Origin: Orenia metallireducens
GTDB taxonomy: Bacteria > Bacillota > Halanaerobiia > Halobacteroidales > Halobacteroidaceae
DNA: 44,869 nucleotides
Assembly (NCBI RefSeq): GCF_001693735.1
Contig: NZ_LWDV01000003.1
Coordinates: 1 to 44,869 of the forward strand
Reading direction: 5' to 3'
The position numbers and the translations under genes are program-made. Below, one piece after another: positions 1 to 44,869 of the stretch. The notes below the pieces were generated by a model that made no database searches, was not told where the DNA came from, and saw nothing but the letters and a program-made list of their open reading frames with translations. The stretch's first letter is position 1. Each line of letters opens with the position of its first letter.

Positions 1-843
1 CGTCAAGAAGAGCTAGCTCAAATGTCAACAGAAGAAAAAGCTGAGGCAGCAGCACCAGGATTTGCTCAAGGAGCCATGACAATGGCATCAGGAGATGTAG
101 TTGGTGGGGCTATCGAAATGATTACAAGCTTATTTGCTCAATTAGAAGGGTTTAATGAATTTATTGGTGGTATTATGGATGCATTTCAGGCATTTTTAGA
201 ACCTTTGATACCTGTATTTGAGAGTTTATTTCAAGCACTTCAACCCTTAATTGAACCTTTAATTTTAATCGGTCAATTATTTGGAAGAATTCTAGCTATG
301 ATAATGAAAGTTATAGTACCTATTATTAAGGTTTTAGCAAAAGTTTTAGCTTTTGTAGTCGAAACTATTATTAGTGTGATTAATTTCTTCATTAAGGCTT
401 ATAATATGTTGCTTGGTTGGTTATTTGGAGAAATAGATACCATTGATTCACCAGGTAAAACAGAACGTCCTGAGGATGATCCTGAAACTGGAGGTGTAGG
501 AGGATCTAGACAACCAGATACTAGAGCTAGTACAAATGGTGGATTTACCAGTCAACAAGTAGCTAATACTGACACTCAGATTATAACTATCTTACGTGAG
601 ATAGCTAAAAGCGTTGTTAATATAGATAGTCTGCTATCTATTGGAGCTAAAGGAAGTCAAGGATCTGTAAAAGGTGGCAATCTTAAATTAACTGTTAATG
701 TTCAACCAGGAGCTGTTCAAGTTGAAGGAGCTGGAGAAGAAGGGTTTAATCAAGCTGGAGAACAGTTAGCAAATATGACAGCTGCTAAGGTTTTAGAAAT
801 ATTAAAGGATAATGATTTTGGATTAGGATTATATAGTTTATAG
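1..843 (+). CDS. Tail tape measure protein, C-terminal part (gene continues from 42674 across the window ends)
   Basis: The frame is open from base 1, so the ATG at 22 is internal. Base 1 starts a codon and base 44869 ends one, and both pieces belong to one reading frame: together they give 1012 residues. This part holds a long hydrophobic stretch (about residues 50-140 from ATG 22) rich in Leu, Ile, Val and Phe, typical of the membrane-associated region of tape measures, then a Gly/Asn-rich linker and a short C-terminal domain. In the family, the protein sets tail length, fills the tail tube and helps DNA cross the membrane. It is followed 12 nt later by the next tail gene. Assignment rests on the N-terminal part and gene order. 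Confidence 0.85.
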   Translation, partial: RQEELAQMSTEEKAEAAAPGFAQGAMTMASGDVVGGAIEMITSLFAQLEGFNEFIGGIMDAFQAFLEPLIPVFESLFQALQPLIEPLILIGQLFGRILAMIMKVIVPIIKVLAKVLAFVVETIISVINFFIKAYNMLLGWLFGEIDTIDSPGKTERPEDDPETGGVGGSRQPDTRASTNGGFTSQQVANTDTQIITILREIAKSVVNIDSLLSIGAKGSQGSVKGGNLKLTVNVQPGAVQVEGAGEEGFNQAGEQLANMTAAKVLEILKDNDFGLGLYSL

Positions 844-855
844 GAGGGATAATGT

Positions 856-1212
856 ATGTCTCATATTCTAGGGGGCTATACATTCCCCTACTTACCACCA
901 GATAATGCCTGGAGTGGAATTAAGAAGGTAAAATCAAGAGTAGATGTTTCTACTTATAGCAGCAATGTGACTTTAAATTGGGGGGTTCATATTAAAGGTA
1001 GTTTAGTTTCTTATGAATACCCATTAATGGAAGAGAATTTCTTTCAATCTTTAAAGAACAAGTATGAGTTAGATCAAGAGTTTAATTATGATCCTAAAGA
1101 TGGTCATATTTATTCTGTGAAAATAGTCCATTTTACAGGACAAGTATATAAAAAGGGCTCTTATCGATCTAATGTAGTTTTAAACCTTAAAATTTTAGAG
1201 CAATTAACTTAA
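856..1212 (+). CDS. Small tail-tip protein, homologous in layout to the C-terminus of the 971-aa tail protein
   Basis: 118 aa, ATG after GGAGGG. It lies directly after the tape measure, where distal-tail or baseplate proteins are found. It begins with a G-x-Y-x-FPY-x-PP motif and has an alternating beta pattern. The same motif and spacing recur in the last ~115 residues of the protein encoded at 3934-6849 (LGDYLFPYDPP, a conserved Val/Ile core and a final VxLxLK strand), so the two appear to be copies of one tail module. A Dit-like role (hub on the tail tube) is inferred from position; no family is named with certainty. Confidence 0.6.
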   Translation: MSHILGGYTFPYLPPDNAWSGIKKVKSRVDVSTYSSNVTLNWGVHIKGSLVSYEYPLMEENFFQSLKNKYELDQEFNYDPKDGHIYSVKIVHFTGQVYKKGSYRSNVVLNLKILEQLT

Positions 1213-1229
1213 GAAAAGGAGTGATGTTT

Positions 1230-1706
1230 ATGCCAGCACCAATAGTAAGTTGGTATGATCCAAATAATAATGCAGTTAGTCAATGGAATATAGGAACAGT
1301 TGATGCAGGTTCTGTATCAGCTGATTTTACTGTCGATATCTGGAATAATAAAGGTGGAACAAATGATGTCTCTACCATGCAAAATTGCCAGATCACAACT
1401 AAAGATTCAGCAGGTGGTAATACTGGAGAATTAGTAACTGATACCTGGATTAAGGCTCGTTGTGACTCTCTTCAAAATGGTTCTGCTGATACATTTGGAG
1501 CTATTGGAGGAACTATAACTAAGACCATAGAGGCAGAAGGAGCAACAAATCCAGGAGAAATATCAGGTCTTGCTAATACAGGAGATCCAAATGCAGCAGC
1601 AGATAATGCTAATTTTGCTCGTGTAACTTTACATGCTGAAGTACCACCAACAGCAACAGCTGGAAACGTGGTCTTTTTAACTAGAGTCTCTTATCAGTAT
1701 GTATAA
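1230..1706 (+). CDS. Baseplate-region beta-sandwich protein
   Basis: 158 aa. ATG 1230 is preferred to the in-frame GTG 1221 because AAAGGAG (1215-1221) is then correctly spaced. The sequence is Gly/Thr/Asn rich with almost no helix-forming stretches and carries a WNNKGG motif followed by a DVSTMQNC segment, which I recall from uncharacterised tail-region proteins of Firmicute siphophages. An Ig-like or receptor-binding accessory role is possible but not shown. It sits between two other tail genes in the same transcript. Confidence 0.5.
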   Translation: MPAPIVSWYDPNNNAVSQWNIGTVDAGSVSADFTVDIWNNKGGTNDVSTMQNCQITTKDSAGGNTGELVTDTWIKARCDSLQNGSADTFGAIGGTITKTIEAEGATNPGEISGLANTGDPNAAADNANFARVTLHAEVPPTATAGNVVFLTRVSYQYV

Positions 1707-1738
1707 TAATTCTCTCAATACAATGAGGAGGTTTTTTG

Positions 1739-2365
1739 ATGGATAGAGTTCAGGCATTTTCACCAGTTAAACAAGATTTTATTTGGGTTGGAGAGTATCT
1801 AAATGGTACTCTCTTTTCTGAATATGATTTTAAGACTAAAGAACATAATGACTTTTATCAGATAGATAGAAAAAAATTAATTCGTTTTGGATTAGTTGGT
1901 CACGGGCGTAAAGTCTATTATGAAGTTCCAGATGGCACCTTTAAAATATTTGGTCAAAGAATAGATATTATTTATCGTACTAAAGAGCGTGATTACTTAT
2001 TAACAGGTAATCCTAGACAGAATTACAATGATATCATTACTTATAAAGATGCTGAAACTGTGATGAATATTAGAAAATTAGCACCAGGAGTTAAGCCACA
2101 AAACCAATTAAAAAGAGATCCATCAAGGATTAATCAATATAACTTAGGTTATAAAGCAAAGTTAACCTTTAATAATGTTGACTTTCACTTCAAATCTATT
2201 TTTAAGATGCCTTTTAATAAAAAACCTTATATTTATATTTGGTTAGTATCTAATAAAGACCTAGAAGGAGAATTAGTTTTTATCAGAAATGGAAAAGAAA
2301 CTGATAGAATTAAAGCTCCTTTAGAGGTTGATGTAGGGGGTGAGTTGAATTGGCAACTGAAATAA
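1739..2365 (+). CDS. Uncharacterised tail/baseplate protein
   Basis: 208 aa, ATG 1739 after GAGGAGG. Rich in Tyr, Phe, Lys and Asp with predicted beta strands; no signal peptide, membrane segment or recognisable catalytic motif. Its 3' end overlaps the TTG start of the next gene by 16 nt, which points to translational coupling. Function unknown; the position among tail-tip genes suggests a structural role. Confidence 0.45.
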   Translation: MDRVQAFSPVKQDFIWVGEYLNGTLFSEYDFKTKEHNDFYQIDRKKLIRFGLVGHGRKVYYEVPDGTFKIFGQRIDIIYRTKERDYLLTGNPRQNYNDIITYKDAETVMNIRKLAPGVKPQNQLKRDPSRINQYNLGYKAKLTFNNVDFHFKSIFKMPFNKKPYIYIWLVSNKDLEGELVFIRNGKETDRIKAPLEVDVGGELNWQLK

Positions 2366-3906
2366 TAGAAAAAAGAGATTTGTACACAAAACATTATGAT
2401 AAAGGAAATGGTGTGAAAGAAACAGTTATTAATATGGGACCAGTTCACTATCAGGATCAAAAAGGAAGCTGGAAGGATATAATTCTTGATATTGAGCCTC
2501 TATCAGTTTGGGAATTTACCCATGGGGTAACTTCTAACTTATACTTCACCTACTTTTATGATAAAACTTCTAAAAATAAACATTTAGTCTCATTTGAATT
2601 TAAAAACAAGAATAATAGAAGTAGGTGGGTTAATTATAAGTTGGTTGATGCTCTACCAACAGATTATATTTATCAAGACAATAAATTTAAATTTATTGAT
2701 TGTTTTCCCGGCGTTGATGTTGAGTACATCGTAGAAAAGACAAGATTAAAAGAGAATATAATACTAAAAGAAAAACCAGATCAAACCAGTTTCATCTTTA
2801 CTTTAAAATCTGATGGGGTTGATTTTCGTTTAAATGATAAAGGAGAAGTTGAATTTGTAGATCAGCAAACTAAAGAAATTATTTGGGTGTTAGATACCCC
2901 TTATATGCTAGATGATAATGATAATTATAATTATGGCATTGAGTATCAAATGACTACTTATGATAGTTATGATGCTATTGAATTAATCATAACTGATGTA
3001 TCTTTTCTAGATACAGCCACTTATCCAGTTATAATCGATCCAACAACTTATATTGAAAATGAAATTCTTTATGTTACTCAATGGGTTGGGTATGACCATA
3101 CTGAACATTTACATCCAGCAGATGATAGGTATACAGCAGCTTGTGGAGTTTGGGGTACTGTTCAAAATATGTGGACTCCTGGCTTTAGGATTCCAACAAC
3201 AGTCGATCAATTTAATAGGATAGAGAAGGTTACTTTTGAAGTATTATGTAAATATTCTAATGCAAGTTGGCTTTATCCTCAGGAATTATTATCTGATTTT
3301 AATAGAGGAACTAATTGGAAATCAATTATTAAAGGAGATTATATAGGAAATAATCCTCAAAATTTTAATAATCCCGATTGGTGGATTTGGGATATTACAG
3401 ACAGATATAAAGAGAGTATTTCAGGTGAAAATCCGCTTTATGGTATTGCTTTAAGAACTGGTTGGGGGCGACGTTCTACTTTTTACAGCTATTTAAGCAG
3501 TTACCCTCCTAGATTAGTCGTTCAATATAGAGATGTACCTAATATAATTTTTAAAAATGTTAATGGCAACATATTATCTAATACATCGGGCGATATAATT
3601 AAATACTTAGATTTTGGAATAATGACAGCTGGATCAACTTCCTTGGTTAAAGAAGTTGTTTTAGAGAATAGATGTGGTTTTGATATTGGATTTATAGAGA
3701 TTTGGGTTGAACAATCGAGTTTAGATCAAGGTATAAAATTAAAATTAAGCAAATACAAGAATCCTTTTATTGAAGAAGATTATATTTATTTAGATGGTTC
3801 TCTTGCTCCTGGAGAAGTTAAAAAATTTTATGTCAGGTTATCTTCTGATATATCAGTTAAAAATGGAGGTACTTTTAAAATTATAGCAAAAGGCAAGCCA
3901 GTTTAA
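2350..3906 (+). CDS. Tail fibre/tip protein with RHS/WapA-type N-terminal region and DNRLRE-like domain
   Basis: 518 aa, TTG start overlapping the previous gene, with AGGGGGTGAG just upstream. Residues 1-230 contain the patterns KGSWKDI, FPGVDVEYIV and YPVIIDPT, typical of the N-terminal region of wall-associated RHS/WapA-like and DNRLRE-repeat surface proteins. Residues ~235-400 form a DNRLRE-like beta-sandwich ending in PPRLVVQY. The last ~115 residues are another beta domain. Such modules bind carbohydrate or cell-wall polymers, so a host-recognition role is inferred. The following gene has its own DNRLRE domain. Confidence 0.5.
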   Translation: MATEIIEKRDLYTKHYDKGNGVKETVINMGPVHYQDQKGSWKDIILDIEPLSVWEFTHGVTSNLYFTYFYDKTSKNKHLVSFEFKNKNNRSRWVNYKLVDALPTDYIYQDNKFKFIDCFPGVDVEYIVEKTRLKENIILKEKPDQTSFIFTLKSDGVDFRLNDKGEVEFVDQQTKEIIWVLDTPYMLDDNDNYNYGIEYQMTTYDSYDAIELIITDVSFLDTATYPVIIDPTTYIENEILYVTQWVGYDHTEHLHPADDRYTAACGVWGTVQNMWTPGFRIPTTVDQFNRIEKVTFEVLCKYSNASWLYPQELLSDFNRGTNWKSIIKGDYIGNNPQNFNNPDWWIWDITDRYKESISGENPLYGIALRTGWGRRSTFYSYLSSYPPRLVVQYRDVPNIIFKNVNGNILSNTSGDIIKYLDFGIMTAGSTSLVKEVVLENRCGFDIGFIEIWVEQSSLDQGIKLKLSKYKNPFIEEDYIYLDGSLAPGEVKKFYVRLSSDISVKNGGTFKIIAKGKPV

Positions 3907-3933
3907 AATCTCAATACAATGGGATGTGATTAA

Positions 3934-6849
3934 ATGCTAGCAGATTTAGAAGGAATAATTAATATTATTAATGGTCCAAATGATTGTAAAGGATATATGA
4001 CTGTTCCTTATAACTTTAACACAACTTCAACTCTAGAAGTTGCTTCCAAAAATACATTATTGGGTCAATATGATGTAATTCCAACTTATATTGATGATTT
4101 TAAAAGTTTTATTAAAGTTAACCAGGTAGGAAATTTAATAAGCGAAATTTTTGTTAATCCGAACGGTCAATTTGCTGTATTAGCTGATATTAAGCCACCT
4201 CCGACTTATAATATAACTCTTAATCCAACTAAGGATGCTTTTGTTCGTGAAAATGTTCCGACTTTAAATTATGGTACTGAACAGCAGTTAATGGTTGGTT
4301 ATTCAGAGTCTAAAGATGAAGTTTACAGGGCTTTTATTTACTTTCCTGTTAAAGAAAATCTACCTTATGAAGCTAAGGTCAAGAAAGCTAAATTAAGATT
4401 CTATAAATCTCCTGATTTCGATCCTAAAATAGATATAGAAGTTTTATTATTAAAAGAGCATTGGGATGAACTTGGAGTCACTTGGGATAATCAGCCTAAC
4501 TTAGACAATATAATTGTTGAGAATTCAGTTGGTGATGGTTTTGGTTATGTTGAAATTGACATAACAGATCTTGTAACAGAGTGGGATGAAACTGATAAAG
4601 AAAATTATGGTTTTGCAATTAAAGCTAAAGATGAGAAGTTTGATTCAGTAAAATCTTTTTATTCTAGTGAATATGAATATTATCCTCCAGAATTAGAGAT
4701 TGAATATACATTAGATATTATATATTCTGCTGGCAGATCAGAGACTAATGGATCAATTACAGTTGAGCAAGATAAAGATCAAGATTTTAAAGGATTTATG
4801 AATATAAAATCATCCTGGGATATTGACGATTTAATTAGTAGTATTGATTTTAGTTATCAAATAAAAGGTTCTATTGAAGTGCTAGGTCATAATCTTAAAG
4901 GATTAATTCGACCAAGATTTAATTCAGTAGATAATTTTGATGGTAGTTTGACACCTAGATTTAACTTAATGGATGATCTTAATAGTGATTTTTCAATCAA
5001 TAAACCTTATATGTTCGGATCGATTCAACCAAGATTCAATTCGATGGATAACCTTAATGGTACTTTAACACCAAGAATACCAGGTAATTCTGATTTATCA
5101 AGTTCAATTACAGTTAGTGAATTGGAGAAATTAAGTTATATTGAGGTTTGGCATAAAACTTTATTAAAATCTAATATAAAAGTAAAACAGAATGTAACTG
5201 ATGATTTAACAGGGTCGATAAAGATTAGGAAAAGTGGATTTAACGCAATATCATCAAATATAGATGTTTGGTATAAAGAAATATTAGAAAGCAGTTTATA
5301 TGTTAATAGTGGGTATATCAAAGCTAGTATATTGATTCCAAGTGAAGGTATTACTCAAAAATGGAGCTTTGTCACAACAAGGCAAAAAGGTTTTAGTGAT
5401 CTAGCAATCATAGGAGAAACTTTAAGCCCTGGAAGATTAGATGGTTCTATTGATATTTATCAGATATCTGAGTTGTATTCACTAATGAAGGTTAGACCTT
5501 TTTATCATAGTCACTTGTCTAGTGAAATCAACATAATTAGAGAACCTGGTCAAATTGTAGGACCTAAACCAAATACTGAAGGTTTACAGTTTATCTGGTC
5601 AGATTTAAGTTATAATGCTTTAATTACTAAGATTAAGGTTGAACACAGTTTAACTATGCAAGGAAGGATATTTGCTCGTCAAACGACTAATTCCTATTTT
5701 TCTTCACAAGTTAATATTTTAAGAAGAGAAAGGAATAAAAAATCTAGCTATCCTTATTTAGCAGGGCAATTAAAAGTTAGAAGGCTAGATCCACATGATG
5801 ATATAGATGGAAACATTAACGTACTACCTTATCTTTGGAAAGAATTTAAGGATTTATCAAGTGAATTAAACATTATTAAAGAAGTAAGTCATATTAAAGG
5901 TGAAAGCTATCCAAATGTCGGATGTTCTATTAAAGTTGAATTACCTTACGATAAATTAAATTCAAGTATATTTATCAAAGGACAAGGTCAAGGGAATTTA
6001 TCAGGTAATATTACTATAAGTGGTGATCCTGATTTATTAGATCTTTATTTACAACAAGATGATTGGATATACAATAATTCAGAAATTAAATCTGAATTAT
6101 ATATTGGTATGACTGAAGCTGAATGGAAAGCAAAAGAAACTTTTGTATCTGGAGATGCGTGGACATTTTGGGGGCGTAAATATCCAGAAACTTATAATGG
6201 AATGACTAGAGGAATAGACTATGAAGTCTATTCTACAAAACAAACTCGTTATGATTTTACAGAAACTTATTATCACTTATATTATATCAATAAAATCTAT
6301 TGGCAAAGACAGAGCAACATAACAGGGATAATAGAAGTTGAGCCAGGGGTACATTATGATATTAATTATAGTAAACCTTATTTAAAAGGAACAATTGATA
6401 TAATTAAAGCTGATAAGTTAGATAGTTCAATCTTGATTAAAAGTAAAAGAATTAAAGATTTAAGATCCTCAATAATTATTAATAAATTCACCATGAAATT
6501 AGGTGATTATTTGTTTCCATATGATCCACCAAGAGGACAATATACAGGGATAAATATTCCTAAAAATTATAGTGAAGTTCAAACCTTAGCAGATACTATT
6601 ATTTTTGATGATCCGTTAATCTTACAAGAGGCTAGAATTGTTATTAAGTATCCTTTAATAAATGCCGATTTTTATAATAAATTATTAACTTTATTTGAAG
6701 CTAACAATGGAGCAAACTTATATAATTTTCAAGATGGAATTAATAGTCAAACTTATCAAGTTGAAATAGTTGATTTAACAGGTACACCGTGGAAAAAAGA
6801 TTATTATCAAAATGTAACTTTATCTTTAAAACCTTTTAAAATAATCTAA
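3934..6849 (+). CDS. Large tail fibre/tip protein: DNRLRE domain, beta-repeat shaft, tail-hub-like C-terminus
   Basis: 971 aa. Residues ~90-265 match the DNRLRE (CBM96-type) pattern: TKDAFVRENVPTLNYG near the start and PPELEIEY at the end. Residues ~270-800 are built from short degenerate repeats of the form L-x-S/G-S-I-x-V/I separated by charged linkers, including two copies of a G-x-I-x-PRFNS-x-DN unit, consistent with a repetitive beta shaft. The last ~115 residues resemble the small protein at 856-1212. The likely role is a tail-tip fibre joining a hub-binding domain to a host-recognition domain. The order (binding domain N-terminal, hub domain C-terminal) is unusual. Specific receptor unknown. 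Confidence 0.55.
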   Translation: MLADLEGIINIINGPNDCKGYMTVPYNFNTTSTLEVASKNTLLGQYDVIPTYIDDFKSFIKVNQVGNLISEIFVNPNGQFAVLADIKPPPTYNITLNPTKDAFVRENVPTLNYGTEQQLMVGYSESKDEVYRAFIYFPVKENLPYEAKVKKAKLRFYKSPDFDPKIDIEVLLLKEHWDELGVTWDNQPNLDNIIVENSVGDGFGYVEIDITDLVTEWDETDKENYGFAIKAKDEKFDSVKSFYSSEYEYYPPELEIEYTLDIIYSAGRSETNGSITVEQDKDQDFKGFMNIKSSWDIDDLISSIDFSYQIKGSIEVLGHNLKGLIRPRFNSVDNFDGSLTPRFNLMDDLNSDFSINKPYMFGSIQPRFNSMDNLNGTLTPRIPGNSDLSSSITVSELEKLSYIEVWHKTLLKSNIKVKQNVTDDLTGSIKIRKSGFNAISSNIDVWYKEILESSLYVNSGYIKASILIPSEGITQKWSFVTTRQKGFSDLAIIGETLSPGRLDGSIDIYQISELYSLMKVRPFYHSHLSSEINIIREPGQIVGPKPNTEGLQFIWSDLSYNALITKIKVEHSLTMQGRIFARQTTNSYFSSQVNILRRERNKKSSYPYLAGQLKVRRLDPHDDIDGNINVLPYLWKEFKDLSSELNIIKEVSHIKGESYPNVGCSIKVELPYDKLNSSIFIKGQGQGNLSGNITISGDPDLLDLYLQQDDWIYNNSEIKSELYIGMTEAEWKAKETFVSGDAWTFWGRKYPETYNGMTRGIDYEVYSTKQTRYDFTETYYHLYYINKIYWQRQSNITGIIEVEPGVHYDINYSKPYLKGTIDIIKADKLDSSILIKSKRIKDLRSSIIINKFTMKLGDYLFPYDPPRGQYTGINIPKNYSEVQTLADTIIFDDPLILQEARIVIKYPLINADFYNKLLTLFEANNGANLYNFQDGINSQTYQVEIVDLTGTPWKKDYYQNVTLSLKPFKII

Positions 6850-6865
6850 AGAAAGGAGGATTAAT

Positions 6866-8245
6866 TTGCAGATTTTATCCCCTAATTTAGAATTAGCCCA
6901 AAAATCATTATTGAGAAGCCCTTGTGCTAGAGTAACATTAATCACAGAAAATGAAGTTAGTCATGACATAACTAAAGATGTGATCAGCTTTGATATTGAG
7001 TTGTCAGAACATAATCAAGCAAATAAAGCTAATTTAAAAATCAGTAATAAAGATGGGCAATATGATAAATTAAATTTTAATTCTACTAAAAGAAACTGGT
7101 TTAAAGAGAACAATAAGATTATTATTGAAAAAGGTAATAATGGTGAGTATATGCCAGCAGGGATATATCTGATTAGATCTGCTGAACCTGAAAAATATTC
7201 CAGAGGAGCAGAGCAAATCTTATCAGTTAAATGCTTTGATAAAAGTAAAAACCTTTTAAAGGCTAAAGTTACAACAGATATCTATGAAAATATGCAAGCA
7301 AACGATATTGTTGCAGATATTGCTATTAATCATGCAGGCTTAAACCCAAGTGAGTTAAATCTTGCTCCTTTAGATTTTACAATCAAAAGTGTACAATTTA
7401 TCGATGAACTATCCTGGGATGCTATGTTTATGCCTTTACAGGCTGCCCTACACAACCTTTATTTTGATGAAGAAGGTAAATTAAGATCTTCTAAAATTAA
7501 TTTTAATAAAACTGTATCGTGGACCTATGATAATTCTGATTTTGTGATATTTTATCAGCCTAAATGGAGTGATGATGATATAAAAAATATTGTCCGAGTT
7601 TACGGGCGTAATATCAGCGAACCGAAACTAGTTCCATTGGCTGAAAAATTATTAGTAACATTTACTAAGCACGTTATGTCAGGAGAAAGTAGTCATACAG
7701 AAACTTTATACTACTTTGATGATCATACTAGAACAGCAGTTGATGTCAGAATGGAGTATACAGCAATAAAAGAAAAATGGGATACTAGCGATTATGCATC
7801 TATTCAAGAAAAGACTGACCATTATGTTAAAGTAAAATTAAGAAATAAAAATCATAAGTCTACTGATGCAGATATTACGGTTAATATTTATGGTAAACCT
7901 CTAGGACAGGCTGCCCCTGATGTATTAGCAGCTGAAGCAATGGATGAGTATTTAATTAACCAATATGGAGAGGTAGAGGACAAGATTGATAATCCTTTAA
8001 TCCAAACAGAGCAACAAGCTCAGTATTTAGCAGATCAACGCCTTCAACTTCATAAATGGTCTAGAAATAAAATGAATATTCAAGTTGTTGGAAATATGGC
8101 TCATCAAGCTGGAGACATTATTGAAGTTTGGCATCCAGTATATAAAAGAATGGTAAGATTATATATATATAAGGTTAAACACCAATATGCTAGAGAGAAG
8201 CATGATATAACAGATCTATATTGTTATATTGCAGAAAGTATTTAA
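6866..8245 (+). CDS. Baseplate hub / tail-associated protein
   Basis: 459 aa, TTG start 6 nt after GAAAGGAGGA. The N-terminal ~110 residues contain the pattern of baseplate hub proteins (DVISFDIELSE, ANLKISNKDGQYD, PAGIYLIRSAE), with a central segment VRVYGRN and a C-terminal motif QAGDIIEVWHP. These fit the gp27/Tal-like hub family that caps the tube and carries fibres. It lies between the fibre gene and a set of small tail genes in one operon. The assignment is from pattern and position. Confidence 0.55.
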   Translation: MQILSPNLELAQKSLLRSPCARVTLITENEVSHDITKDVISFDIELSEHNQANKANLKISNKDGQYDKLNFNSTKRNWFKENNKIIIEKGNNGEYMPAGIYLIRSAEPEKYSRGAEQILSVKCFDKSKNLLKAKVTTDIYENMQANDIVADIAINHAGLNPSELNLAPLDFTIKSVQFIDELSWDAMFMPLQAALHNLYFDEEGKLRSSKINFNKTVSWTYDNSDFVIFYQPKWSDDDIKNIVRVYGRNISEPKLVPLAEKLLVTFTKHVMSGESSHTETLYYFDDHTRTAVDVRMEYTAIKEKWDTSDYASIQEKTDHYVKVKLRNKNHKSTDADITVNIYGKPLGQAAPDVLAAEAMDEYLINQYGEVEDKIDNPLIQTEQQAQYLADQRLQLHKWSRNKMNIQVVGNMAHQAGDIIEVWHPVYKRMVRLYIYKVKHQYAREKHDITDLYCYIAESI

Positions 8246-8261
8246 GATAGGGGTTGGTCTA

Positions 8262-8642
8262 ATGTATAAAGATGATTATGAGGTTATGAGAGTTATAATT
8301 TCAGATCAAAAGGCAAAAATTATTTTTAAAAAAGATGATATTATTGATAAAATCTCTATTGAAAATAGATTTTCTGAAACTAAAGAATATGTGAATATAG
8401 GAAAAGAAATTATTTGTAAGAGTCTAAACCAGCTTAACAGAATAAATTATAAAATTACAAAAGATCAGATTCTAAGTATATCTTTAAATTGTTTTAAAAT
8501 TAAAGTTAAGTATAGATTAGATAATCAATTTATTGATAAAGATTTAAGAATTAATCAAGATATAGAAAGTTATATCAAAGAAGGACGTTTGATTGCTAAA
8601 GCAATAGTTCGTGATTTTATGGAGGTAGATAATAATGTATAA
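8262..8642 (+). CDS. Uncharacterised small tail-region protein
   Basis: 126 aa from ATG 8262. A longer frame from TTG 8229 overlaps the hub gene and lacks a better ribosome binding site; AGGGG upstream of 8262 is weak. The protein is Lys/Ile/Asp rich with amphipathic segments and has no recognised motif. It overlaps the next ATG by 8 nt. Function unknown. Confidence 0.45.
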   Translation: MYKDDYEVMRVIISDQKAKIIFKKDDIIDKISIENRFSETKEYVNIGKEIICKSLNQLNRINYKITKDQILSISLNCFKIKVKYRLDNQFIDKDLRINQDIESYIKEGRLIAKAIVRDFMEVDNNV

Positions 8643-8865
8643 AGCGATAGTTATCTTATCTAAAGAATTCTTAGGGGATCAGAAACTTTTTGAAATGGAA
8701 TTTGATTCAATCCCTCAAACTGGACAAATTTTCAAAGGACTTGATAACCAAATCTGGCAGGTAGATAATTATACATTATACCCTGATGCTAAGAAAGTAA
8801 TTATTAAGGTTAGACCTTATTTCTTTTTTAAAAATAAAAGAAGGCTAAATAATGTCAATAATTAA
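8635..8865 (+). CDS. Uncharacterised small tail-region protein
   Basis: 76 aa, ATG 8635 preceded by ATGGAGG and overlapping the previous gene. It looks like a single small beta-rich domain (QTGQIFKGLDNQIWQVDNYT) with a basic C-terminus. It also overlaps the next start by 14 nt, so three tiny genes are tightly coupled here. No family recognised. Confidence 0.4.
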   Translation: MYKAIVILSKEFLGDQKLFEMEFDSIPQTGQIFKGLDNQIWQVDNYTLYPDAKKVIIKVRPYFFFKNKRRLNNVNN

Positions 8866-9199
8866 GAATAGATCTAACCGCCAGGCAAAGTATTATCAGC
8901 AAAAATATATAGGGGTTATTGCTGGTATTAATTATGATTTAGATAAAAGACCTAAGGAACCAACTTCTTATGATGTAAAGATTATAACAGAAAAACAGGT
9001 GATTAGAAAAGTACCTAATGTAACTGATTTAAAATTTAAGCTTAGGGATAGAGTTAGCTTAGACCGTATCAATCGAACAGAGTGGCAAATTACAGGAAAA
9101 AGCTATGTAAATATCGATTTAAGAAGTGCAAAAGGAACTAGTTTATACGCTCGTTGTGATGCCGGACATCGTTTGGATCAAGGACATCTAGTAAAGTAA
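8852..9199 (+). CDS. Uncharacterised small tail-region protein
   Basis: 115 aa, basic. ATG 8852 overlaps the preceding gene. The central part has the feel of an OB-like or SH3-like beta domain (FKLRDRVSLDRINRTEWQIT), seen in small baseplate accessory proteins, but this is not a family assignment. It is followed 13 nt later by the GGAGG-preceded fibre gene. Confidence 0.4.
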   Translation: MSIIKNRSNRQAKYYQQKYIGVIAGINYDLDKRPKEPTSYDVKIITEKQVIRKVPNVTDLKFKLRDRVSLDRINRTEWQITGKSYVNIDLRSAKGTSLYARCDAGHRLDQGHLVK

Positions 9200-9212
9200 A
9201 GGAGGAAAATAA

Positions 9213-10025
9213 ATGGCAACATCATTACCAGCTTGGAATACTGATGAAGAGATAACATCATCTAAATTGAATGGTATTAATAATTCAATTAAAAGTGATA
9301 TTGAAATTTTGGAATATGCCGTTCAAGATTTAGACGACCAAGGTCTTTATAGTGGTTTAGTACTTGGTCAGGGGATTTATGATAAAGTTGGAGGAGATTA
9401 CTTAGTTTCTGATGGCGGCGGGCTAAATGTAAGTGTAGCACCAGGTAAAGCTTTAGTAAATGGAACTTGGGTTATATCTGATTTAAGTTATTCTATATCA
9501 CTTACTGATAATGCTGTAAATAGAGTTTATATTACAGATCAGAGAGATGGAGGTGCAACAACAGGAGCAATTCCTAGCAGATCTATTGTATTGGCAGAGG
9601 TAACAACTTCAGGTGGAACTATCACTAATATAAGTGATAAGAGACAACAGATATTAACTTTAGTAGATTTAAAAAATCTAATTGATAATCATACTTCAAG
9701 ACATGAAAAGGGAGGAGCTGACGAGCTTAATGTTAATGGCTTATCTGGAGAATTATCAGATCCACAGTTAGCTAAAATTACAAATTTAAGTGGATCAGTA
9801 ACTAAAACAGCAGTTGCAGCAGGAGAAACAATAACAACAATTATTAATCATACAGCTTTAACGATTCCTGCTTATCCAACTGTATCAACAGATGCTAATA
9901 ATGTTAATCTTAGAATTTTATTTAGTAATGGTGATGAGATCAGTAATGATTTTTTTACCATTGAAATAACGAATAATGATGCGACTCAAGATATAACGAT
10001 CAATTGGACTAGAAATGGAATCTAA
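9213..10025 (+). CDS. Tail fibre / upper baseplate protein
   Basis: 270 aa, ATG after AAAGGAGG. The N-terminus (LPAWNTDEEITSSKLNGIN) and the segment NHTSRHEKGGADELNV are typical of Firmicute phage tail-fibre or baseplate proteins; the HxxRHxxGGxD element is a recurring motif just before receptor-binding domains. The C-terminal ~80 residues are Thr/Asn-rich beta structure. It is the last gene of the structural tail cluster. Host-receptor contact is inferred. Confidence 0.55.
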   Translation: MATSLPAWNTDEEITSSKLNGINNSIKSDIEILEYAVQDLDDQGLYSGLVLGQGIYDKVGGDYLVSDGGGLNVSVAPGKALVNGTWVISDLSYSISLTDNAVNRVYITDQRDGGATTGAIPSRSIVLAEVTTSGGTITNISDKRQQILTLVDLKNLIDNHTSRHEKGGADELNVNGLSGELSDPQLAKITNLSGSVTKTAVAAGETITTIINHTALTIPAYPTVSTDANNVNLRILFSNGDEISNDFFTIEITNNDATQDITINWTRNGI

Positions 10026-10092
10026 AAAAGGGATAAGATAACATTTGATGAATTAAATATCAGTATATTAAATATTTTAGGAGGCGTAGAAT

Positions 10093-10587
10093 ATGAAAAA
10101 AATAGTTGTATTTTTAACTCTAACACTAGTATTAATCGGCTTGACGGGATGTTTTGGAGGAGATGATGATGGTACTGTAACACGCCCTAAAGACGATGGC
10201 ACTACCAATATGACATTAGCATATCAACAAATAGATAAATTTTCTGAGTCTTTTCTTGATAAAGATGAAATAAAATTAAAATCTGTTATGTCAACAGGGG
10301 CAATCAATTTCACTATTGATAATGAAGATGTTTCTCTTCAAGATAATGATGAATTTATTTTATATGTGCAACAAGAACTATGGGATCAGGTGGAGTATTC
10401 AAAGTTTGAAATAACTAATAGAACTGGCTCGGAAGGCATTAATTATATTCAAGTTACAGGGAATATAATTACAACTAAAACTAGTTCTAATAATATTGTC
10501 GTTAATAATGAAGGATATATACAAATACAATTAGAGAAAGTTGATAATAACTGCTATATAAATGATATTAATATTGTTTATGAATAA
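10093..10587 (+). CDS. Phage-encoded lipoprotein (moron; possible superinfection-exclusion protein)
   Basis: 164 aa. The N-terminus is a type II signal peptide: MKK, a hydrophobic core of about 14 residues and the lipobox LTGC, with Cys20 as the lipidated residue, followed by an acidic linker. The mature part is a small alpha/beta domain. The gene has a strong RBS (TAGGAGG), is separated from the tail genes by 67 nt and ends at its own terminator, so it is an independent unit. In the family context, phage lipoproteins (for example Ltp of Streptococcus phage TP-J34) block DNA entry of related phages. That role is plausible but not shown here. Confidence 0.6.
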   Translation: MKKIVVFLTLTLVLIGLTGCFGGDDDGTVTRPKDDGTTNMTLAYQQIDKFSESFLDKDEIKLKSVMSTGAINFTIDNEDVSLQDNDEFILYVQQELWDQVEYSKFEITNRTGSEGINYIQVTGNIITTKTSSNNIVVNNEGYIQIQLEKVDNNCYINDINIVYE

Positions 10588-10588
10588 A

Positions 10589-10614
10589 AAAGGCTCCTTT
10601 CGGAGTCTTTTTTA
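10589..10614 (+). terminator. Intrinsic terminator after the lipoprotein gene
   Basis: AGGCTCC-TTTC-GGAGTCT stem-loop followed by TTTTTT, 1 nt after the lipoprotein stop codon. Confidence 0.85.
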
Positions 10615-10635
10615 TTTTAATAAGGGAGGTGCAAT

Positions 10636-11034
10636 ATGGCTGAGAACAAAAAATGTGAATTACATGATTTAAGAATCAGTACCATTGAGAAAGAACTAGA
10701 AAAAGCTATAAATCAAATAGAGAGTATAAAAGAAAGAGTAGCATATAATGAGAACCAACATGCAAAGTTACAGCAAATTATAAGCAACTTTGATATAAGG
10801 TTTAATGCTATAGAAGGGACACTTAATGATGTTGTGCAAGAATTGAAAAAAATAGGTAATGCAGTTACAGAAATTAAAACTAGAAGTGATACAAATGATG
10901 AATATATCAAAGAGAAACTACAATCTAATATATCTAATGTGGGATTTAAGCAGCATATTAAGAATAATAAAATTTTATATTCAATAATTGTAAGTTTAAT
11001 TTCTTTAATATCTTATCTAATCAAAGCTGGATAA
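10636..11034 (+). CDS. XhlA-like coiled-coil membrane protein (lysis module)
   Basis: 132 aa, ATG after AAGGGAGG. Residues ~15-95 form a coiled coil (heptads of Ile/Leu with Glu/Lys); residues ~108-130 are one transmembrane segment (ILYSIIVSLISLISYLI) at the extreme C-terminus. This coiled coil plus terminal TM layout matches the XhlA haemolysin family that sits beside holins and endolysins in Firmicute prophages. It directly precedes the amidase gene. Confidence 0.6.
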   Translation: MAENKKCELHDLRISTIEKELEKAINQIESIKERVAYNENQHAKLQQIISNFDIRFNAIEGTLNDVVQELKKIGNAVTEIKTRSDTNDEYIKEKLQSNISNVGFKQHIKNNKILYSIIVSLISLISYLIKAG

Positions 11035-11039
11035 TTCTG

Positions 11040-11062
11040 AGTCACCGAAAGGTGTCTTTTTT
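11040..11062 (+). terminator. Short intrinsic terminator between xhlA-like gene and amidase
   Basis: CACC-GAAA-GGTG hairpin followed by TCTTTTTT. The stem is short, so it may attenuate rather than stop transcription into the amidase gene. Confidence 0.55.
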
Positions 11063-11086
11063 AATTTTTGGGAGGGAGATGGTAAC

Positions 11087-11623
11087 ATGATTATAATTGA
11101 TGCAGGTCATGGAGGAGAAGATCCAGGAGCTAGTGGCCAGTTTAGCAATGAAAAGGATGTAGCATTACAGATTAGTAGGATGTTATATACTCTATTGAAA
11201 GAGGATGGCCATAATACCAGGTTAACTAGAGAAGATGATAGCTATCCTAAATGGGAAGATAGGGTTAGATCTACAGCTGAGGATCTATTTATATCAATTC
11301 ACTGTAATGCTTCTAATAATCCTCGTGCTGCTGGTATAGAGACATTCTGCTATACCAGCAGCGAGGAAGGAAAAGAGTTAGCTGAATTAGTACAAGCTAA
11401 TCTGATTAAAGGTACTGGTAGAGTCGACAGGGGAGTTAAAGAGAACGAGAATCTATATGTATTAAAGAATACTAAATGTCCTGCTGTGTTAGCCGAAATT
11501 GGCTTCATAAGTAACATAGAAGAAGAGGTATTACTTAATTGTGTAGAATATCAAGTAGAAGTGTCTTTAGCGATTGTAAAAGCTGTAGATGAGTTTGTCA
11601 GAAGCAGAAAATCAAATAATTAA
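11087..11623 (+). CDS. Endolysin: N-acetylmuramoyl-L-alanine amidase (Amidase_3)
   Basis: 178 aa, a single catalytic domain without a separate wall-binding domain. It cleaves the amide bond between MurNAc and L-Ala in peptidoglycan. Zn2+ ligands are visible: His8 in DAGHGG, Glu22 in SNEKD and His72 in SIHCNAS; the catalytic Glu137 lies in AEIGFISN. There is no signal peptide, so release needs the neighbouring membrane proteins (holin). RBS is GGGAGG. It sits between the XhlA-like gene and a small membrane protein, a standard lysis cassette. Confidence 0.92.
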   Translation: MIIIDAGHGGEDPGASGQFSNEKDVALQISRMLYTLLKEDGHNTRLTREDDSYPKWEDRVRSTAEDLFISIHCNASNNPRAAGIETFCYTSSEEGKELAELVQANLIKGTGRVDRGVKENENLYVLKNTKCPAVLAEIGFISNIEEEVLLNCVEYQVEVSLAIVKAVDEFVRSRKSNN

Positions 11624-11656
11624 TCTATCCGCCTATAAGTTGGTAGATTTTGTTAT
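11622..11656 (+). terminator. Weak terminator-like hairpin after the endolysin gene
   Basis: AATCTA...TAGATT stem with inner CC/GG pairs followed by TTTTG. The U-tract is poor, so this is uncertain. Confidence 0.4.
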
Positions 11657-11686
11657 ATAAACTATAAATTTTTAGGAGTGTGATAA

Positions 11687-12001
11687 ATGATGAATATTAA
11701 TATCGAAACTGTAGTGACTATACTGGGAGGACTAAGCATTGTGATTGGGATTGCTAGAAAGTTTAAACCAGAGATTGATAGCTATTTCAGTGTTGCTCGA
11801 CCAGTGCTGGAGGAAGTAGATGACATTATTGACTTGGCTTTTAATGAGTTTCCTAACAATCAATACTTAGCTAATGCTAATAAGATTAGTGACAAGGTAA
11901 TCTCTGAATTAGAGGAAGCAGGATATAAAATTGATAATTCAGCAAGAAAGAAGATAGAGAACAGAGCTAAAGCTAAGATTGTGAGGAAATCGGGAAAGTA
12001 A
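11687..12001 (+). CDS. Small N-terminal membrane protein of the lysis cassette (holin-like), with possible -1 frameshift extension
   Basis: 104 aa, ATG 11687 after TTAGGAGTG. Residues 8-24 form one transmembrane segment (VVTILGGLSIVIGIA); the rest is a charged helical domain with a basic tail. Size, single TM and position after the amidase suggest a holin or holin partner. The last sense codons before the stop read TCG GGA AAG TAA, which contains the heptamer G GGA AAG, the slippery site used in lambda G/GT. A -1 slip would add 45 residues and stop at 12133-12135 (product 149 aa). The holin call is by position; the frameshift is discussed in the findings. Confidence 0.55.
   Translation: MMNINIETVVTILGGLSIVIGIARKFKPEIDSYFSVARPVLEEVDDIIDLAFNEFPNNQYLANANKISDKVISELEEAGYKIDNSARKKIENRAKAKIVRKSGK
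11992..11998 (+). other. Candidate programmed -1 frameshift heptamer
   Basis: GGGAAAG in the phase G|GGA|AAG, directly followed by the zero-frame stop TAA. GAGG lies 5 nt upstream. CTCTTCC (12008-12014) can pair perfectly with GGAAGAG (12054-12060), starting 9 nt downstream of the heptamer. The -1 frame then stays open for 45 codons. Confidence 0.55.
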
Positions 12002-12118
12002 TTAGACCTCTTCCTGATCACATAGTTAATCAAGAGATAGAATTACCCCAAAGGGAAGAGTTAGATGTATGGACTAAGTTAACTGCAAAAGATAAGTTTG
12101 AAATTATAGACAAAAAAA

Positions 12119-12152
12119 AGCCCTCCAAGGATTAGATCCTTAGGGGCTTTCT
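12119..12152. terminator. Bidirectional terminator between lysis genes and parMR
   Basis: Long stem with AAGCCC...AAGGAT paired to ATCCTT...GGGGCTT, loop TAG, A-tract before and T-rich tract after. It lies between the convergent lysis operon and parR, so it can serve both strands. The proposed frameshift stop (12133-12135) lies in its loop region. Confidence 0.85.
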
Positions 12153-12156
12153 TTAT

Positions 12157-12459
12157 TTAAAAGAATCCAGCATCTTTTTTAGATTTTATCTTATCAAGTA
12201 ATTCATTATCTTGTTTCTTTTCTTTAGGCTTATCATCATTCTCGATCTTAATGTTATTACTCTTAATAGCTTCTACTATATTATTTACTTCATCTTTTAA
12301 CAGTTCCCCATCTAAATACTTCCGATAGACTGATATAGCATTCTGGACTAACTCGCTTTTACTTACTCCTTGCTTCAATCTACCCTCTACAAAATCAACA
12401 TCTTTCTTATTCATTGATTTATCACTAATTCTACCTGCAAGAAGTATATTCCTATCCAT
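12157..12459 (-). CDS. parR: ParR-like DNA-binding partition adaptor
   Basis: 100 aa. ATG at 12459 is chosen because AGGTGG lies 5 nt upstream; a GTG 9 nt earlier overlaps the parM stop. Residues ~1-50 fit a small ribbon-helix-helix style DNA-binding domain; the C-terminal half is charged and helical, ending in DAGFF, as expected for a tail that contacts ParM filaments. It follows parM in the same operon, the standard parMR arrangement. In the family, ParR binds the parC repeats and caps the actin-like filament. The family call relies on size and context. Confidence 0.65.
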   Translation of the reverse strand: MDRNILLAGRISDKSMNKKDVDFVEGRLKQGVSKSELVQNAISVYRKYLDGELLKDEVNNIVEAIKSNNIKIENDDKPKEKKQDNELLDKIKSKKDAGFF

Positions 12460-12468
12460 AACTACCAC

Positions 12469-13464
12469 CTACATTTTAGTTAGTTTGTAATAACCACGAG
12501 CATTACTAAATTGTGCATCTGAAATAACTGTAATATCTTTATCAAATAAGTCATTTAAATCTTTTCTTAAACTTTGAGCTCCTCCACCACATAAGATAAT
12601 AAATTGAACTCTTGGCATATAATCATCCCAAGCCAACTGAACTTCATCATATATCTTCTCAGCCAATTCTCTAAATGCATCTTCACAAGGTTTCTTAATA
12701 TCATATTCTTTATTATAGAAAGTCTTATCATTCCCTTTTAGATAATCTTCTTGTATAATACCAAAAGGGATATCATCTAAAGCCGAACTAGCTATTTTAA
12801 AAGCATTAGTAGTACCTTCTTTTAGATTAATTACACTATCTGTAATAACATCTATTCCATCAGCTACAAAGGCATCTACTGTCCTTCCTCCAATATCGAT
12901 TAATCCATATCTAGCAGTTGCTAAATTATCATTCTTCATATTACCTTCCATATCAAGAAGCTCGTCATAGAATGATGCAATACCTTGAGGATAGCAAGAA
13001 ACACTATCTATATATAATTCTCTTTCTTTTCCTCCAGCTTGATATTTAATAGTTCTATTATTATATAACTCTACAATTTCATCTTTATACTTTTTAAAAG
13101 CTCCAACGTTAAGACCTAACCCTAATTGTTCAATTCTAATTTTACCATCTATTTCATCACCAAATAATAACTCTATACCAGCCAATAACTTAACTAACTC
13201 AGTATCTTCTTTAAACTTTTCATCTCTAAACTTTCTATCAGAAGAGTCTGCAGCTTGCTTGTCAGCCTTAGCACCTACATAATAGATATTACCATCTAAC
13301 TCCACAACCATATTATCAGGATTAAAAATAGACTTGCCTAAATCAAACACTTTATCCTTTCTTGGTTGATATGTACGAGAAACAAATTTAACCTTATTTT
13401 CACCAGCCTCAAACTTTTCAAAGTCAAAACCATTATCCCAACCTAATACTGGAACTACTTTCAT
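12469..13464 (-). CDS. parM: ParM/StbA-type actin-like plasmid segregation ATPase
   Basis: 331 aa, ATG after AAGGAGG. Actin-fold nucleotide-binding motifs are visible: phosphate-1 region LGWDNG (8-12), phosphate-2 region DIGGRTVD (190-197) and adenosine motif CGGGAQSL (292-299). The family polymerises into filaments that push sister plasmids apart when bound to ParR at the centromere. The gene is followed directly by the parR-like gene and preceded by a repeat-rich region with six TGTTAACA palindromes. Presence of this locus, with no integrase in the window, indicates maintenance as a low-copy plasmid. Confidence 0.88.
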   Translation of the reverse strand: MKVVPVLGWDNGFDFEKFEAGENKVKFVSRTYQPRKDKVFDLGKSIFNPDNMVVELDGNIYYVGAKADKQAADSSDRKFRDEKFKEDTELVKLLAGIELLFGDEIDGKIRIEQLGLGLNVGAFKKYKDEIVELYNNRTIKYQAGGKERELYIDSVSCYPQGIASFYDELLDMEGNMKNDNLATARYGLIDIGGRTVDAFVADGIDVITDSVINLKEGTTNAFKIASSALDDIPFGIIQEDYLKGNDKTFYNKEYDIKKPCEDAFRELAEKIYDEVQLAWDDYMPRVQFIILCGGGAQSLRKDLNDLFDKDITVISDAQFSNARGYYKLTKM

Positions 13465-13478
13465 TCTAATTCCTCCTT

Positions 13479-13660
13479 GTTAACATTTATTATTTTAGTG
13501 TCAGTTATTTTGTTAACACTATAAAAGCCTTTAATAACTAACCTTTCTATATATAATGTTAACATAATACTAGAAGATAATCAATACTTTTGTTAACATT
13601 TATTATTTTGTTAACAAAAATTAATTAAACAGCTTATATTAATAGGTTTATTATGTTAAC
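13479..13660. repeat. parC: parC-like centromere/operator: six TGTTAACA palindromes
   Basis: GTTAAC cores lie at 13479, 13512, 13558, 13592, 13610 and 13655, every one within the palindrome TGTTAACA. A 20-nt block TTGTTAACATTTATTATTTT occurs twice (from 13478 and from 13591). The first copy abuts the parM RBS. The cluster is the only long non-coding stretch upstream of parM. Such repeats are where ParR binds, both to segregate DNA and to repress the par promoter. Confidence 0.8.
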
Positions 13661-13690
13661 AAATAAAAAAGCTAGGGCATAAGCCCCAGC
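13661..13690 (-). terminator. Minus-strand terminator upstream of parC
   Basis: GCTGGGGC-TTAT-GCCCTAGC stem (one mismatch) followed on the minus strand by TTTTTTATTTG. It would insulate the par promoter from minus-strand transcription arising in the 13.7-14.1 kb region. Confidence 0.7.
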
Positions 13691-13740
13691 AGTCTATATT
13701 AAATGCTAAACCAAGTTAATATTTAATTATACCCAATAGT

Positions 13741-13771
13741 TTGTAAGTTATACCCATTGAACAACTTACAA
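13741..13771. repeat. 9-bp perfect inverted repeat
   Basis: TTGTAAGTT (13741-13749) and AACTTACAA (13763-13771) with a 13-nt loop. TTATACCCA occurs twice nearby (13728 and 13748). It adjoins the GC-rich repeat cluster and could be part of an origin or of a small RNA. Confidence 0.6.
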
Positions 13772-13773
13772 CA

Positions 13774-13866
13774 GTCCGACAGGTTTCCCCTCCCCCGAGG
13801 TTGTCCCTGTGACAATTTTCCCCTCCCCCAATAGGCTTGTCCATCCTCCCCCCTAGCGTGTCCAAG
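13774..13866. repeat. GC-rich iteron-like repeat cluster, candidate replication origin or regulatory RNA region
   Basis: Three copies of a C-rich core (TTTCCCCTCCCCC, TTTTCCCCTCCCCC, CATCCTCCCCCC) alternate with TTGTCC/GTCC words, about 27-34 bp apart, in otherwise very AT-rich DNA. A minus-strand frame through them reads GGGENC...GGGETC, resembling the iteron-encoded tails of DnaD-like initiators, so this may be a relic or working origin. The rest of the non-coding stretch 13867-14107 holds AT-rich DNA and one hairpin, GAGCAAC/GTTGCTC (14019-14040 area). Confidence 0.55.
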
Positions 13867-14107
13867 TTTACCAAATTTCTAAAATTTTCAAAATAGCTTT
13901 TCATGGGGTAGCAAACGTTAGACATGAGAAAATTTTAGAGGAGAGGTTCAAAAATTTTTTAGGTTAAGAGTTTTCGACAAAGAGAATTTTCTAGAGCCTC
14001 TATTTTTAGTTGATGAGCAACATTAGTTAGTTGCTCTAGTTATATATTGGTACTATTCCTAATTTAAAAATTATTATACATAAATATAAAATAATTCTAA
14101 TATTTAC

Positions 14108-14136
14108 TTGACTTATACCATTCCGAATGATATAAT
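14108..14136 (+). promoter_or_regulatory. Sigma-A promoter with palindromic operator in the spacer
   Basis: TTGACT (14108-14113), 17-nt spacer, TATAAT (14131-14136). The spacer contains the perfect 11-bp palindrome CATTCCGAATG, a likely repressor site. It drives the small genes at 14169 onward. Confidence 0.85.
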
Positions 14137-14168
14137 ATATATAGAACATGAGGAAAGGAGGGGAATAG

Positions 14169-14291
14169 ATGGAATGGTTAAAAAATCTAGGGCTAATCTT
14201 AGGATTAATCTTCACATTTGAAAAAATAATCCTAACAGCCTTAGAAATCATCAAAAAATACAAAGAGCTTAACTCCGATGATGAGAGTTAA
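14169..14291 (+). CDS. 40-residue hydrophobic small protein
   Basis: ATG 14169 after a near-perfect RBS (AAAGGAGGGG), 33 nt downstream of the -10 of a consensus promoter. One hydrophobic helix (LGLILGLIFTFEKIILTALEII) followed by a charged KKYKE tail. Size, single helix and strong expression signals resemble small holin-like or type I toxin-like peptides often found on plasmids and phages, but I do not recognise a family. Confidence 0.6.
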   Translation: MEWLKNLGLILGLIFTFEKIILTALEIIKKYKELNSDDES

Positions 14292-14484
14292 GCCCAACCA
14301 TCGGGAGGGGAAACCCTCCCACCTAAAACCATTCTATCAAAACATTATGAGAAAATCAATATCAACCGCATTGGTATTTTTATTCATCGCTTTTATTTTC
14401 GCATTAGATAGAAGTTGGTGGGGCACTGGTATATTCGCTTTCAATGCAGCATTAGTTTTGGCAGTAAGCTTTTTAAGAAAATAA
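14278..14484 (+). CDS. Small two-helix membrane protein
   Basis: 68 aa from ATG 14278, overlapping the previous gene by 14 nt, so probably coupled to it. The N-terminal 23 residues are polar; residues ~30-66 form two hydrophobic segments separated by DRSWWG. An internal ATG at 14347 would give only the membrane part but lacks an RBS. A strong hairpin GGGAGG/CCTCCC (about 14300-14318) lies inside the 5' part of the gene. Function unknown. Confidence 0.5.
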   Translation: MMRVKPNHREGKPSHLKPFYQNIMRKSISTALVFLFIAFIFALDRSWWGTGIFAFNAALVLAVSFLRK

Positions 14485-14547
14485 TATTTTAAGCAGTTTC
14501 CCGCTCTGCTATATCAAAAGCGGGGTAAATATAAAGGAGGTATTAAA

Positions 14548-14766
14548 ATGACTAAAAAAGAGAGAATATTAGATTTAATATCAAAGAATCCATACTTATC
14601 ATTAGATGAAATAGGAGAACAAACCGACTCAAGTAGCAACTATGTAAGGACTATACTGGCAGGTGAAGGGTTAACTCTGACCAAGTTAAGGAAATTCTAT
14701 GGTAAAAAAGCAGCAGAACAAGGATTTAGAATTGATTTGGAGGAATTTAGAAAGGGGGATAATTAA
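14548..14766 (+). CDS. Small winged-helix/HTH DNA-binding protein
   Basis: 72 aa, ATG after AAAGGAGG. Residues 1-45 form a compact HTH (ERILDLISKNPYLSLDEIGE, then a recognition helix SSSNYVRTILAGEG) like the winged-helix regulators that begin with KKERIL. It is in the operon started by the 14108 promoter and could be the factor that binds the palindrome there or acts in copy control; that link is a guess. Confidence 0.6.
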   Translation: MTKKERILDLISKNPYLSLDEIGEQTDSSSNYVRTILAGEGLTLTKLRKFYGKKAAEQGFRIDLEEFRKGDN

Positions 14767-14831
14767 AAGGTAGGGTATAAGGCACTATGTTTACAGGTTG
14801 ATGATATACAAAAATAATAGGAGGCAATGAG

Positions 14832-15104
14832 ATGAAATTTAATTATCAAGGTAAGATTAACACTGGCGAGAGTATAGCAGATGGCTACATTACTTCTACA
14901 GGGTGCACCATATTAGTCAGTATTGATGATGGCAAATATCATTTATCAATAGCACACAAAAGTAGGTATCCAACTAAGAAAGAGATAGATCAAGCTAGAA
15001 AAAAATTATTGCCAAAAGACAAAACATTTGATTTGATAAGTTCGATAGGGTATAATGATAATTGTTTTCACTTGTGGGAAGTTGAAAAAGAAGAACTACA
15101 TTAA
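14832..15104 (+). CDS. Uncharacterised phage protein with HLSIAHKSRYPT and NCFHLWE motifs
   Basis: 90 aa, ATG after TAGGAGG. The segments HLSIAHKSRYPTKKEIDQAR and NCFHLWEV match a widespread but uncharacterised family of small phage proteins (a DUF I cannot number with certainty). No catalytic residues can be assigned. It ends at a terminator and closes the small operon that begins at 14169. Confidence 0.6.
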   Translation: MKFNYQGKINTGESIADGYITSTGCTILVSIDDGKYHLSIAHKSRYPTKKEIDQARKKLLPKDKTFDLISSIGYNDNCFHLWEVEKEELH

Positions 15105-15108
15105 TTCA

Positions 15109-15137
15109 GAAACTGCTTTCAGAGCGGTTTCTTTTTT
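15109..15137 (+). terminator. Intrinsic terminator closing the 14169-15104 operon
   Basis: GAAACTGCT/AGCGGTTTC stem (one G-U pair), short loop, then TTTTTT. It separates the small operon from the leader of the initiator gene. Confidence 0.85.
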
Positions 15138-15260
15138 AGAAGTTGATAGTCATAAATGACTAAATCTTATAAAAATTAATAACATAAGTATTTTATATTT
15201 GAAATTATTGATATTTTTGTAGAATTTGCTTATAATAAATATAGTATCAAAAAATAAAAC

Positions 15261-15388
15261 AACGGAGCTGCCAACTCCGTTTAGGTTATGGTCTCGGTCA
15301 AGACCTCATTTACTATTATTATATCAAAATTATAATATATTATACACTTGCTTGTCAAGTGTACTTGACCGAACCTGCCTAAATTTTT
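15261..15388 (+). promoter_or_regulatory. Structured leader / operator region of the plasmid initiator gene
   Basis: Several inverted repeats lie in the ~270-nt gap before the DnaD-like gene: AACGGAG/CTCCGTT (15261-15281), GGTCT/AGACC (15290-15305), ACACTTG/CAAGTGT (15344-15362), and a distant perfect 9-bp pair TCGGTCAAG (15294-15302) with CTTGACCGA (15364-15372). A TATAAT sits at 15331-15336 with no good -35. The pattern suggests either an autoregulated promoter or a folded leader that controls initiator synthesis, and hence copy number. Confidence 0.55.
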
Positions 15389-15405
15389 ATAGGGAGGTTA
15401 TTTTT

Positions 15406-16203
15406 ATGTCAGTAATTAGAGTACATAAGAGAGATAGATATGTTATAGTTGATAAAACAGGATTAGAGGATAGCAGATTATCATTTAAAGCCAAAGGTTT
15501 ACTTGCTTATCTATTAAGTAAGCCTGATAACTGGGAGGCTCAAATTGAGCATTTAAAGACCGTTAGCAAAGATGGTAGAGATTCGGTAAGAACTGGACTA
15601 AAAGAATTAGAGGATTATGGTTATTTATATAGAGCACCAGTTAAAGGGGAAGATGGTAAAATTAAATATTGGGAAAGAAATGTATATGAAACCCCAGAAT
15701 TAAATCCATATCACGAAGAAGAACCACAAACGGATAATCCGAAAGTGGATAAAAAACCAGAAACGGAAAATCCACATGTGGAAAATCCACAAGAGGAAAA
15801 TCCAACACTAATGAATAATGATTTAATAAATAATGATTTTAAAGAGGATGATGAAATAGGGGAAGAATATGAAAAAACATTTGGAAAAGCAATTGGAGAC
15901 AATAAACTTAAAATTATTAGAGCTTACCTCAAAAAGACCTCTATAGAAGTGATCAAGTATTCTTTTGTTATTGCTAGGAAAAATGGAGCAGAAACATTTA
16001 GATATGTTGTAGTGTTGCTGGAAGACTGGACAAGCAATAAGTTAGATACAGTTGAGAAAGTTAAGTTATACCTTAAAGGAGCTAAATCAGAGATTAAGGT
16101 TAATAGACCACCTTTATTTGATAGTAGCAAATATGAAGGTTCAGATGCCCCACCAGAAGATAATTATTTTGATAATATAAAAAAGATGTTAGGTAAATTA
16201 TAA
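15406..16203 (+). CDS. DnaD-like replication initiator (candidate plasmid-state Rep) with internal iterons
   Basis: 265 aa from ATG 15406 (AGGGAGG upstream); an in-frame extension to 15226 runs through the structured leader and is not protein-like. Residues 1-95 are a winged-helix domain of the replisome-organizer type (RLSFKAKGLLAYLLSKPDNW, DSVRTGLKELEDYGYL); residues ~155-225 resemble the DnaD C-terminal domain (YVVVLLEDW). Residues ~105-135 are low complexity, encoded by ~15-bp DNA repeats. The gene is apart from the lytic replication block and near parMRC, so it likely drives replication of the prophage plasmid. That division of labour is inference. Confidence 0.7.
   Translation: MSVIRVHKRDRYVIVDKTGLEDSRLSFKAKGLLAYLLSKPDNWEAQIEHLKTVSKDGRDSVRTGLKELEDYGYLYRAPVKGEDGKIKYWERNVYETPELNPYHEEEPQTDNPKVDKKPETENPHVENPQEENPTLMNNDLINNDFKEDDEIGEEYEKTFGKAIGDNKLKIIRAYLKKTSIEVIKYSFVIARKNGAETFRYVVVLLEDWTSNKLDTVEKVKLYLKGAKSEIKVNRPPLFDSSKYEGSDAPPEDNYFDNIKKMLGKL
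15732..15804. repeat. Iteron-like tandem repeats inside the DnaD-like gene
   Basis: GGAAAATCCA occurs at 15765, 15780 and 15795, exactly 15 bp apart; degenerate copies (GGATAATCCG, GGATAAAAAA) start at 15732 and 15747, also 15 bp apart. Phage replisome organizers often bind iterons embedded in their own gene, so this is a candidate origin. Confidence 0.65.
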
Positions 16204-16264
16204 GTTAATCTCTAGTTATTATTTCCAATCTTTTGGGGATAATACTCTCCCAGAGGTGATAACT

Positions 16265-16369
16265 ATGAGGATATTAGACAGGATAGCAGAAGAAAAAAGC
16301 TATAGCACAGTAGAAGTAATGTTATTTATTACTTTGATTGGCTTGGTAGCTCTATTGTTAGTGAAATGA
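16265..16369 (+). CDS. 34-residue small membrane protein
   Basis: ATG 16265 after AGAGGTG. Sixteen polar residues precede a single hydrophobic helix (VMLFITLIGLVALLLV) ending in Lys. It lies between the initiator gene and a terminator. Function unknown; short ORF with a decent RBS. Confidence 0.45.
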   Translation: MRILDRIAEEKSYSTVEVMLFITLIGLVALLLVK

Positions 16370-16396
16370 AAAAGACTCCCTTAATTGGGAGTCTTA
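16366..16396 (-). terminator. Terminator between convergent transcripts, strong on the minus strand
   Basis: AGACTCCC-TTAATT-GGGAGTCT perfect 8-bp stem. On the minus strand it is followed by TTTTTC, on the plus strand by TTAAAATT, so it mainly ends the minus-strand operon but may work both ways. Confidence 0.75.
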
Positions 16397-16480
16397 AAAT
16401 TAACTATTAGTATGAATCTCATATAGTTTTTCAACTATTCTTTCTTCTTTTCTTGAAATTGTAACCACTCCTTATATAAG

Positions 16481-17284
16481 TTATTTTTTATCTTCATAAG
16501 TCCAATCAATCTGTTTATTCAACACATCTTCAACTTTATTGACAGTTGTGTTAAATCTTTCGGCAATAGTATTAGTTATTTCATTCTCGTCAGGGATTTT
16601 AGAGATATCATTTTCAGCCACCTTTTTATATAACCGCTTCCAAGCACTCCACACCCTAACTTCTTGTTTAGTTAATTGGTTCGCCCAATCTTTATCTCTA
16701 AACTCATAGTTAAATTTCATCTTATTATACTGTCCTGTATCTACTGTATCTGCTTTTGACCAGTCACCTTCAGGAGCAAGCGTCGCCTTACCTAAAGTAT
16801 ACCCATTGTTAATATATTCTGGGTAGTCATAAAAGCCAATAATTAAAGCATTAAAATCATGTTCTTCTTTAACTTTTTGAGCAACAATTTTACTGATTGT
16901 TTCAAGCTCTTTGGAACCTACTGGTTCATTAACAACTACATCTACACTATATCTTTTAGCCGTACTAAAAGAATAATCCCCTATCCCATTAATACTATAA
17001 CTTATATCCTTGACTAATTCTTTTTCATCAGCTGTCACTTTTATTACATCGTTAGAAAAGAAAGAACCTATTCCAGCAAGTATAATTGATATTATAACAA
17101 TGAAACCAAAACAACCTAAGCACCCTTTTTTAGCATCTGCCACGTTTTTCTCATTAGGTTCTGTATTTTTAGTATTGTTAGAGTCATGTTCCTTATTGCT
17201 GATGTTTGTTATTTCTTCACCACATTCAGAACAAAATTTAGCTTCTTCAGATAGTTCTTTATTACATTTTGGACATTTACTCAT
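16481..17284 (-). CDS. Zinc-ribbon membrane protein with DUF4875-like domain
   Basis: 267 aa, ATG after AAAGGTGGAGAAAGG. Residues 1-25 are a double CxxC zinc ribbon (CPKC, CSEC); residues ~55-75 form one transmembrane helix; the remainder matches my memory of DUF4875 (VDVVVNEPVGSKEL, ALIIGFYDYPEYINNGYTLG, APEGDWSKADTVDTG). DUF4875 proteins are common in prophages and plasmids with unknown function. It lies at the 3' end of the minus-strand block that also encodes the SNIPE-like nuclease; a 128-nt gap separates it from the preceding gene. Confidence 0.65.
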   Translation of the reverse strand: MSKCPKCNKELSEEAKFCSECGEEITNISNKEHDSNNTKNTEPNEKNVADAKKGCLGCFGFIVIISIILAGIGSFFSNDVIKVTADEKELVKDISYSINGIGDYSFSTAKRYSVDVVVNEPVGSKELETISKIVAQKVKEEHDFNALIIGFYDYPEYINNGYTLGKATLAPEGDWSKADTVDTGQYNKMKFNYEFRDKDWANQLTKQEVRVWSAWKRLYKKVAENDISKIPDENEITNTIAERFNTTVNKVEDVLNKQIDWTYEDKK

Positions 17285-17412
17285 CCTTTCTCCACCTTTC
17301 TTGACTTAAATTTTTATGTAAATGATATCAAAACTTCTTTAATTTTAAGATGAAGGGATCTTAAGTTTATTATTTTATTCACATTATTACTCCTTAAATT
17401 TAATCTTCTTTC

Positions 17413-17721
17413 TTAATTATGTAAGTTTTCTTGATTACCAACTGTCACAATTCTATCTAATTCCTTCTCAAAGTCATCTCTACTCTTAACATTACTCAAA
17501 TCCAGCTTAATCCCGATATTTTTGCCTTCCTCAACACGTTTGATAAACTTAATCACATCTCTAATAGCTTCTGGTGATAGAGTGTCATTGTTTAGAGAGA
17601 TGTAACTGTTTGCTTTCTGTTCATCTGTTAGGCTGTTGTAAAATTCAAGAAGCTCTGGATCAGCTTGCAGTGCAGCTTTAATATTTGTATCTAGTTCTTG
17701 TAATCTTGGTCTTTTAACCAT
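17413..17721 (-). CDS. Uncharacterised small helical protein in the SNIPE-like operon
   Basis: 102 aa, ATG after AAGGAGTG. Mostly helical and acidic/polar with no membrane segment or catalytic motif. It starts 24 nt after the stop of the zinc-ribbon membrane gene, so the two are probably cotranscribed with the nuclease gene at 18217-19863. Function unknown. Confidence 0.5.
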   Translation of the reverse strand: MVKRPRLQELDTNIKAALQADPELLEFYNSLTDEQKANSYISLNNDTLSPEAIRDVIKFIKRVEEGKNIGIKLDLSNVKSRDDFEKELDRIVTVGNQENLHN

Positions 17722-17745
17722 TGGGTCACTCCTTATATTAAATCA

Positions 17746-18195
17746 TCAACTTCTAATATCAATTTTGTTTTTATCATCTTTATTTTTACTTGTATTGTTA
17801 ACTAACTCTTTTAATAATTTATTATTTATTTCAGCGTTTTTATTTAACAACACGACCTGTTCATGTAAACTAAAGAATAAGATTGAAGCCTCATAGCTTA
17901 TCCTAAGTATAATATTACCTAGAATTAAAATAACTAACTTTAGTCCCCATCCTTCTATGCTAATTCCTATAACAACTACAATAACCACAGAAATCCAATA
18001 TAAAATATCCATTAAAGCATGAGTTAAAAACTTTGTACTTTTAGCTATAGGCGGATTTGGGTCATGATTATACTCTTGTATATCTTCTAATGAATAAGGA
18101 TCTGATACCTCAGCATAGCAATAAGGACATTCTTTCTTTTCTAAAAATACTTCGGTTAATCTTATAGGTTTTTTACAACTAGGGCATTTTTTCAT
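17746..18195 (-). CDS. Zinc-ribbon, two-TM membrane protein in the SNIPE-like operon
   Basis: 149 aa, ATG after AAAGGAGTG. Residues 1-28 hold two CxxC pairs (CPSCKK, CPYCYA), a zinc ribbon; residues ~62-105 form two hydrophobic segments; the C-terminal 40 residues are polar and helical. It begins 21 nt downstream of the nuclease gene stop, indicating one operon. Could be an accessory or regulatory partner of the membrane nuclease; no direct evidence. Confidence 0.55.
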   Translation of the reverse strand: MKKCPSCKKPIRLTEVFLEKKECPYCYAEVSDPYSLEDIQEYNHDPNPPIAKSTKFLTHALMDILYWISVVIVVVIGISIEGWGLKLVILILGNIILRISYEASILFFSLHEQVVLLNKNAEINNKLLKELVNNTSKNKDDKNKIDIRS

Positions 18196-18216
18196 TTAAT
18201 CACTCCTTTAGTTTTA

Positions 18217-19863
18217 TTACAAAGCAGCTGGAAATTTTTCTTTTATTTTTTGTTCCAATTCTTTTTTATTCTTTCTTTCATTTCTTATAGCTATTGATTC
18301 TCGATATTCTTGAGCTTCTGGAATTTTTACAAACTCTATTTCTGGATTGATTTTACTAACGATGTCTTCTATCTTCTCTAATGAAACATTGAAAAATTCT
18401 TTTCTAGAGTTAACTAAATTTACTTGATAAGCTTCAAGTTTTTTATGTAATTTTCTTTCCAGTTCTGGAGCATTTTCCGAATATATCATGGCATGAACAT
18501 CAAATTTGAATGGTACAGAAGCATCTCCTAGTTCACGTACACGGTCAAGCGGTTCTAAACGTCTAGTCATACCAATTTTATAAATATTCTCACCGAAAGA
18601 ACCTATATTTGATATTATATAAACATAACCCGATTTTGTAATTTGAGCGCGGGATATAGCTCTTTGTCCTTTGTCTTGAGCATCTTTTAATTGCTTTTCT
18701 AATAAAGTTATTTGTTCTGTTAATTTATTTAATTTTTCACCTTGGGCTTTTGTTATTTCTTTTCTTGCTTTTTCTAGTGCTTTTTTATATCTTTTTTCTT
18801 CCTTTTCAGCTTCTTTTTTAGCTTTTTCTATTTCTTTTTCAACTCTTTTTTGTTCGCGGATTTCTTCTTTTATACGTTTTTTCTCTTCTTTTTCTTGATA
18901 TAATTTTTCTTGACGTTCATAAACTAAATATAGTTCTTGAAGTTTTAGGTTTAAGTAATCATGGGAAATAGAAACTCTAATGGGTTCTCCTAATTTATTT
19001 ATTGCTTGGTGAGCTTTTTTAATTCTCTGTTCCATTTTCTGAACATTATTCCACTTAACTTTAGCAATAGAGGCGTCACATTCATTATTAAAAGCACGTA
19101 ATATCAATTTAATATTTCTATTAATCATTTTCTTACCTTCGCGTTTACTTCCAGCGACCTCCCATTGAGTATAGCAAATAGCTGCATTTTTATTTTTAAT
19201 TAATTGTTTTTGCTGAGATCTTATAGATTTGATTTTAGTTTTATATTTTTCTGACGTATCAAAATCAAAATGTGGTTTATACATACCGAATGAAATTAAT
19301 TCTAAGTCTTCTTCCAAAATACTTATTTCTTTTAACAATTGTTCATATATATGCCTTTTATTAGAATATTGATTTTTTAAATCAGATTCTTTTCTTTGGT
19401 ACTCAGATTCCATTTTTTCATAACTTTGTTTTTTGTTTTGCAGTTCTTTTTCTAATTTTTTAGCCTCTTTTTCTATATCAATAACATCTTTGAATTTATT
19501 ATATAGTTTTTTGTGCTTTATTGATTTTTGAATAAAGAGAAAAACAAATAAAATCAATAATATAGTGCTTATGATCAAAAATGATAAATATGTATTATTT
19601 TGAATACCTGGAGTTAGGGTGTTTTTTTGTACTACTTCCTTTTGTGTTGTTTTAACAGTATTTTTAATAGGAGTTGGGGTTATTATAGCTATTAAAACAA
19701 AAGAAGCTATTAATATAATTCCATAGGTTTTAATTACATTTTTTCTAGTTTTATTTTCTTCTTTTCCCCATTTTATGACCCATCTGGGCTTAATAAGACC
19801 TATTGGAATGGCTATGATAGAAAGTAAGAATATAACAACGAATATATTACTTAATAATTCCAA
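18217..19863 (-). CDS. SNIPE-like membrane-anchored DUF4041 / GIY-YIG (MUG113) anti-phage nuclease
   Basis: 548 aa, TTG start after AAGGAGGG. Three hydrophobic segments (about 6-24, 47-63, 92-112) anchor the N-terminus. A coiled coil follows (128-185), then a DUF4041 region (~187-292, with YKPHFDFDTSEKYK and AICYTQWEV), a second charged coiled coil (~315-405) and a C-terminal GIY-YIG domain of the T5orf172/MUG113 type: GYVYI 412-416, YKIG 428-431, Arg441/Arg443, Glu467/Glu469, His473 and NSRKEFF 485-491. This order equals that of SNIPE, an E. coli membrane nuclease that cuts phage DNA during injection. Here it would defend the lysogen. Its minus orientation beside the repressor suggests lysogenic expression. 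Confidence 0.75.
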   Translation of the reverse strand: MELLSNIFVVIFLLSIIAIPIGLIKPRWVIKWGKEENKTRKNVIKTYGIILIASFVLIAIITPTPIKNTVKTTQKEVVQKNTLTPGIQNNTYLSFLIISTILLILFVFLFIQKSIKHKKLYNKFKDVIDIEKEAKKLEKELQNKKQSYEKMESEYQRKESDLKNQYSNKRHIYEQLLKEISILEEDLELISFGMYKPHFDFDTSEKYKTKIKSIRSQQKQLIKNKNAAICYTQWEVAGSKREGKKMINRNIKLILRAFNNECDASIAKVKWNNVQKMEQRIKKAHQAINKLGEPIRVSISHDYLNLKLQELYLVYERQEKLYQEKEEKKRIKEEIREQKRVEKEIEKAKKEAEKEEKRYKKALEKARKEITKAQGEKLNKLTEQITLLEKQLKDAQDKGQRAISRAQITKSGYVYIISNIGSFGENIYKIGMTRRLEPLDRVRELGDASVPFKFDVHAMIYSENAPELERKLHKKLEAYQVNLVNSRKEFFNVSLEKIEDIVSKINPEIEFVKIPEAQEYRESIAIRNERKNKKELEQKIKEKFPAAL

Positions 19864-19963
19864 TATTAACCCTCCTTAATTATGTAAGTTATATCATTGA
19901 TATATTTCGACAATTACCGACAATGTGTAAATATAGAAAATATATCTTATCTATGTTAAAAAT

Positions 19964-19988
19964 AAAGAAGGACAACTTGTCCTCTTTA
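19964..19988 (-). terminator. Minus-strand terminator after the coiled-coil gene
   Basis: AAAG.AGGACAA/TTGTCCT.CTTT stem-loop just downstream of the 19993-20268 gene, with a T-rich tail on the minus strand. It separates that gene from the nuclease operon, which therefore probably has its own promoter in 19864-19960, where CGACAAT occurs twice. Confidence 0.65.
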
Positions 19989-19992
19989 TTGA

Positions 19993-20268
19993 CTATTTAA
20001 TCAGTTTTAACTTTGCTATATCATAAAGGTTCTCTTTGGTAACTGCTTCAATAGCACCTATCTTCTCAACTACAGTATCAAGTTTATTATTAGTTTCAGT
20101 CTTAAACTCTTTTAAATCGACAGTTTGTTCTACTACTGAATCAAGTTTATTTTCTATATTAGCTTGATTATCTTTAAGCTCTCCTTGCCCAGCTTCCAAC
20201 TTATCTAACCTTTGATTAACACTTTGTAATTCTTTTAATATTTGCTGTAAGACTTCTTGATTTTCCAT
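19993..20268 (-). CDS. Small coiled-coil protein
   Basis: 91 aa, ATG after AAGGAGG. Almost entirely coiled coil with repeats of the form NQxLDKLE, ENKLDSVVEQ and NNKLDTVVEK. Similar small coiled-coil proteins of unknown function are common next to repressors in Firmicute prophages. It lies between the repressor gene and the nuclease operon and has its own terminator. Confidence 0.55.
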   Translation of the reverse strand: MENQEVLQQILKELQSVNQRLDKLEAGQGELKDNQANIENKLDSVVEQTVDLKEFKTETNNKLDTVVEKIGAIEAVTKENLYDIAKLKLIK

Positions 20269-20361
20269 AAATGCACCTCCTTATGGATGTATTATAGATT
20301 ATTTTTATTTATTAACTACTATAATTATATACTAGGACAAAAATAAAAGACCTTCTATTAT

Positions 20362-20991
20362 CTATTCAAATTTAAATTTAACTTCAACAACTTTACCTAT
20401 TATTCTAACATTTCCTTCACATAATTGTATTGGTTTATATCTAGGGTTTTCCGGTTGCAATATTATTTTGTTATCAGTTTTATAAATCCTCTTTAAGGTT
20501 GCCTCATCATTAACCATTACAACTGCTATTTCTCCATTTTCTATATCCTCTTGCTGTCTAACTAATACTAAGTCTCCTTCATAAATCCTTGCCCCGACCA
20601 TGGAATCACCTTGAGCTTTTAGGTAGAAATATGTGCCGCCATTGATAGAATTTTTGTCAACTAGCTCATATCCTATAATATTTTCCTCGGCTAATAAAGG
20701 TATCCCACAAGACACGCAACCTACAATTGGTATCTTAACCATATCATCAGGATTGATTATCTGTGCATTTTCGGGCAATTTATCTCTAAAATTGACTCTT
20801 CCTAGGAGGTAATCTGTATTAACATTATAATAATTAGCTGCTTTTTCTATAAACTCCGAATCTGGCTTTCTTTTATTATTCTCATATCTAGATAAAGTAT
20901 TTTTATTAACATCTAAATTTTCTGCGGCTTCTCTTATATTTAATCCTTTTTGGTTTCTTAATTCCCTCAATCTGTCTCCTAATGTATTCAT
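20362..20991 (-). CDS. CI-type repressor: HTH_XRE plus S24 autoprotease
   Basis: 209 aa, ATG after AAAGGAGG. Residues 7-62 are an XRE helix-turn-helix (NIREAAENLDVNKNTLSRYE). Residues ~88-205 are a LexA/CI S24 peptidase domain with Cys95-Gly96 as the expected self-cleavage bond, Ser130 (QGDSM) as nucleophile and Lys167 (ATLKRIY) as general base, so SOS-triggered inactivation is expected. It is divergent from the Cro-like gene across a 149-bp operator region. It is the likely lysogeny repressor of this element. Confidence 0.9.
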   Translation of the reverse strand: MNTLGDRLRELRNQKGLNIREAAENLDVNKNTLSRYENNKRKPDSEFIEKAANYYNVNTDYLLGRVNFRDKLPENAQIINPDDMVKIPIVGCVSCGIPLLAEENIIGYELVDKNSINGGTYFYLKAQGDSMVGARIYEGDLVLVRQQEDIENGEIAVVMVNDEATLKRIYKTDNKIILQPENPRYKPIQLCEGNVRIIGKVVEVKFKFE

Positions 20992-21000
20992 TGAAAACCT

Positions 21001-21060
21001 CCTTTCCTTATTTATTATACCAAACGTGATACATTTTTGTAACTAAAACAGATAAAAAAA
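21001..21060 (-). promoter_or_regulatory. Repressor-gene promoter and operator half
   Basis: On the minus strand, TTACAA is followed after 17 nt by TATAAT (plus-strand 21015-21020). The word ATCACGTTTGG lies inside the spacer and matches ATACGTTTG in the opposite early promoter, so the same protein can read both. Confidence 0.65.
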
Positions 21061-21075
21061 TCAAAAAATATACAA

Positions 21076-21110
21076 ATACGTTTGACATGTCCTCTATTTG
21101 GTGTTATAAT
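21076..21110 (+). promoter_or_regulatory. Early (PR-like) promoter with operator
   Basis: Perfect consensus: TTGACA (21082-21087), 17-nt spacer, TATAAT (21105-21110). The -35 is overlapped by ATACGTTTGACA, the partner of the operator word in the repressor promoter. It drives the Cro-like gene and early region. Confidence 0.9.
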
Positions 21111-21140
21111 TTGATTAACGACTAAGGGGGTGTAACACAA

Positions 21141-21377
21141 ATGAAATACAACACTATTATTTTAAGAGGATTTATGTCAGAAAACGAAATCACTAATCAA
21201 GATATGGCAAAAATAATAAATGTTCATCCTAGAACTTTTAGGGAAAAATTGTCTAATCAATATAAAAGGGAATTTACTCTGTCCGAAGCTAAACGCATTG
21301 CAGAATTTATCGGTTTAACTATAGAAGAGGTATTTTTTTATTCTTCTGTTCCCAAAAAAGATACAAAAATAAATTGA
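21141..21377 (+). CDS. Cro-like HTH_XRE regulator
   Basis: 78 aa, ATG after AAGGGGGTG, first gene from the PR-like promoter and divergent from the CI-type repressor. Residues 14-63 form an HTH (TNQDMAKIINVHPRTFREKL, then a helix SEAKRIAEFIGLTIEEVF). Position and size match Cro/antirepressor-type switches. The exact operator preference is not known. Confidence 0.7.
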   Translation: MKYNTIILRGFMSENEITNQDMAKIINVHPRTFREKLSNQYKREFTLSEAKRIAEFIGLTIEEVFFYSSVPKKDTKIN

Positions 21378-21498
21378 ATAATTATTTATAACCCAAATAA
21401 TATACAACTAACTTTAATACTATTATAACCTTAGTTAGTGTAAACACTCAATATCAAAAGTTTACCATTTGTAGAATTTTAGAGAGGGGGTGACAAAA

Positions 21499-22068
21499 AT
21501 GCAATTGGCTATTGAATTAAAGAATATTAGAAATGAATTAGGATTAAGCCAAGAGGAATTTGGACAGATATTTAGCTATAGTAAAAGCACTATTTCTAAT
21601 ATTGAAGCAGGTAAAAAAGATGTTCCTGAATTTATGGTTCAAAAAGCAGTTAATGAATTTAAACTTATGGGGTTGGCTTTAGAGAAATGTAAAGAGTGTG
21701 AATGTAATCATTTTATACCTGAGAGAGTTGATATCGATAGCACACCTAGTGAGGTACTAGATGTAATCATAGAAGAGTGCCAAGAAGCTATCAAGGCAGC
21801 TACTCAAGCTAAAAAGGAGCTTAAACTTCATAATAAAAAGAGCAGGGACTGGCTTAATGAGAATGAGTTTAAAAAATTAGTTAATTATACTGAGCAAATA
21901 TATGACCCAGTAACAGGGATTTTTAAATGGCTAGAGTTATTCCAAAGAAATTATAAAGGGTCAGTAGAAGAGATAAGGTCTCGAAATACCACTAAATTAT
22001 ATGATAATGGAGCTAAAATACAAAAAGACACCAGCTCCCCAGCAAGTGTCTTAGTTAAGTCGTATTAA
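21499..22068 (+). CDS. HTH_XRE early regulator
   Basis: 189 aa. ATG 21499 is preferred over the GTG at 21490, which overlaps the AGAGGGGG ribosome binding site. Residues 3-55 are a classic XRE HTH (LGLSQEEFGQIFSYSKSTIS). The rest is a helical domain with a CKECECNH cluster (~residue 65) that may bind metal. It follows the Cro-like gene after 121 nt containing an ACTAACT/AGTTAGT inverted repeat. Probably a second early regulator. Confidence 0.65.
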   Translation: MQLAIELKNIRNELGLSQEEFGQIFSYSKSTISNIEAGKKDVPEFMVQKAVNEFKLMGLALEKCKECECNHFIPERVDIDSTPSEVLDVIIEECQEAIKAATQAKKELKLHNKKSRDWLNENEFKKLVNYTEQIYDPVTGIFKWLELFQRNYKGSVEEIRSRNTTKLYDNGAKIQKDTSSPASVLVKSY

Positions 22069-22102
22069 ATTTAAGCTCACCACCTGAAAGGAGGTGATTA
22101 CA

Positions 22103-22291
22103 ATTAAGAAGATTATAGCAGCAACTATAATCTCGGCTTCACTATTTTTTACTATCTCTTTAATTATATCAGATAGTGGAGCAAATAGCAAGGTAATTCA
22201 ACCAGCTTGGGATGTTTCAGAGTTGATTGATGTACCTATCAATGATGTTACTAATGTCGATGGAGTTAACTATACTATCAAAAATAATTAA
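22103..22291 (+). CDS. Small secreted or membrane protein, probably starting at ATT
   Basis: 62 aa. AAAGGAGG (22087-22094) lies 8 nt before ATT 22103, and reading from there gives a signal-peptide start (M)KKIIAATIISASLFF. The in-frame GTG at 22094 overlaps the Shine-Dalgarno itself and cannot use it. CACCT (22081-22085) can pair with AGGTG (22092-22096), which would hide the RBS. The product has one hydrophobic helix and a short polar tail; function unknown. Confidence 0.5.
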   Translation: MKKIIAATIISASLFFTISLIISDSGANSKVIQPAWDVSELIDVPINDVTNVDGVNYTIKNN

Positions 22292-22305
22292 GGAGGGTCA
22301 AGATT

Positions 22306-22692
22306 ATGTGTAGATACATTGAGAAGAATTACTTTAATTGCAGATTTGAACACGTTGGCAGTGGAAATATTGCTGATACTCATGTTCAAGAAATAGCTGA
22401 GTTATTTGAAATAGAGGGAGAAATTAATTATATCGAGAGGGTTAACGATAGTGCAGGAGTTATATTGTTAATCAAAACTGGGATGGAGGAACCAAAGAGG
22501 ATTCCAATCCGAAGAATATCAGCTGAATATTATCATTTAAATGAATTAAGAAGTCATGTTTTAGAAGATGAGGACAAGCTAGATGAGATATTAGATGCAG
22601 CTTATAGAGCTCAAGAAGCGAAGCGAAGTGGAAGAATGACCGAAGGTAAAGCTATTAGTTGCTATTTATCATCACTAAAGAAGGCGATATAA
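22306..22692 (+). CDS. Uncharacterised early protein
   Basis: 128 aa, ATG after AAGGAGGGT. The N-terminal ~80 residues look like a small alpha/beta domain; the C-terminal 45 residues are helical with a motif AAYRAQEAKRSGRMTEGKA. Not recognised. It lies in the early operon, immediately followed by a 43-aa ORF. Confidence 0.45.
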   Translation: MCRYIEKNYFNCRFEHVGSGNIADTHVQEIAELFEIEGEINYIERVNDSAGVILLIKTGMEEPKRIPIRRISAEYYHLNELRSHVLEDEDKLDEILDAAYRAQEAKRSGRMTEGKAISCYLSSLKKAI

Positions 22693-22824
22693 ATGGAAGT
22701 TATCTTAATTGAAGATTATGGTCAGATAATTGTAACTATGAGTAAGACAGTATTGGTGGAGCAGAAAGAGGACAGGGCTAGGGTAAAACCTAGTTCCTCC
22801 ACTCCAAGAAAGGTGGCGATGTAG
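22693..22824 (+). CDS. 43-residue ORF before the annealase gene
   Basis: ATG directly abuts the stop of the previous gene, suggesting coupled translation. The first 24 residues are beta-like (VILIEDYGQIIVTMSKTVLV), the rest basic. Unknown function; supported mainly by tight packing. Confidence 0.35.
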   Translation: MEVILIEDYGQIIVTMSKTVLVEQKEDRARVKPSSSTPRKVAM

Positions 22825-22825
22825 G

Positions 22826-23770
22826 GTGAATAATGTTGTAGAAATGAATAGTCAAGTTGCGGACAATAGCTTAATCAAAAGTTTAGAGGAAAAGAAAGAT
22901 GTCATCAAGCGGACAGTTGCTAAGGGGGCTAATAATGATGAATTTGAGATGTTTATGCACCTTGCTAAGCAGTATGGATTAGACCCATTTCAAAAGGAAA
23001 TATTCTTCTGGAAGTATGGTAGCGACCCAACAATAATGACCAGTCGGGATGGTTATTTGAAGATTGCTAATAATCATCCTCAATTTGATGGTCATGTAGC
23101 AGATGTAGTACATGAGAATGATAGCTTTGAGAAGCTAATGGATGGAGTTAAGCACACTTACAATTTGAAAAACAGAGGCAAAATCATAGGTGCTTATTGT
23201 TTAGTATATCGAAAAGATAGAAAGTTCCCTGTATATGTATTTGCCCCTTATGAAGAGTATAAGAAGAGTAGTCAAGTATGGCGACAGTATGCTAGTGCTA
23301 TGATTTTGAAATGTGCTGAGAGTATGGCATTGAAAAGAGCATTTAGTGTAAGTGGGTTGGTTAGTAGAGAAGAGATTGGTTATGAGGACAACCAGAATAC
23401 TACTAGAATGAGCTCAGAAGAGGTTAGTAACCTAGAGGAAGGTTTGAAAAATAAACCTGCTAGAAACGAAAATAAGCAGGCTAAACAAGAGATTATAAAT
23501 AGATTAGCTAAAGCTGTAGAAAGCGAAGAGAACAACATTACAGGAGAAGCAATCAAGAGTGTAGCAAAGAGCAATTTTGGAACTGGCAATTTAGCTAAAT
23601 TAGACTTAGAACAGTTAGAAGAATTAGAACAAATATTTTTGTTTGAAACTTACTTTGGGGATGAGGAAGAGACAGAAGAGAATAAGGTTGTAGATGTGGA
23701 GGCGGAAGTTGTAGAAAATGATGAAGAGAACTTTGGTGCAGAGGTAGAAAGAGCAGTGGCAGAGGGTTAG
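22826..23770 (+). CDS. bet: Bet/RecT-family single-strand annealing protein
   Basis: 314 aa, GTG start after AAAGGTGG. The family core spans residues ~35-195: LAKQYGLDPFQKEIFFWKY, TSRDGYLKIA, KYxxSQVWRQY and the highly conserved CAESMALKRAFSVSGLVS. It anneals complementary single strands and supports recombination-dependent phage replication and concatemer formation. The C-terminal third is acidic and variable. Unusually, no exonuclease (RecE/Exo/YqaJ type) or SSB gene is recognisable nearby. Confidence 0.88.
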   Translation: MNNVVEMNSQVADNSLIKSLEEKKDVIKRTVAKGANNDEFEMFMHLAKQYGLDPFQKEIFFWKYGSDPTIMTSRDGYLKIANNHPQFDGHVADVVHENDSFEKLMDGVKHTYNLKNRGKIIGAYCLVYRKDRKFPVYVFAPYEEYKKSSQVWRQYASAMILKCAESMALKRAFSVSGLVSREEIGYEDNQNTTRMSSEEVSNLEEGLKNKPARNENKQAKQEIINRLAKAVESEENNITGEAIKSVAKSNFGTGNLAKLDLEQLEELEQIFLFETYFGDEEETEENKVVDVEAEVVENDEENFGAEVERAVAEG

Positions 23771-23824
23771 ATAATTTAAATAGGGTGGCTTTGGCCGCCC
23801 TCTCAATCAAATAGGAGGATAATA

Positions 23825-23950
23825 ATGGCTAGATATAGATTACCTGGAGAAGAGGTTGAGAGCAAAGGTGAAGAGAGGAATTGCAAAGAGAAGAGTTTGG
23901 CGTGGATTAGGATTTTGAAAGAACAATTAGCAGCGAGTACAAGTAACTGA
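23825..23950 (+). CDS. 41-residue ORF between annealase and DnaD-like gene
   Basis: ATG after AGGAGG with ideal spacing. Charged peptide (EEVESKGEERNCKEKS) ending in a short amphipathic helix. Real translation is supported by the RBS; function unknown. Confidence 0.45.
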   Translation: MARYRLPGEEVESKGEERNCKEKSLAWIRILKEQLAASTSN

Positions 23951-23967
23951 TATAAGGAGGGCATATT

Positions 23968-24993
23968 GTGGCTAAAATAGAGAAGCTAAAAAGAGCAGTT
24001 ATTAAGGAAGAATTGATAGAGGCAATAGAGTATAGGATGAGGGAAAAGGGGATGTCTGTAAGTAGTTCTTACAAGTTAGCTATATTACTTAACCAGTCAT
24101 TATATTGGACTGAAAGAGTAGGACAGGATAAATATCAAAAGTTTTTAGTTGAAGAGAGCAGAAGGGGATCAGAAGAAGTTGAAGGATTAGAAGGCGGATG
24201 GGTATATAAGAATGCTGATGAATGGGCAGAAGATTGTTTATTGAAAGTGTCCGGACAAACTGTAAGAAGGTGGTTTGAGAAGTTGATTAAAATCGGCTAC
24301 ATTTTAGAGAGAAATAACCCCAAAGTTAAGTTTGACCATACGGTTCAATATAGGATTAATTTGGTAAAGATTATTAAAGATTTAGATAAATTAGGTTATC
24401 AGTTAGAAGGCTACAAAACAGCGTCATTACTGAATCTCCAAAATGGAGAATCGAAAATAGATAATGGAAATTCCAAAGAACAAAATGGAGATAGGGAACT
24501 CCATAATGGAGCTAGCAACCTCCAAAATGGAGATACTATACCAGAGATTACTACAGAGAGTACTACAGATATTGTTGTTGATAAGGCGGCACTTGAAAAA
24601 CTTAAGCAATTGTACAATAGGATATTCCCTAATTCTAGGAATATGGGATATCACATGAGTGTAATAGAGCAATATCTTCAAAAGGGATTAGAGATAGATC
24701 TGGTGATTAATCAATTAGAGAAAACGGGATTATCGGATAATCCTAATATGAATTACTTAATCGCTAGATTGAACGGTTTATTAAGTGATGGCATTACTTC
24801 TATGAGCGAGTTAGAAGCCAGGAAGCAGAAATGTAAACCTAAAGGAGGGAATTCAAATGGAAAGTATAGCTCAAATAATGCAAGGAGAAGTCCGAGAAGC
24901 TCAAAAAGTAATCAACATCAATCGGAATATGGAGAAGGGTGCTTTGATAACCCAGAACTCCAAGTCATCGACCTCTCAATCGATGACCTCTAA
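23968..24993 (+). CDS. DnaD-like phage replisome organizer with internal iterons
   Basis: 341 aa, GTG start after AAGGAGGG. Residues ~1-115 form a winged-helix replication domain (LAILLNQSLYWTERV, NADEWAEDCLLKVSGQTVRRWFEKLIKIGYI); residues ~205-270 resemble a DnaD-type C-terminal domain. The linker (~155-190) is low complexity because it is encoded by palindromic iterons (24436-24532). It overlaps the DnaC-like loader gene by 137 nt. In this family the initiator binds its own gene, melts the origin and recruits the helicase loader. Confidence 0.75.
   Translation: MAKIEKLKRAVIKEELIEAIEYRMREKGMSVSSSYKLAILLNQSLYWTERVGQDKYQKFLVEESRRGSEEVEGLEGGWVYKNADEWAEDCLLKVSGQTVRRWFEKLIKIGYILERNNPKVKFDHTVQYRINLVKIIKDLDKLGYQLEGYKTASLLNLQNGESKIDNGNSKEQNGDRELHNGASNLQNGDTIPEITTESTTDIVVDKAALEKLKQLYNRIFPNSRNMGYHMSVIEQYLQKGLEIDLVINQLEKTGLSDNPNMNYLIARLNGLLSDGITSMSELEARKQKCKPKGGNSNGKYSSNNARRSPRSSKSNQHQSEYGEGCFDNPELQVIDLSIDDL
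24436..24532. repeat. Palindromic iterons inside the DnaD-like gene: candidate lytic origin
   Basis: CTCCAAAATGGAG at 24436-24448 and 24520-24532, CTCCATAATGGAG at 24499-24511, half-site CAAAATGGAG at 24481-24490 and a degenerate copy near 24463-24477. The 13-bp unit is a perfect palindrome around its A/T centre. Confidence 0.75.
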
Positions 24994-25840
24994 TCCAATA
25001 AATAAAGTTAAACAGCTTAGATATAAGCAAATTTGGGAGCTGCAAAATGGAGAAGTAGATAAGTCTCAGTTTGTTTGTCAACTCTGCTGTGATAAGGAGA
25101 TAGTAGTAAGCAAAGCTGGAGATAAATTTACTGCAGAAGACTGTAAGTGTCGACAGGAGAAGGAGATTAAGGCTAAAAAGGAACAAGAGCAGAAGAAGTA
25201 TGAGCAGAATATTAAATCTGCTGAGATAAGAGAAGAGTTTAAAGCTAAGACCTTTAAGGATTTCAAGTGGCTAGAAGGTAAGAAAGAAGCCAAATTAGCA
25301 GCTATGGACTATGTTGAAAACTTTGATTTTTATAAGGAAAGGGGTATTGGACTAACCTTTATCGGCAAGTGTGGCAGAGGCAAAACTTTATTAAGTCATA
25401 TTATAGGGCAAGAGGCAATCAATAAAGGTTATACAGTTATCAATACAGTAGCTAAGGAGTTTTATGAGGATATTAAGGCGACTTATAATAATCCAAGTAA
25501 GAATACAGAAGATTTAGTTAGTTCTGCTAAACTGGTGGATTTATTAATCATAGATAATCTAAATGCTGAAAGGTTTGGATCTGATGAAATAGACAAACTC
25601 TTTATAATCATTAACCATAGAATTGAGAATAAGAAGCCAACAATTATCAATTCTACAGGAGATTTAGATTATCTTAATAAGAAATTAGCTCCTGATCATG
25701 TAAGTAGATTAATTGGCAAAAATGGAGAGCCAATTAAGGTGGGTGGAATAGATATGAGAGTCAAGCAAGGCGAATTGATAACAGATTTGAGGAATAAGAA
25801 TATTGCTAAACTTAAGAGAAAATTAAGTGATGCAAAATGA
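24857..25840 (+). CDS. DnaC/DnaI-type helicase loader ATPase
   Basis: 327 aa, ATG after AAAGGAGGG, starting inside the 3' end of the DnaD-like gene. Residues 74-98 carry clustered Cys (C74, C77, C78, C96, C98), a probable zinc site as in DnaI N-domains. The AAA+ module has Walker A GKCGRGKT (170-177), Walker B LLIIDN (229-234) and a sensor-like NSTGD. It loads the host replicative helicase at the phage origin with the DnaD-like protein. Adjacent initiator-loader order is standard. Confidence 0.85.
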   Translation: MESIAQIMQGEVREAQKVININRNMEKGALITQNSKSSTSQSMTSNPINKVKQLRYKQIWELQNGEVDKSQFVCQLCCDKEIVVSKAGDKFTAEDCKCRQEKEIKAKKEQEQKKYEQNIKSAEIREEFKAKTFKDFKWLEGKKEAKLAAMDYVENFDFYKERGIGLTFIGKCGRGKTLLSHIIGQEAINKGYTVINTVAKEFYEDIKATYNNPSKNTEDLVSSAKLVDLLIIDNLNAERFGSDEIDKLFIIINHRIENKKPTIINSTGDLDYLNKKLAPDHVSRLIGKNGEPIKVGGIDMRVKQGELITDLRNKNIAKLKRKLSDAK

Positions 25841-26094
25841 AATCACAGATAAAACAATTAACTTTATTTGATGCTAGTGAGTTGGTCAGGAGCCAGAAGT
25901 CAATCAGTCAGATAATTAGCTTACACAAGCAGAAGAGATATGCTGAACTTGATTATATAGATATAATATTGCTTAAAAAAGAACTTGGGAGGGTAAAGAA
26001 TGAGAGCCGTATACCAAGAAGAAAGACTGAAACGCAATTATTACGCCTTATACCTTGCAATCAAGAGACCAATATCGGTATCCAAAGCATGTAG
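25837..26094 (+). CDS. Uncharacterised small early protein
   Basis: 85 aa, ATG overlapping the loader stop by 4 nt (ATGA). Basic and mostly helical; no motif recognised. Its last third overlaps another good small ORF in a different frame (26000-26155), so one of the two may be partly spurious. Confidence 0.45.
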   Translation: MKSQIKQLTLFDASELVRSQKSISQIISLHKQKRYAELDYIDIILLKKELGRVKNESRIPRRKTETQLLRLIPCNQETNIGIQSM

Positions 26095-26155
26095 CTTAAT
26101 GGGGATTAAATCAGCTAAAGGAACTAAGAAAGAGTATAGTAAGATTACTACTTAG
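26000..26155 (+). CDS. 51-residue basic protein overlapping the previous gene
   Basis: ATG 26000 after GGGAGGG with good spacing. Basic peptide MRAVYQEERLKRNYYALYLA... with a likely HTH-like segment (PISVSKACSLMGI). It overlaps the end of the 25837-26094 frame; overlapping small genes with good RBSs are usual in this early region. Confidence 0.45.
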   Translation: MRAVYQEERLKRNYYALYLAIKRPISVSKACSLMGIKSAKGTKKEYSKITT

Positions 26156-26186
26156 TCTATTATGACTATAAGAAAGGGGATAAATA

Positions 26187-26423
26187 ATGTCTGTTGCTAG
26201 TCCATATAATCCAAATTTTATAATTGATAATTTAGAAAGATGTATGTGCTTTGATTGTTATAAATCTTTTATTGTGGGTGAGGACTTATCAAAAGGGATT
26301 AAACTTAGTTGTCCATATTGTAAAAGCGACAATGTAGAAAGGGTAGCCTGTACTACTGATGATAGACCAGTAGATTTAGGGTGTGTAGGTATTACTTATA
26401 CAAAAGGGGAGGAAAACCAATGA
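26187..26423 (+). CDS. Small zinc-ribbon protein
   Basis: 78 aa, ATG after AAAGGGG. CMCFDC and CPYC pairs (residues ~19-45) form a zinc ribbon. The stop overlaps the next ATG. Possibly nucleic-acid binding; function unknown. Confidence 0.5.
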   Translation: MSVASPYNPNFIIDNLERCMCFDCYKSFIVGEDLSKGIKLSCPYCKSDNVERVACTTDDRPVDLGCVGITYTKGEENQ

Positions 26424-26965
26424 GTTTAAAAGATATATTAAATCAAGAAGATATTCAATTCTTACAAGACTTGGGAAGAGAGTTAAAGGAGCAAGATAAT
26501 CATTGTACTGCTAAGCCTTTAATATTCAATGTGTATAAAGACGATTTAGAGTTTGGTGTAGATCCTGACTTTGGAGGTTCAGATTTATATGCTATTGTAG
26601 AAGCAGCTGACCCTGAGAATGCTATTTATTCAGATGATATTGAAGAAATGCAAGAGTTCGTAAAAGATTATTCTTATGATAATGATATTGAAATCAAAGA
26701 GATAAATAGTCCAGATGATTATAAAGAATTTTTAGAGGAAAATGAGATTGAATATTACATTTCATATATCAGAAAGAAAAAAGTAAAAGAGAATGCCTTT
26801 CTTACTGAGAAAGCAGCTTGGGAACATGTTAAGGGAAACAAACACCATTACAATAGATACGGTGAGCCTAAAGTTTATTGTAGTCATGGCTGGAGGAACC
26901 CAGAGCTTAAAAAGTTATTAGAAATTATAGAGAAGTTTGCAGACTTAGATGAATTGGAGGAATAA
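26420..26965 (+). CDS. Uncharacterised acidic early phage protein
   Basis: 181 aa from ATG 26420 (GGGGAGG upstream); the longer frame to 26381 lies inside the previous gene. Strongly acidic in the middle, with a C-terminal module KAAWEHVKGNKHHYN...VYCSHGWRNPELKKLLEII that I recall from uncharacterised Firmicute phage proteins. Function unknown. Confidence 0.55.
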   Translation: MSLKDILNQEDIQFLQDLGRELKEQDNHCTAKPLIFNVYKDDLEFGVDPDFGGSDLYAIVEAADPENAIYSDDIEEMQEFVKDYSYDNDIEIKEINSPDDYKEFLEENEIEYYISYIRKKKVKENAFLTEKAAWEHVKGNKHHYNRYGEPKVYCSHGWRNPELKKLLEIIEKFADLDELEE

Positions 26966-26968
26966 AAG

Positions 26969-27136
26969 ATGGTCTTAGGTATAAGAAAGGAGCAGAACTT
27001 TAGCTTAGATTATTACTGGGGTCAATATATTAAGTCAGTTAAGATTGGCATGTTAGTAATTGAAGTCTGCAGCTGTAGCAAGTCTAAATATCAAGGCATT
27101 AGACATGGCTTAACAAGAAAGGTGGAGAAAGGATGA
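26969..27136 (+). CDS. 55-residue early ORF
   Basis: ATG 26969, RBS GGAGGAA just before the previous stop. Small basic protein with a CSC motif near residue 34-36. It overlaps the next ATG (ATGA at 27133-27136). Unknown. Confidence 0.4.
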   Translation: MVLGIRKEQNFSLDYYWGQYIKSVKIGMLVIEVCSCSKSKYQGIRHGLTRKVEKG

Positions 27137-27213
27137 GTTTAGGGGTTAGAGGTTTTTGTACCAGCTGTAATGATGGGGAAGTTAAAGGGGGGGCAAGTAA
27201 TTTGCAATTATAA
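27133..27213 (+). CDS. 5' part of a zinc-ribbon gene, cut short by a frameshift
   Basis: 26 codons from ATG 27133, which has the better RBS (AGAAAGG) and overlaps the previous stop. It encodes FCTSCND, a CxxC half, then runs into a G7 tract (27187-27193) and stops at 27211. Removing one G would fuse it in frame to the ORF at 27170-27421, giving a 95-aa protein with further CxxC pairs. Confidence 0.45.
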   Translation: MSLGVRGFCTSCNDGEVKGGASNLQL

Positions 27214-27421
27214 GTATTCTAGATTTGGCAAAGGTGTAGATGTGAGTTGTGTATTGATGTCACCTTGTCATTCAGAGTATAGAACTGATGTAATATTATC
27301 TTGCCCTGATTGTGGGAATGAGATTAATTCTAATGAAGGTATGATTGACTTTGATAATTTGGTAGTTAATTGTGGTAAGTGTGAGTTTGAGGTAGATTTA
27401 AAAAAGATAATCAATGAATAA
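27170..27421 (+). CDS. Zinc-ribbon protein (downstream part of the frameshifted gene)
   Basis: 83 aa if started at 27170, where there is no convincing RBS. Carries CPDCGN and CGKCEF pairs and an upstream CNYKYS, i.e. a zinc ribbon domain. Most likely it is the main part of a gene that began at 27133 and is interrupted, or translated through, the G7 run. Function unknown. Confidence 0.5.
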   Translation: MMGKLKGGQVICNYKYSRFGKGVDVSCVLMSPCHSEYRTDVILSCPDCGNEINSNEGMIDFDNLVVNCGKCEFEVDLKKIINE

Positions 27422-27688
27422 TAACCAACATCTGCTACTCTACTCCAGCTAATAGGACTGGGTGGCAGAATAATAAGGGATTACTCTTCTCAAATTGGTT
27501 CTGGTGAATGGGATAACACTACTAAAATTTGAAGGGAGGAAATCACCTTGTTGTTATGATCTCTAGAATCAAGTGACAAAAGACAAAGGACAAAAACGGA
27601 CAAACAAATCTAATTCGTTGAATGACATTGATGAGATTATTAGCTGGTTTCAGTCCGTTCCAGCATTTTTTTAATAGGAGATGATTAA
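27422..27688. other. Non-coding stretch with nested hairpin and GACAAA repeats
   Basis: No convincing gene in this 267 nt. CTGCTAC (27432-27438) pairs with GTGGCAG (27462-27468) around CCAG/CTGG (27445-27461). GACAAA occurs at 27575, 27582, 27589 and 27599, and AACGGAC (27595-27601) pairs with GTCCGTT (27653-27659). It could be a protein-binding site or a small RNA. Confidence 0.5.
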
Positions 27689-28015
27689 GTGATTGAATTA
27701 TATCCATGCTATCCAAAAAGCATGACTGAGATTAGTCAATTGAATAGAATAGAAGAGGAACTAGAAGAGTTGCAATATACAGCTAATACACCAACTGAAA
27801 AAGTAGAAGAGGCTTTGGACGTAATGCAGACTGCTAGGGGGTACATAGATATAGTCTGTAAAAAGTATAATCTGGAGCTAATTGAGGTTCTAGAAAGTCA
27901 TTATCAGAAGTTGGAAGACAGGCAGAAAGAATGGGCTGAAAAAGAATTGAGAAAAGAATGCAGATACATAGAGGGATATTGTAGCTATTGTGGAGGTTGT
28001 AATGCAGAGTCTTAA
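27689..28015 (+). CDS. MazG-like nucleotide pyrophosphohydrolase-family protein
   Basis: 108 aa, GTG start after TAGGAG. The helical core shows the MazG/all-alpha NTP-PPase metal motif EEELEEL...EEALDVMQTA (ExxE then ExxD, residues ~17-50), followed by an amphipathic helix. The C-terminus ends in a CSYCGGC cluster. The family hydrolyses nucleoside triphosphates, tuning nucleotide pools or alarmones during phage growth. It overlaps the next gene. Confidence 0.6.
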   Translation: MIELYPCYPKSMTEISQLNRIEEELEELQYTANTPTEKVEEALDVMQTARGYIDIVCKKYNLELIEVLESHYQKLEDRQKEWAEKELRKECRYIEGYCSYCGGCNAES

Positions 28016-28235
28016 TGCTACAATCAATAAGAATTGTAGTTGTGGCAGAAGGATTGAGGGTGATTATGAGCTTTGTGGAGTCTGTAAGAGCAAGAAGCTG
28101 ACTCCAAGTTGTAGACACTATACAGAATTAGAGAAAACCTGTACAGTACCTTATTGCTTATTACATGATAGACCAATTATGAGTTTTGGGTATTACAAAT
28201 GCAGAGAGTGTGAAGAGAAGGAGGTAATAAAGTGA
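28002..28235 (+). CDS. Small Cys-rich zinc-binding protein
   Basis: 77 aa from ATG 28002 (GGAGG 5 nt upstream; the GTG at 27990 has no RBS). Four CxC/CxxC groups (CSC, CGVC, CLLH, CREC) indicate one or two zinc sites. It overlaps both neighbours. Function unknown. Confidence 0.5.
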   Translation: MQSLNATINKNCSCGRRIEGDYELCGVCKSKKLTPSCRHYTELEKTCTVPYCLLHDRPIMSFGYYKCRECEEKEVIK

Positions 28236-28582
28236 TTGAGATATTGATACCAGACAGACAACATCCAAGTCTTAATGTATGGACTAAGATGCACTGGACT
28301 AAGAAAAGCAAGCTAAAGAAGTCTTGGGAAGATGAAATCATACTAAGAAGTGGCAAGTTTGGCAGACCGATGCTGGAAAATGCTCAAGTAGAGATTACAT
28401 ATTACTTTGATAACAAGAATAGGAGGGACAAGGATAACTATGTGCCAAAATTCATACTTGATGGATTAGTTAAGGGTGGCATAATCAAGGATGATAATGA
28501 CAATAACATATTCCTTAATTGGAAGCTGAAATACGATAAGACCAATCCAAGGACAGAGATTATAGTCAAGGAGGTAAGTTAA
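28232..28582 (+). CDS. rusA: RusA-family Holliday junction resolvase
   Basis: 116 aa, GTG start after AAGGAGG, overlapping the previous stop. Family signature RRDKDNYVPKFILDGL with catalytic acids Asp66 and Asp68, Lys73, and a later Asp in IIKDDND (~87). It cuts branched DNA formed during recombination-driven replication and prepares DNA for packaging, fitting with the Bet annealase. Confidence 0.88.
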   Translation: MIEILIPDRQHPSLNVWTKMHWTKKSKLKKSWEDEIILRSGKFGRPMLENAQVEITYYFDNKNRRDKDNYVPKFILDGLVKGGIIKDDNDNNIFLNWKLKYDKTNPRTEIIVKEVS

Positions 28583-28668
28583 TGAGCTTGATTAGAAGAT
28601 TGATGGTCTGCAAGAGTGTTGAAGAGTTAAGGGAGAAAATTGAAGAGATAGAGAGGGTGGTAGAATGA
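28582..28668 (+). CDS. 28-residue peptide ORF
   Basis: Start overlaps the RusA stop (TAATG) and its stop overlaps the next ATG (ATGA). A short amphipathic helix (VEELREKIEEIERVVE). Supported by coupling signals only. Confidence 0.3.
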   Translation: MSLIRRLMVCKSVEELREKIEEIERVVE

Positions 28669-28883
28669 AAAGTCTTATAGCAGGGATATTAGTCGGTTTT
28701 GCAGCTTATGATATTTCCAAGACTTCTTATTTGACATTAAAAGCTATATGTAATGCACATACAAAGAGAATATCATTTACTTCTATAATTAAAGCTATGC
28801 CTTTTACATTATTAAAGATTTTAGTAGAAATCATAGGGGATATATTAGTCTTAGTTTATATTTATATGACTTGGAGGGGATAA
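28665..28883 (+). CDS. Small two-TM membrane protein
   Basis: 72 aa, ATG after GAGAGGGTGG. Hydrophobic segments at ~3-25 and ~45-68 with a basic loop. No family recognised; located between recombination genes. Confidence 0.5.
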   Translation: MKSLIAGILVGFAAYDISKTSYLTLKAICNAHTKRISFTSIIKAMPFTLLKILVEIIGDILVLVYIYMTWRG

Positions 28884-28884
28884 T

Positions 28885-29544
28885 GTGGAATTTCCAGCAG
28901 AAATAGATAATATCAAGACTCTTAAAAAAGGCATGAAGATGACTTTGGCTATTAATGATGAGAATGTAAAAGAGGTTATGCAGTATATTTATAATTTTAT
29001 GGATAAACCTCTGAAGATTAGCTTAGATATAAATGCAGACGAGCAAAAGGAAAGACTTAATCAGATTACAGTAGAGCAGAGAAAGAAGATATATGCTATA
29101 CTTAATGACTTTAATCAAGAGACAGGTCAAGGGGTAGAGAGTTTAAAAGAAACTATGAAGAAAGCTATAATAATGAATGATGATTATGAGACATCTGAAA
29201 TGTTTAGTCTGAGCAATTGTAGCAAGGAGATTGCAAGTGAATTTATAGAGTTTCTTATAGATTTTGCTTTCCAACACGGTATAAGGTTAAGTGATAATCC
29301 TAAAAGCTCATTTGATAACATAGAAAGTTATCTGAGATTGTGCATTAAAAATAAGGTATGTGCTATATGTGGTAAGCATGCAGAGGTACATCATGTTGAT
29401 ACAATAGGAATGGGAAATAACAGAGATAAGTTAGATGATAGTAGTCATAGAAAGATAGCATTATGTAGAGAACATCATTCAGAAACCCATACTATCGGGT
29501 GGCAATCATTCAAAGAGAAACATCATGTAAAAGGGGTTATCTAA
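28885..29544 (+). CDS. Putative HNH nuclease (HNHc_6-type phage protein)
   Basis: 219 aa, GTG start after GGAGGGG. Residues ~1-150 are the helical N-terminal region of this phage family; the C-terminal ~60 residues form an HNH module: CAICG, EVHHVDTIGMGNNR, and ALCREHHSETHTIG, with the metal/catalytic His residues in place. The family is placed with recombination genes in many Firmicute phages and may resolve or nick DNA. The precise substrate is unknown. Confidence 0.75.
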   Translation: MEFPAEIDNIKTLKKGMKMTLAINDENVKEVMQYIYNFMDKPLKISLDINADEQKERLNQITVEQRKKIYAILNDFNQETGQGVESLKETMKKAIIMNDDYETSEMFSLSNCSKEIASEFIEFLIDFAFQHGIRLSDNPKSSFDNIESYLRLCIKNKVCAICGKHAEVHHVDTIGMGNNRDKLDDSSHRKIALCREHHSETHTIGWQSFKEKHHVKGVI

Positions 29545-29612
29545 TATTAATCTGATGGCCTTCTCTGAATATCAGCAGCATTGAGAGAAGTTCATCAGAG
29601 AGAGGAGCAATG

Positions 29613-29867
29613 ATGAGTAATCTGGGGATAGCTAAAAGGGTTTGTGCTTTACAAGGAATTAGATTACGTATAGAAGTTATAGCAATTTGTCCTTATTGTG
29701 ATACCAAGAGGGCTAGGATTGATATCAGTACAGGCAAATGGAACTGTGGTTGCGGCAAGGGTGGAAAATTAGACAGTTTGTATAGAGTAGTCGAATCTGA
29801 TTACTTATTAAATAATCATAAAACAGCTTATTGGGACATTGTAAATAACAAGGGGGTATGCAAATGA
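29613..29867 (+). CDS. Small zinc-ribbon protein
   Basis: 84 aa from ATG 29613 (second of two ATGs; AGAGGAG is better spaced). CPYC and CGCG pairs (~residues 27-51) form a ribbon of the type found in primase-like or transcription-related small proteins. Overlaps the ArpU-like gene. Function unknown. Confidence 0.5.
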   Translation: MSNLGIAKRVCALQGIRLRIEVIAICPYCDTKRARIDISTGKWNCGCGKGGKLDSLYRVVESDYLLNNHKTAYWDIVNNKGVCK

Positions 29868-30355
29868 TGGCAGCTGAGAAGATAGAGAGAAAAGAAGTGA
29901 CTAGAGAAGAAAGAAGACAGTTTGAAAATTATTTAAAGATGTACTTTACACAGTACACTAATAATGAAGGTCAAAGATTTTCTAAGCTGGAAGGGATGAT
30001 AAACTGTCAGAAAGCAAAAATAGATGAAATGCCAGCTATATCAGGAACTGACTACTCCAGCAAAGGGATTGGGAGTGGAGGAAAAGGGCTAGATATAGTT
30101 GATAAATTTCAAATAGATAGGTCGAGAGCTAAGAGGAGGTATCGAAAATTAAAATACATAAAAATGATATTAGATTCTTACTTAGTTATGTTAGACCAAA
30201 AAGATTATAAGATCCTAAAGATGTTTTATAATGAAGAAAAGAAATATACAGTTAGGGATATAGCTTTAGTGGTGTCTTACTCGGAAGATTATGTCAAGGA
30301 AAGAAAAAGAATAAAATTAGATTGGTTAATTGAAAAGACTGAATTGATGGTATAA
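29864..30355 (+). CDS. ArpU/RinA-like late transcription regulator
   Basis: 163 aa from ATG 29864 (AGGGGG 7 nt upstream). The C-terminal ~70 residues look like a sigma-70 region 4-like HTH (ILKMFYNEEKKYTVRDIALVVSYSEDYVKERKRIKL). Size, position at the end of the early operon just before the packaging genes, and the preceding Gly/Ser-rich linker fit the ArpU family of late-gene activators. Four 11-bp repeats begin at its stop codon and are its probable target. Confidence 0.7.
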   Translation: MMAAEKIERKEVTREERRQFENYLKMYFTQYTNNEGQRFSKLEGMINCQKAKIDEMPAISGTDYSSKGIGSGGKGLDIVDKFQIDRSRAKRRYRKLKYIKMILDSYLVMLDQKDYKILKMFYNEEKKYTVRDIALVVSYSEDYVKERKRIKLDWLIEKTELMV

Positions 30356-30397
30356 CCCACAATCACCCCACAATTAACCCACTTTCAACCCATAACA
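30354..30397. promoter_or_regulatory. Four tandem 11-bp activator-like repeats
   Basis: AACCCACAATC, ACCCCACAATT, AACCCACTTTC and AACCCATAACA follow each other without gaps at 30354-30397, with CCCA every 11 bp. They end 24 nt before a TATAAT, covering the -35 position of the late promoter. Helical phasing suggests cooperative binding of the ArpU-like protein. Confidence 0.75.
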
Positions 30398-30421
30398 AAC
30401 ATACATTTTTATGATAGAATT

Positions 30422-30427
30422 TATAAT
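30422..30427 (+). promoter_or_regulatory. Candidate late promoter -10 box
   Basis: TATAAT preceded by no recognisable -35 hexamer at the right distance, consistent with activator dependence. Confidence 0.6.
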
Positions 30428-30510
30428 AGAGCAGAAGGCTCTTTTGAAGCACTGCTCTTGAATTCGATGATTGCAGATTGATATAGATAGTTAAAACTTT
30501 TCCTCCTTAG

Positions 30511-30536
30511 CACTCGGCAGAAGCTGGGTGTTTTTT
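30511..30536 (+). terminator. Terminator in the late leader
   Basis: CACTCGGC-AGAA-GCTGGGTG stem (two G-U pairs) followed by TTTTTT, ~85 nt after the late -10. A smaller AGAGC/GCTCT hairpin with TTTT lies at 30428-30446. Late transcription must read through or be restarted downstream. Confidence 0.8.
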
Positions 30537-30560
30537 AATTCAAAAAACTTTAAAAAAGAC

Positions 30561-30589
30561 TTGAATACGTATAATACGTATGATATAAT
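30561..30589 (+). promoter_or_regulatory. hicAB promoter with overlapping operator
   Basis: TTGAAT (30561-30566), 17-nt spacer, TATAAT (30584-30589). The spacer holds two copies of ATACGTAT (from 30565 and 30574), a palindromic word and a likely HicB site. Confidence 0.85.
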
Positions 30590-30612
30590 ATAATTAAGAA
30601 AGGGGGGATGTG

Positions 30613-30798
30613 ATGAACTCAAAAGAAATGCTGAAACTAGCATTAAAAAATGGTTGGGAAATCAAGAGTCAAAAAGGCTCACATATTAAATTAATACATA
30701 AAGACTTTCCTAAACCAGCAATTATACCGTATCACGGTAAAAAAGAAATACCAAAAGGAACGCTGAATTCAATACTTAAACAGTTGGGGCTTAAATAG
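30613..30798 (+). CDS. hicA: HicA-type mRNA interferase toxin
   Basis: 61 aa from ATG 30613 (GGGGGG 5 nt upstream; the GTG at 30610 is too close). dsRBD-like HicA fold: MLKLALKNGWEIKSQKGSH with catalytic His24, HIKLIHKDFPKPAIIPYHGKKEIPKGTLNSILKQLGL. It cleaves mRNAs when HicB is lost. As part of a plasmid-like element it probably acts in maintenance or abortive infection. Confidence 0.9.
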   Translation: MNSKEMLKLALKNGWEIKSQKGSHIKLIHKDFPKPAIIPYHGKKEIPKGTLNSILKQLGLK

Positions 30799-30850
30799 CC
30801 CCGACCATTTAAGATAAATATATAATAAGTAAGCAAAAGGGGGTTTTGAA

Positions 30851-31258
30851 TTGGATAAGAATATATATATATTCCCTGCTATAGTCACAAAGTTTGATGA
30901 AGATGATTATAATGTTAAATTTCCTGATTTTGAAGAGATTATAACCTTTGGAGAAGATTTAGAAGAAGCTTATCTTATGGCAGAAGATGCATTAAAATTA
31001 TGCTTGTTTGATTTATATGAAGATGGAGAAAAAATACCTGAAGCTAAAAAAATAGAAAATATAAAATTAGAAAGCAACCAAACACTAATAATTGTCAAAG
31101 CTAATTTAAAAGAAATTATAAAAGAATATGATAATAAAGCAGTAAAGAAGACTTTAACAATTCCGTCATGGTTGAATAAAGAAGCTGAAAAGGCACACGT
31201 CAACTTTTCTCAGCTATTACAAAAATCATTAAAGAACCATTTGGATTTAAATGATTAA
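30851..31258 (+). CDS. hicB: HicB-type antitoxin
   Basis: 135 aa, TTG start after AAGGGGG. Residues 1-75 are the HicB RNase H-like partner domain (FPAIVTKFDEDDYNVKFPDF, TFGEDLEEAYLMAEDALKLCL); residues ~95-135 are a ribbon-helix-helix DNA-binding tail (LTIPSWLNKEAEKAHVNFSQLLQKSL). It neutralises HicA and represses the operon at the ATACGTAT repeats. Order toxin-antitoxin is usual for hicAB. Confidence 0.9.
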   Translation: MDKNIYIFPAIVTKFDEDDYNVKFPDFEEIITFGEDLEEAYLMAEDALKLCLFDLYEDGEKIPEAKKIENIKLESNQTLIIVKANLKEIIKEYDNKAVKKTLTIPSWLNKEAEKAHVNFSQLLQKSLKNHLDLND

Positions 31259-31270
31259 TTTAAATAGCGT

Positions 31271-31302
31271 AAAGGCACTCGTTAATTCGGGTGTCTTTTT
31301 TA
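31271..31302 (+). terminator. Terminator after hicB
   Basis: GGCACTCG-TTAATT-CGGGTGTC stem followed by TTTTTTATTT. Confidence 0.85.
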
Positions 31303-31318
31303 TTTGGGGTGATAAATT

Positions 31319-31438
31319 ATGATCAATATATTATTTTTGCTCGGGCCTGCTATTGTGGTGTGTGTAGGACTGAGAGAGTGTATTAGAGATGCGATAAGAT
31401 TCAAAAACAAACACAGCTATGATACTTTAACAGACTAA
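31319..31438 (+). CDS. 39-residue small membrane protein
   Basis: ATG 31319 after GGGGTGA. One N-terminal hydrophobic helix (ILFLLGPAIVVCVGL), then a basic tail. Lies between hicAB and the packaging genes. Function unknown. Confidence 0.4.
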   Translation: MINILFLLGPAIVVCVGLRECIRDAIRFKNKHSYDTLTD

Positions 31439-31450
31439 AGTAAAATTACA

Positions 31451-31484
31451 ATTATTTCGCAATCCATGTATTTTGCGAAATAAT
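31451..31484. repeat. Perfect 12-bp inverted repeat, candidate recombination or protein-binding site
   Basis: ATTATTTCGCAA and TTGCGAAATAAT separated by 10 nt (TCCATGTATT). No T-tract follows, so it is not a terminator. The size (two ~11-12 bp arms around a short centre) resembles Xer-type sites. It lies in the 185-nt gap between the small ORF and terS; the rest of the gap is AT-rich. Confidence 0.7.
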
Positions 31485-31572
31485 AACAGGATTATACTGT
31501 AAATTTAGACTTTATGCATATATAAACTTGAATTACCGAATATTTATACAAAATAACATTATAATTATTCAT

Positions 31573-31596
31573 AAAAGCACCTATTTGGTGTTTTTC
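31573..31596 (+). terminator. Short terminator before terS
   Basis: GCACC-TATTT-GGTGT stem followed by TTTTC, 27 nt before the terminase gene. The stem is short, so efficiency may be partial. Confidence 0.55.
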
Positions 31597-31623
31597 TCTA
31601 TTTAAGGGAGGTGAGTCGTATAT

Positions 31624-32319
31624 GTGAATTATTCTCAAAAAGATTATGAGGAAATGAAGTTAAAGATTAAGATTAGTCGTAATTGGGATGATGACTACAT
31701 TCATGAAGTAGTTGAAACAGCACTTGAGAAAGGTCGACCAATTTGTGGTGTCAAGACTAGAGCAGGAACACCATGCAAGAAAAGCCCAGCAGTGAATGGC
31801 AGGTGTAGAATAAGTAAACATAATGGCTCGCCTTCTAAAATGAAAGGGAATCAAAATGCAAAAGGAAATTCTGGAGGCTCTGCTCCAGAAAAGAATAAGA
31901 ATGCTGTTACTACTGGAGAGTATGAAACTATCTGGTTGGATTGTTTAAGCGAGAAAGAGCAAAAGAAATATAATAGTATAGATACCGATCTCTCAGTCCA
32001 AATAGACGAAGAGATTAAATTAACTACTTTCAGAGAGTACAAAATGATGAAAAGAATAGCTGATTTAGCGGAAGTAGATTATACGACAGTCCAAAAGGTA
32101 GTCAAGAGCAAACCTTCAAAGGACAAACAAATACCTTCTGTAGTTGTCAGTGAACAAGAGGAAAAAGTATTAGCTACATTAAGTCAAATACAAGGCATAG
32201 AAGATGCCTTGACTAGAGTTCAGGGTAGGAAAGCTAGATTATTAAGCCTTAAACATAAGATCCAGAACAATGAAATGCCGACAGATACTATAGAAATAGA
32301 AGTAACATTGGAAGATTAG
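31624..32319 (+). CDS. Terminase small subunit
   Basis: 231 aa, GTG start with AGGGAGG 12 nt upstream. It has a Cys/His cluster (ICGVKTRAGTPC...GRCRISKH, ~residues 39-67) typical of the zinc-knuckle/HGG-type region of some phage proteins, and GNQNAKGNSGGSAP...NAVTTGEYETIW, a hallmark of PBSX/SPP1-like TerS. C-terminal helices would oligomerise. It recognises the phage DNA end and is immediately followed by the large subunit. Confidence 0.75.
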   Translation: MNYSQKDYEEMKLKIKISRNWDDDYIHEVVETALEKGRPICGVKTRAGTPCKKSPAVNGRCRISKHNGSPSKMKGNQNAKGNSGGSAPEKNKNAVTTGEYETIWLDCLSEKEQKKYNSIDTDLSVQIDEEIKLTTFREYKMMKRIADLAEVDYTTVQKVVKSKPSKDKQIPSVVVSEQEEKVLATLSQIQGIEDALTRVQGRKARLLSLKHKIQNNEMPTDTIEIEVTLED

Positions 32320-32327
32320 GTGATAAT

Positions 32328-33605
32328 ATGCCTAAAATCAATCTAAAGATAAAGAAAGAAGTTTTTAATCCAGTTTATATTCCTCATTTAGATAATTATA
32401 GAGCTACTCAATTATTTTACGGAGGTAGTTCTTCTGGTAAGAGTTATTTCTTAGCCCAGAGAGCAGTCAAGGATATGGCTGAGGGCGGCCATAACTACCT
32501 CGTATTAAGAAAAGTACAAAGAGACTGTAAGAAATCAGTTTGGAATGAAATAATTAAAGCTATAATTAGGTTTGGGTTATATGAATATGTAAATATAAAT
32601 AAATCAGACTTTGTTATAACATTTCCTAATGGTTATCAAATACTTTTTGGTGGTTTGGATGATAGAGAAAGAGTTAAATCAATCACTCCTCAAAAGGGAG
32701 TTATAACCGATATATGGTGTGAAGAAGCTACAGAGTTCGAAGAGGCAGATATTAAACAGTTAAATAAACGTTTAAGAGGTCAGGCCAGTGTAAAGAAGCG
32801 CCTGATTTTGTCGTTTAACCCGATAATTAAATCTCACTGGATATATAGAAAGTATTTTCATAGTTGGGAAGATAATAAGCAAGAATACCTAGATGATAGA
32901 TTGAGTATTCTCAAAACCACTTATAAAGATAATGACTTTTTAACTGAAGATGATATTGAAAGATTGTTAGATGAAGATGATCCTTATTATCTTGATGTAT
33001 ACATCAATGGTAATTGGGGAGTTCTTGGTAATATCATCTTTAAAAATTGGGAAGTTAGAGACCTTTCTGATATGGTCGACAAGTTGGATAGAAGTTGTCA
33101 TGGATTAGACTTTGGTTTCTCCAACGACCCCGCAGCAGTACTTAAACAATATTTTGATAAGTCTAGTAGAACTCTTTATGTGTTTGACGAGATATATCAA
33201 TCTGGCTTATTAGATCGTGAACTTGCTAAGAAAACTATAGATATGGTAGGCGAAGAAGAAGTTATTTGTGAAAGTGCAGAGCCTAAATCGATAGAGCACT
33301 TAAGAGACAATGGTGTAAATGCTAGAGGAGCAACCAAAGGACCCGGTTCAATTAAAACTAGATATAGATGGATGCAAGGTATTAAAATTGTCCTTGATGT
33401 CAAATGTGTTAACTATAAAAGAGAATTACAAGTTCATAAATGGAAGGAGGACAGGCATGGGAATCCATTGCCTCAACCAGAGGACAGAAATAATCATGCT
33501 TTAGATGCTTCTATGTATGGATTAAGTGATTATTGGAATGTTGAAGAGCCAATAGAACAAGATCCATCAGCTGTAGCATTATTACAGGGAGCCAAGGTAT
33601 ACTAA
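32328..33605 (+). CDS. terL: Terminase large subunit (PBSX type)
   Basis: 425 aa, ATG after AGGTGAT. ATPase: Walker A GGSSSGKS (32-39) and Walker B IWCEEATE (129-136). Nuclease: GLDFGFSNDP (Asp261), CESAEP (Glu315 region) and NHALDASMYG (Asp393), the RNase H-like acidic triad. It cuts concatemers and pumps DNA into the prohead. Length and motif spacing match PBSX-family large terminases. Headful or cos cutting cannot be decided from the gene alone. Confidence 0.95.
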   Translation: MPKINLKIKKEVFNPVYIPHLDNYRATQLFYGGSSSGKSYFLAQRAVKDMAEGGHNYLVLRKVQRDCKKSVWNEIIKAIIRFGLYEYVNINKSDFVITFPNGYQILFGGLDDRERVKSITPQKGVITDIWCEEATEFEEADIKQLNKRLRGQASVKKRLILSFNPIIKSHWIYRKYFHSWEDNKQEYLDDRLSILKTTYKDNDFLTEDDIERLLDEDDPYYLDVYINGNWGVLGNIIFKNWEVRDLSDMVDKLDRSCHGLDFGFSNDPAAVLKQYFDKSSRTLYVFDEIYQSGLLDRELAKKTIDMVGEEEVICESAEPKSIEHLRDNGVNARGATKGPGSIKTRYRWMQGIKIVLDVKCVNYKRELQVHKWKEDRHGNPLPQPEDRNNHALDASMYGLSDYWNVEEPIEQDPSAVALLQGAKVY

Positions 33606-33619
33606 GGAGGTGATAATAG

Positions 33620-35143
33620 TTGTTTAAATGGACTAAAAAAGTAGTAGGTGAGATATCTAAGTTAAGAAATTACTTTCCTGGTATATTAACTGGATTGATT
33701 AGTAGACCATATAAGGTTGATAGTTCAGAAGTTGACTATCAGTTAGCTAGAGAGTTGTACAATAATACTAATGATAAATATAAACTAGGTGCTGCTTTTT
33801 GTAAGCCGATAATCAATACTCCGGTAGGATTTATGGGTGTTCCTTGGTTTAGGGCAGAAGATGAATCAGCTCAAACAGAATTGAAAGACTTCTTTAATAA
33901 TAATGCTTCTAAGATGCAGAGGGTTCATCGTAATGCTCTTCGTGATGGAAAGTGTTATGTTTGGATAACTCGAGAAGAAGTTAATGATATATTGTATCCA
34001 GAAAAGAAAGTTGAAATTAAATTTAATATCATCCCTCCAGAACAAGTGACTAATGTTAAAAGGCACCCTTTGACTGGTAAAGTTACAGAGTACACTTTAG
34101 AGAGCGTTCACGAGTGGAAAAGTGCAAGAAATGCTAAGAAGAGGTGTACTGTTACTCAGATAATTAGTGCTGATAAGATTATAACTGAAATAGATGGTGA
34201 TAAACCAGAAGAGATAGAGGCAGGAGAGGAAACGAATAAGTGGGGCTTTATACCTATAGTTACTTTCTATAATGAGAAAGATGAGTATATGCTAAATGGT
34301 AAGAGTGATTTAGAGGCTATTGAGCCATTTATTAAGGCTTACCATGATGTCATGGAGCATGCTATTAAAGGTTCTAAAATGCACTCTACTCCTAGACTTA
34401 AACTTAAGGTTGCGGATGTAGCTGCTTTCCTAAAGAATAATTTTGGAATAGATGACCCAGCTAAGTTTGCTAGAGAAGGTGGAGCTGTAGATTTAGATGG
34501 TCATGAGCTATTATTCCTTCAAGCTGGAAATGATAAAAGGGAAGCAGAAGATGCAGAATTCATCGAGGTTCAAAGTGCTATTGGTTCAGCAGAAGTCTTA
34601 CTAAAATTCTTATTCTACTGTATTATATCAGTAAGTGAGACTCCTGAATTTGCTTTTGGTACTCATATTAAGAGCTCTAATGCTAGTGTTAAAGAGCAGA
34701 TGCCTATTCTTATTCGTAGAGTAAGTAGGAAAAGAGAGCAGTTTGAAGACAGTTGGCAGCTAGTAGCTAGAATAGTATTAGCTATGTTAAGTATTAGCTC
34801 AGGTAAGAAATACAGTACTCATCAAACTACTATACTCTGGGATGAGATAGATCCAAGAGATACTAAGGATATAGCTACAGAAATTAAGACCATAGTTGAA
34901 GCTTTAGTGATGGCTTATAATAATGATTTATTGAGCCATGAAGCAGCTGTTAGTTTCTTATCTAATTATATAGACACTATGTCAGATTATATTACTGATG
35001 ACCCAGAGATACCAGGAGAAAGAGATAAGATAATCAATAGTAGATTACTTAGTGATAGATTAGGAGATGCAGATCTAGCAGATGAAGAACAAAAATTAAT
35101 TGATGAAGTATTAAGTCAGGTAGAAGGTAATAATGATGAGTAG
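33620..35143 (+). CDS. Portal protein (SPP1 gp6-like)
   Basis: 507 aa, TTG start after AAGGAGGTGA. Matches the SPP1-type portal family: N-terminal helices, central GFIPIVTFYNEKDEYMLNGKSDLEAIEPFIKAYHDVM, and the stretch SVSETPEFAFGTHIKSSNASVKEQ. The portal is the 12-mer ring through which DNA enters and leaves. It follows terL and overlaps the next start. Confidence 0.88.
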   Translation: MFKWTKKVVGEISKLRNYFPGILTGLISRPYKVDSSEVDYQLARELYNNTNDKYKLGAAFCKPIINTPVGFMGVPWFRAEDESAQTELKDFFNNNASKMQRVHRNALRDGKCYVWITREEVNDILYPEKKVEIKFNIIPPEQVTNVKRHPLTGKVTEYTLESVHEWKSARNAKKRCTVTQIISADKIITEIDGDKPEEIEAGEETNKWGFIPIVTFYNEKDEYMLNGKSDLEAIEPFIKAYHDVMEHAIKGSKMHSTPRLKLKVADVAAFLKNNFGIDDPAKFAREGGAVDLDGHELLFLQAGNDKREAEDAEFIEVQSAIGSAEVLLKFLFYCIISVSETPEFAFGTHIKSSNASVKEQMPILIRRVSRKREQFEDSWQLVARIVLAMLSISSGKKYSTHQTTILWDEIDPRDTKDIATEIKTIVEALVMAYNNDLLSHEAAVSFLSNYIDTMSDYITDDPEIPGERDKIINSRLLSDRLGDADLADEEQKLIDEVLSQVEGNNDE

Positions 35144-36149
35144 GCATGGTCGACAAATTAAACAAAATATTGAGTTGATTAAGTCTTTAGGAGATAAGAG
35201 GTTTATTAGAGATGTATTAAAATCTAGGAGTAGTTTTCTTAAATTGAGGGCATTGCACGAGAAGGCCTTAAGAGAAATATATGAAAAAAGTATTGATAGT
35301 GTAGCAGAAAGATTAGCCGAAGAAGAATCAGCAACTAAAAAAGCTATATTAAAAGTAGTTCAAGAGCAACTGCAAGAAGAAATATTTAAAATCAATAAAG
35401 CGACTGAATCACTAATGGAAAAAGGAATACAGCAATCTTTTGATTTTGGAGGAAGTGCAGCAGAGAATTATTTTCTAGATGCAATTAGAGAAACTAGGGC
35501 TTTAAGCTTATCAGGTGCTAGAAGTTCGATGATAGCAATTAACAGAGAAGCTGTATTAAGTTTTTGGAATAGAGTTACTGAAAATGGGATGACTATTAGT
35601 GAAACTATTTGGAGTAAAGGTCCTAAGATAGAGGATACTGTTATAGATTTCATTGAAGTTGGACTTGCTACTGGTCGAGACAGTATAGAAGTTGCTAGAG
35701 ATTTAGAAAAGTATGTAAGGAAAGGTAGCAAAACATTAGCTGAGTACTATCCTAATATGATGGTTAGAATGAAAAAAAGGATTCCTAAGGATATATGTTA
35801 TGAAGCTTTAAGATTAATTAGAACAGAATATACTACTGCTTTTACTGAAGCTACTATCAAGAGAGGGCAAAGAACTCCTGGATATAAGGGGGTACAATGG
35901 ATATTATCAGATAGTCATCCTATTACTGATATTTGTGATGTACTGGCTGAAACTGATGCTCATGGTCTAGGAGTTGGAGTATATCCACGGGGAAAAGAAC
36001 CTGTTATGCCTCATCCTAATTGTCTATGCTATTTGGTGGCTGTACTTATTGAGAGAGAAGAGTTTATTAATGATTTGAAAAGGTGGTCTGAGGGCGAATC
36101 AGTCGATTACCTTGATGAGTGGAAGGAAAACTATTATGAAGCATTTTAG
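35133..36149 (+). CDS. Minor head protein (SPP1 gp7-like head morphogenesis)
   Basis: 338 aa. ATG 35133 overlaps the portal gene by 11 nt. The C-terminal ~90 residues carry the head-morphogenesis signature (LIRTEYTTAFTEATIKRG, ISDxC-like TDICDVLAETDAHGLGVGVYP, PHPNCLCYLV). The SPP1 gp7 family binds the portal and affects DNA ejection. Order portal - gp7-like - scaffold is conserved. Confidence 0.8.
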   Translation: MMSRHGRQIKQNIELIKSLGDKRFIRDVLKSRSSFLKLRALHEKALREIYEKSIDSVAERLAEEESATKKAILKVVQEQLQEEIFKINKATESLMEKGIQQSFDFGGSAAENYFLDAIRETRALSLSGARSSMIAINREAVLSFWNRVTENGMTISETIWSKGPKIEDTVIDFIEVGLATGRDSIEVARDLEKYVRKGSKTLAEYYPNMMVRMKKRIPKDICYEALRLIRTEYTTAFTEATIKRGQRTPGYKGVQWILSDSHPITDICDVLAETDAHGLGVGVYPRGKEPVMPHPNCLCYLVAVLIEREEFINDLKRWSEGESVDYLDEWKENYYEAF

Positions 36150-36161
36150 GAGGGTATTGAT

Positions 36162-36311
36162 ATGGATAAAGAGACAAATATATGGACTACACCATATAAG
36201 AAATTACCTTGGAAATACAGATGGTTTATGCAACCATTAATTATCTCTTTGGAATTAGGAATCTGGTTATTAAAGAGAATTCAAGCTATATTTGACCAAG
36301 AGACTAAATAA
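36162..36311 (+). CDS. 49-residue ORF between minor head and protease genes
   Basis: ATG after TAGGAGGG. Aromatic and basic N-terminus (WTTPYKKLPWKYRW) and a hydrophobic segment (PLIISLELGIWLL), likely membrane associated. Uncommon at this position; function unknown. Confidence 0.45.
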   Translation: MDKETNIWTTPYKKLPWKYRWFMQPLIISLELGIWLLKRIQAIFDQETK

Positions 36312-36348
36312 GATATTTTTATATTTAGTTTATTAAGGGGGTGAAATA

Positions 36349-37467
36349 GTGGGAGATAAGATAAGAAGAATTATAGGGGAGATGAAAAGTGAAATTGCCA
36401 GAGATAAGATCCCTTTTCCTTCTAATGAAGCCGAAGAAGTAGCTCAACAACTAGAAGGGGAAGACCCTTGTTATGTTTGTGTAGAGATACCTGAAGGGGA
36501 AGGGAATTATGGTTACTATACTGCAATGGCTATTGAAGATGTAGTTAATAAAGTTAATAAAGGGTTACCAAATGGATTTGCTGGACACCAAAGACCAGAG
36601 GATTTACCTTATGAGTTCCCTGAAATAACTACTCATTGGTTAGCTGCTGAAATATATAGAGCAGGTGGCAAGACTATTGCTAAAGTTTATGGATTGGTAG
36701 ATGAAGCTGAAGCCAAACTTAAAAGATGGATTAGGGCAAGACGAATAAAAGAAGTTTCAATTTATGGTGAGCCAATTTATAAAGGTGATGGAACTTCTGA
36801 TATTGTAGGATTTAACTTATATTCTATAGACTGGACCCCAAAAGGTCGCCCTGGAATGGATACCAGACTAGTTTGGGCTAGTGAAATTAACAATGGAGGA
36901 GGAAAAGAAATGGATTTAAATGAGATATTAGCTAATTTGAGAAGTAAAATTGCTAAAAAAGAAGTAGATTTAAAGACTGTTGTTAGTGAGATTGGTTTTA
37001 CTGATGAACAAGTGCTACAAATTATTGCATCTGAGCAGTTAGAAGAAGCTAAACAAAATAAAGAAACTGCTAAAAAAGCAGAGAAATTGGTTCAAGCTTT
37101 AGGTCTAGATAGTCAAGAGGATTTAGATAAAGCAATTAAAAAAGCTGAAAAGATGAAAGAGGTATATGACGCCGATCAAGAAGAGAATCAGGAACAAGTT
37201 ATTGATGAAGTTGTTGAGGAAAAGGTAGCTGGTGAGCAAGCTCAAGCCTTAGCTAAAAAGATGTTAAAAGTAGAAGCAGGAGCAGATAAGAAAATTATTG
37301 CTGCTGAAATAGATAAAATCTTAGAGGATGAAGTATTTAAAGCTGTTGTAGGCAATGCTCATATTGATAAGCCAGCTGGTAAAATTGTAGCAGGTGAGAT
37401 GGATAATGGTGTTTCTAATAAGAAAAGAACTTATTCTAGTGTAAAAAGAAAAAGAGTTGGAATTTAA
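36349..37467 (+). CDS. Prohead protease / scaffold fusion
   Basis: 372 aa, GTG start after AAGGGGGTG. Residues ~40-175 resemble a Herpes/HK97-type prohead protease: GFAGHQRPEDLP with His80, RIKEVSIYGEP with Ser137, and conserved SIDWTPKGRPGM. Residues ~185-340 are helical and charged, a scaffold-like coiled-coil region that would be degraded after assembly. It precedes the decoration and major capsid genes. A terminator follows directly. Protease identity is from motif order; no search was run. Confidence 0.65.
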   Translation: MGDKIRRIIGEMKSEIARDKIPFPSNEAEEVAQQLEGEDPCYVCVEIPEGEGNYGYYTAMAIEDVVNKVNKGLPNGFAGHQRPEDLPYEFPEITTHWLAAEIYRAGGKTIAKVYGLVDEAEAKLKRWIRARRIKEVSIYGEPIYKGDGTSDIVGFNLYSIDWTPKGRPGMDTRLVWASEINNGGGKEMDLNEILANLRSKIAKKEVDLKTVVSEIGFTDEQVLQIIASEQLEEAKQNKETAKKAEKLVQALGLDSQEDLDKAIKKAEKMKEVYDADQEENQEQVIDEVVEEKVAGEQAQALAKKMLKVEAGADKKIIAAEIDKILEDEVFKAVVGNAHIDKPAGKIVAGEMDNGVSNKKRTYSSVKRKRVGI

Positions 37468-37490
37468 GAACCTCAGGGGTTCTTTTTTTT
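37466..37490 (+). terminator. Terminator between protease/scaffold and capsid genes
   Basis: AGAACC-TCAG-GGGTTCT stem followed by eight T, starting at the stop codon of the protease gene. It probably sets the scaffold-to-capsid ratio, or the capsid genes have their own promoter. Confidence 0.85.
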
Positions 37491-37527
37491 ATTTTAAACT
37501 ATAAATTCAAGGGGGTATATATAAATA

Positions 37528-38055
37528 ATGGTACAAGAGATAAGACCTATTCCTACTAAAAAATATAATCAAAGTAGGGCGAAAATAAGTGATGGAAAGT
37601 CAATAAGGGTAACAGTTCCAGCAGAAACTACAATTAAGGCACACAACTTTTATTTGTTAGATGGATGGTTTGGGGCCGCTATGCAAAGTGTTACTACTGA
37701 AGCAGGAGAGACAGATTATGTTATTTTAAATATTGAGGAAGCTGAATATGAGACAAATCAAACTAATGAGTCTCAAGAGTATACTGTTGGTACTCCATTA
37801 TTTTGGAATAGCTCTACTAAGAAGATTACTGAGACTGCAACAGGTAATCGATATGTAGGTACAGTTACAGAACCTAAAGATGCTAATGGTGTGATTAGTT
37901 TTAAGCTATCTGCTCAAGCTAACCCAATTGTTAAGGCTAGTGCAATAGATGACATTGTTACAGATATGTCAGCAGATACTAATGATGATGAATTAAAAAC
38001 TAAACTTAATGAGCTATTAGCTGCTTTAAGAGCTGCTAATGTTATTAGTGAGTAA
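37528..38055 (+). CDS. Capsid decoration / head-fibre-like protein (DUF2190-type)
   Basis: 175 aa, ATG after AAGGGGG. Residues ~25-135 are a beta barrel with patterns of DUF2190 cement proteins (VGTPLFWNSSTKKIT, GNRYVGTVTEPKD). The C-terminal helix ELKTKLNELLAALRAANVI resembles the terminal helix of head-fibre proteins. It precedes the major capsid gene, the usual place of a decoration protein. Confidence 0.6.
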   Translation: MVQEIRPIPTKKYNQSRAKISDGKSIRVTVPAETTIKAHNFYLLDGWFGAAMQSVTTEAGETDYVILNIEEAEYETNQTNESQEYTVGTPLFWNSSTKKITETATGNRYVGTVTEPKDANGVISFKLSAQANPIVKASAIDDIVTDMSADTNDDELKTKLNELLAALRAANVISE

Positions 38056-38076
38056 ATTTGAGGAGGTAATATATAG

Positions 38077-39141
38077 ATGGCAAGAATACACAGTATAGAA
38101 ACTAGATTAGAAGAAAGAAGAAAAAGAGATATTAGTGAGCAAGTCCCGTTTAGATTAGATGGACAGACTTATTATGCTGAAAAAAATATTGTGGCAGGAG
38201 AGATGGAGACTTTAGCTTTGGGTGCTCCTATTGGTGAGATGATGACTAGTGAAACCGCTAGACAAGAGTTATTAGAGAAGATTGTTCTTGATGTGGAGTT
38301 AGGAAGAGAGCAAGTTCCTACTTTATATGGTCCTATTTATGATACTTTAGAAGACTCTAACTTCCCTAAAGAATTTGAGGCTAAATGGGCTCAACATGGA
38401 TCAGTAATCTTTTTTGAACATATGGAAGGAGAAGAGGTTAAGTTTGGATCTTTAAATGCAGAATCAGGACCTATTGCTAAGATTAAAGGTTATGCTGCTG
38501 GATTTGAATATACTAAGGAGATGGAATTATTTAATCAAACCTTTAACTTAGAGATCATAAATAAAGCTTTTGGAGAAGGGCATAATGCTATCTTAAATCA
38601 TTTACACTTGGCTCCTATTTTTCAATTTAATTATCAAGCAGCAAATAAAACTGCTCCTGTTTATGTAGATGAGAAAGGAAAAGTATTAGCTAGTTCTACT
38701 GGTGCTCATTTTTATCTATCAATGAGACAGACATTGAAACAGGGATTAACTGATTCCCGTAAAGCAGGTAGACCAGGAACTATATTATTAGCTAACTCAG
38801 CTAATAAAGAAGATATTGAAGATGGTATGAGTGCTATGAATATTCAAGCTACTCCATATAAAGCGGTTAGTGGAATCTCTGATATTATTTATTATGATGG
38901 ATGGGAAGTCAATGTTGGTAAAAGAACAATAGCTTATCCAGGAGTACCAGAAGGAAAAGCTTACTTAATTAGACCTAAACGTGGATTTAAAGAGTTAATC
39001 AAGCAAAGATTGGTGGTTGATTCTACTATGGGAGATAAAACTAGACTAGTTGAATCTCAAATAGTAGGAGATTTCTGGAGAGGAGTCTTTGCTGCAGTTG
39101 AGGAGAATGTACAGGAGATTACTTTGCCTGGTCAATCTTAA
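38077..39141 (+). CDS. Major capsid protein (HK97 fold)
   Basis: 354 aa, ATG after GAGGAGG. N-terminal ~50 residues are helical and charged; the body contains patterns of E-loop and P-domain proteins (SGPIAKIKGYAAGFEYTKEM, AYLIRPKRGFKELIKQRL) and a C-terminal GDFWRGVFAAVEENV typical of Firmicute siphophage capsid proteins. Position after protease/decoration and before connector genes supports it. Confidence 0.8.
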   Translation: MARIHSIETRLEERRKRDISEQVPFRLDGQTYYAEKNIVAGEMETLALGAPIGEMMTSETARQELLEKIVLDVELGREQVPTLYGPIYDTLEDSNFPKEFEAKWAQHGSVIFFEHMEGEEVKFGSLNAESGPIAKIKGYAAGFEYTKEMELFNQTFNLEIINKAFGEGHNAILNHLHLAPIFQFNYQAANKTAPVYVDEKGKVLASSTGAHFYLSMRQTLKQGLTDSRKAGRPGTILLANSANKEDIEDGMSAMNIQATPYKAVSGISDIIYYDGWEVNVGKRTIAYPGVPEGKAYLIRPKRGFKELIKQRLVVDSTMGDKTRLVESQIVGDFWRGVFAAVEENVQEITLPGQS

Positions 39142-39160
39142 TAATAAGGTTGTGATATAG

Positions 39161-39535
39161 ATGGAAGTAACAGATAAGGTAAGGAAGAAACTACGCCAGT
39201 TACTTGATGAGAAGATAACTGGCGATTCTGCTTCTGATACTAGATTTGAAGAGGAAGAAATTGATGATTTGATTATAGAAAGTTCCAATATTTATCAAGC
39301 AGCATATAAAGGGTGGATTCTTAAAGCTGGTATGTTGCAAAGAGAGATAGGATATTATCAGAGCATAGATACTGGTCAAGAAAGCTATACACTGCTTAAT
39401 CTTAAAACAGCTCTTAATTCTGCTAAAGATATGGTAGATATGTATAAAAAATTATCAAATGATTATAAGAAAGAAAATGAATCTAATCAATTAGGCAGCT
39501 TTGTTCTTAAAGTGAAGTCTCCGGAGGTGTTATAA
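39161..39535 (+). CDS. Head-tail connector (adaptor)
   Basis: 124 aa, ATG after AAGGTTG. All-helical small protein (VRKKLRQLLDEK, EEEIDDLIIESSNIYQAAYKGWILKAG) with the character of gp6/gp15-type adaptor rings that bind the portal. First of four short genes between capsid and tail tube; it shares one base with the next start. Confidence 0.6.
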   Translation: MEVTDKVRKKLRQLLDEKITGDSASDTRFEEEEIDDLIIESSNIYQAAYKGWILKAGMLQREIGYYQSIDTGQESYTLLNLKTALNSAKDMVDMYKKLSNDYKKENESNQLGSFVLKVKSPEVL

Positions 39536-39885
39536 TGTTGAATTTAGCTTTAAGAAGAAAGATGGCTAAAGATAGCATAGCTATTAACCCTACTGAGGTT
39601 ATCATTACAAGGACTGATAAGATAAAAAATAAGGCTGGTGGATATGATGAAGGACCTATTGATCTACCTACCCAGATAGTTAGAATCTTTCTTAATAATC
39701 CTAAATTAAGCACTAAGACTACTGAAGGTGGAGAGGTTAAGAAGAAAACTTATGGTATGTTAGCAGATTATGAAGCTGACATTAAGATAAGTGATGAATT
39801 TGAAGGTTATAAAGTTGTAGATGTAACTCCTATTAAATATAAAGGTGAAATTGTGAGTTATCAATGTAAGGTTGAGGTGGTTTAA
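39535..39885 (+). CDS. Head-closure (stopper) protein
   Basis: 116 aa, ATG after GGAGGTG. N-terminal helical start followed by beta structure (AINPTEVIITRTDKI, LADYEADIKISDEFEGYKVVDVTPI), consistent with gp16-type stoppers that close the portal channel. Second gene of the connector set; shares one base with the next gene (TAATG). Confidence 0.55.
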   Translation: MLNLALRRKMAKDSIAINPTEVIITRTDKIKNKAGGYDEGPIDLPTQIVRIFLNNPKLSTKTTEGGEVKKKTYGMLADYEADIKISDEFEGYKVVDVTPIKYKGEIVSYQCKVEVV

Positions 39886-40220
39886 TGGAAGGGACAGATA
39901 AAGTTCTCAAAAACTTAAGAAGATTCATTAAAGAAAAAGAAGAGGCCGCTAAAACACTAGGAGATCACTATGCTATGAAAGCAGAAAACAAAGCTAAACA
40001 AGATGCTAATTGGGTAGATCAGACTGGTCATGCTCGTCAAGGTCTTCAAGGAAGTTCTGCTGTTAATAGAAATGAAGTATTAATTAGGTTAGCTCATACC
40101 ATGGAATATGGTGTTCATTTAGAGTTAGCCAACCAAGGCAGGTACTCTGTATTAGAGCCAACCTTAAAGGCTTTAGAAGACAATTTCTTTAATGATATTA
40201 AAAAGTTGGTGAATAAGTAA
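39885..40220 (+). CDS. HK97 gp10-like tail-completion protein
   Basis: 111 aa. Sequence pattern of the HK97-gp10 family: an N-terminal helix, AENKAKQDANWVDQTGHARQGL, a short beta segment, then AHTMEYGVHLELANQGRYSVLEPTL. These proteins complete the connector/tail joint. Shares one base with both neighbours (TAATG). Confidence 0.8.
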   Translation: MEGTDKVLKNLRRFIKEKEEAAKTLGDHYAMKAENKAKQDANWVDQTGHARQGLQGSSAVNRNEVLIRLAHTMEYGVHLELANQGRYSVLEPTLKALEDNFFNDIKKLVNK

Positions 40221-40597
40221 TGTGGCAAGCAATTTATCAACATTTAAGTAACAAATCGATACAAATTAATGAATGGTTTCAAGTATATTCAGCTAATGAT
40301 AAAACACCTAAACCTTATGGCGTATTTGCTTTAAATAGTGAATCTAATAGTAAAATTAATCATAAAGGAAGATTTTTAGAATTAAATATATGGCTTTATT
40401 TTGAGAAAGGTCAAGCTCATAAACTAGATAAAGCCATGAAAGAGGTTAAAAAACTCCTCTCTAATCAGTTGTTAACCACTGATTTAGGTGAGGAGTTTTT
40501 GATTGAATATGTTAATCATCTTAAAATATTTTGGGATGAAGATTTAAAAGCAATTTGTAGAAGAGTCGATTTTAGAATACCAGGAATAAAGGGGTGA
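40220..40597 (+). CDS. Tail terminator protein
   Basis: 125 aa, coupled to the gp10-like gene. Pattern of gp17/gpU-type tail terminators: IYQHLSNKSIQ..., YGVFALNSESN, a central beta strand ELNIWLYF and helix KLDKAMKEVKKLL, ending in CRRVDFRIPGI. Fourth gene of the head-tail joining set, followed by the unknown 235-aa gene and the tail tube gene. Confidence 0.7.
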   Translation: MWQAIYQHLSNKSIQINEWFQVYSANDKTPKPYGVFALNSESNSKINHKGRFLELNIWLYFEKGQAHKLDKAMKEVKKLLSNQLLTTDLGEEFLIEYVNHLKIFWDEDLKAICRRVDFRIPGIKG

Positions 40598-40601
40598 TTA
40601 G

Positions 40602-41309
40602 ATGCTTTTAGAGGATGATTTTATAGCTATTTCTGATAGTTTAGGAGAACAAAAGAGGGTATTGCAAGAGTCTATGTTACAAGTTAATACAGGATTAAGT
40701 AATAACAAGGCTAGAATTGGACAATTAGATAATTATGAAGATTCTGAGAAACTAGTTCCAGCTATGAAAATGACCAGTCAAAGAATAGTTAGTAATAGAC
40801 TTTTTTATACTGGTCTAACTCCACTTACAAGAGCCTTATTTGATGCTGTGGGTGGTAGTCAATTCCTAGCTGATAATGATATAAGAGTTACAGAAGATTT
40901 TAAAGATCTTTTAGACTATCTTGGAATTGCTCTTGAACCTGAATATGTTATGACTCCCGTTATTGATTTAGAGCAGCTTGATGTTACTGAAATAGATATA
41001 GTGGAAAGAACTAATCTAAATACTATTGATATAAGTAGTTATGGGAAGGCTTATTTTGAATTAGTTTTGAGCAACGATTTTCTAGCAGAATCTACTTTTG
41101 ATATTACTTGTAGTCGACTAGATGGGACTAATACCACTCATACAGTTACAGTACCAGCAGGGTCCTTAACAGGTGATGTATTTTCTATTGGAGATCATAC
41201 AAATAAAGATAATATGTATATTGATGTCTTTAATGTAACTCTCATAGGAGGAACATTAGGAGATCAAGCAATAATTAGAATTAAAAAAGAAAGAGAGCCA
41301 CAATTATAA
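40602..41309 (+). CDS. Uncharacterised protein between tail terminator and tail tube genes
   Basis: 235 aa, ATG after AAGGGGTG. N-terminal ~110 residues are helical; residues ~125-235 form a beta domain (IDISSYGKAYFELVLSNDF, FDITCSRLDGTNTTHTV, IDVFNVTLIGGTLG). An extra gene at this place is not usual. It might be a second tail tube or decoration protein; I do not recognise it. Confidence 0.45.
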   Translation: MLLEDDFIAISDSLGEQKRVLQESMLQVNTGLSNNKARIGQLDNYEDSEKLVPAMKMTSQRIVSNRLFYTGLTPLTRALFDAVGGSQFLADNDIRVTEDFKDLLDYLGIALEPEYVMTPVIDLEQLDVTEIDIVERTNLNTIDISSYGKAYFELVLSNDFLAESTFDITCSRLDGTNTTHTVTVPAGSLTGDVFSIGDHTNKDNMYIDVFNVTLIGGTLGDQAIIRIKKEREPQL

Positions 41310-41330
41310 AATTAAAAAGGAGGTTCTATT

Positions 41331-41927
41331 ATGCCAGTACAAGAAACAGCAGGGGTTTTATATGGATGTAAAAGATTAGATATAACCCCTTTAAATGTTG
41401 ATGGTTCACCTAATCCATCAGCAGATACTTTTGCAATTGATGTTCCTCAGGAAGCTAGTATTGAGCCACAGATTACAGAGGGTAATAAGGCAGAGCTTAG
41501 AGGGGGTGATAATATTATTGCTACTATTGAAGATGAAGATGTTTTAACTGGATTGAATTTAACTTTTACTAATGCAGAATTAAGACCTGATGAAGTTAGA
41601 GCTATTGCCGGAAATGGAGAAATTATTTTTGATGCTTCAGGTAATGCAGTTGGATACAAAGCTCCAACAATGAAACAACAACAATCAGAGAAAGTTCCTT
41701 TTAAAGCTGAGCTATATGTATCCTTGTATGAGCAGGGATCACAATCTAAAAGTTCTAAGCTAGGTTATATTAGATTTACCTTTCCTTATTGTAAGGGATC
41801 TATTCCTAACCTCACAGCATCAGATCAAGAGTTTTTAACACCAGAGTTCACTTTAAAAGCTAGAGAGAACAGGGTTCAAAATTTATCAGTAATGCAGTGG
41901 GAACAAGTGCCTGATCTACCTACTTAA
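41331..41927 (+). CDS. Major tail (tube) protein
   Basis: 198 aa, ATG after AAGGAGG. N-terminus GVLYGCKRLDITPLN and the beta-rich body (GGDNIIATIEDEDVLTGLNLTF, RFTFPYCKGSIPNLT, FTLKARENR) match Firmicute siphophage tail tube proteins. It forms the tube hexamers around the tape measure. Followed by a strong terminator, then the chaperone genes, which would keep chaperone levels lower than tube levels. Confidence 0.78.
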   Translation: MPVQETAGVLYGCKRLDITPLNVDGSPNPSADTFAIDVPQEASIEPQITEGNKAELRGGDNIIATIEDEDVLTGLNLTFTNAELRPDEVRAIAGNGEIIFDASGNAVGYKAPTMKQQQSEKVPFKAELYVSLYEQGSQSKSSKLGYIRFTFPYCKGSIPNLTASDQEFLTPEFTLKARENRVQNLSVMQWEQVPDLPT

Positions 41928-41952
41928 TAACTAAAAATAAATAACTAATTAT

Positions 41953-41978
41953 CAAGCACCTAAGTGGGTGCTTTTTTA
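41953..41978 (+). terminator. Terminator after the tail tube gene
   Basis: AAGCACC-TAAGT-GGGTGCTT stem followed by TTTTTT. Confidence 0.88.
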
Positions 41979-42011
41979 TTTTATTACATTAAATTTTAAG
42001 GAGTGATTTTA

Positions 42012-42437
42012 ATGTCAGAATTAAAAGTAACAACGGTTGAGGAAATTAAAGAGATTGCAGGGGGAGAAATAGTACCATTACCAGGTTTTAAACCAGGTAA
42101 GCCCTTTGTAGCAAGATTGAAAAAGCCTTCATTATTAAAAATGGTTAAAGATGGACAGATACCTAACTCTCTTTTGGGAGTTGCTAAAGATATGTTTGAA
42201 GGTAATAGCAATGAGTCTGATCTTGCCGATGACCCAGAAGCTTTTAAGCAATCTATTGAATTGTTTTATTGTGTTGCTGCTGCTTCTTTAGTAGAGCCTG
42301 CTTATGAAGATGTTGAAGAATATATCAATGATGATCAAGTTATTGCAATATTTAACTATACTCAAAGTGGTATTGATGCTTTAAAACCTTTTCGTGAAGA
42401 ACAAGGAGAAGATGTCAAGTCTAACTCTAACAGCTAA
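42012..42437 (+). CDS. Tail assembly chaperone (gpG-like)
   Basis: 141 aa from ATG 42012 (AAGGAG 8 nt upstream; the in-frame GTG at 42003 overlaps it). Small acidic-ended helical protein with PFVARLKKPSLLKMVKDGQIPNSLLG, a pattern of Firmicute tail chaperones between tube and tape-measure genes. The following ORF is in the +1 frame and overlaps by 26 nt. Confidence 0.68.
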   Translation: MSELKVTTVEEIKEIAGGEIVPLPGFKPGKPFVARLKKPSLLKMVKDGQIPNSLLGVAKDMFEGNSNESDLADDPEAFKQSIELFYCVAAASLVEPAYEDVEEYINDDQVIAIFNYTQSGIDALKPFREEQGEDVKSNSNS

Positions 42438-42654
42438 AACTTGGGGTGTAAGACCATCAGAATTGATAGGTTTAAAGAATGGATATGATGCTTATTGTTT
42501 TGATGAAGCAGCAGCTGTCTTTTGGATGCAATTAAAAAATCAGACTATGCAAGAAGCTTCTAAAGATATCCCTAACTCTGGAAAGAAAAAAAGCACTAGT
42601 CTAAAAGGGCAAAACATGATGAACTTTATGACTGATCCAAGATTTAAAAAGTAA
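42412..42654 (+). CDS. Second tail assembly chaperone ORF (gpT-like)
   Basis: 80 aa from ATG 42412 with AAGGAG close upstream (3-nt spacing); an in-frame GTG at 42394 is possible. Contains KTWGVRPSELIGLKNGYDAYCFDEAAAVFWMQL, the typical content of the downstream chaperone ORF. It lies in the +1 frame to gpG, and no lambda-type slippery heptamer is seen in the overlap, so it may be translated by itself or by an unusual +1 or -2 shift. Confidence 0.6.
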   Translation: MSSLTLTAKTWGVRPSELIGLKNGYDAYCFDEAAAVFWMQLKNQTMQEASKDIPNSGKKKSTSLKGQNMMNFMTDPRFKK

Positions 42655-42673
42655 AGAGGGGAGGGGGTGAAGT

Positions 42674-44869
42674 ATGGGTTTTGGTAATTTAGGAACAGTC
42701 TGGGCTGAAATGGGTTTGAAATACTCTAAATTACAAAAAGGTTTTAAACAAGTTAAAACAGAGATTAAAACTAATGAGAAGAGTATTCAAAAATCATTAA
42801 CTAAGCTTGGAGGAATGGCAACCAATGTAGGGACTACTATGTCGATGACTTTAACCGCTCCCCTTTCTGCTTTAGGCGGACTGATGATAAAGGCGGCCTC
42901 TGATGCTCAGGAGACACAAGGACAGTTTGATCAAGTCTTTGGTGAGATATCTAAAAGTGTTAATGTATGGGCAAATCAATATGCTGATGATATAGGAAGA
43001 TCTAGAACCCAAATTAAAGAGTTTGCATCAGGATTACAAGATACTTTTGTTCCTTTGGGTTTTGCTAGGGACCAAGCTGCTCGATTATCTCAGAATTTAG
43101 TGCAGCTAGGTGTTGATGTTGCTAGTTTTAAAAATAAAGCTGATTCTAAAGTTATAGATGATTTTAATTCTGCTTTAGTTGGTAATCATGAAACTGTAAA
43201 GAAATACGGGATTATAATTAATGAGTCTAGGTTAAAATCAGAGGCCTATAAACAAGGAATTGCAGAGGTTGGAGCAGAGCTAACAGATCAACAGAAGGTT
43301 TTAGCAAGATATAGTATCATTGTTAATTCAACTAAAGATGCTCAAGGTGATGCTAGCCGCACAAGTGGAAATTTTGCTAATGTGCTAAAAAGGTTCAAAG
43401 GGGAACTTAGAAATACAGCTGAGGTTATGGGAAAAGAAATGCTCCCAATGGCAACTAAAATTATTAAGAAATTAACTAATCTAACTAAATGGTTTGGAGG
43501 ATTATCTCCAGTAGTTAAAAAAACTCTATTGATATTTGGTGGTCTAGTTACTGTACTTGGTCCAGTGATTACAATCATAGGTGTTATGGTTGGGGCAATA
43601 GGTAACTTAATACCTGTATTAAGTGCTGTGTGGAGTTGGTTGAGTACTACTACAGTAGCTATTGGAGGAATGACAACACCAATCGGTTGGGTTATTGCTG
43701 CTGTTATAGCCTTTGCTGCAGCTTGGAAAGGTAACTTCTTAGGACTACGAGATGTTACAAAAGCAATGATTAAAGAAGTTGCTGGTATGATGGGGGGACT
43801 GTGGAAGTTACTAAAAGGTGATTTTAAAGATGGGTTAGCACAGATTAGAGATTCTTTTAATACAGGCGGCGAAGAAATAACAACAGCCATAACCTCAGGT
43901 TTTAAAGATACATTTTCTAAAGCAAAGGATCTTGTTCAAAAATCTTTTGGCAGTGAAATAGCCCATGCAGCAGATAAAGGAGCAGAAGAGGCTAAACCAG
44001 ATATTGAAGCAAAAGGTAAAGAAATCGCTGAAAGTTTTAATTATGGTTTAACTGAAGAAATGAAGAAATTAGTATTTTCTAAATTAGGAGATACTGTTGG
44101 AGGAGCTTTTGATGATGCTTTAAGTAATTTTGATTATAAAGTCGATATGGGAGAGTTAAACACTAGAGAGCAGATTGTAGGGTTACAAAAAATTAGAGAT
44201 GAACTTGCAGAAAATGAAGAACAAGAAAGAGAAGCAAATGTAAGAATTTATGAACTTAAAAAACAGTTATTTAATGAAGTATTAGATCAATATGAAGAAG
44301 ATGTATCTAAGCAACAATTATCAACTGCTGAAAAGATTAAACTTCTTCAAGAAGAAGTCAAATATTATGCTATTACAGCTGATCAAAAGAAGGCTATTGA
44401 AGAAGAGATTTTAAATCTTAAACGTCAACAGGCAGAAGAAGAAAAGAGACTTGCGTCTAATCGCTATAATTTCCTTTTAAAGCTTGGTCAAATAGATTTA
44501 AAAGAACATAGAAAAAGGTTACAAAACCAACTTAAAGGGGTTAAAAAATATAGTGATGAGTGGATTAGGTTACAAGGACAGATTGCTGATACTAGACTCA
44601 AAATGTTTGATCAGATAGTAAAAAAAGATAATTTATCAACTGAAGAGCAGATTAATAACATCAATAAGATTTTACAGACTGAAAAATTAGCTACAGAAGA
44701 AAAGATTAGATTGCAAGAAAGATTAAATAAATTAAGACAAAAACGAAATAGTTCAAAAAAATCAAATAATCCAAAGAATAAAACTGATCAAAATATCAGT
44801 AAACTAGAGTTAGCATTTAATACATTTACAGAAAAATTTCAAGATTTATTATCTTCTTATAACCCACAA
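42674..44869 (+). CDS. Tail tape measure protein, N-terminal part (continues at base 1)
   Basis: 732 codons, ATG after GAGGGGGTGA, open to the last base. N-terminal region resembles the TP901-type tape measure core (LGGMATNVGTTMSMTLTAPL, DTFVPLGFARDQAARLSQNL, DFNSALVGNHETVKKYGI). Residues ~290-355 are strongly hydrophobic; ~500-720 are long coiled coils. Joined across the ends with 1-843 the protein is 1012 aa, a normal length for a siphophage tail. A long minus-strand ORF inside it (43342-43890) is only its antisense shadow. Confidence 0.9.
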   Translation, partial: MGFGNLGTVWAEMGLKYSKLQKGFKQVKTEIKTNEKSIQKSLTKLGGMATNVGTTMSMTLTAPLSALGGLMIKAASDAQETQGQFDQVFGEISKSVNVWANQYADDIGRSRTQIKEFASGLQDTFVPLGFARDQAARLSQNLVQLGVDVASFKNKADSKVIDDFNSALVGNHETVKKYGIIINESRLKSEAYKQGIAEVGAELTDQQKVLARYSIIVNSTKDAQGDASRTSGNFANVLKRFKGELRNTAEVMGKEMLPMATKIIKKLTNLTKWFGGLSPVVKKTLLIFGGLVTVLGPVITIIGVMVGAIGNLIPVLSAVWSWLSTTTVAIGGMTTPIGWVIAAVIAFAAAWKGNFLGLRDVTKAMIKEVAGMMGGLWKLLKGDFKDGLAQIRDSFNTGGEEITTAITSGFKDTFSKAKDLVQKSFGSEIAHAADKGAEEAKPDIEAKGKEIAESFNYGLTEEMKKLVFSKLGDTVGGAFDDALSNFDYKVDMGELNTREQIVGLQKIRDELAENEEQEREANVRIYELKKQLFNEVLDQYEEDVSKQQLSTAEKIKLLQEEVKYYAITADQKKAIEEEILNLKRQQAEEEKRLASNRYNFLLKLGQIDLKEHRKRLQNQLKGVKKYSDEWIRLQGQIADTRLKMFDQIVKKDNLSTEEQINNINKILQTEKLATEEKIRLQERLNKLRQKRNSSKKSNNPKNKTDQNISKLELAFNTFTEKFQDLLSSYNPQ

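Follow-up and report, generated by a model that had tools for sequence, protein, structure and literature searches.

A reading frame of 548 codons in Orenia metallireducens, lying on contig NZ_LWDV01000003.1 (the window, i.e. the whole 44,869 bp stretch that was analysed), raises two questions: whether its product is a membrane nuclease of the SNIPE type, and what the additional membrane segments at its N-terminus represent. SNIPE, described in 2026, tells phage DNA from self DNA by the site of entry into the cell, and its N-terminus has been proposed to act as an adapter (PMC13190303). Carriage of SNIPE by phages and the variability of its N-terminus are already known.

Identity and fold of the encoded protein

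The initial annotation, in which the strand of the reading frame (minus) was not given, described N-terminal membrane segments, a coiled coil, DUF4041 and a GIY-YIG/MUG113 domain. The corresponding features are as follows.

18217-19863, minus strand: SNIPE/PD-Lambda-1 homologue, 548 aa, TTG start (PADLOC, phrog_1847, BLASTP)
19531-19587, minus strand: third transmembrane (TM) segment, TM3, residues 93-111, counterpart of the single TM of SNIPE (the BLASTP alignment begins at residue 96 of the window protein and residue 6 of the PhiR26_1 protein)
18943-19110, minus strand: DUF4041, residues 252-307 (Pfam PF13250, E=2.6e-24)
18349-18630, minus strand: GIY-YIG nuclease domain, residues 412-505 (T5orf172 PF10544 / MUG113 PF13455)

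The PADLOC profile for PD-Lambda-1, which is the earlier name of SNIPE, was matched with E=1.4e-180 (residues 116-542 of the protein, positions 45-485 of the 491 in the profile), and phrog_1847 with E=4.7e-165 (residues 55-534); the PADLOC identifiers for the family are PDLC03976/PDLC03977. In Pfam, T5orf172 was matched over residues 412-505 (2.7e-18) and MUG113 over residues 428-505 (4.7e-20). The GIY-YIG residues Tyr415, Tyr428, Arg441 and Glu469 are intact and invariant across 56 homologues, and the 'KIG' and 'RKEFF' positions are likewise where the initial annotation had placed them, together with Arg441 and Glu469.

The best match among phage records was a 500 aa protein named 'PD-lambda-1' from the E. 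coli phage PhiR26_1, with residues 96-534 of the window protein aligned to its residues 6-479 (48% identity and 69% positives over 475 aligned positions). This protein has the length of SNIPE, and its E414, W257, N250 and L253 stand at the numbers used in the SNIPE paper (PMC13190303); hence, it is either SNIPE itself or a protein numbered alike. Glu469 of the window protein aligns with E414 of SNIPE. As judged by these sequence comparisons, the reading frame encodes a full-length SNIPE/PD-Lambda-1 homologue, and the earlier assignment to SNIPE on the basis of domain order is upheld by the PADLOC match and by the identity to the PhiR26_1 protein.

An AlphaFold2 model built on the alignment of 56 sequences (mean pLDDT 79, pTM 0.53) includes helices at residues 2-23 and 36-61 and a long helix at 91-191, followed by the DUF4041 region (pLDDT mostly >90), helices at 301-372/376-410 and an alpha/beta nuclease. 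The stretches 19-36 and 62-91 were poorly predicted, with pLDDT <50 at 62-91. The two long coiled coils noted earlier correspond to the helices at 91-191 and 301-410, and the remaining domains of the initial description were recovered by hydropathy, AlphaFold2 and Pfam. No solved structure was matched by sequence. Foldseek returned only weak matches to Slx1 (GIY-YIG) from the PDB, and T5orf172 proteins with one partial SNIPE-like 'helicase' from a viral library; the structure therefore contributes little over the sequence.

The window protein thus resembles E. coli SNIPE in the order of its parts (TM anchor, coiled coil, DUF4041, long helix, GIY-YIG), in the catalytic Arg and Glu and in belonging to a family that occurs in temperate phages. 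It differs from E. coli SNIPE in having 92 extra residues at the N-terminus, which add two TM segments, in being carried by a phage-plasmid and in having a host that lacks the ManZ partner family.

The phage-plasmid and the genes around SNIPE

The window, which is also listed as IMG/VR UViG 2524614533_000001, encodes terminase, portal, head, tail tube and endolysin proteins in addition to the following.

12469-13464, minus strand: actin-like (ParM-type) partition protein (phrog_691, 2.4e-44; NCBIfam ParM, 1e-15, below cut-off)
15226-16203, plus strand: replication initiator, DnaD-like (phrog_186, phrog_428)
42674-44869, plus strand: first part of the tape-measure gene, its frame open to the contig end and resuming in phase at positions 1-843 of the window

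The frame at 22-843 matches tape-measure families, and since one reading frame crosses both ends, the contig is most likely a circle cut within the tape-measure gene. No overlap was found between its terminal sequences. Neither a tyrosine nor a serine recombinase was found on this contig in a search of the host assembly. Carriage by a phage-plasmid, as initially proposed, is therefore well supported at the level of gene content, by virion genes together with partition and initiator genes, the lack of an integrase and the tape-measure frame running across the ends.

The SNIPE gene is accompanied by the following features, in the order of transcription.

20362-20991, minus strand: CI-like repressor (HTH and S24), upstream of SNIPE (Pfam 9.3e-32 and 2.5e-15; phrog_4)
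19993-20268, minus strand: 91-aa coiled-coil-like protein between the repressor and SNIPE (translation; phrog_5553)
19968-19984, minus strand: hairpin resembling a terminator, located behind the repressor-side gene and ahead of SNIPE
19930-19959, minus strand: weak promoter-like site before SNIPE, TTAACA-18-TATATT, 10/12
17746-18195, minus strand: 149-aa protein, zinc-ribbon-like by its two CxxC pairs and with about two TM segments, separated from SNIPE by 21 bp on the downstream side (translation)
17413-17721, minus strand: 102-aa protein, 24 bp beyond the 149-aa gene (translation)
16481-17284, minus strand: zinc-ribbon, TM and DUF4875 protein, the final gene of the SNIPE run (Pfam PF13240, PF16175; C-terminal part of phrog_28655)
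16372-16395, minus strand: intrinsic terminator ending the SNIPE gene run (9-bp stem, 5 GC pairs, T tail)

The location on the repressor side that had been claimed is confirmed, SNIPE lying downstream of the CI-like repressor on the same strand, and expression from that side is supported by orientation and gene order. Promoter matches in the region (33) were not in excess of those in shuffled sequence (30.0). The same placement was sought among 81 relatives, i.e. non-redundant clusters with at least 2 kb available on either side. In 23 of these, a repressor-like ORF lay upstream on the same strand at a distance of up to 2 kb, in one it lay upstream on the opposite strand, and in none was it downstream; the counts, obtained with the window's own two repressor-like proteins as queries, are lower bounds. 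Placement on the repressor side is thus a feature that the family shows repeatedly in temperate elements, and this gene order fits expression in the lysogen. The case provides a record of SNIPE as cargo of a phage-plasmid, encoded on the repressor side.

SNIPE and the three genes downstream are separated by gaps of 21, 24 and 128 bp, and two of the three encode zinc-ribbon-like membrane proteins. The 149-aa protein, for which no family was matched in Pfam, PADLOC or NCBIfam, probably shares the SNIPE operon, and the 102-aa protein had no match in PADLOC or PHROG. As the genes at 17413-18195 are not conserved beside other SNIPEs, there is no sign of an obligatory partnership. The DUF4875 neighbour had no match when searched in phages.

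Proposed role in superinfection exclusion

The SNIPE orthologue is probably a lysogenic-conversion gene of the phage-plasmid, serving superinfection exclusion by cutting incoming phage DNA at the membrane, a role suggested by its family and by its placement. The protein would be anchored in the lysogen's cytoplasmic membrane, its DUF4041 and GIY-YIG nuclease domains facing the cytoplasm. It would engage the tape measure and the DNA of an incoming siphovirus where these enter the cell, and would cleave this DNA before it could become established. Tethering to the membrane would spare the resident DNA. Contact with the tape measure and cutting during injection are extended here to the window protein by analogy with its relatives.

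In SNIPE, defence is abolished by the E414A substitution or by deletion of DUF4041 (PMC13190303). A PD-Lambda-1 of Streptococcus thermophilus confers >3-log protection (PMC12322248), and PD-Lambda-1 of S. thermophilus EU01, placed in the same family by name, is a Gram-positive example with protection against phages of several genera (PMC12322248). Homologues that are 98.5% identical can range from inactive to >3-log protection (PMC12322248), and hence sequence cannot tell whether a given copy is active.

The ManZ family EIID (PF03613) was not found in the host genome, the controls (E. coli, B. subtilis and L. lactis) being positive. Recruitment of the ManYZ type as in E. coli is therefore not available. 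As defence independent of ManYZ has been documented (PMC13190303) and ManYZ is a feature of the E. coli SNIPE, this absence was not counted against membership of the family.

A role in housekeeping rather than defence, with the protein handling DNA at the membrane for replication or partition of the phage or plasmid, would accord with the names 'chromosome segregation ATPase' and 'helicase' given to relatives in phage records, with a weak match to the SMC coiled coil and with the element being a plasmid that has its own partition gene. However, the SMC match covers the coiled coil only and scores 18 bits where the cut-off is 567, and the partition protein is encoded separately on the element. 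SNIPE homologues are moreover found not only in plasmids but also in prophages and chromosomes, none of the catalytic residues has been lost, and defence by the family has been shown in both E. coli and S. thermophilus (PMC13190303, PMC12322248). Housekeeping is thus considered improbable, and superinfection exclusion is the role preferred for the window protein.

The two-TM module ahead of the SNIPE anchor

Three TM segments were predicted by hydropathy, at residues 6-24, 43-61 and 93-111. As the third is the counterpart of SNIPE's own TM, residues 1-92 are, relative to SNIPE, an addition, and about the first 65 of them form a two-TM module according to the sequence matches given below. The initial remark that three segments go beyond a minimal anchor was therefore correct, TM3 being SNIPE's own anchor and TM1-TM2 an added portable module.

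19681-19848, minus strand: added two-TM module, residues 6-61, consensus GLIKPxxVIxWG..TR..V...YG (match to profile A1, 8.8e-23)
19588-19680, minus strand: linker, residues 62-92, which by prediction lies outside the membrane (pLDDT <50 at 62-91; loop charges)

That the true gene begins at TM3, with the N-terminal part untranslated in a decayed or misstarted copy, might be thought from the TTG start and from the presence of two more TTG codons, those of residues 96 and 103. However, an ideal Shine-Dalgarno sequence, AAGGAGG, precedes the first TTG (AAGGAGGGTTAATA-TTG), and none was found before the later in-frame start-like codons (TTG 96, TTG 103 and ATG 151). There are no stops or frameshifts, and the upstream frame encodes a module that is conserved elsewhere; in its other carriers the module starts directly behind their own Met, with the same spacing. 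The TTG start is therefore sound, and a misstart or decay is very improbable.

The loop at residues 25-42 of the module contains seven K/R and two D/E, in agreement with the positive-inside rule. The N-terminus of SNIPE was located outside with PhoA-LacZ fusions (PMC13190303), and addition of a TM pair leaves the topology as it was before, which suits an N-out, C-in protein such as SNIPE. The window protein is thus predicted to have its N-terminus outside and its C-terminus in the cytosol. Its front would consist of TM1 and TM2, joined by a positively charged loop in the cytoplasm, and of an outside linker of ~30 residues, with TM3 and the cytosolic part keeping the topology of SNIPE.

Among 474 SNIPE homologues, 0, 1 or 2 TM segments have been reported, 59% having one and 7% two (PMC13190303). 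By hydropathy, 111 clusters of homologues examined here had none (47 clusters), one (55) or two (7); three segments were present in the window protein alone and four, arranged differently, in one homologue (L066). In this homologue (L066 5713-7419), a CxxC region of zinc-ribbon-like appearance follows the four hydrophobic segments; like the window protein, it exceeds the reported range of 0-2 TM.

A search of related genomes with the whole protein revealed that residues 4-82 match otherwise unrelated proteins. The profile made from the collected copies spans 54 positions, with Gly17, Pro21, Trp27, Arg35 and Tyr42 invariant; an apparent copy in an aminotransferase-like ORF (L116/L122) was regarded as spurious and kept out of it. 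Pfam has no family for the module, and no copy was found on the remaining 110 of the 111 SNIPE clusters, in plasmids or, searched with close peptides, in IMG/VR. Genomes with the module number 7 of 59 in the class and 9 of 398 in a sample of the phylum.

One carrier is ZorA in a congeneric genome (L120 5469-7565), where ZorB, ZorC and ZorD lie alongside and make up a complete Zorya type I system. In both SNIPE and ZorA the module directly precedes the first TM region of the protein itself; ZorA is otherwise an unrelated MotA-like motor. This Zorya I system adjoins a DUF1156 methyltransferase, a PLD helicase and a DUF3780 gene, and the locus (L120 661-14704; genome G001, contig 26) is a defence island in the congener. 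Further carriers are a TPR protein, several short proteins and one protein with a C-terminal copy, and some carriers have no known defence role. A separate protein (L124 4559-5191, = L107) consists solely of three tandem copies of the module.

In phages, ORF47 of the Vibrio phage VHML (L153 1962-2690; phrog_3403, function unassigned) begins with the module in a clear match. Orf97 of phage 186 (L161 2447-3178), which is 44% identical to VHML ORF47, has it at the N-terminus in a match that is weak when taken alone. The phage 186 record states of Orf97 that 'expression from plasmid blocks 186 infection', and no mention of Orf97 was found in the literature searched. While they share the module with the window SNIPE, these two proteins have two TMs only, no nuclease domain and an unrelated C-terminal domain.

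None of the class-preserving shuffles (5000 each) attained the real module score. VHML ORF47 and 186 Orf97, neither of which is in the profile, scored 45.9 and 24.4 bits as compared with shuffle maxima of 16.7 and 15.3. Among 5698 ORFs (375 distinct with a two-TM stretch), all matches with E<0.001 were module carriers, the weakest being L114 (2.7e-4). An independent profile, phrog_28655, also joins the N-termini of the window protein (0.004), ZorA (3e-5) and VHML ORF47 (1.6e-8). What is new here is an uncatalogued two-TM module fused ahead of the anchor of SNIPE, and the sharing of this module by SNIPE, ZorA and an exclusion-type phage protein.

The module may give SNIPE a different membrane partner or location. 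On a broader reading, it is a portable address or sensor that sends unrelated anti-phage proteins (SNIPE, ZorA and 186 Orf97) to a shared site in the envelope, or a shared partner, that phage DNA uses on entry, the range of targets being changed by a swap of the front end; this is regarded as rather unlikely. Somewhat better than an even chance is given to the module being a generic anchor captured by chance, so that SNIPE works alike with or without it, which is compatible with superinfection exclusion. Such an anchor would be consistent with the presence of the module on the TPR protein, the short proteins and the tandem triplicate, none with a known link to defence, with SNIPE having a TM of its own and with the 47 of 111 clusters in which no TM is apparent by hydropathy. 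On the other hand, a second anchor would be redundant, a plain hairpin would have no need of invariant Gly, Pro, Trp, Arg and Tyr residues, and the module recurs on ZorA and 186 Orf97. Given the several carriers without a link to defence, the plain anchor is slightly favoured over a new partner.

A complete SNIPE with its own anchor and a second membrane module is a direct case of an adapter-like addition at the N-terminus, and the module offers a concrete object for testing where membrane defences are placed.

The remainder of phrog_28655 matches the DUF4875 gene, which is the third gene downstream of SNIPE. The two-TM module and the region of the DUF4875 protein are thus united in one profile, and their pairing may exceed chance.
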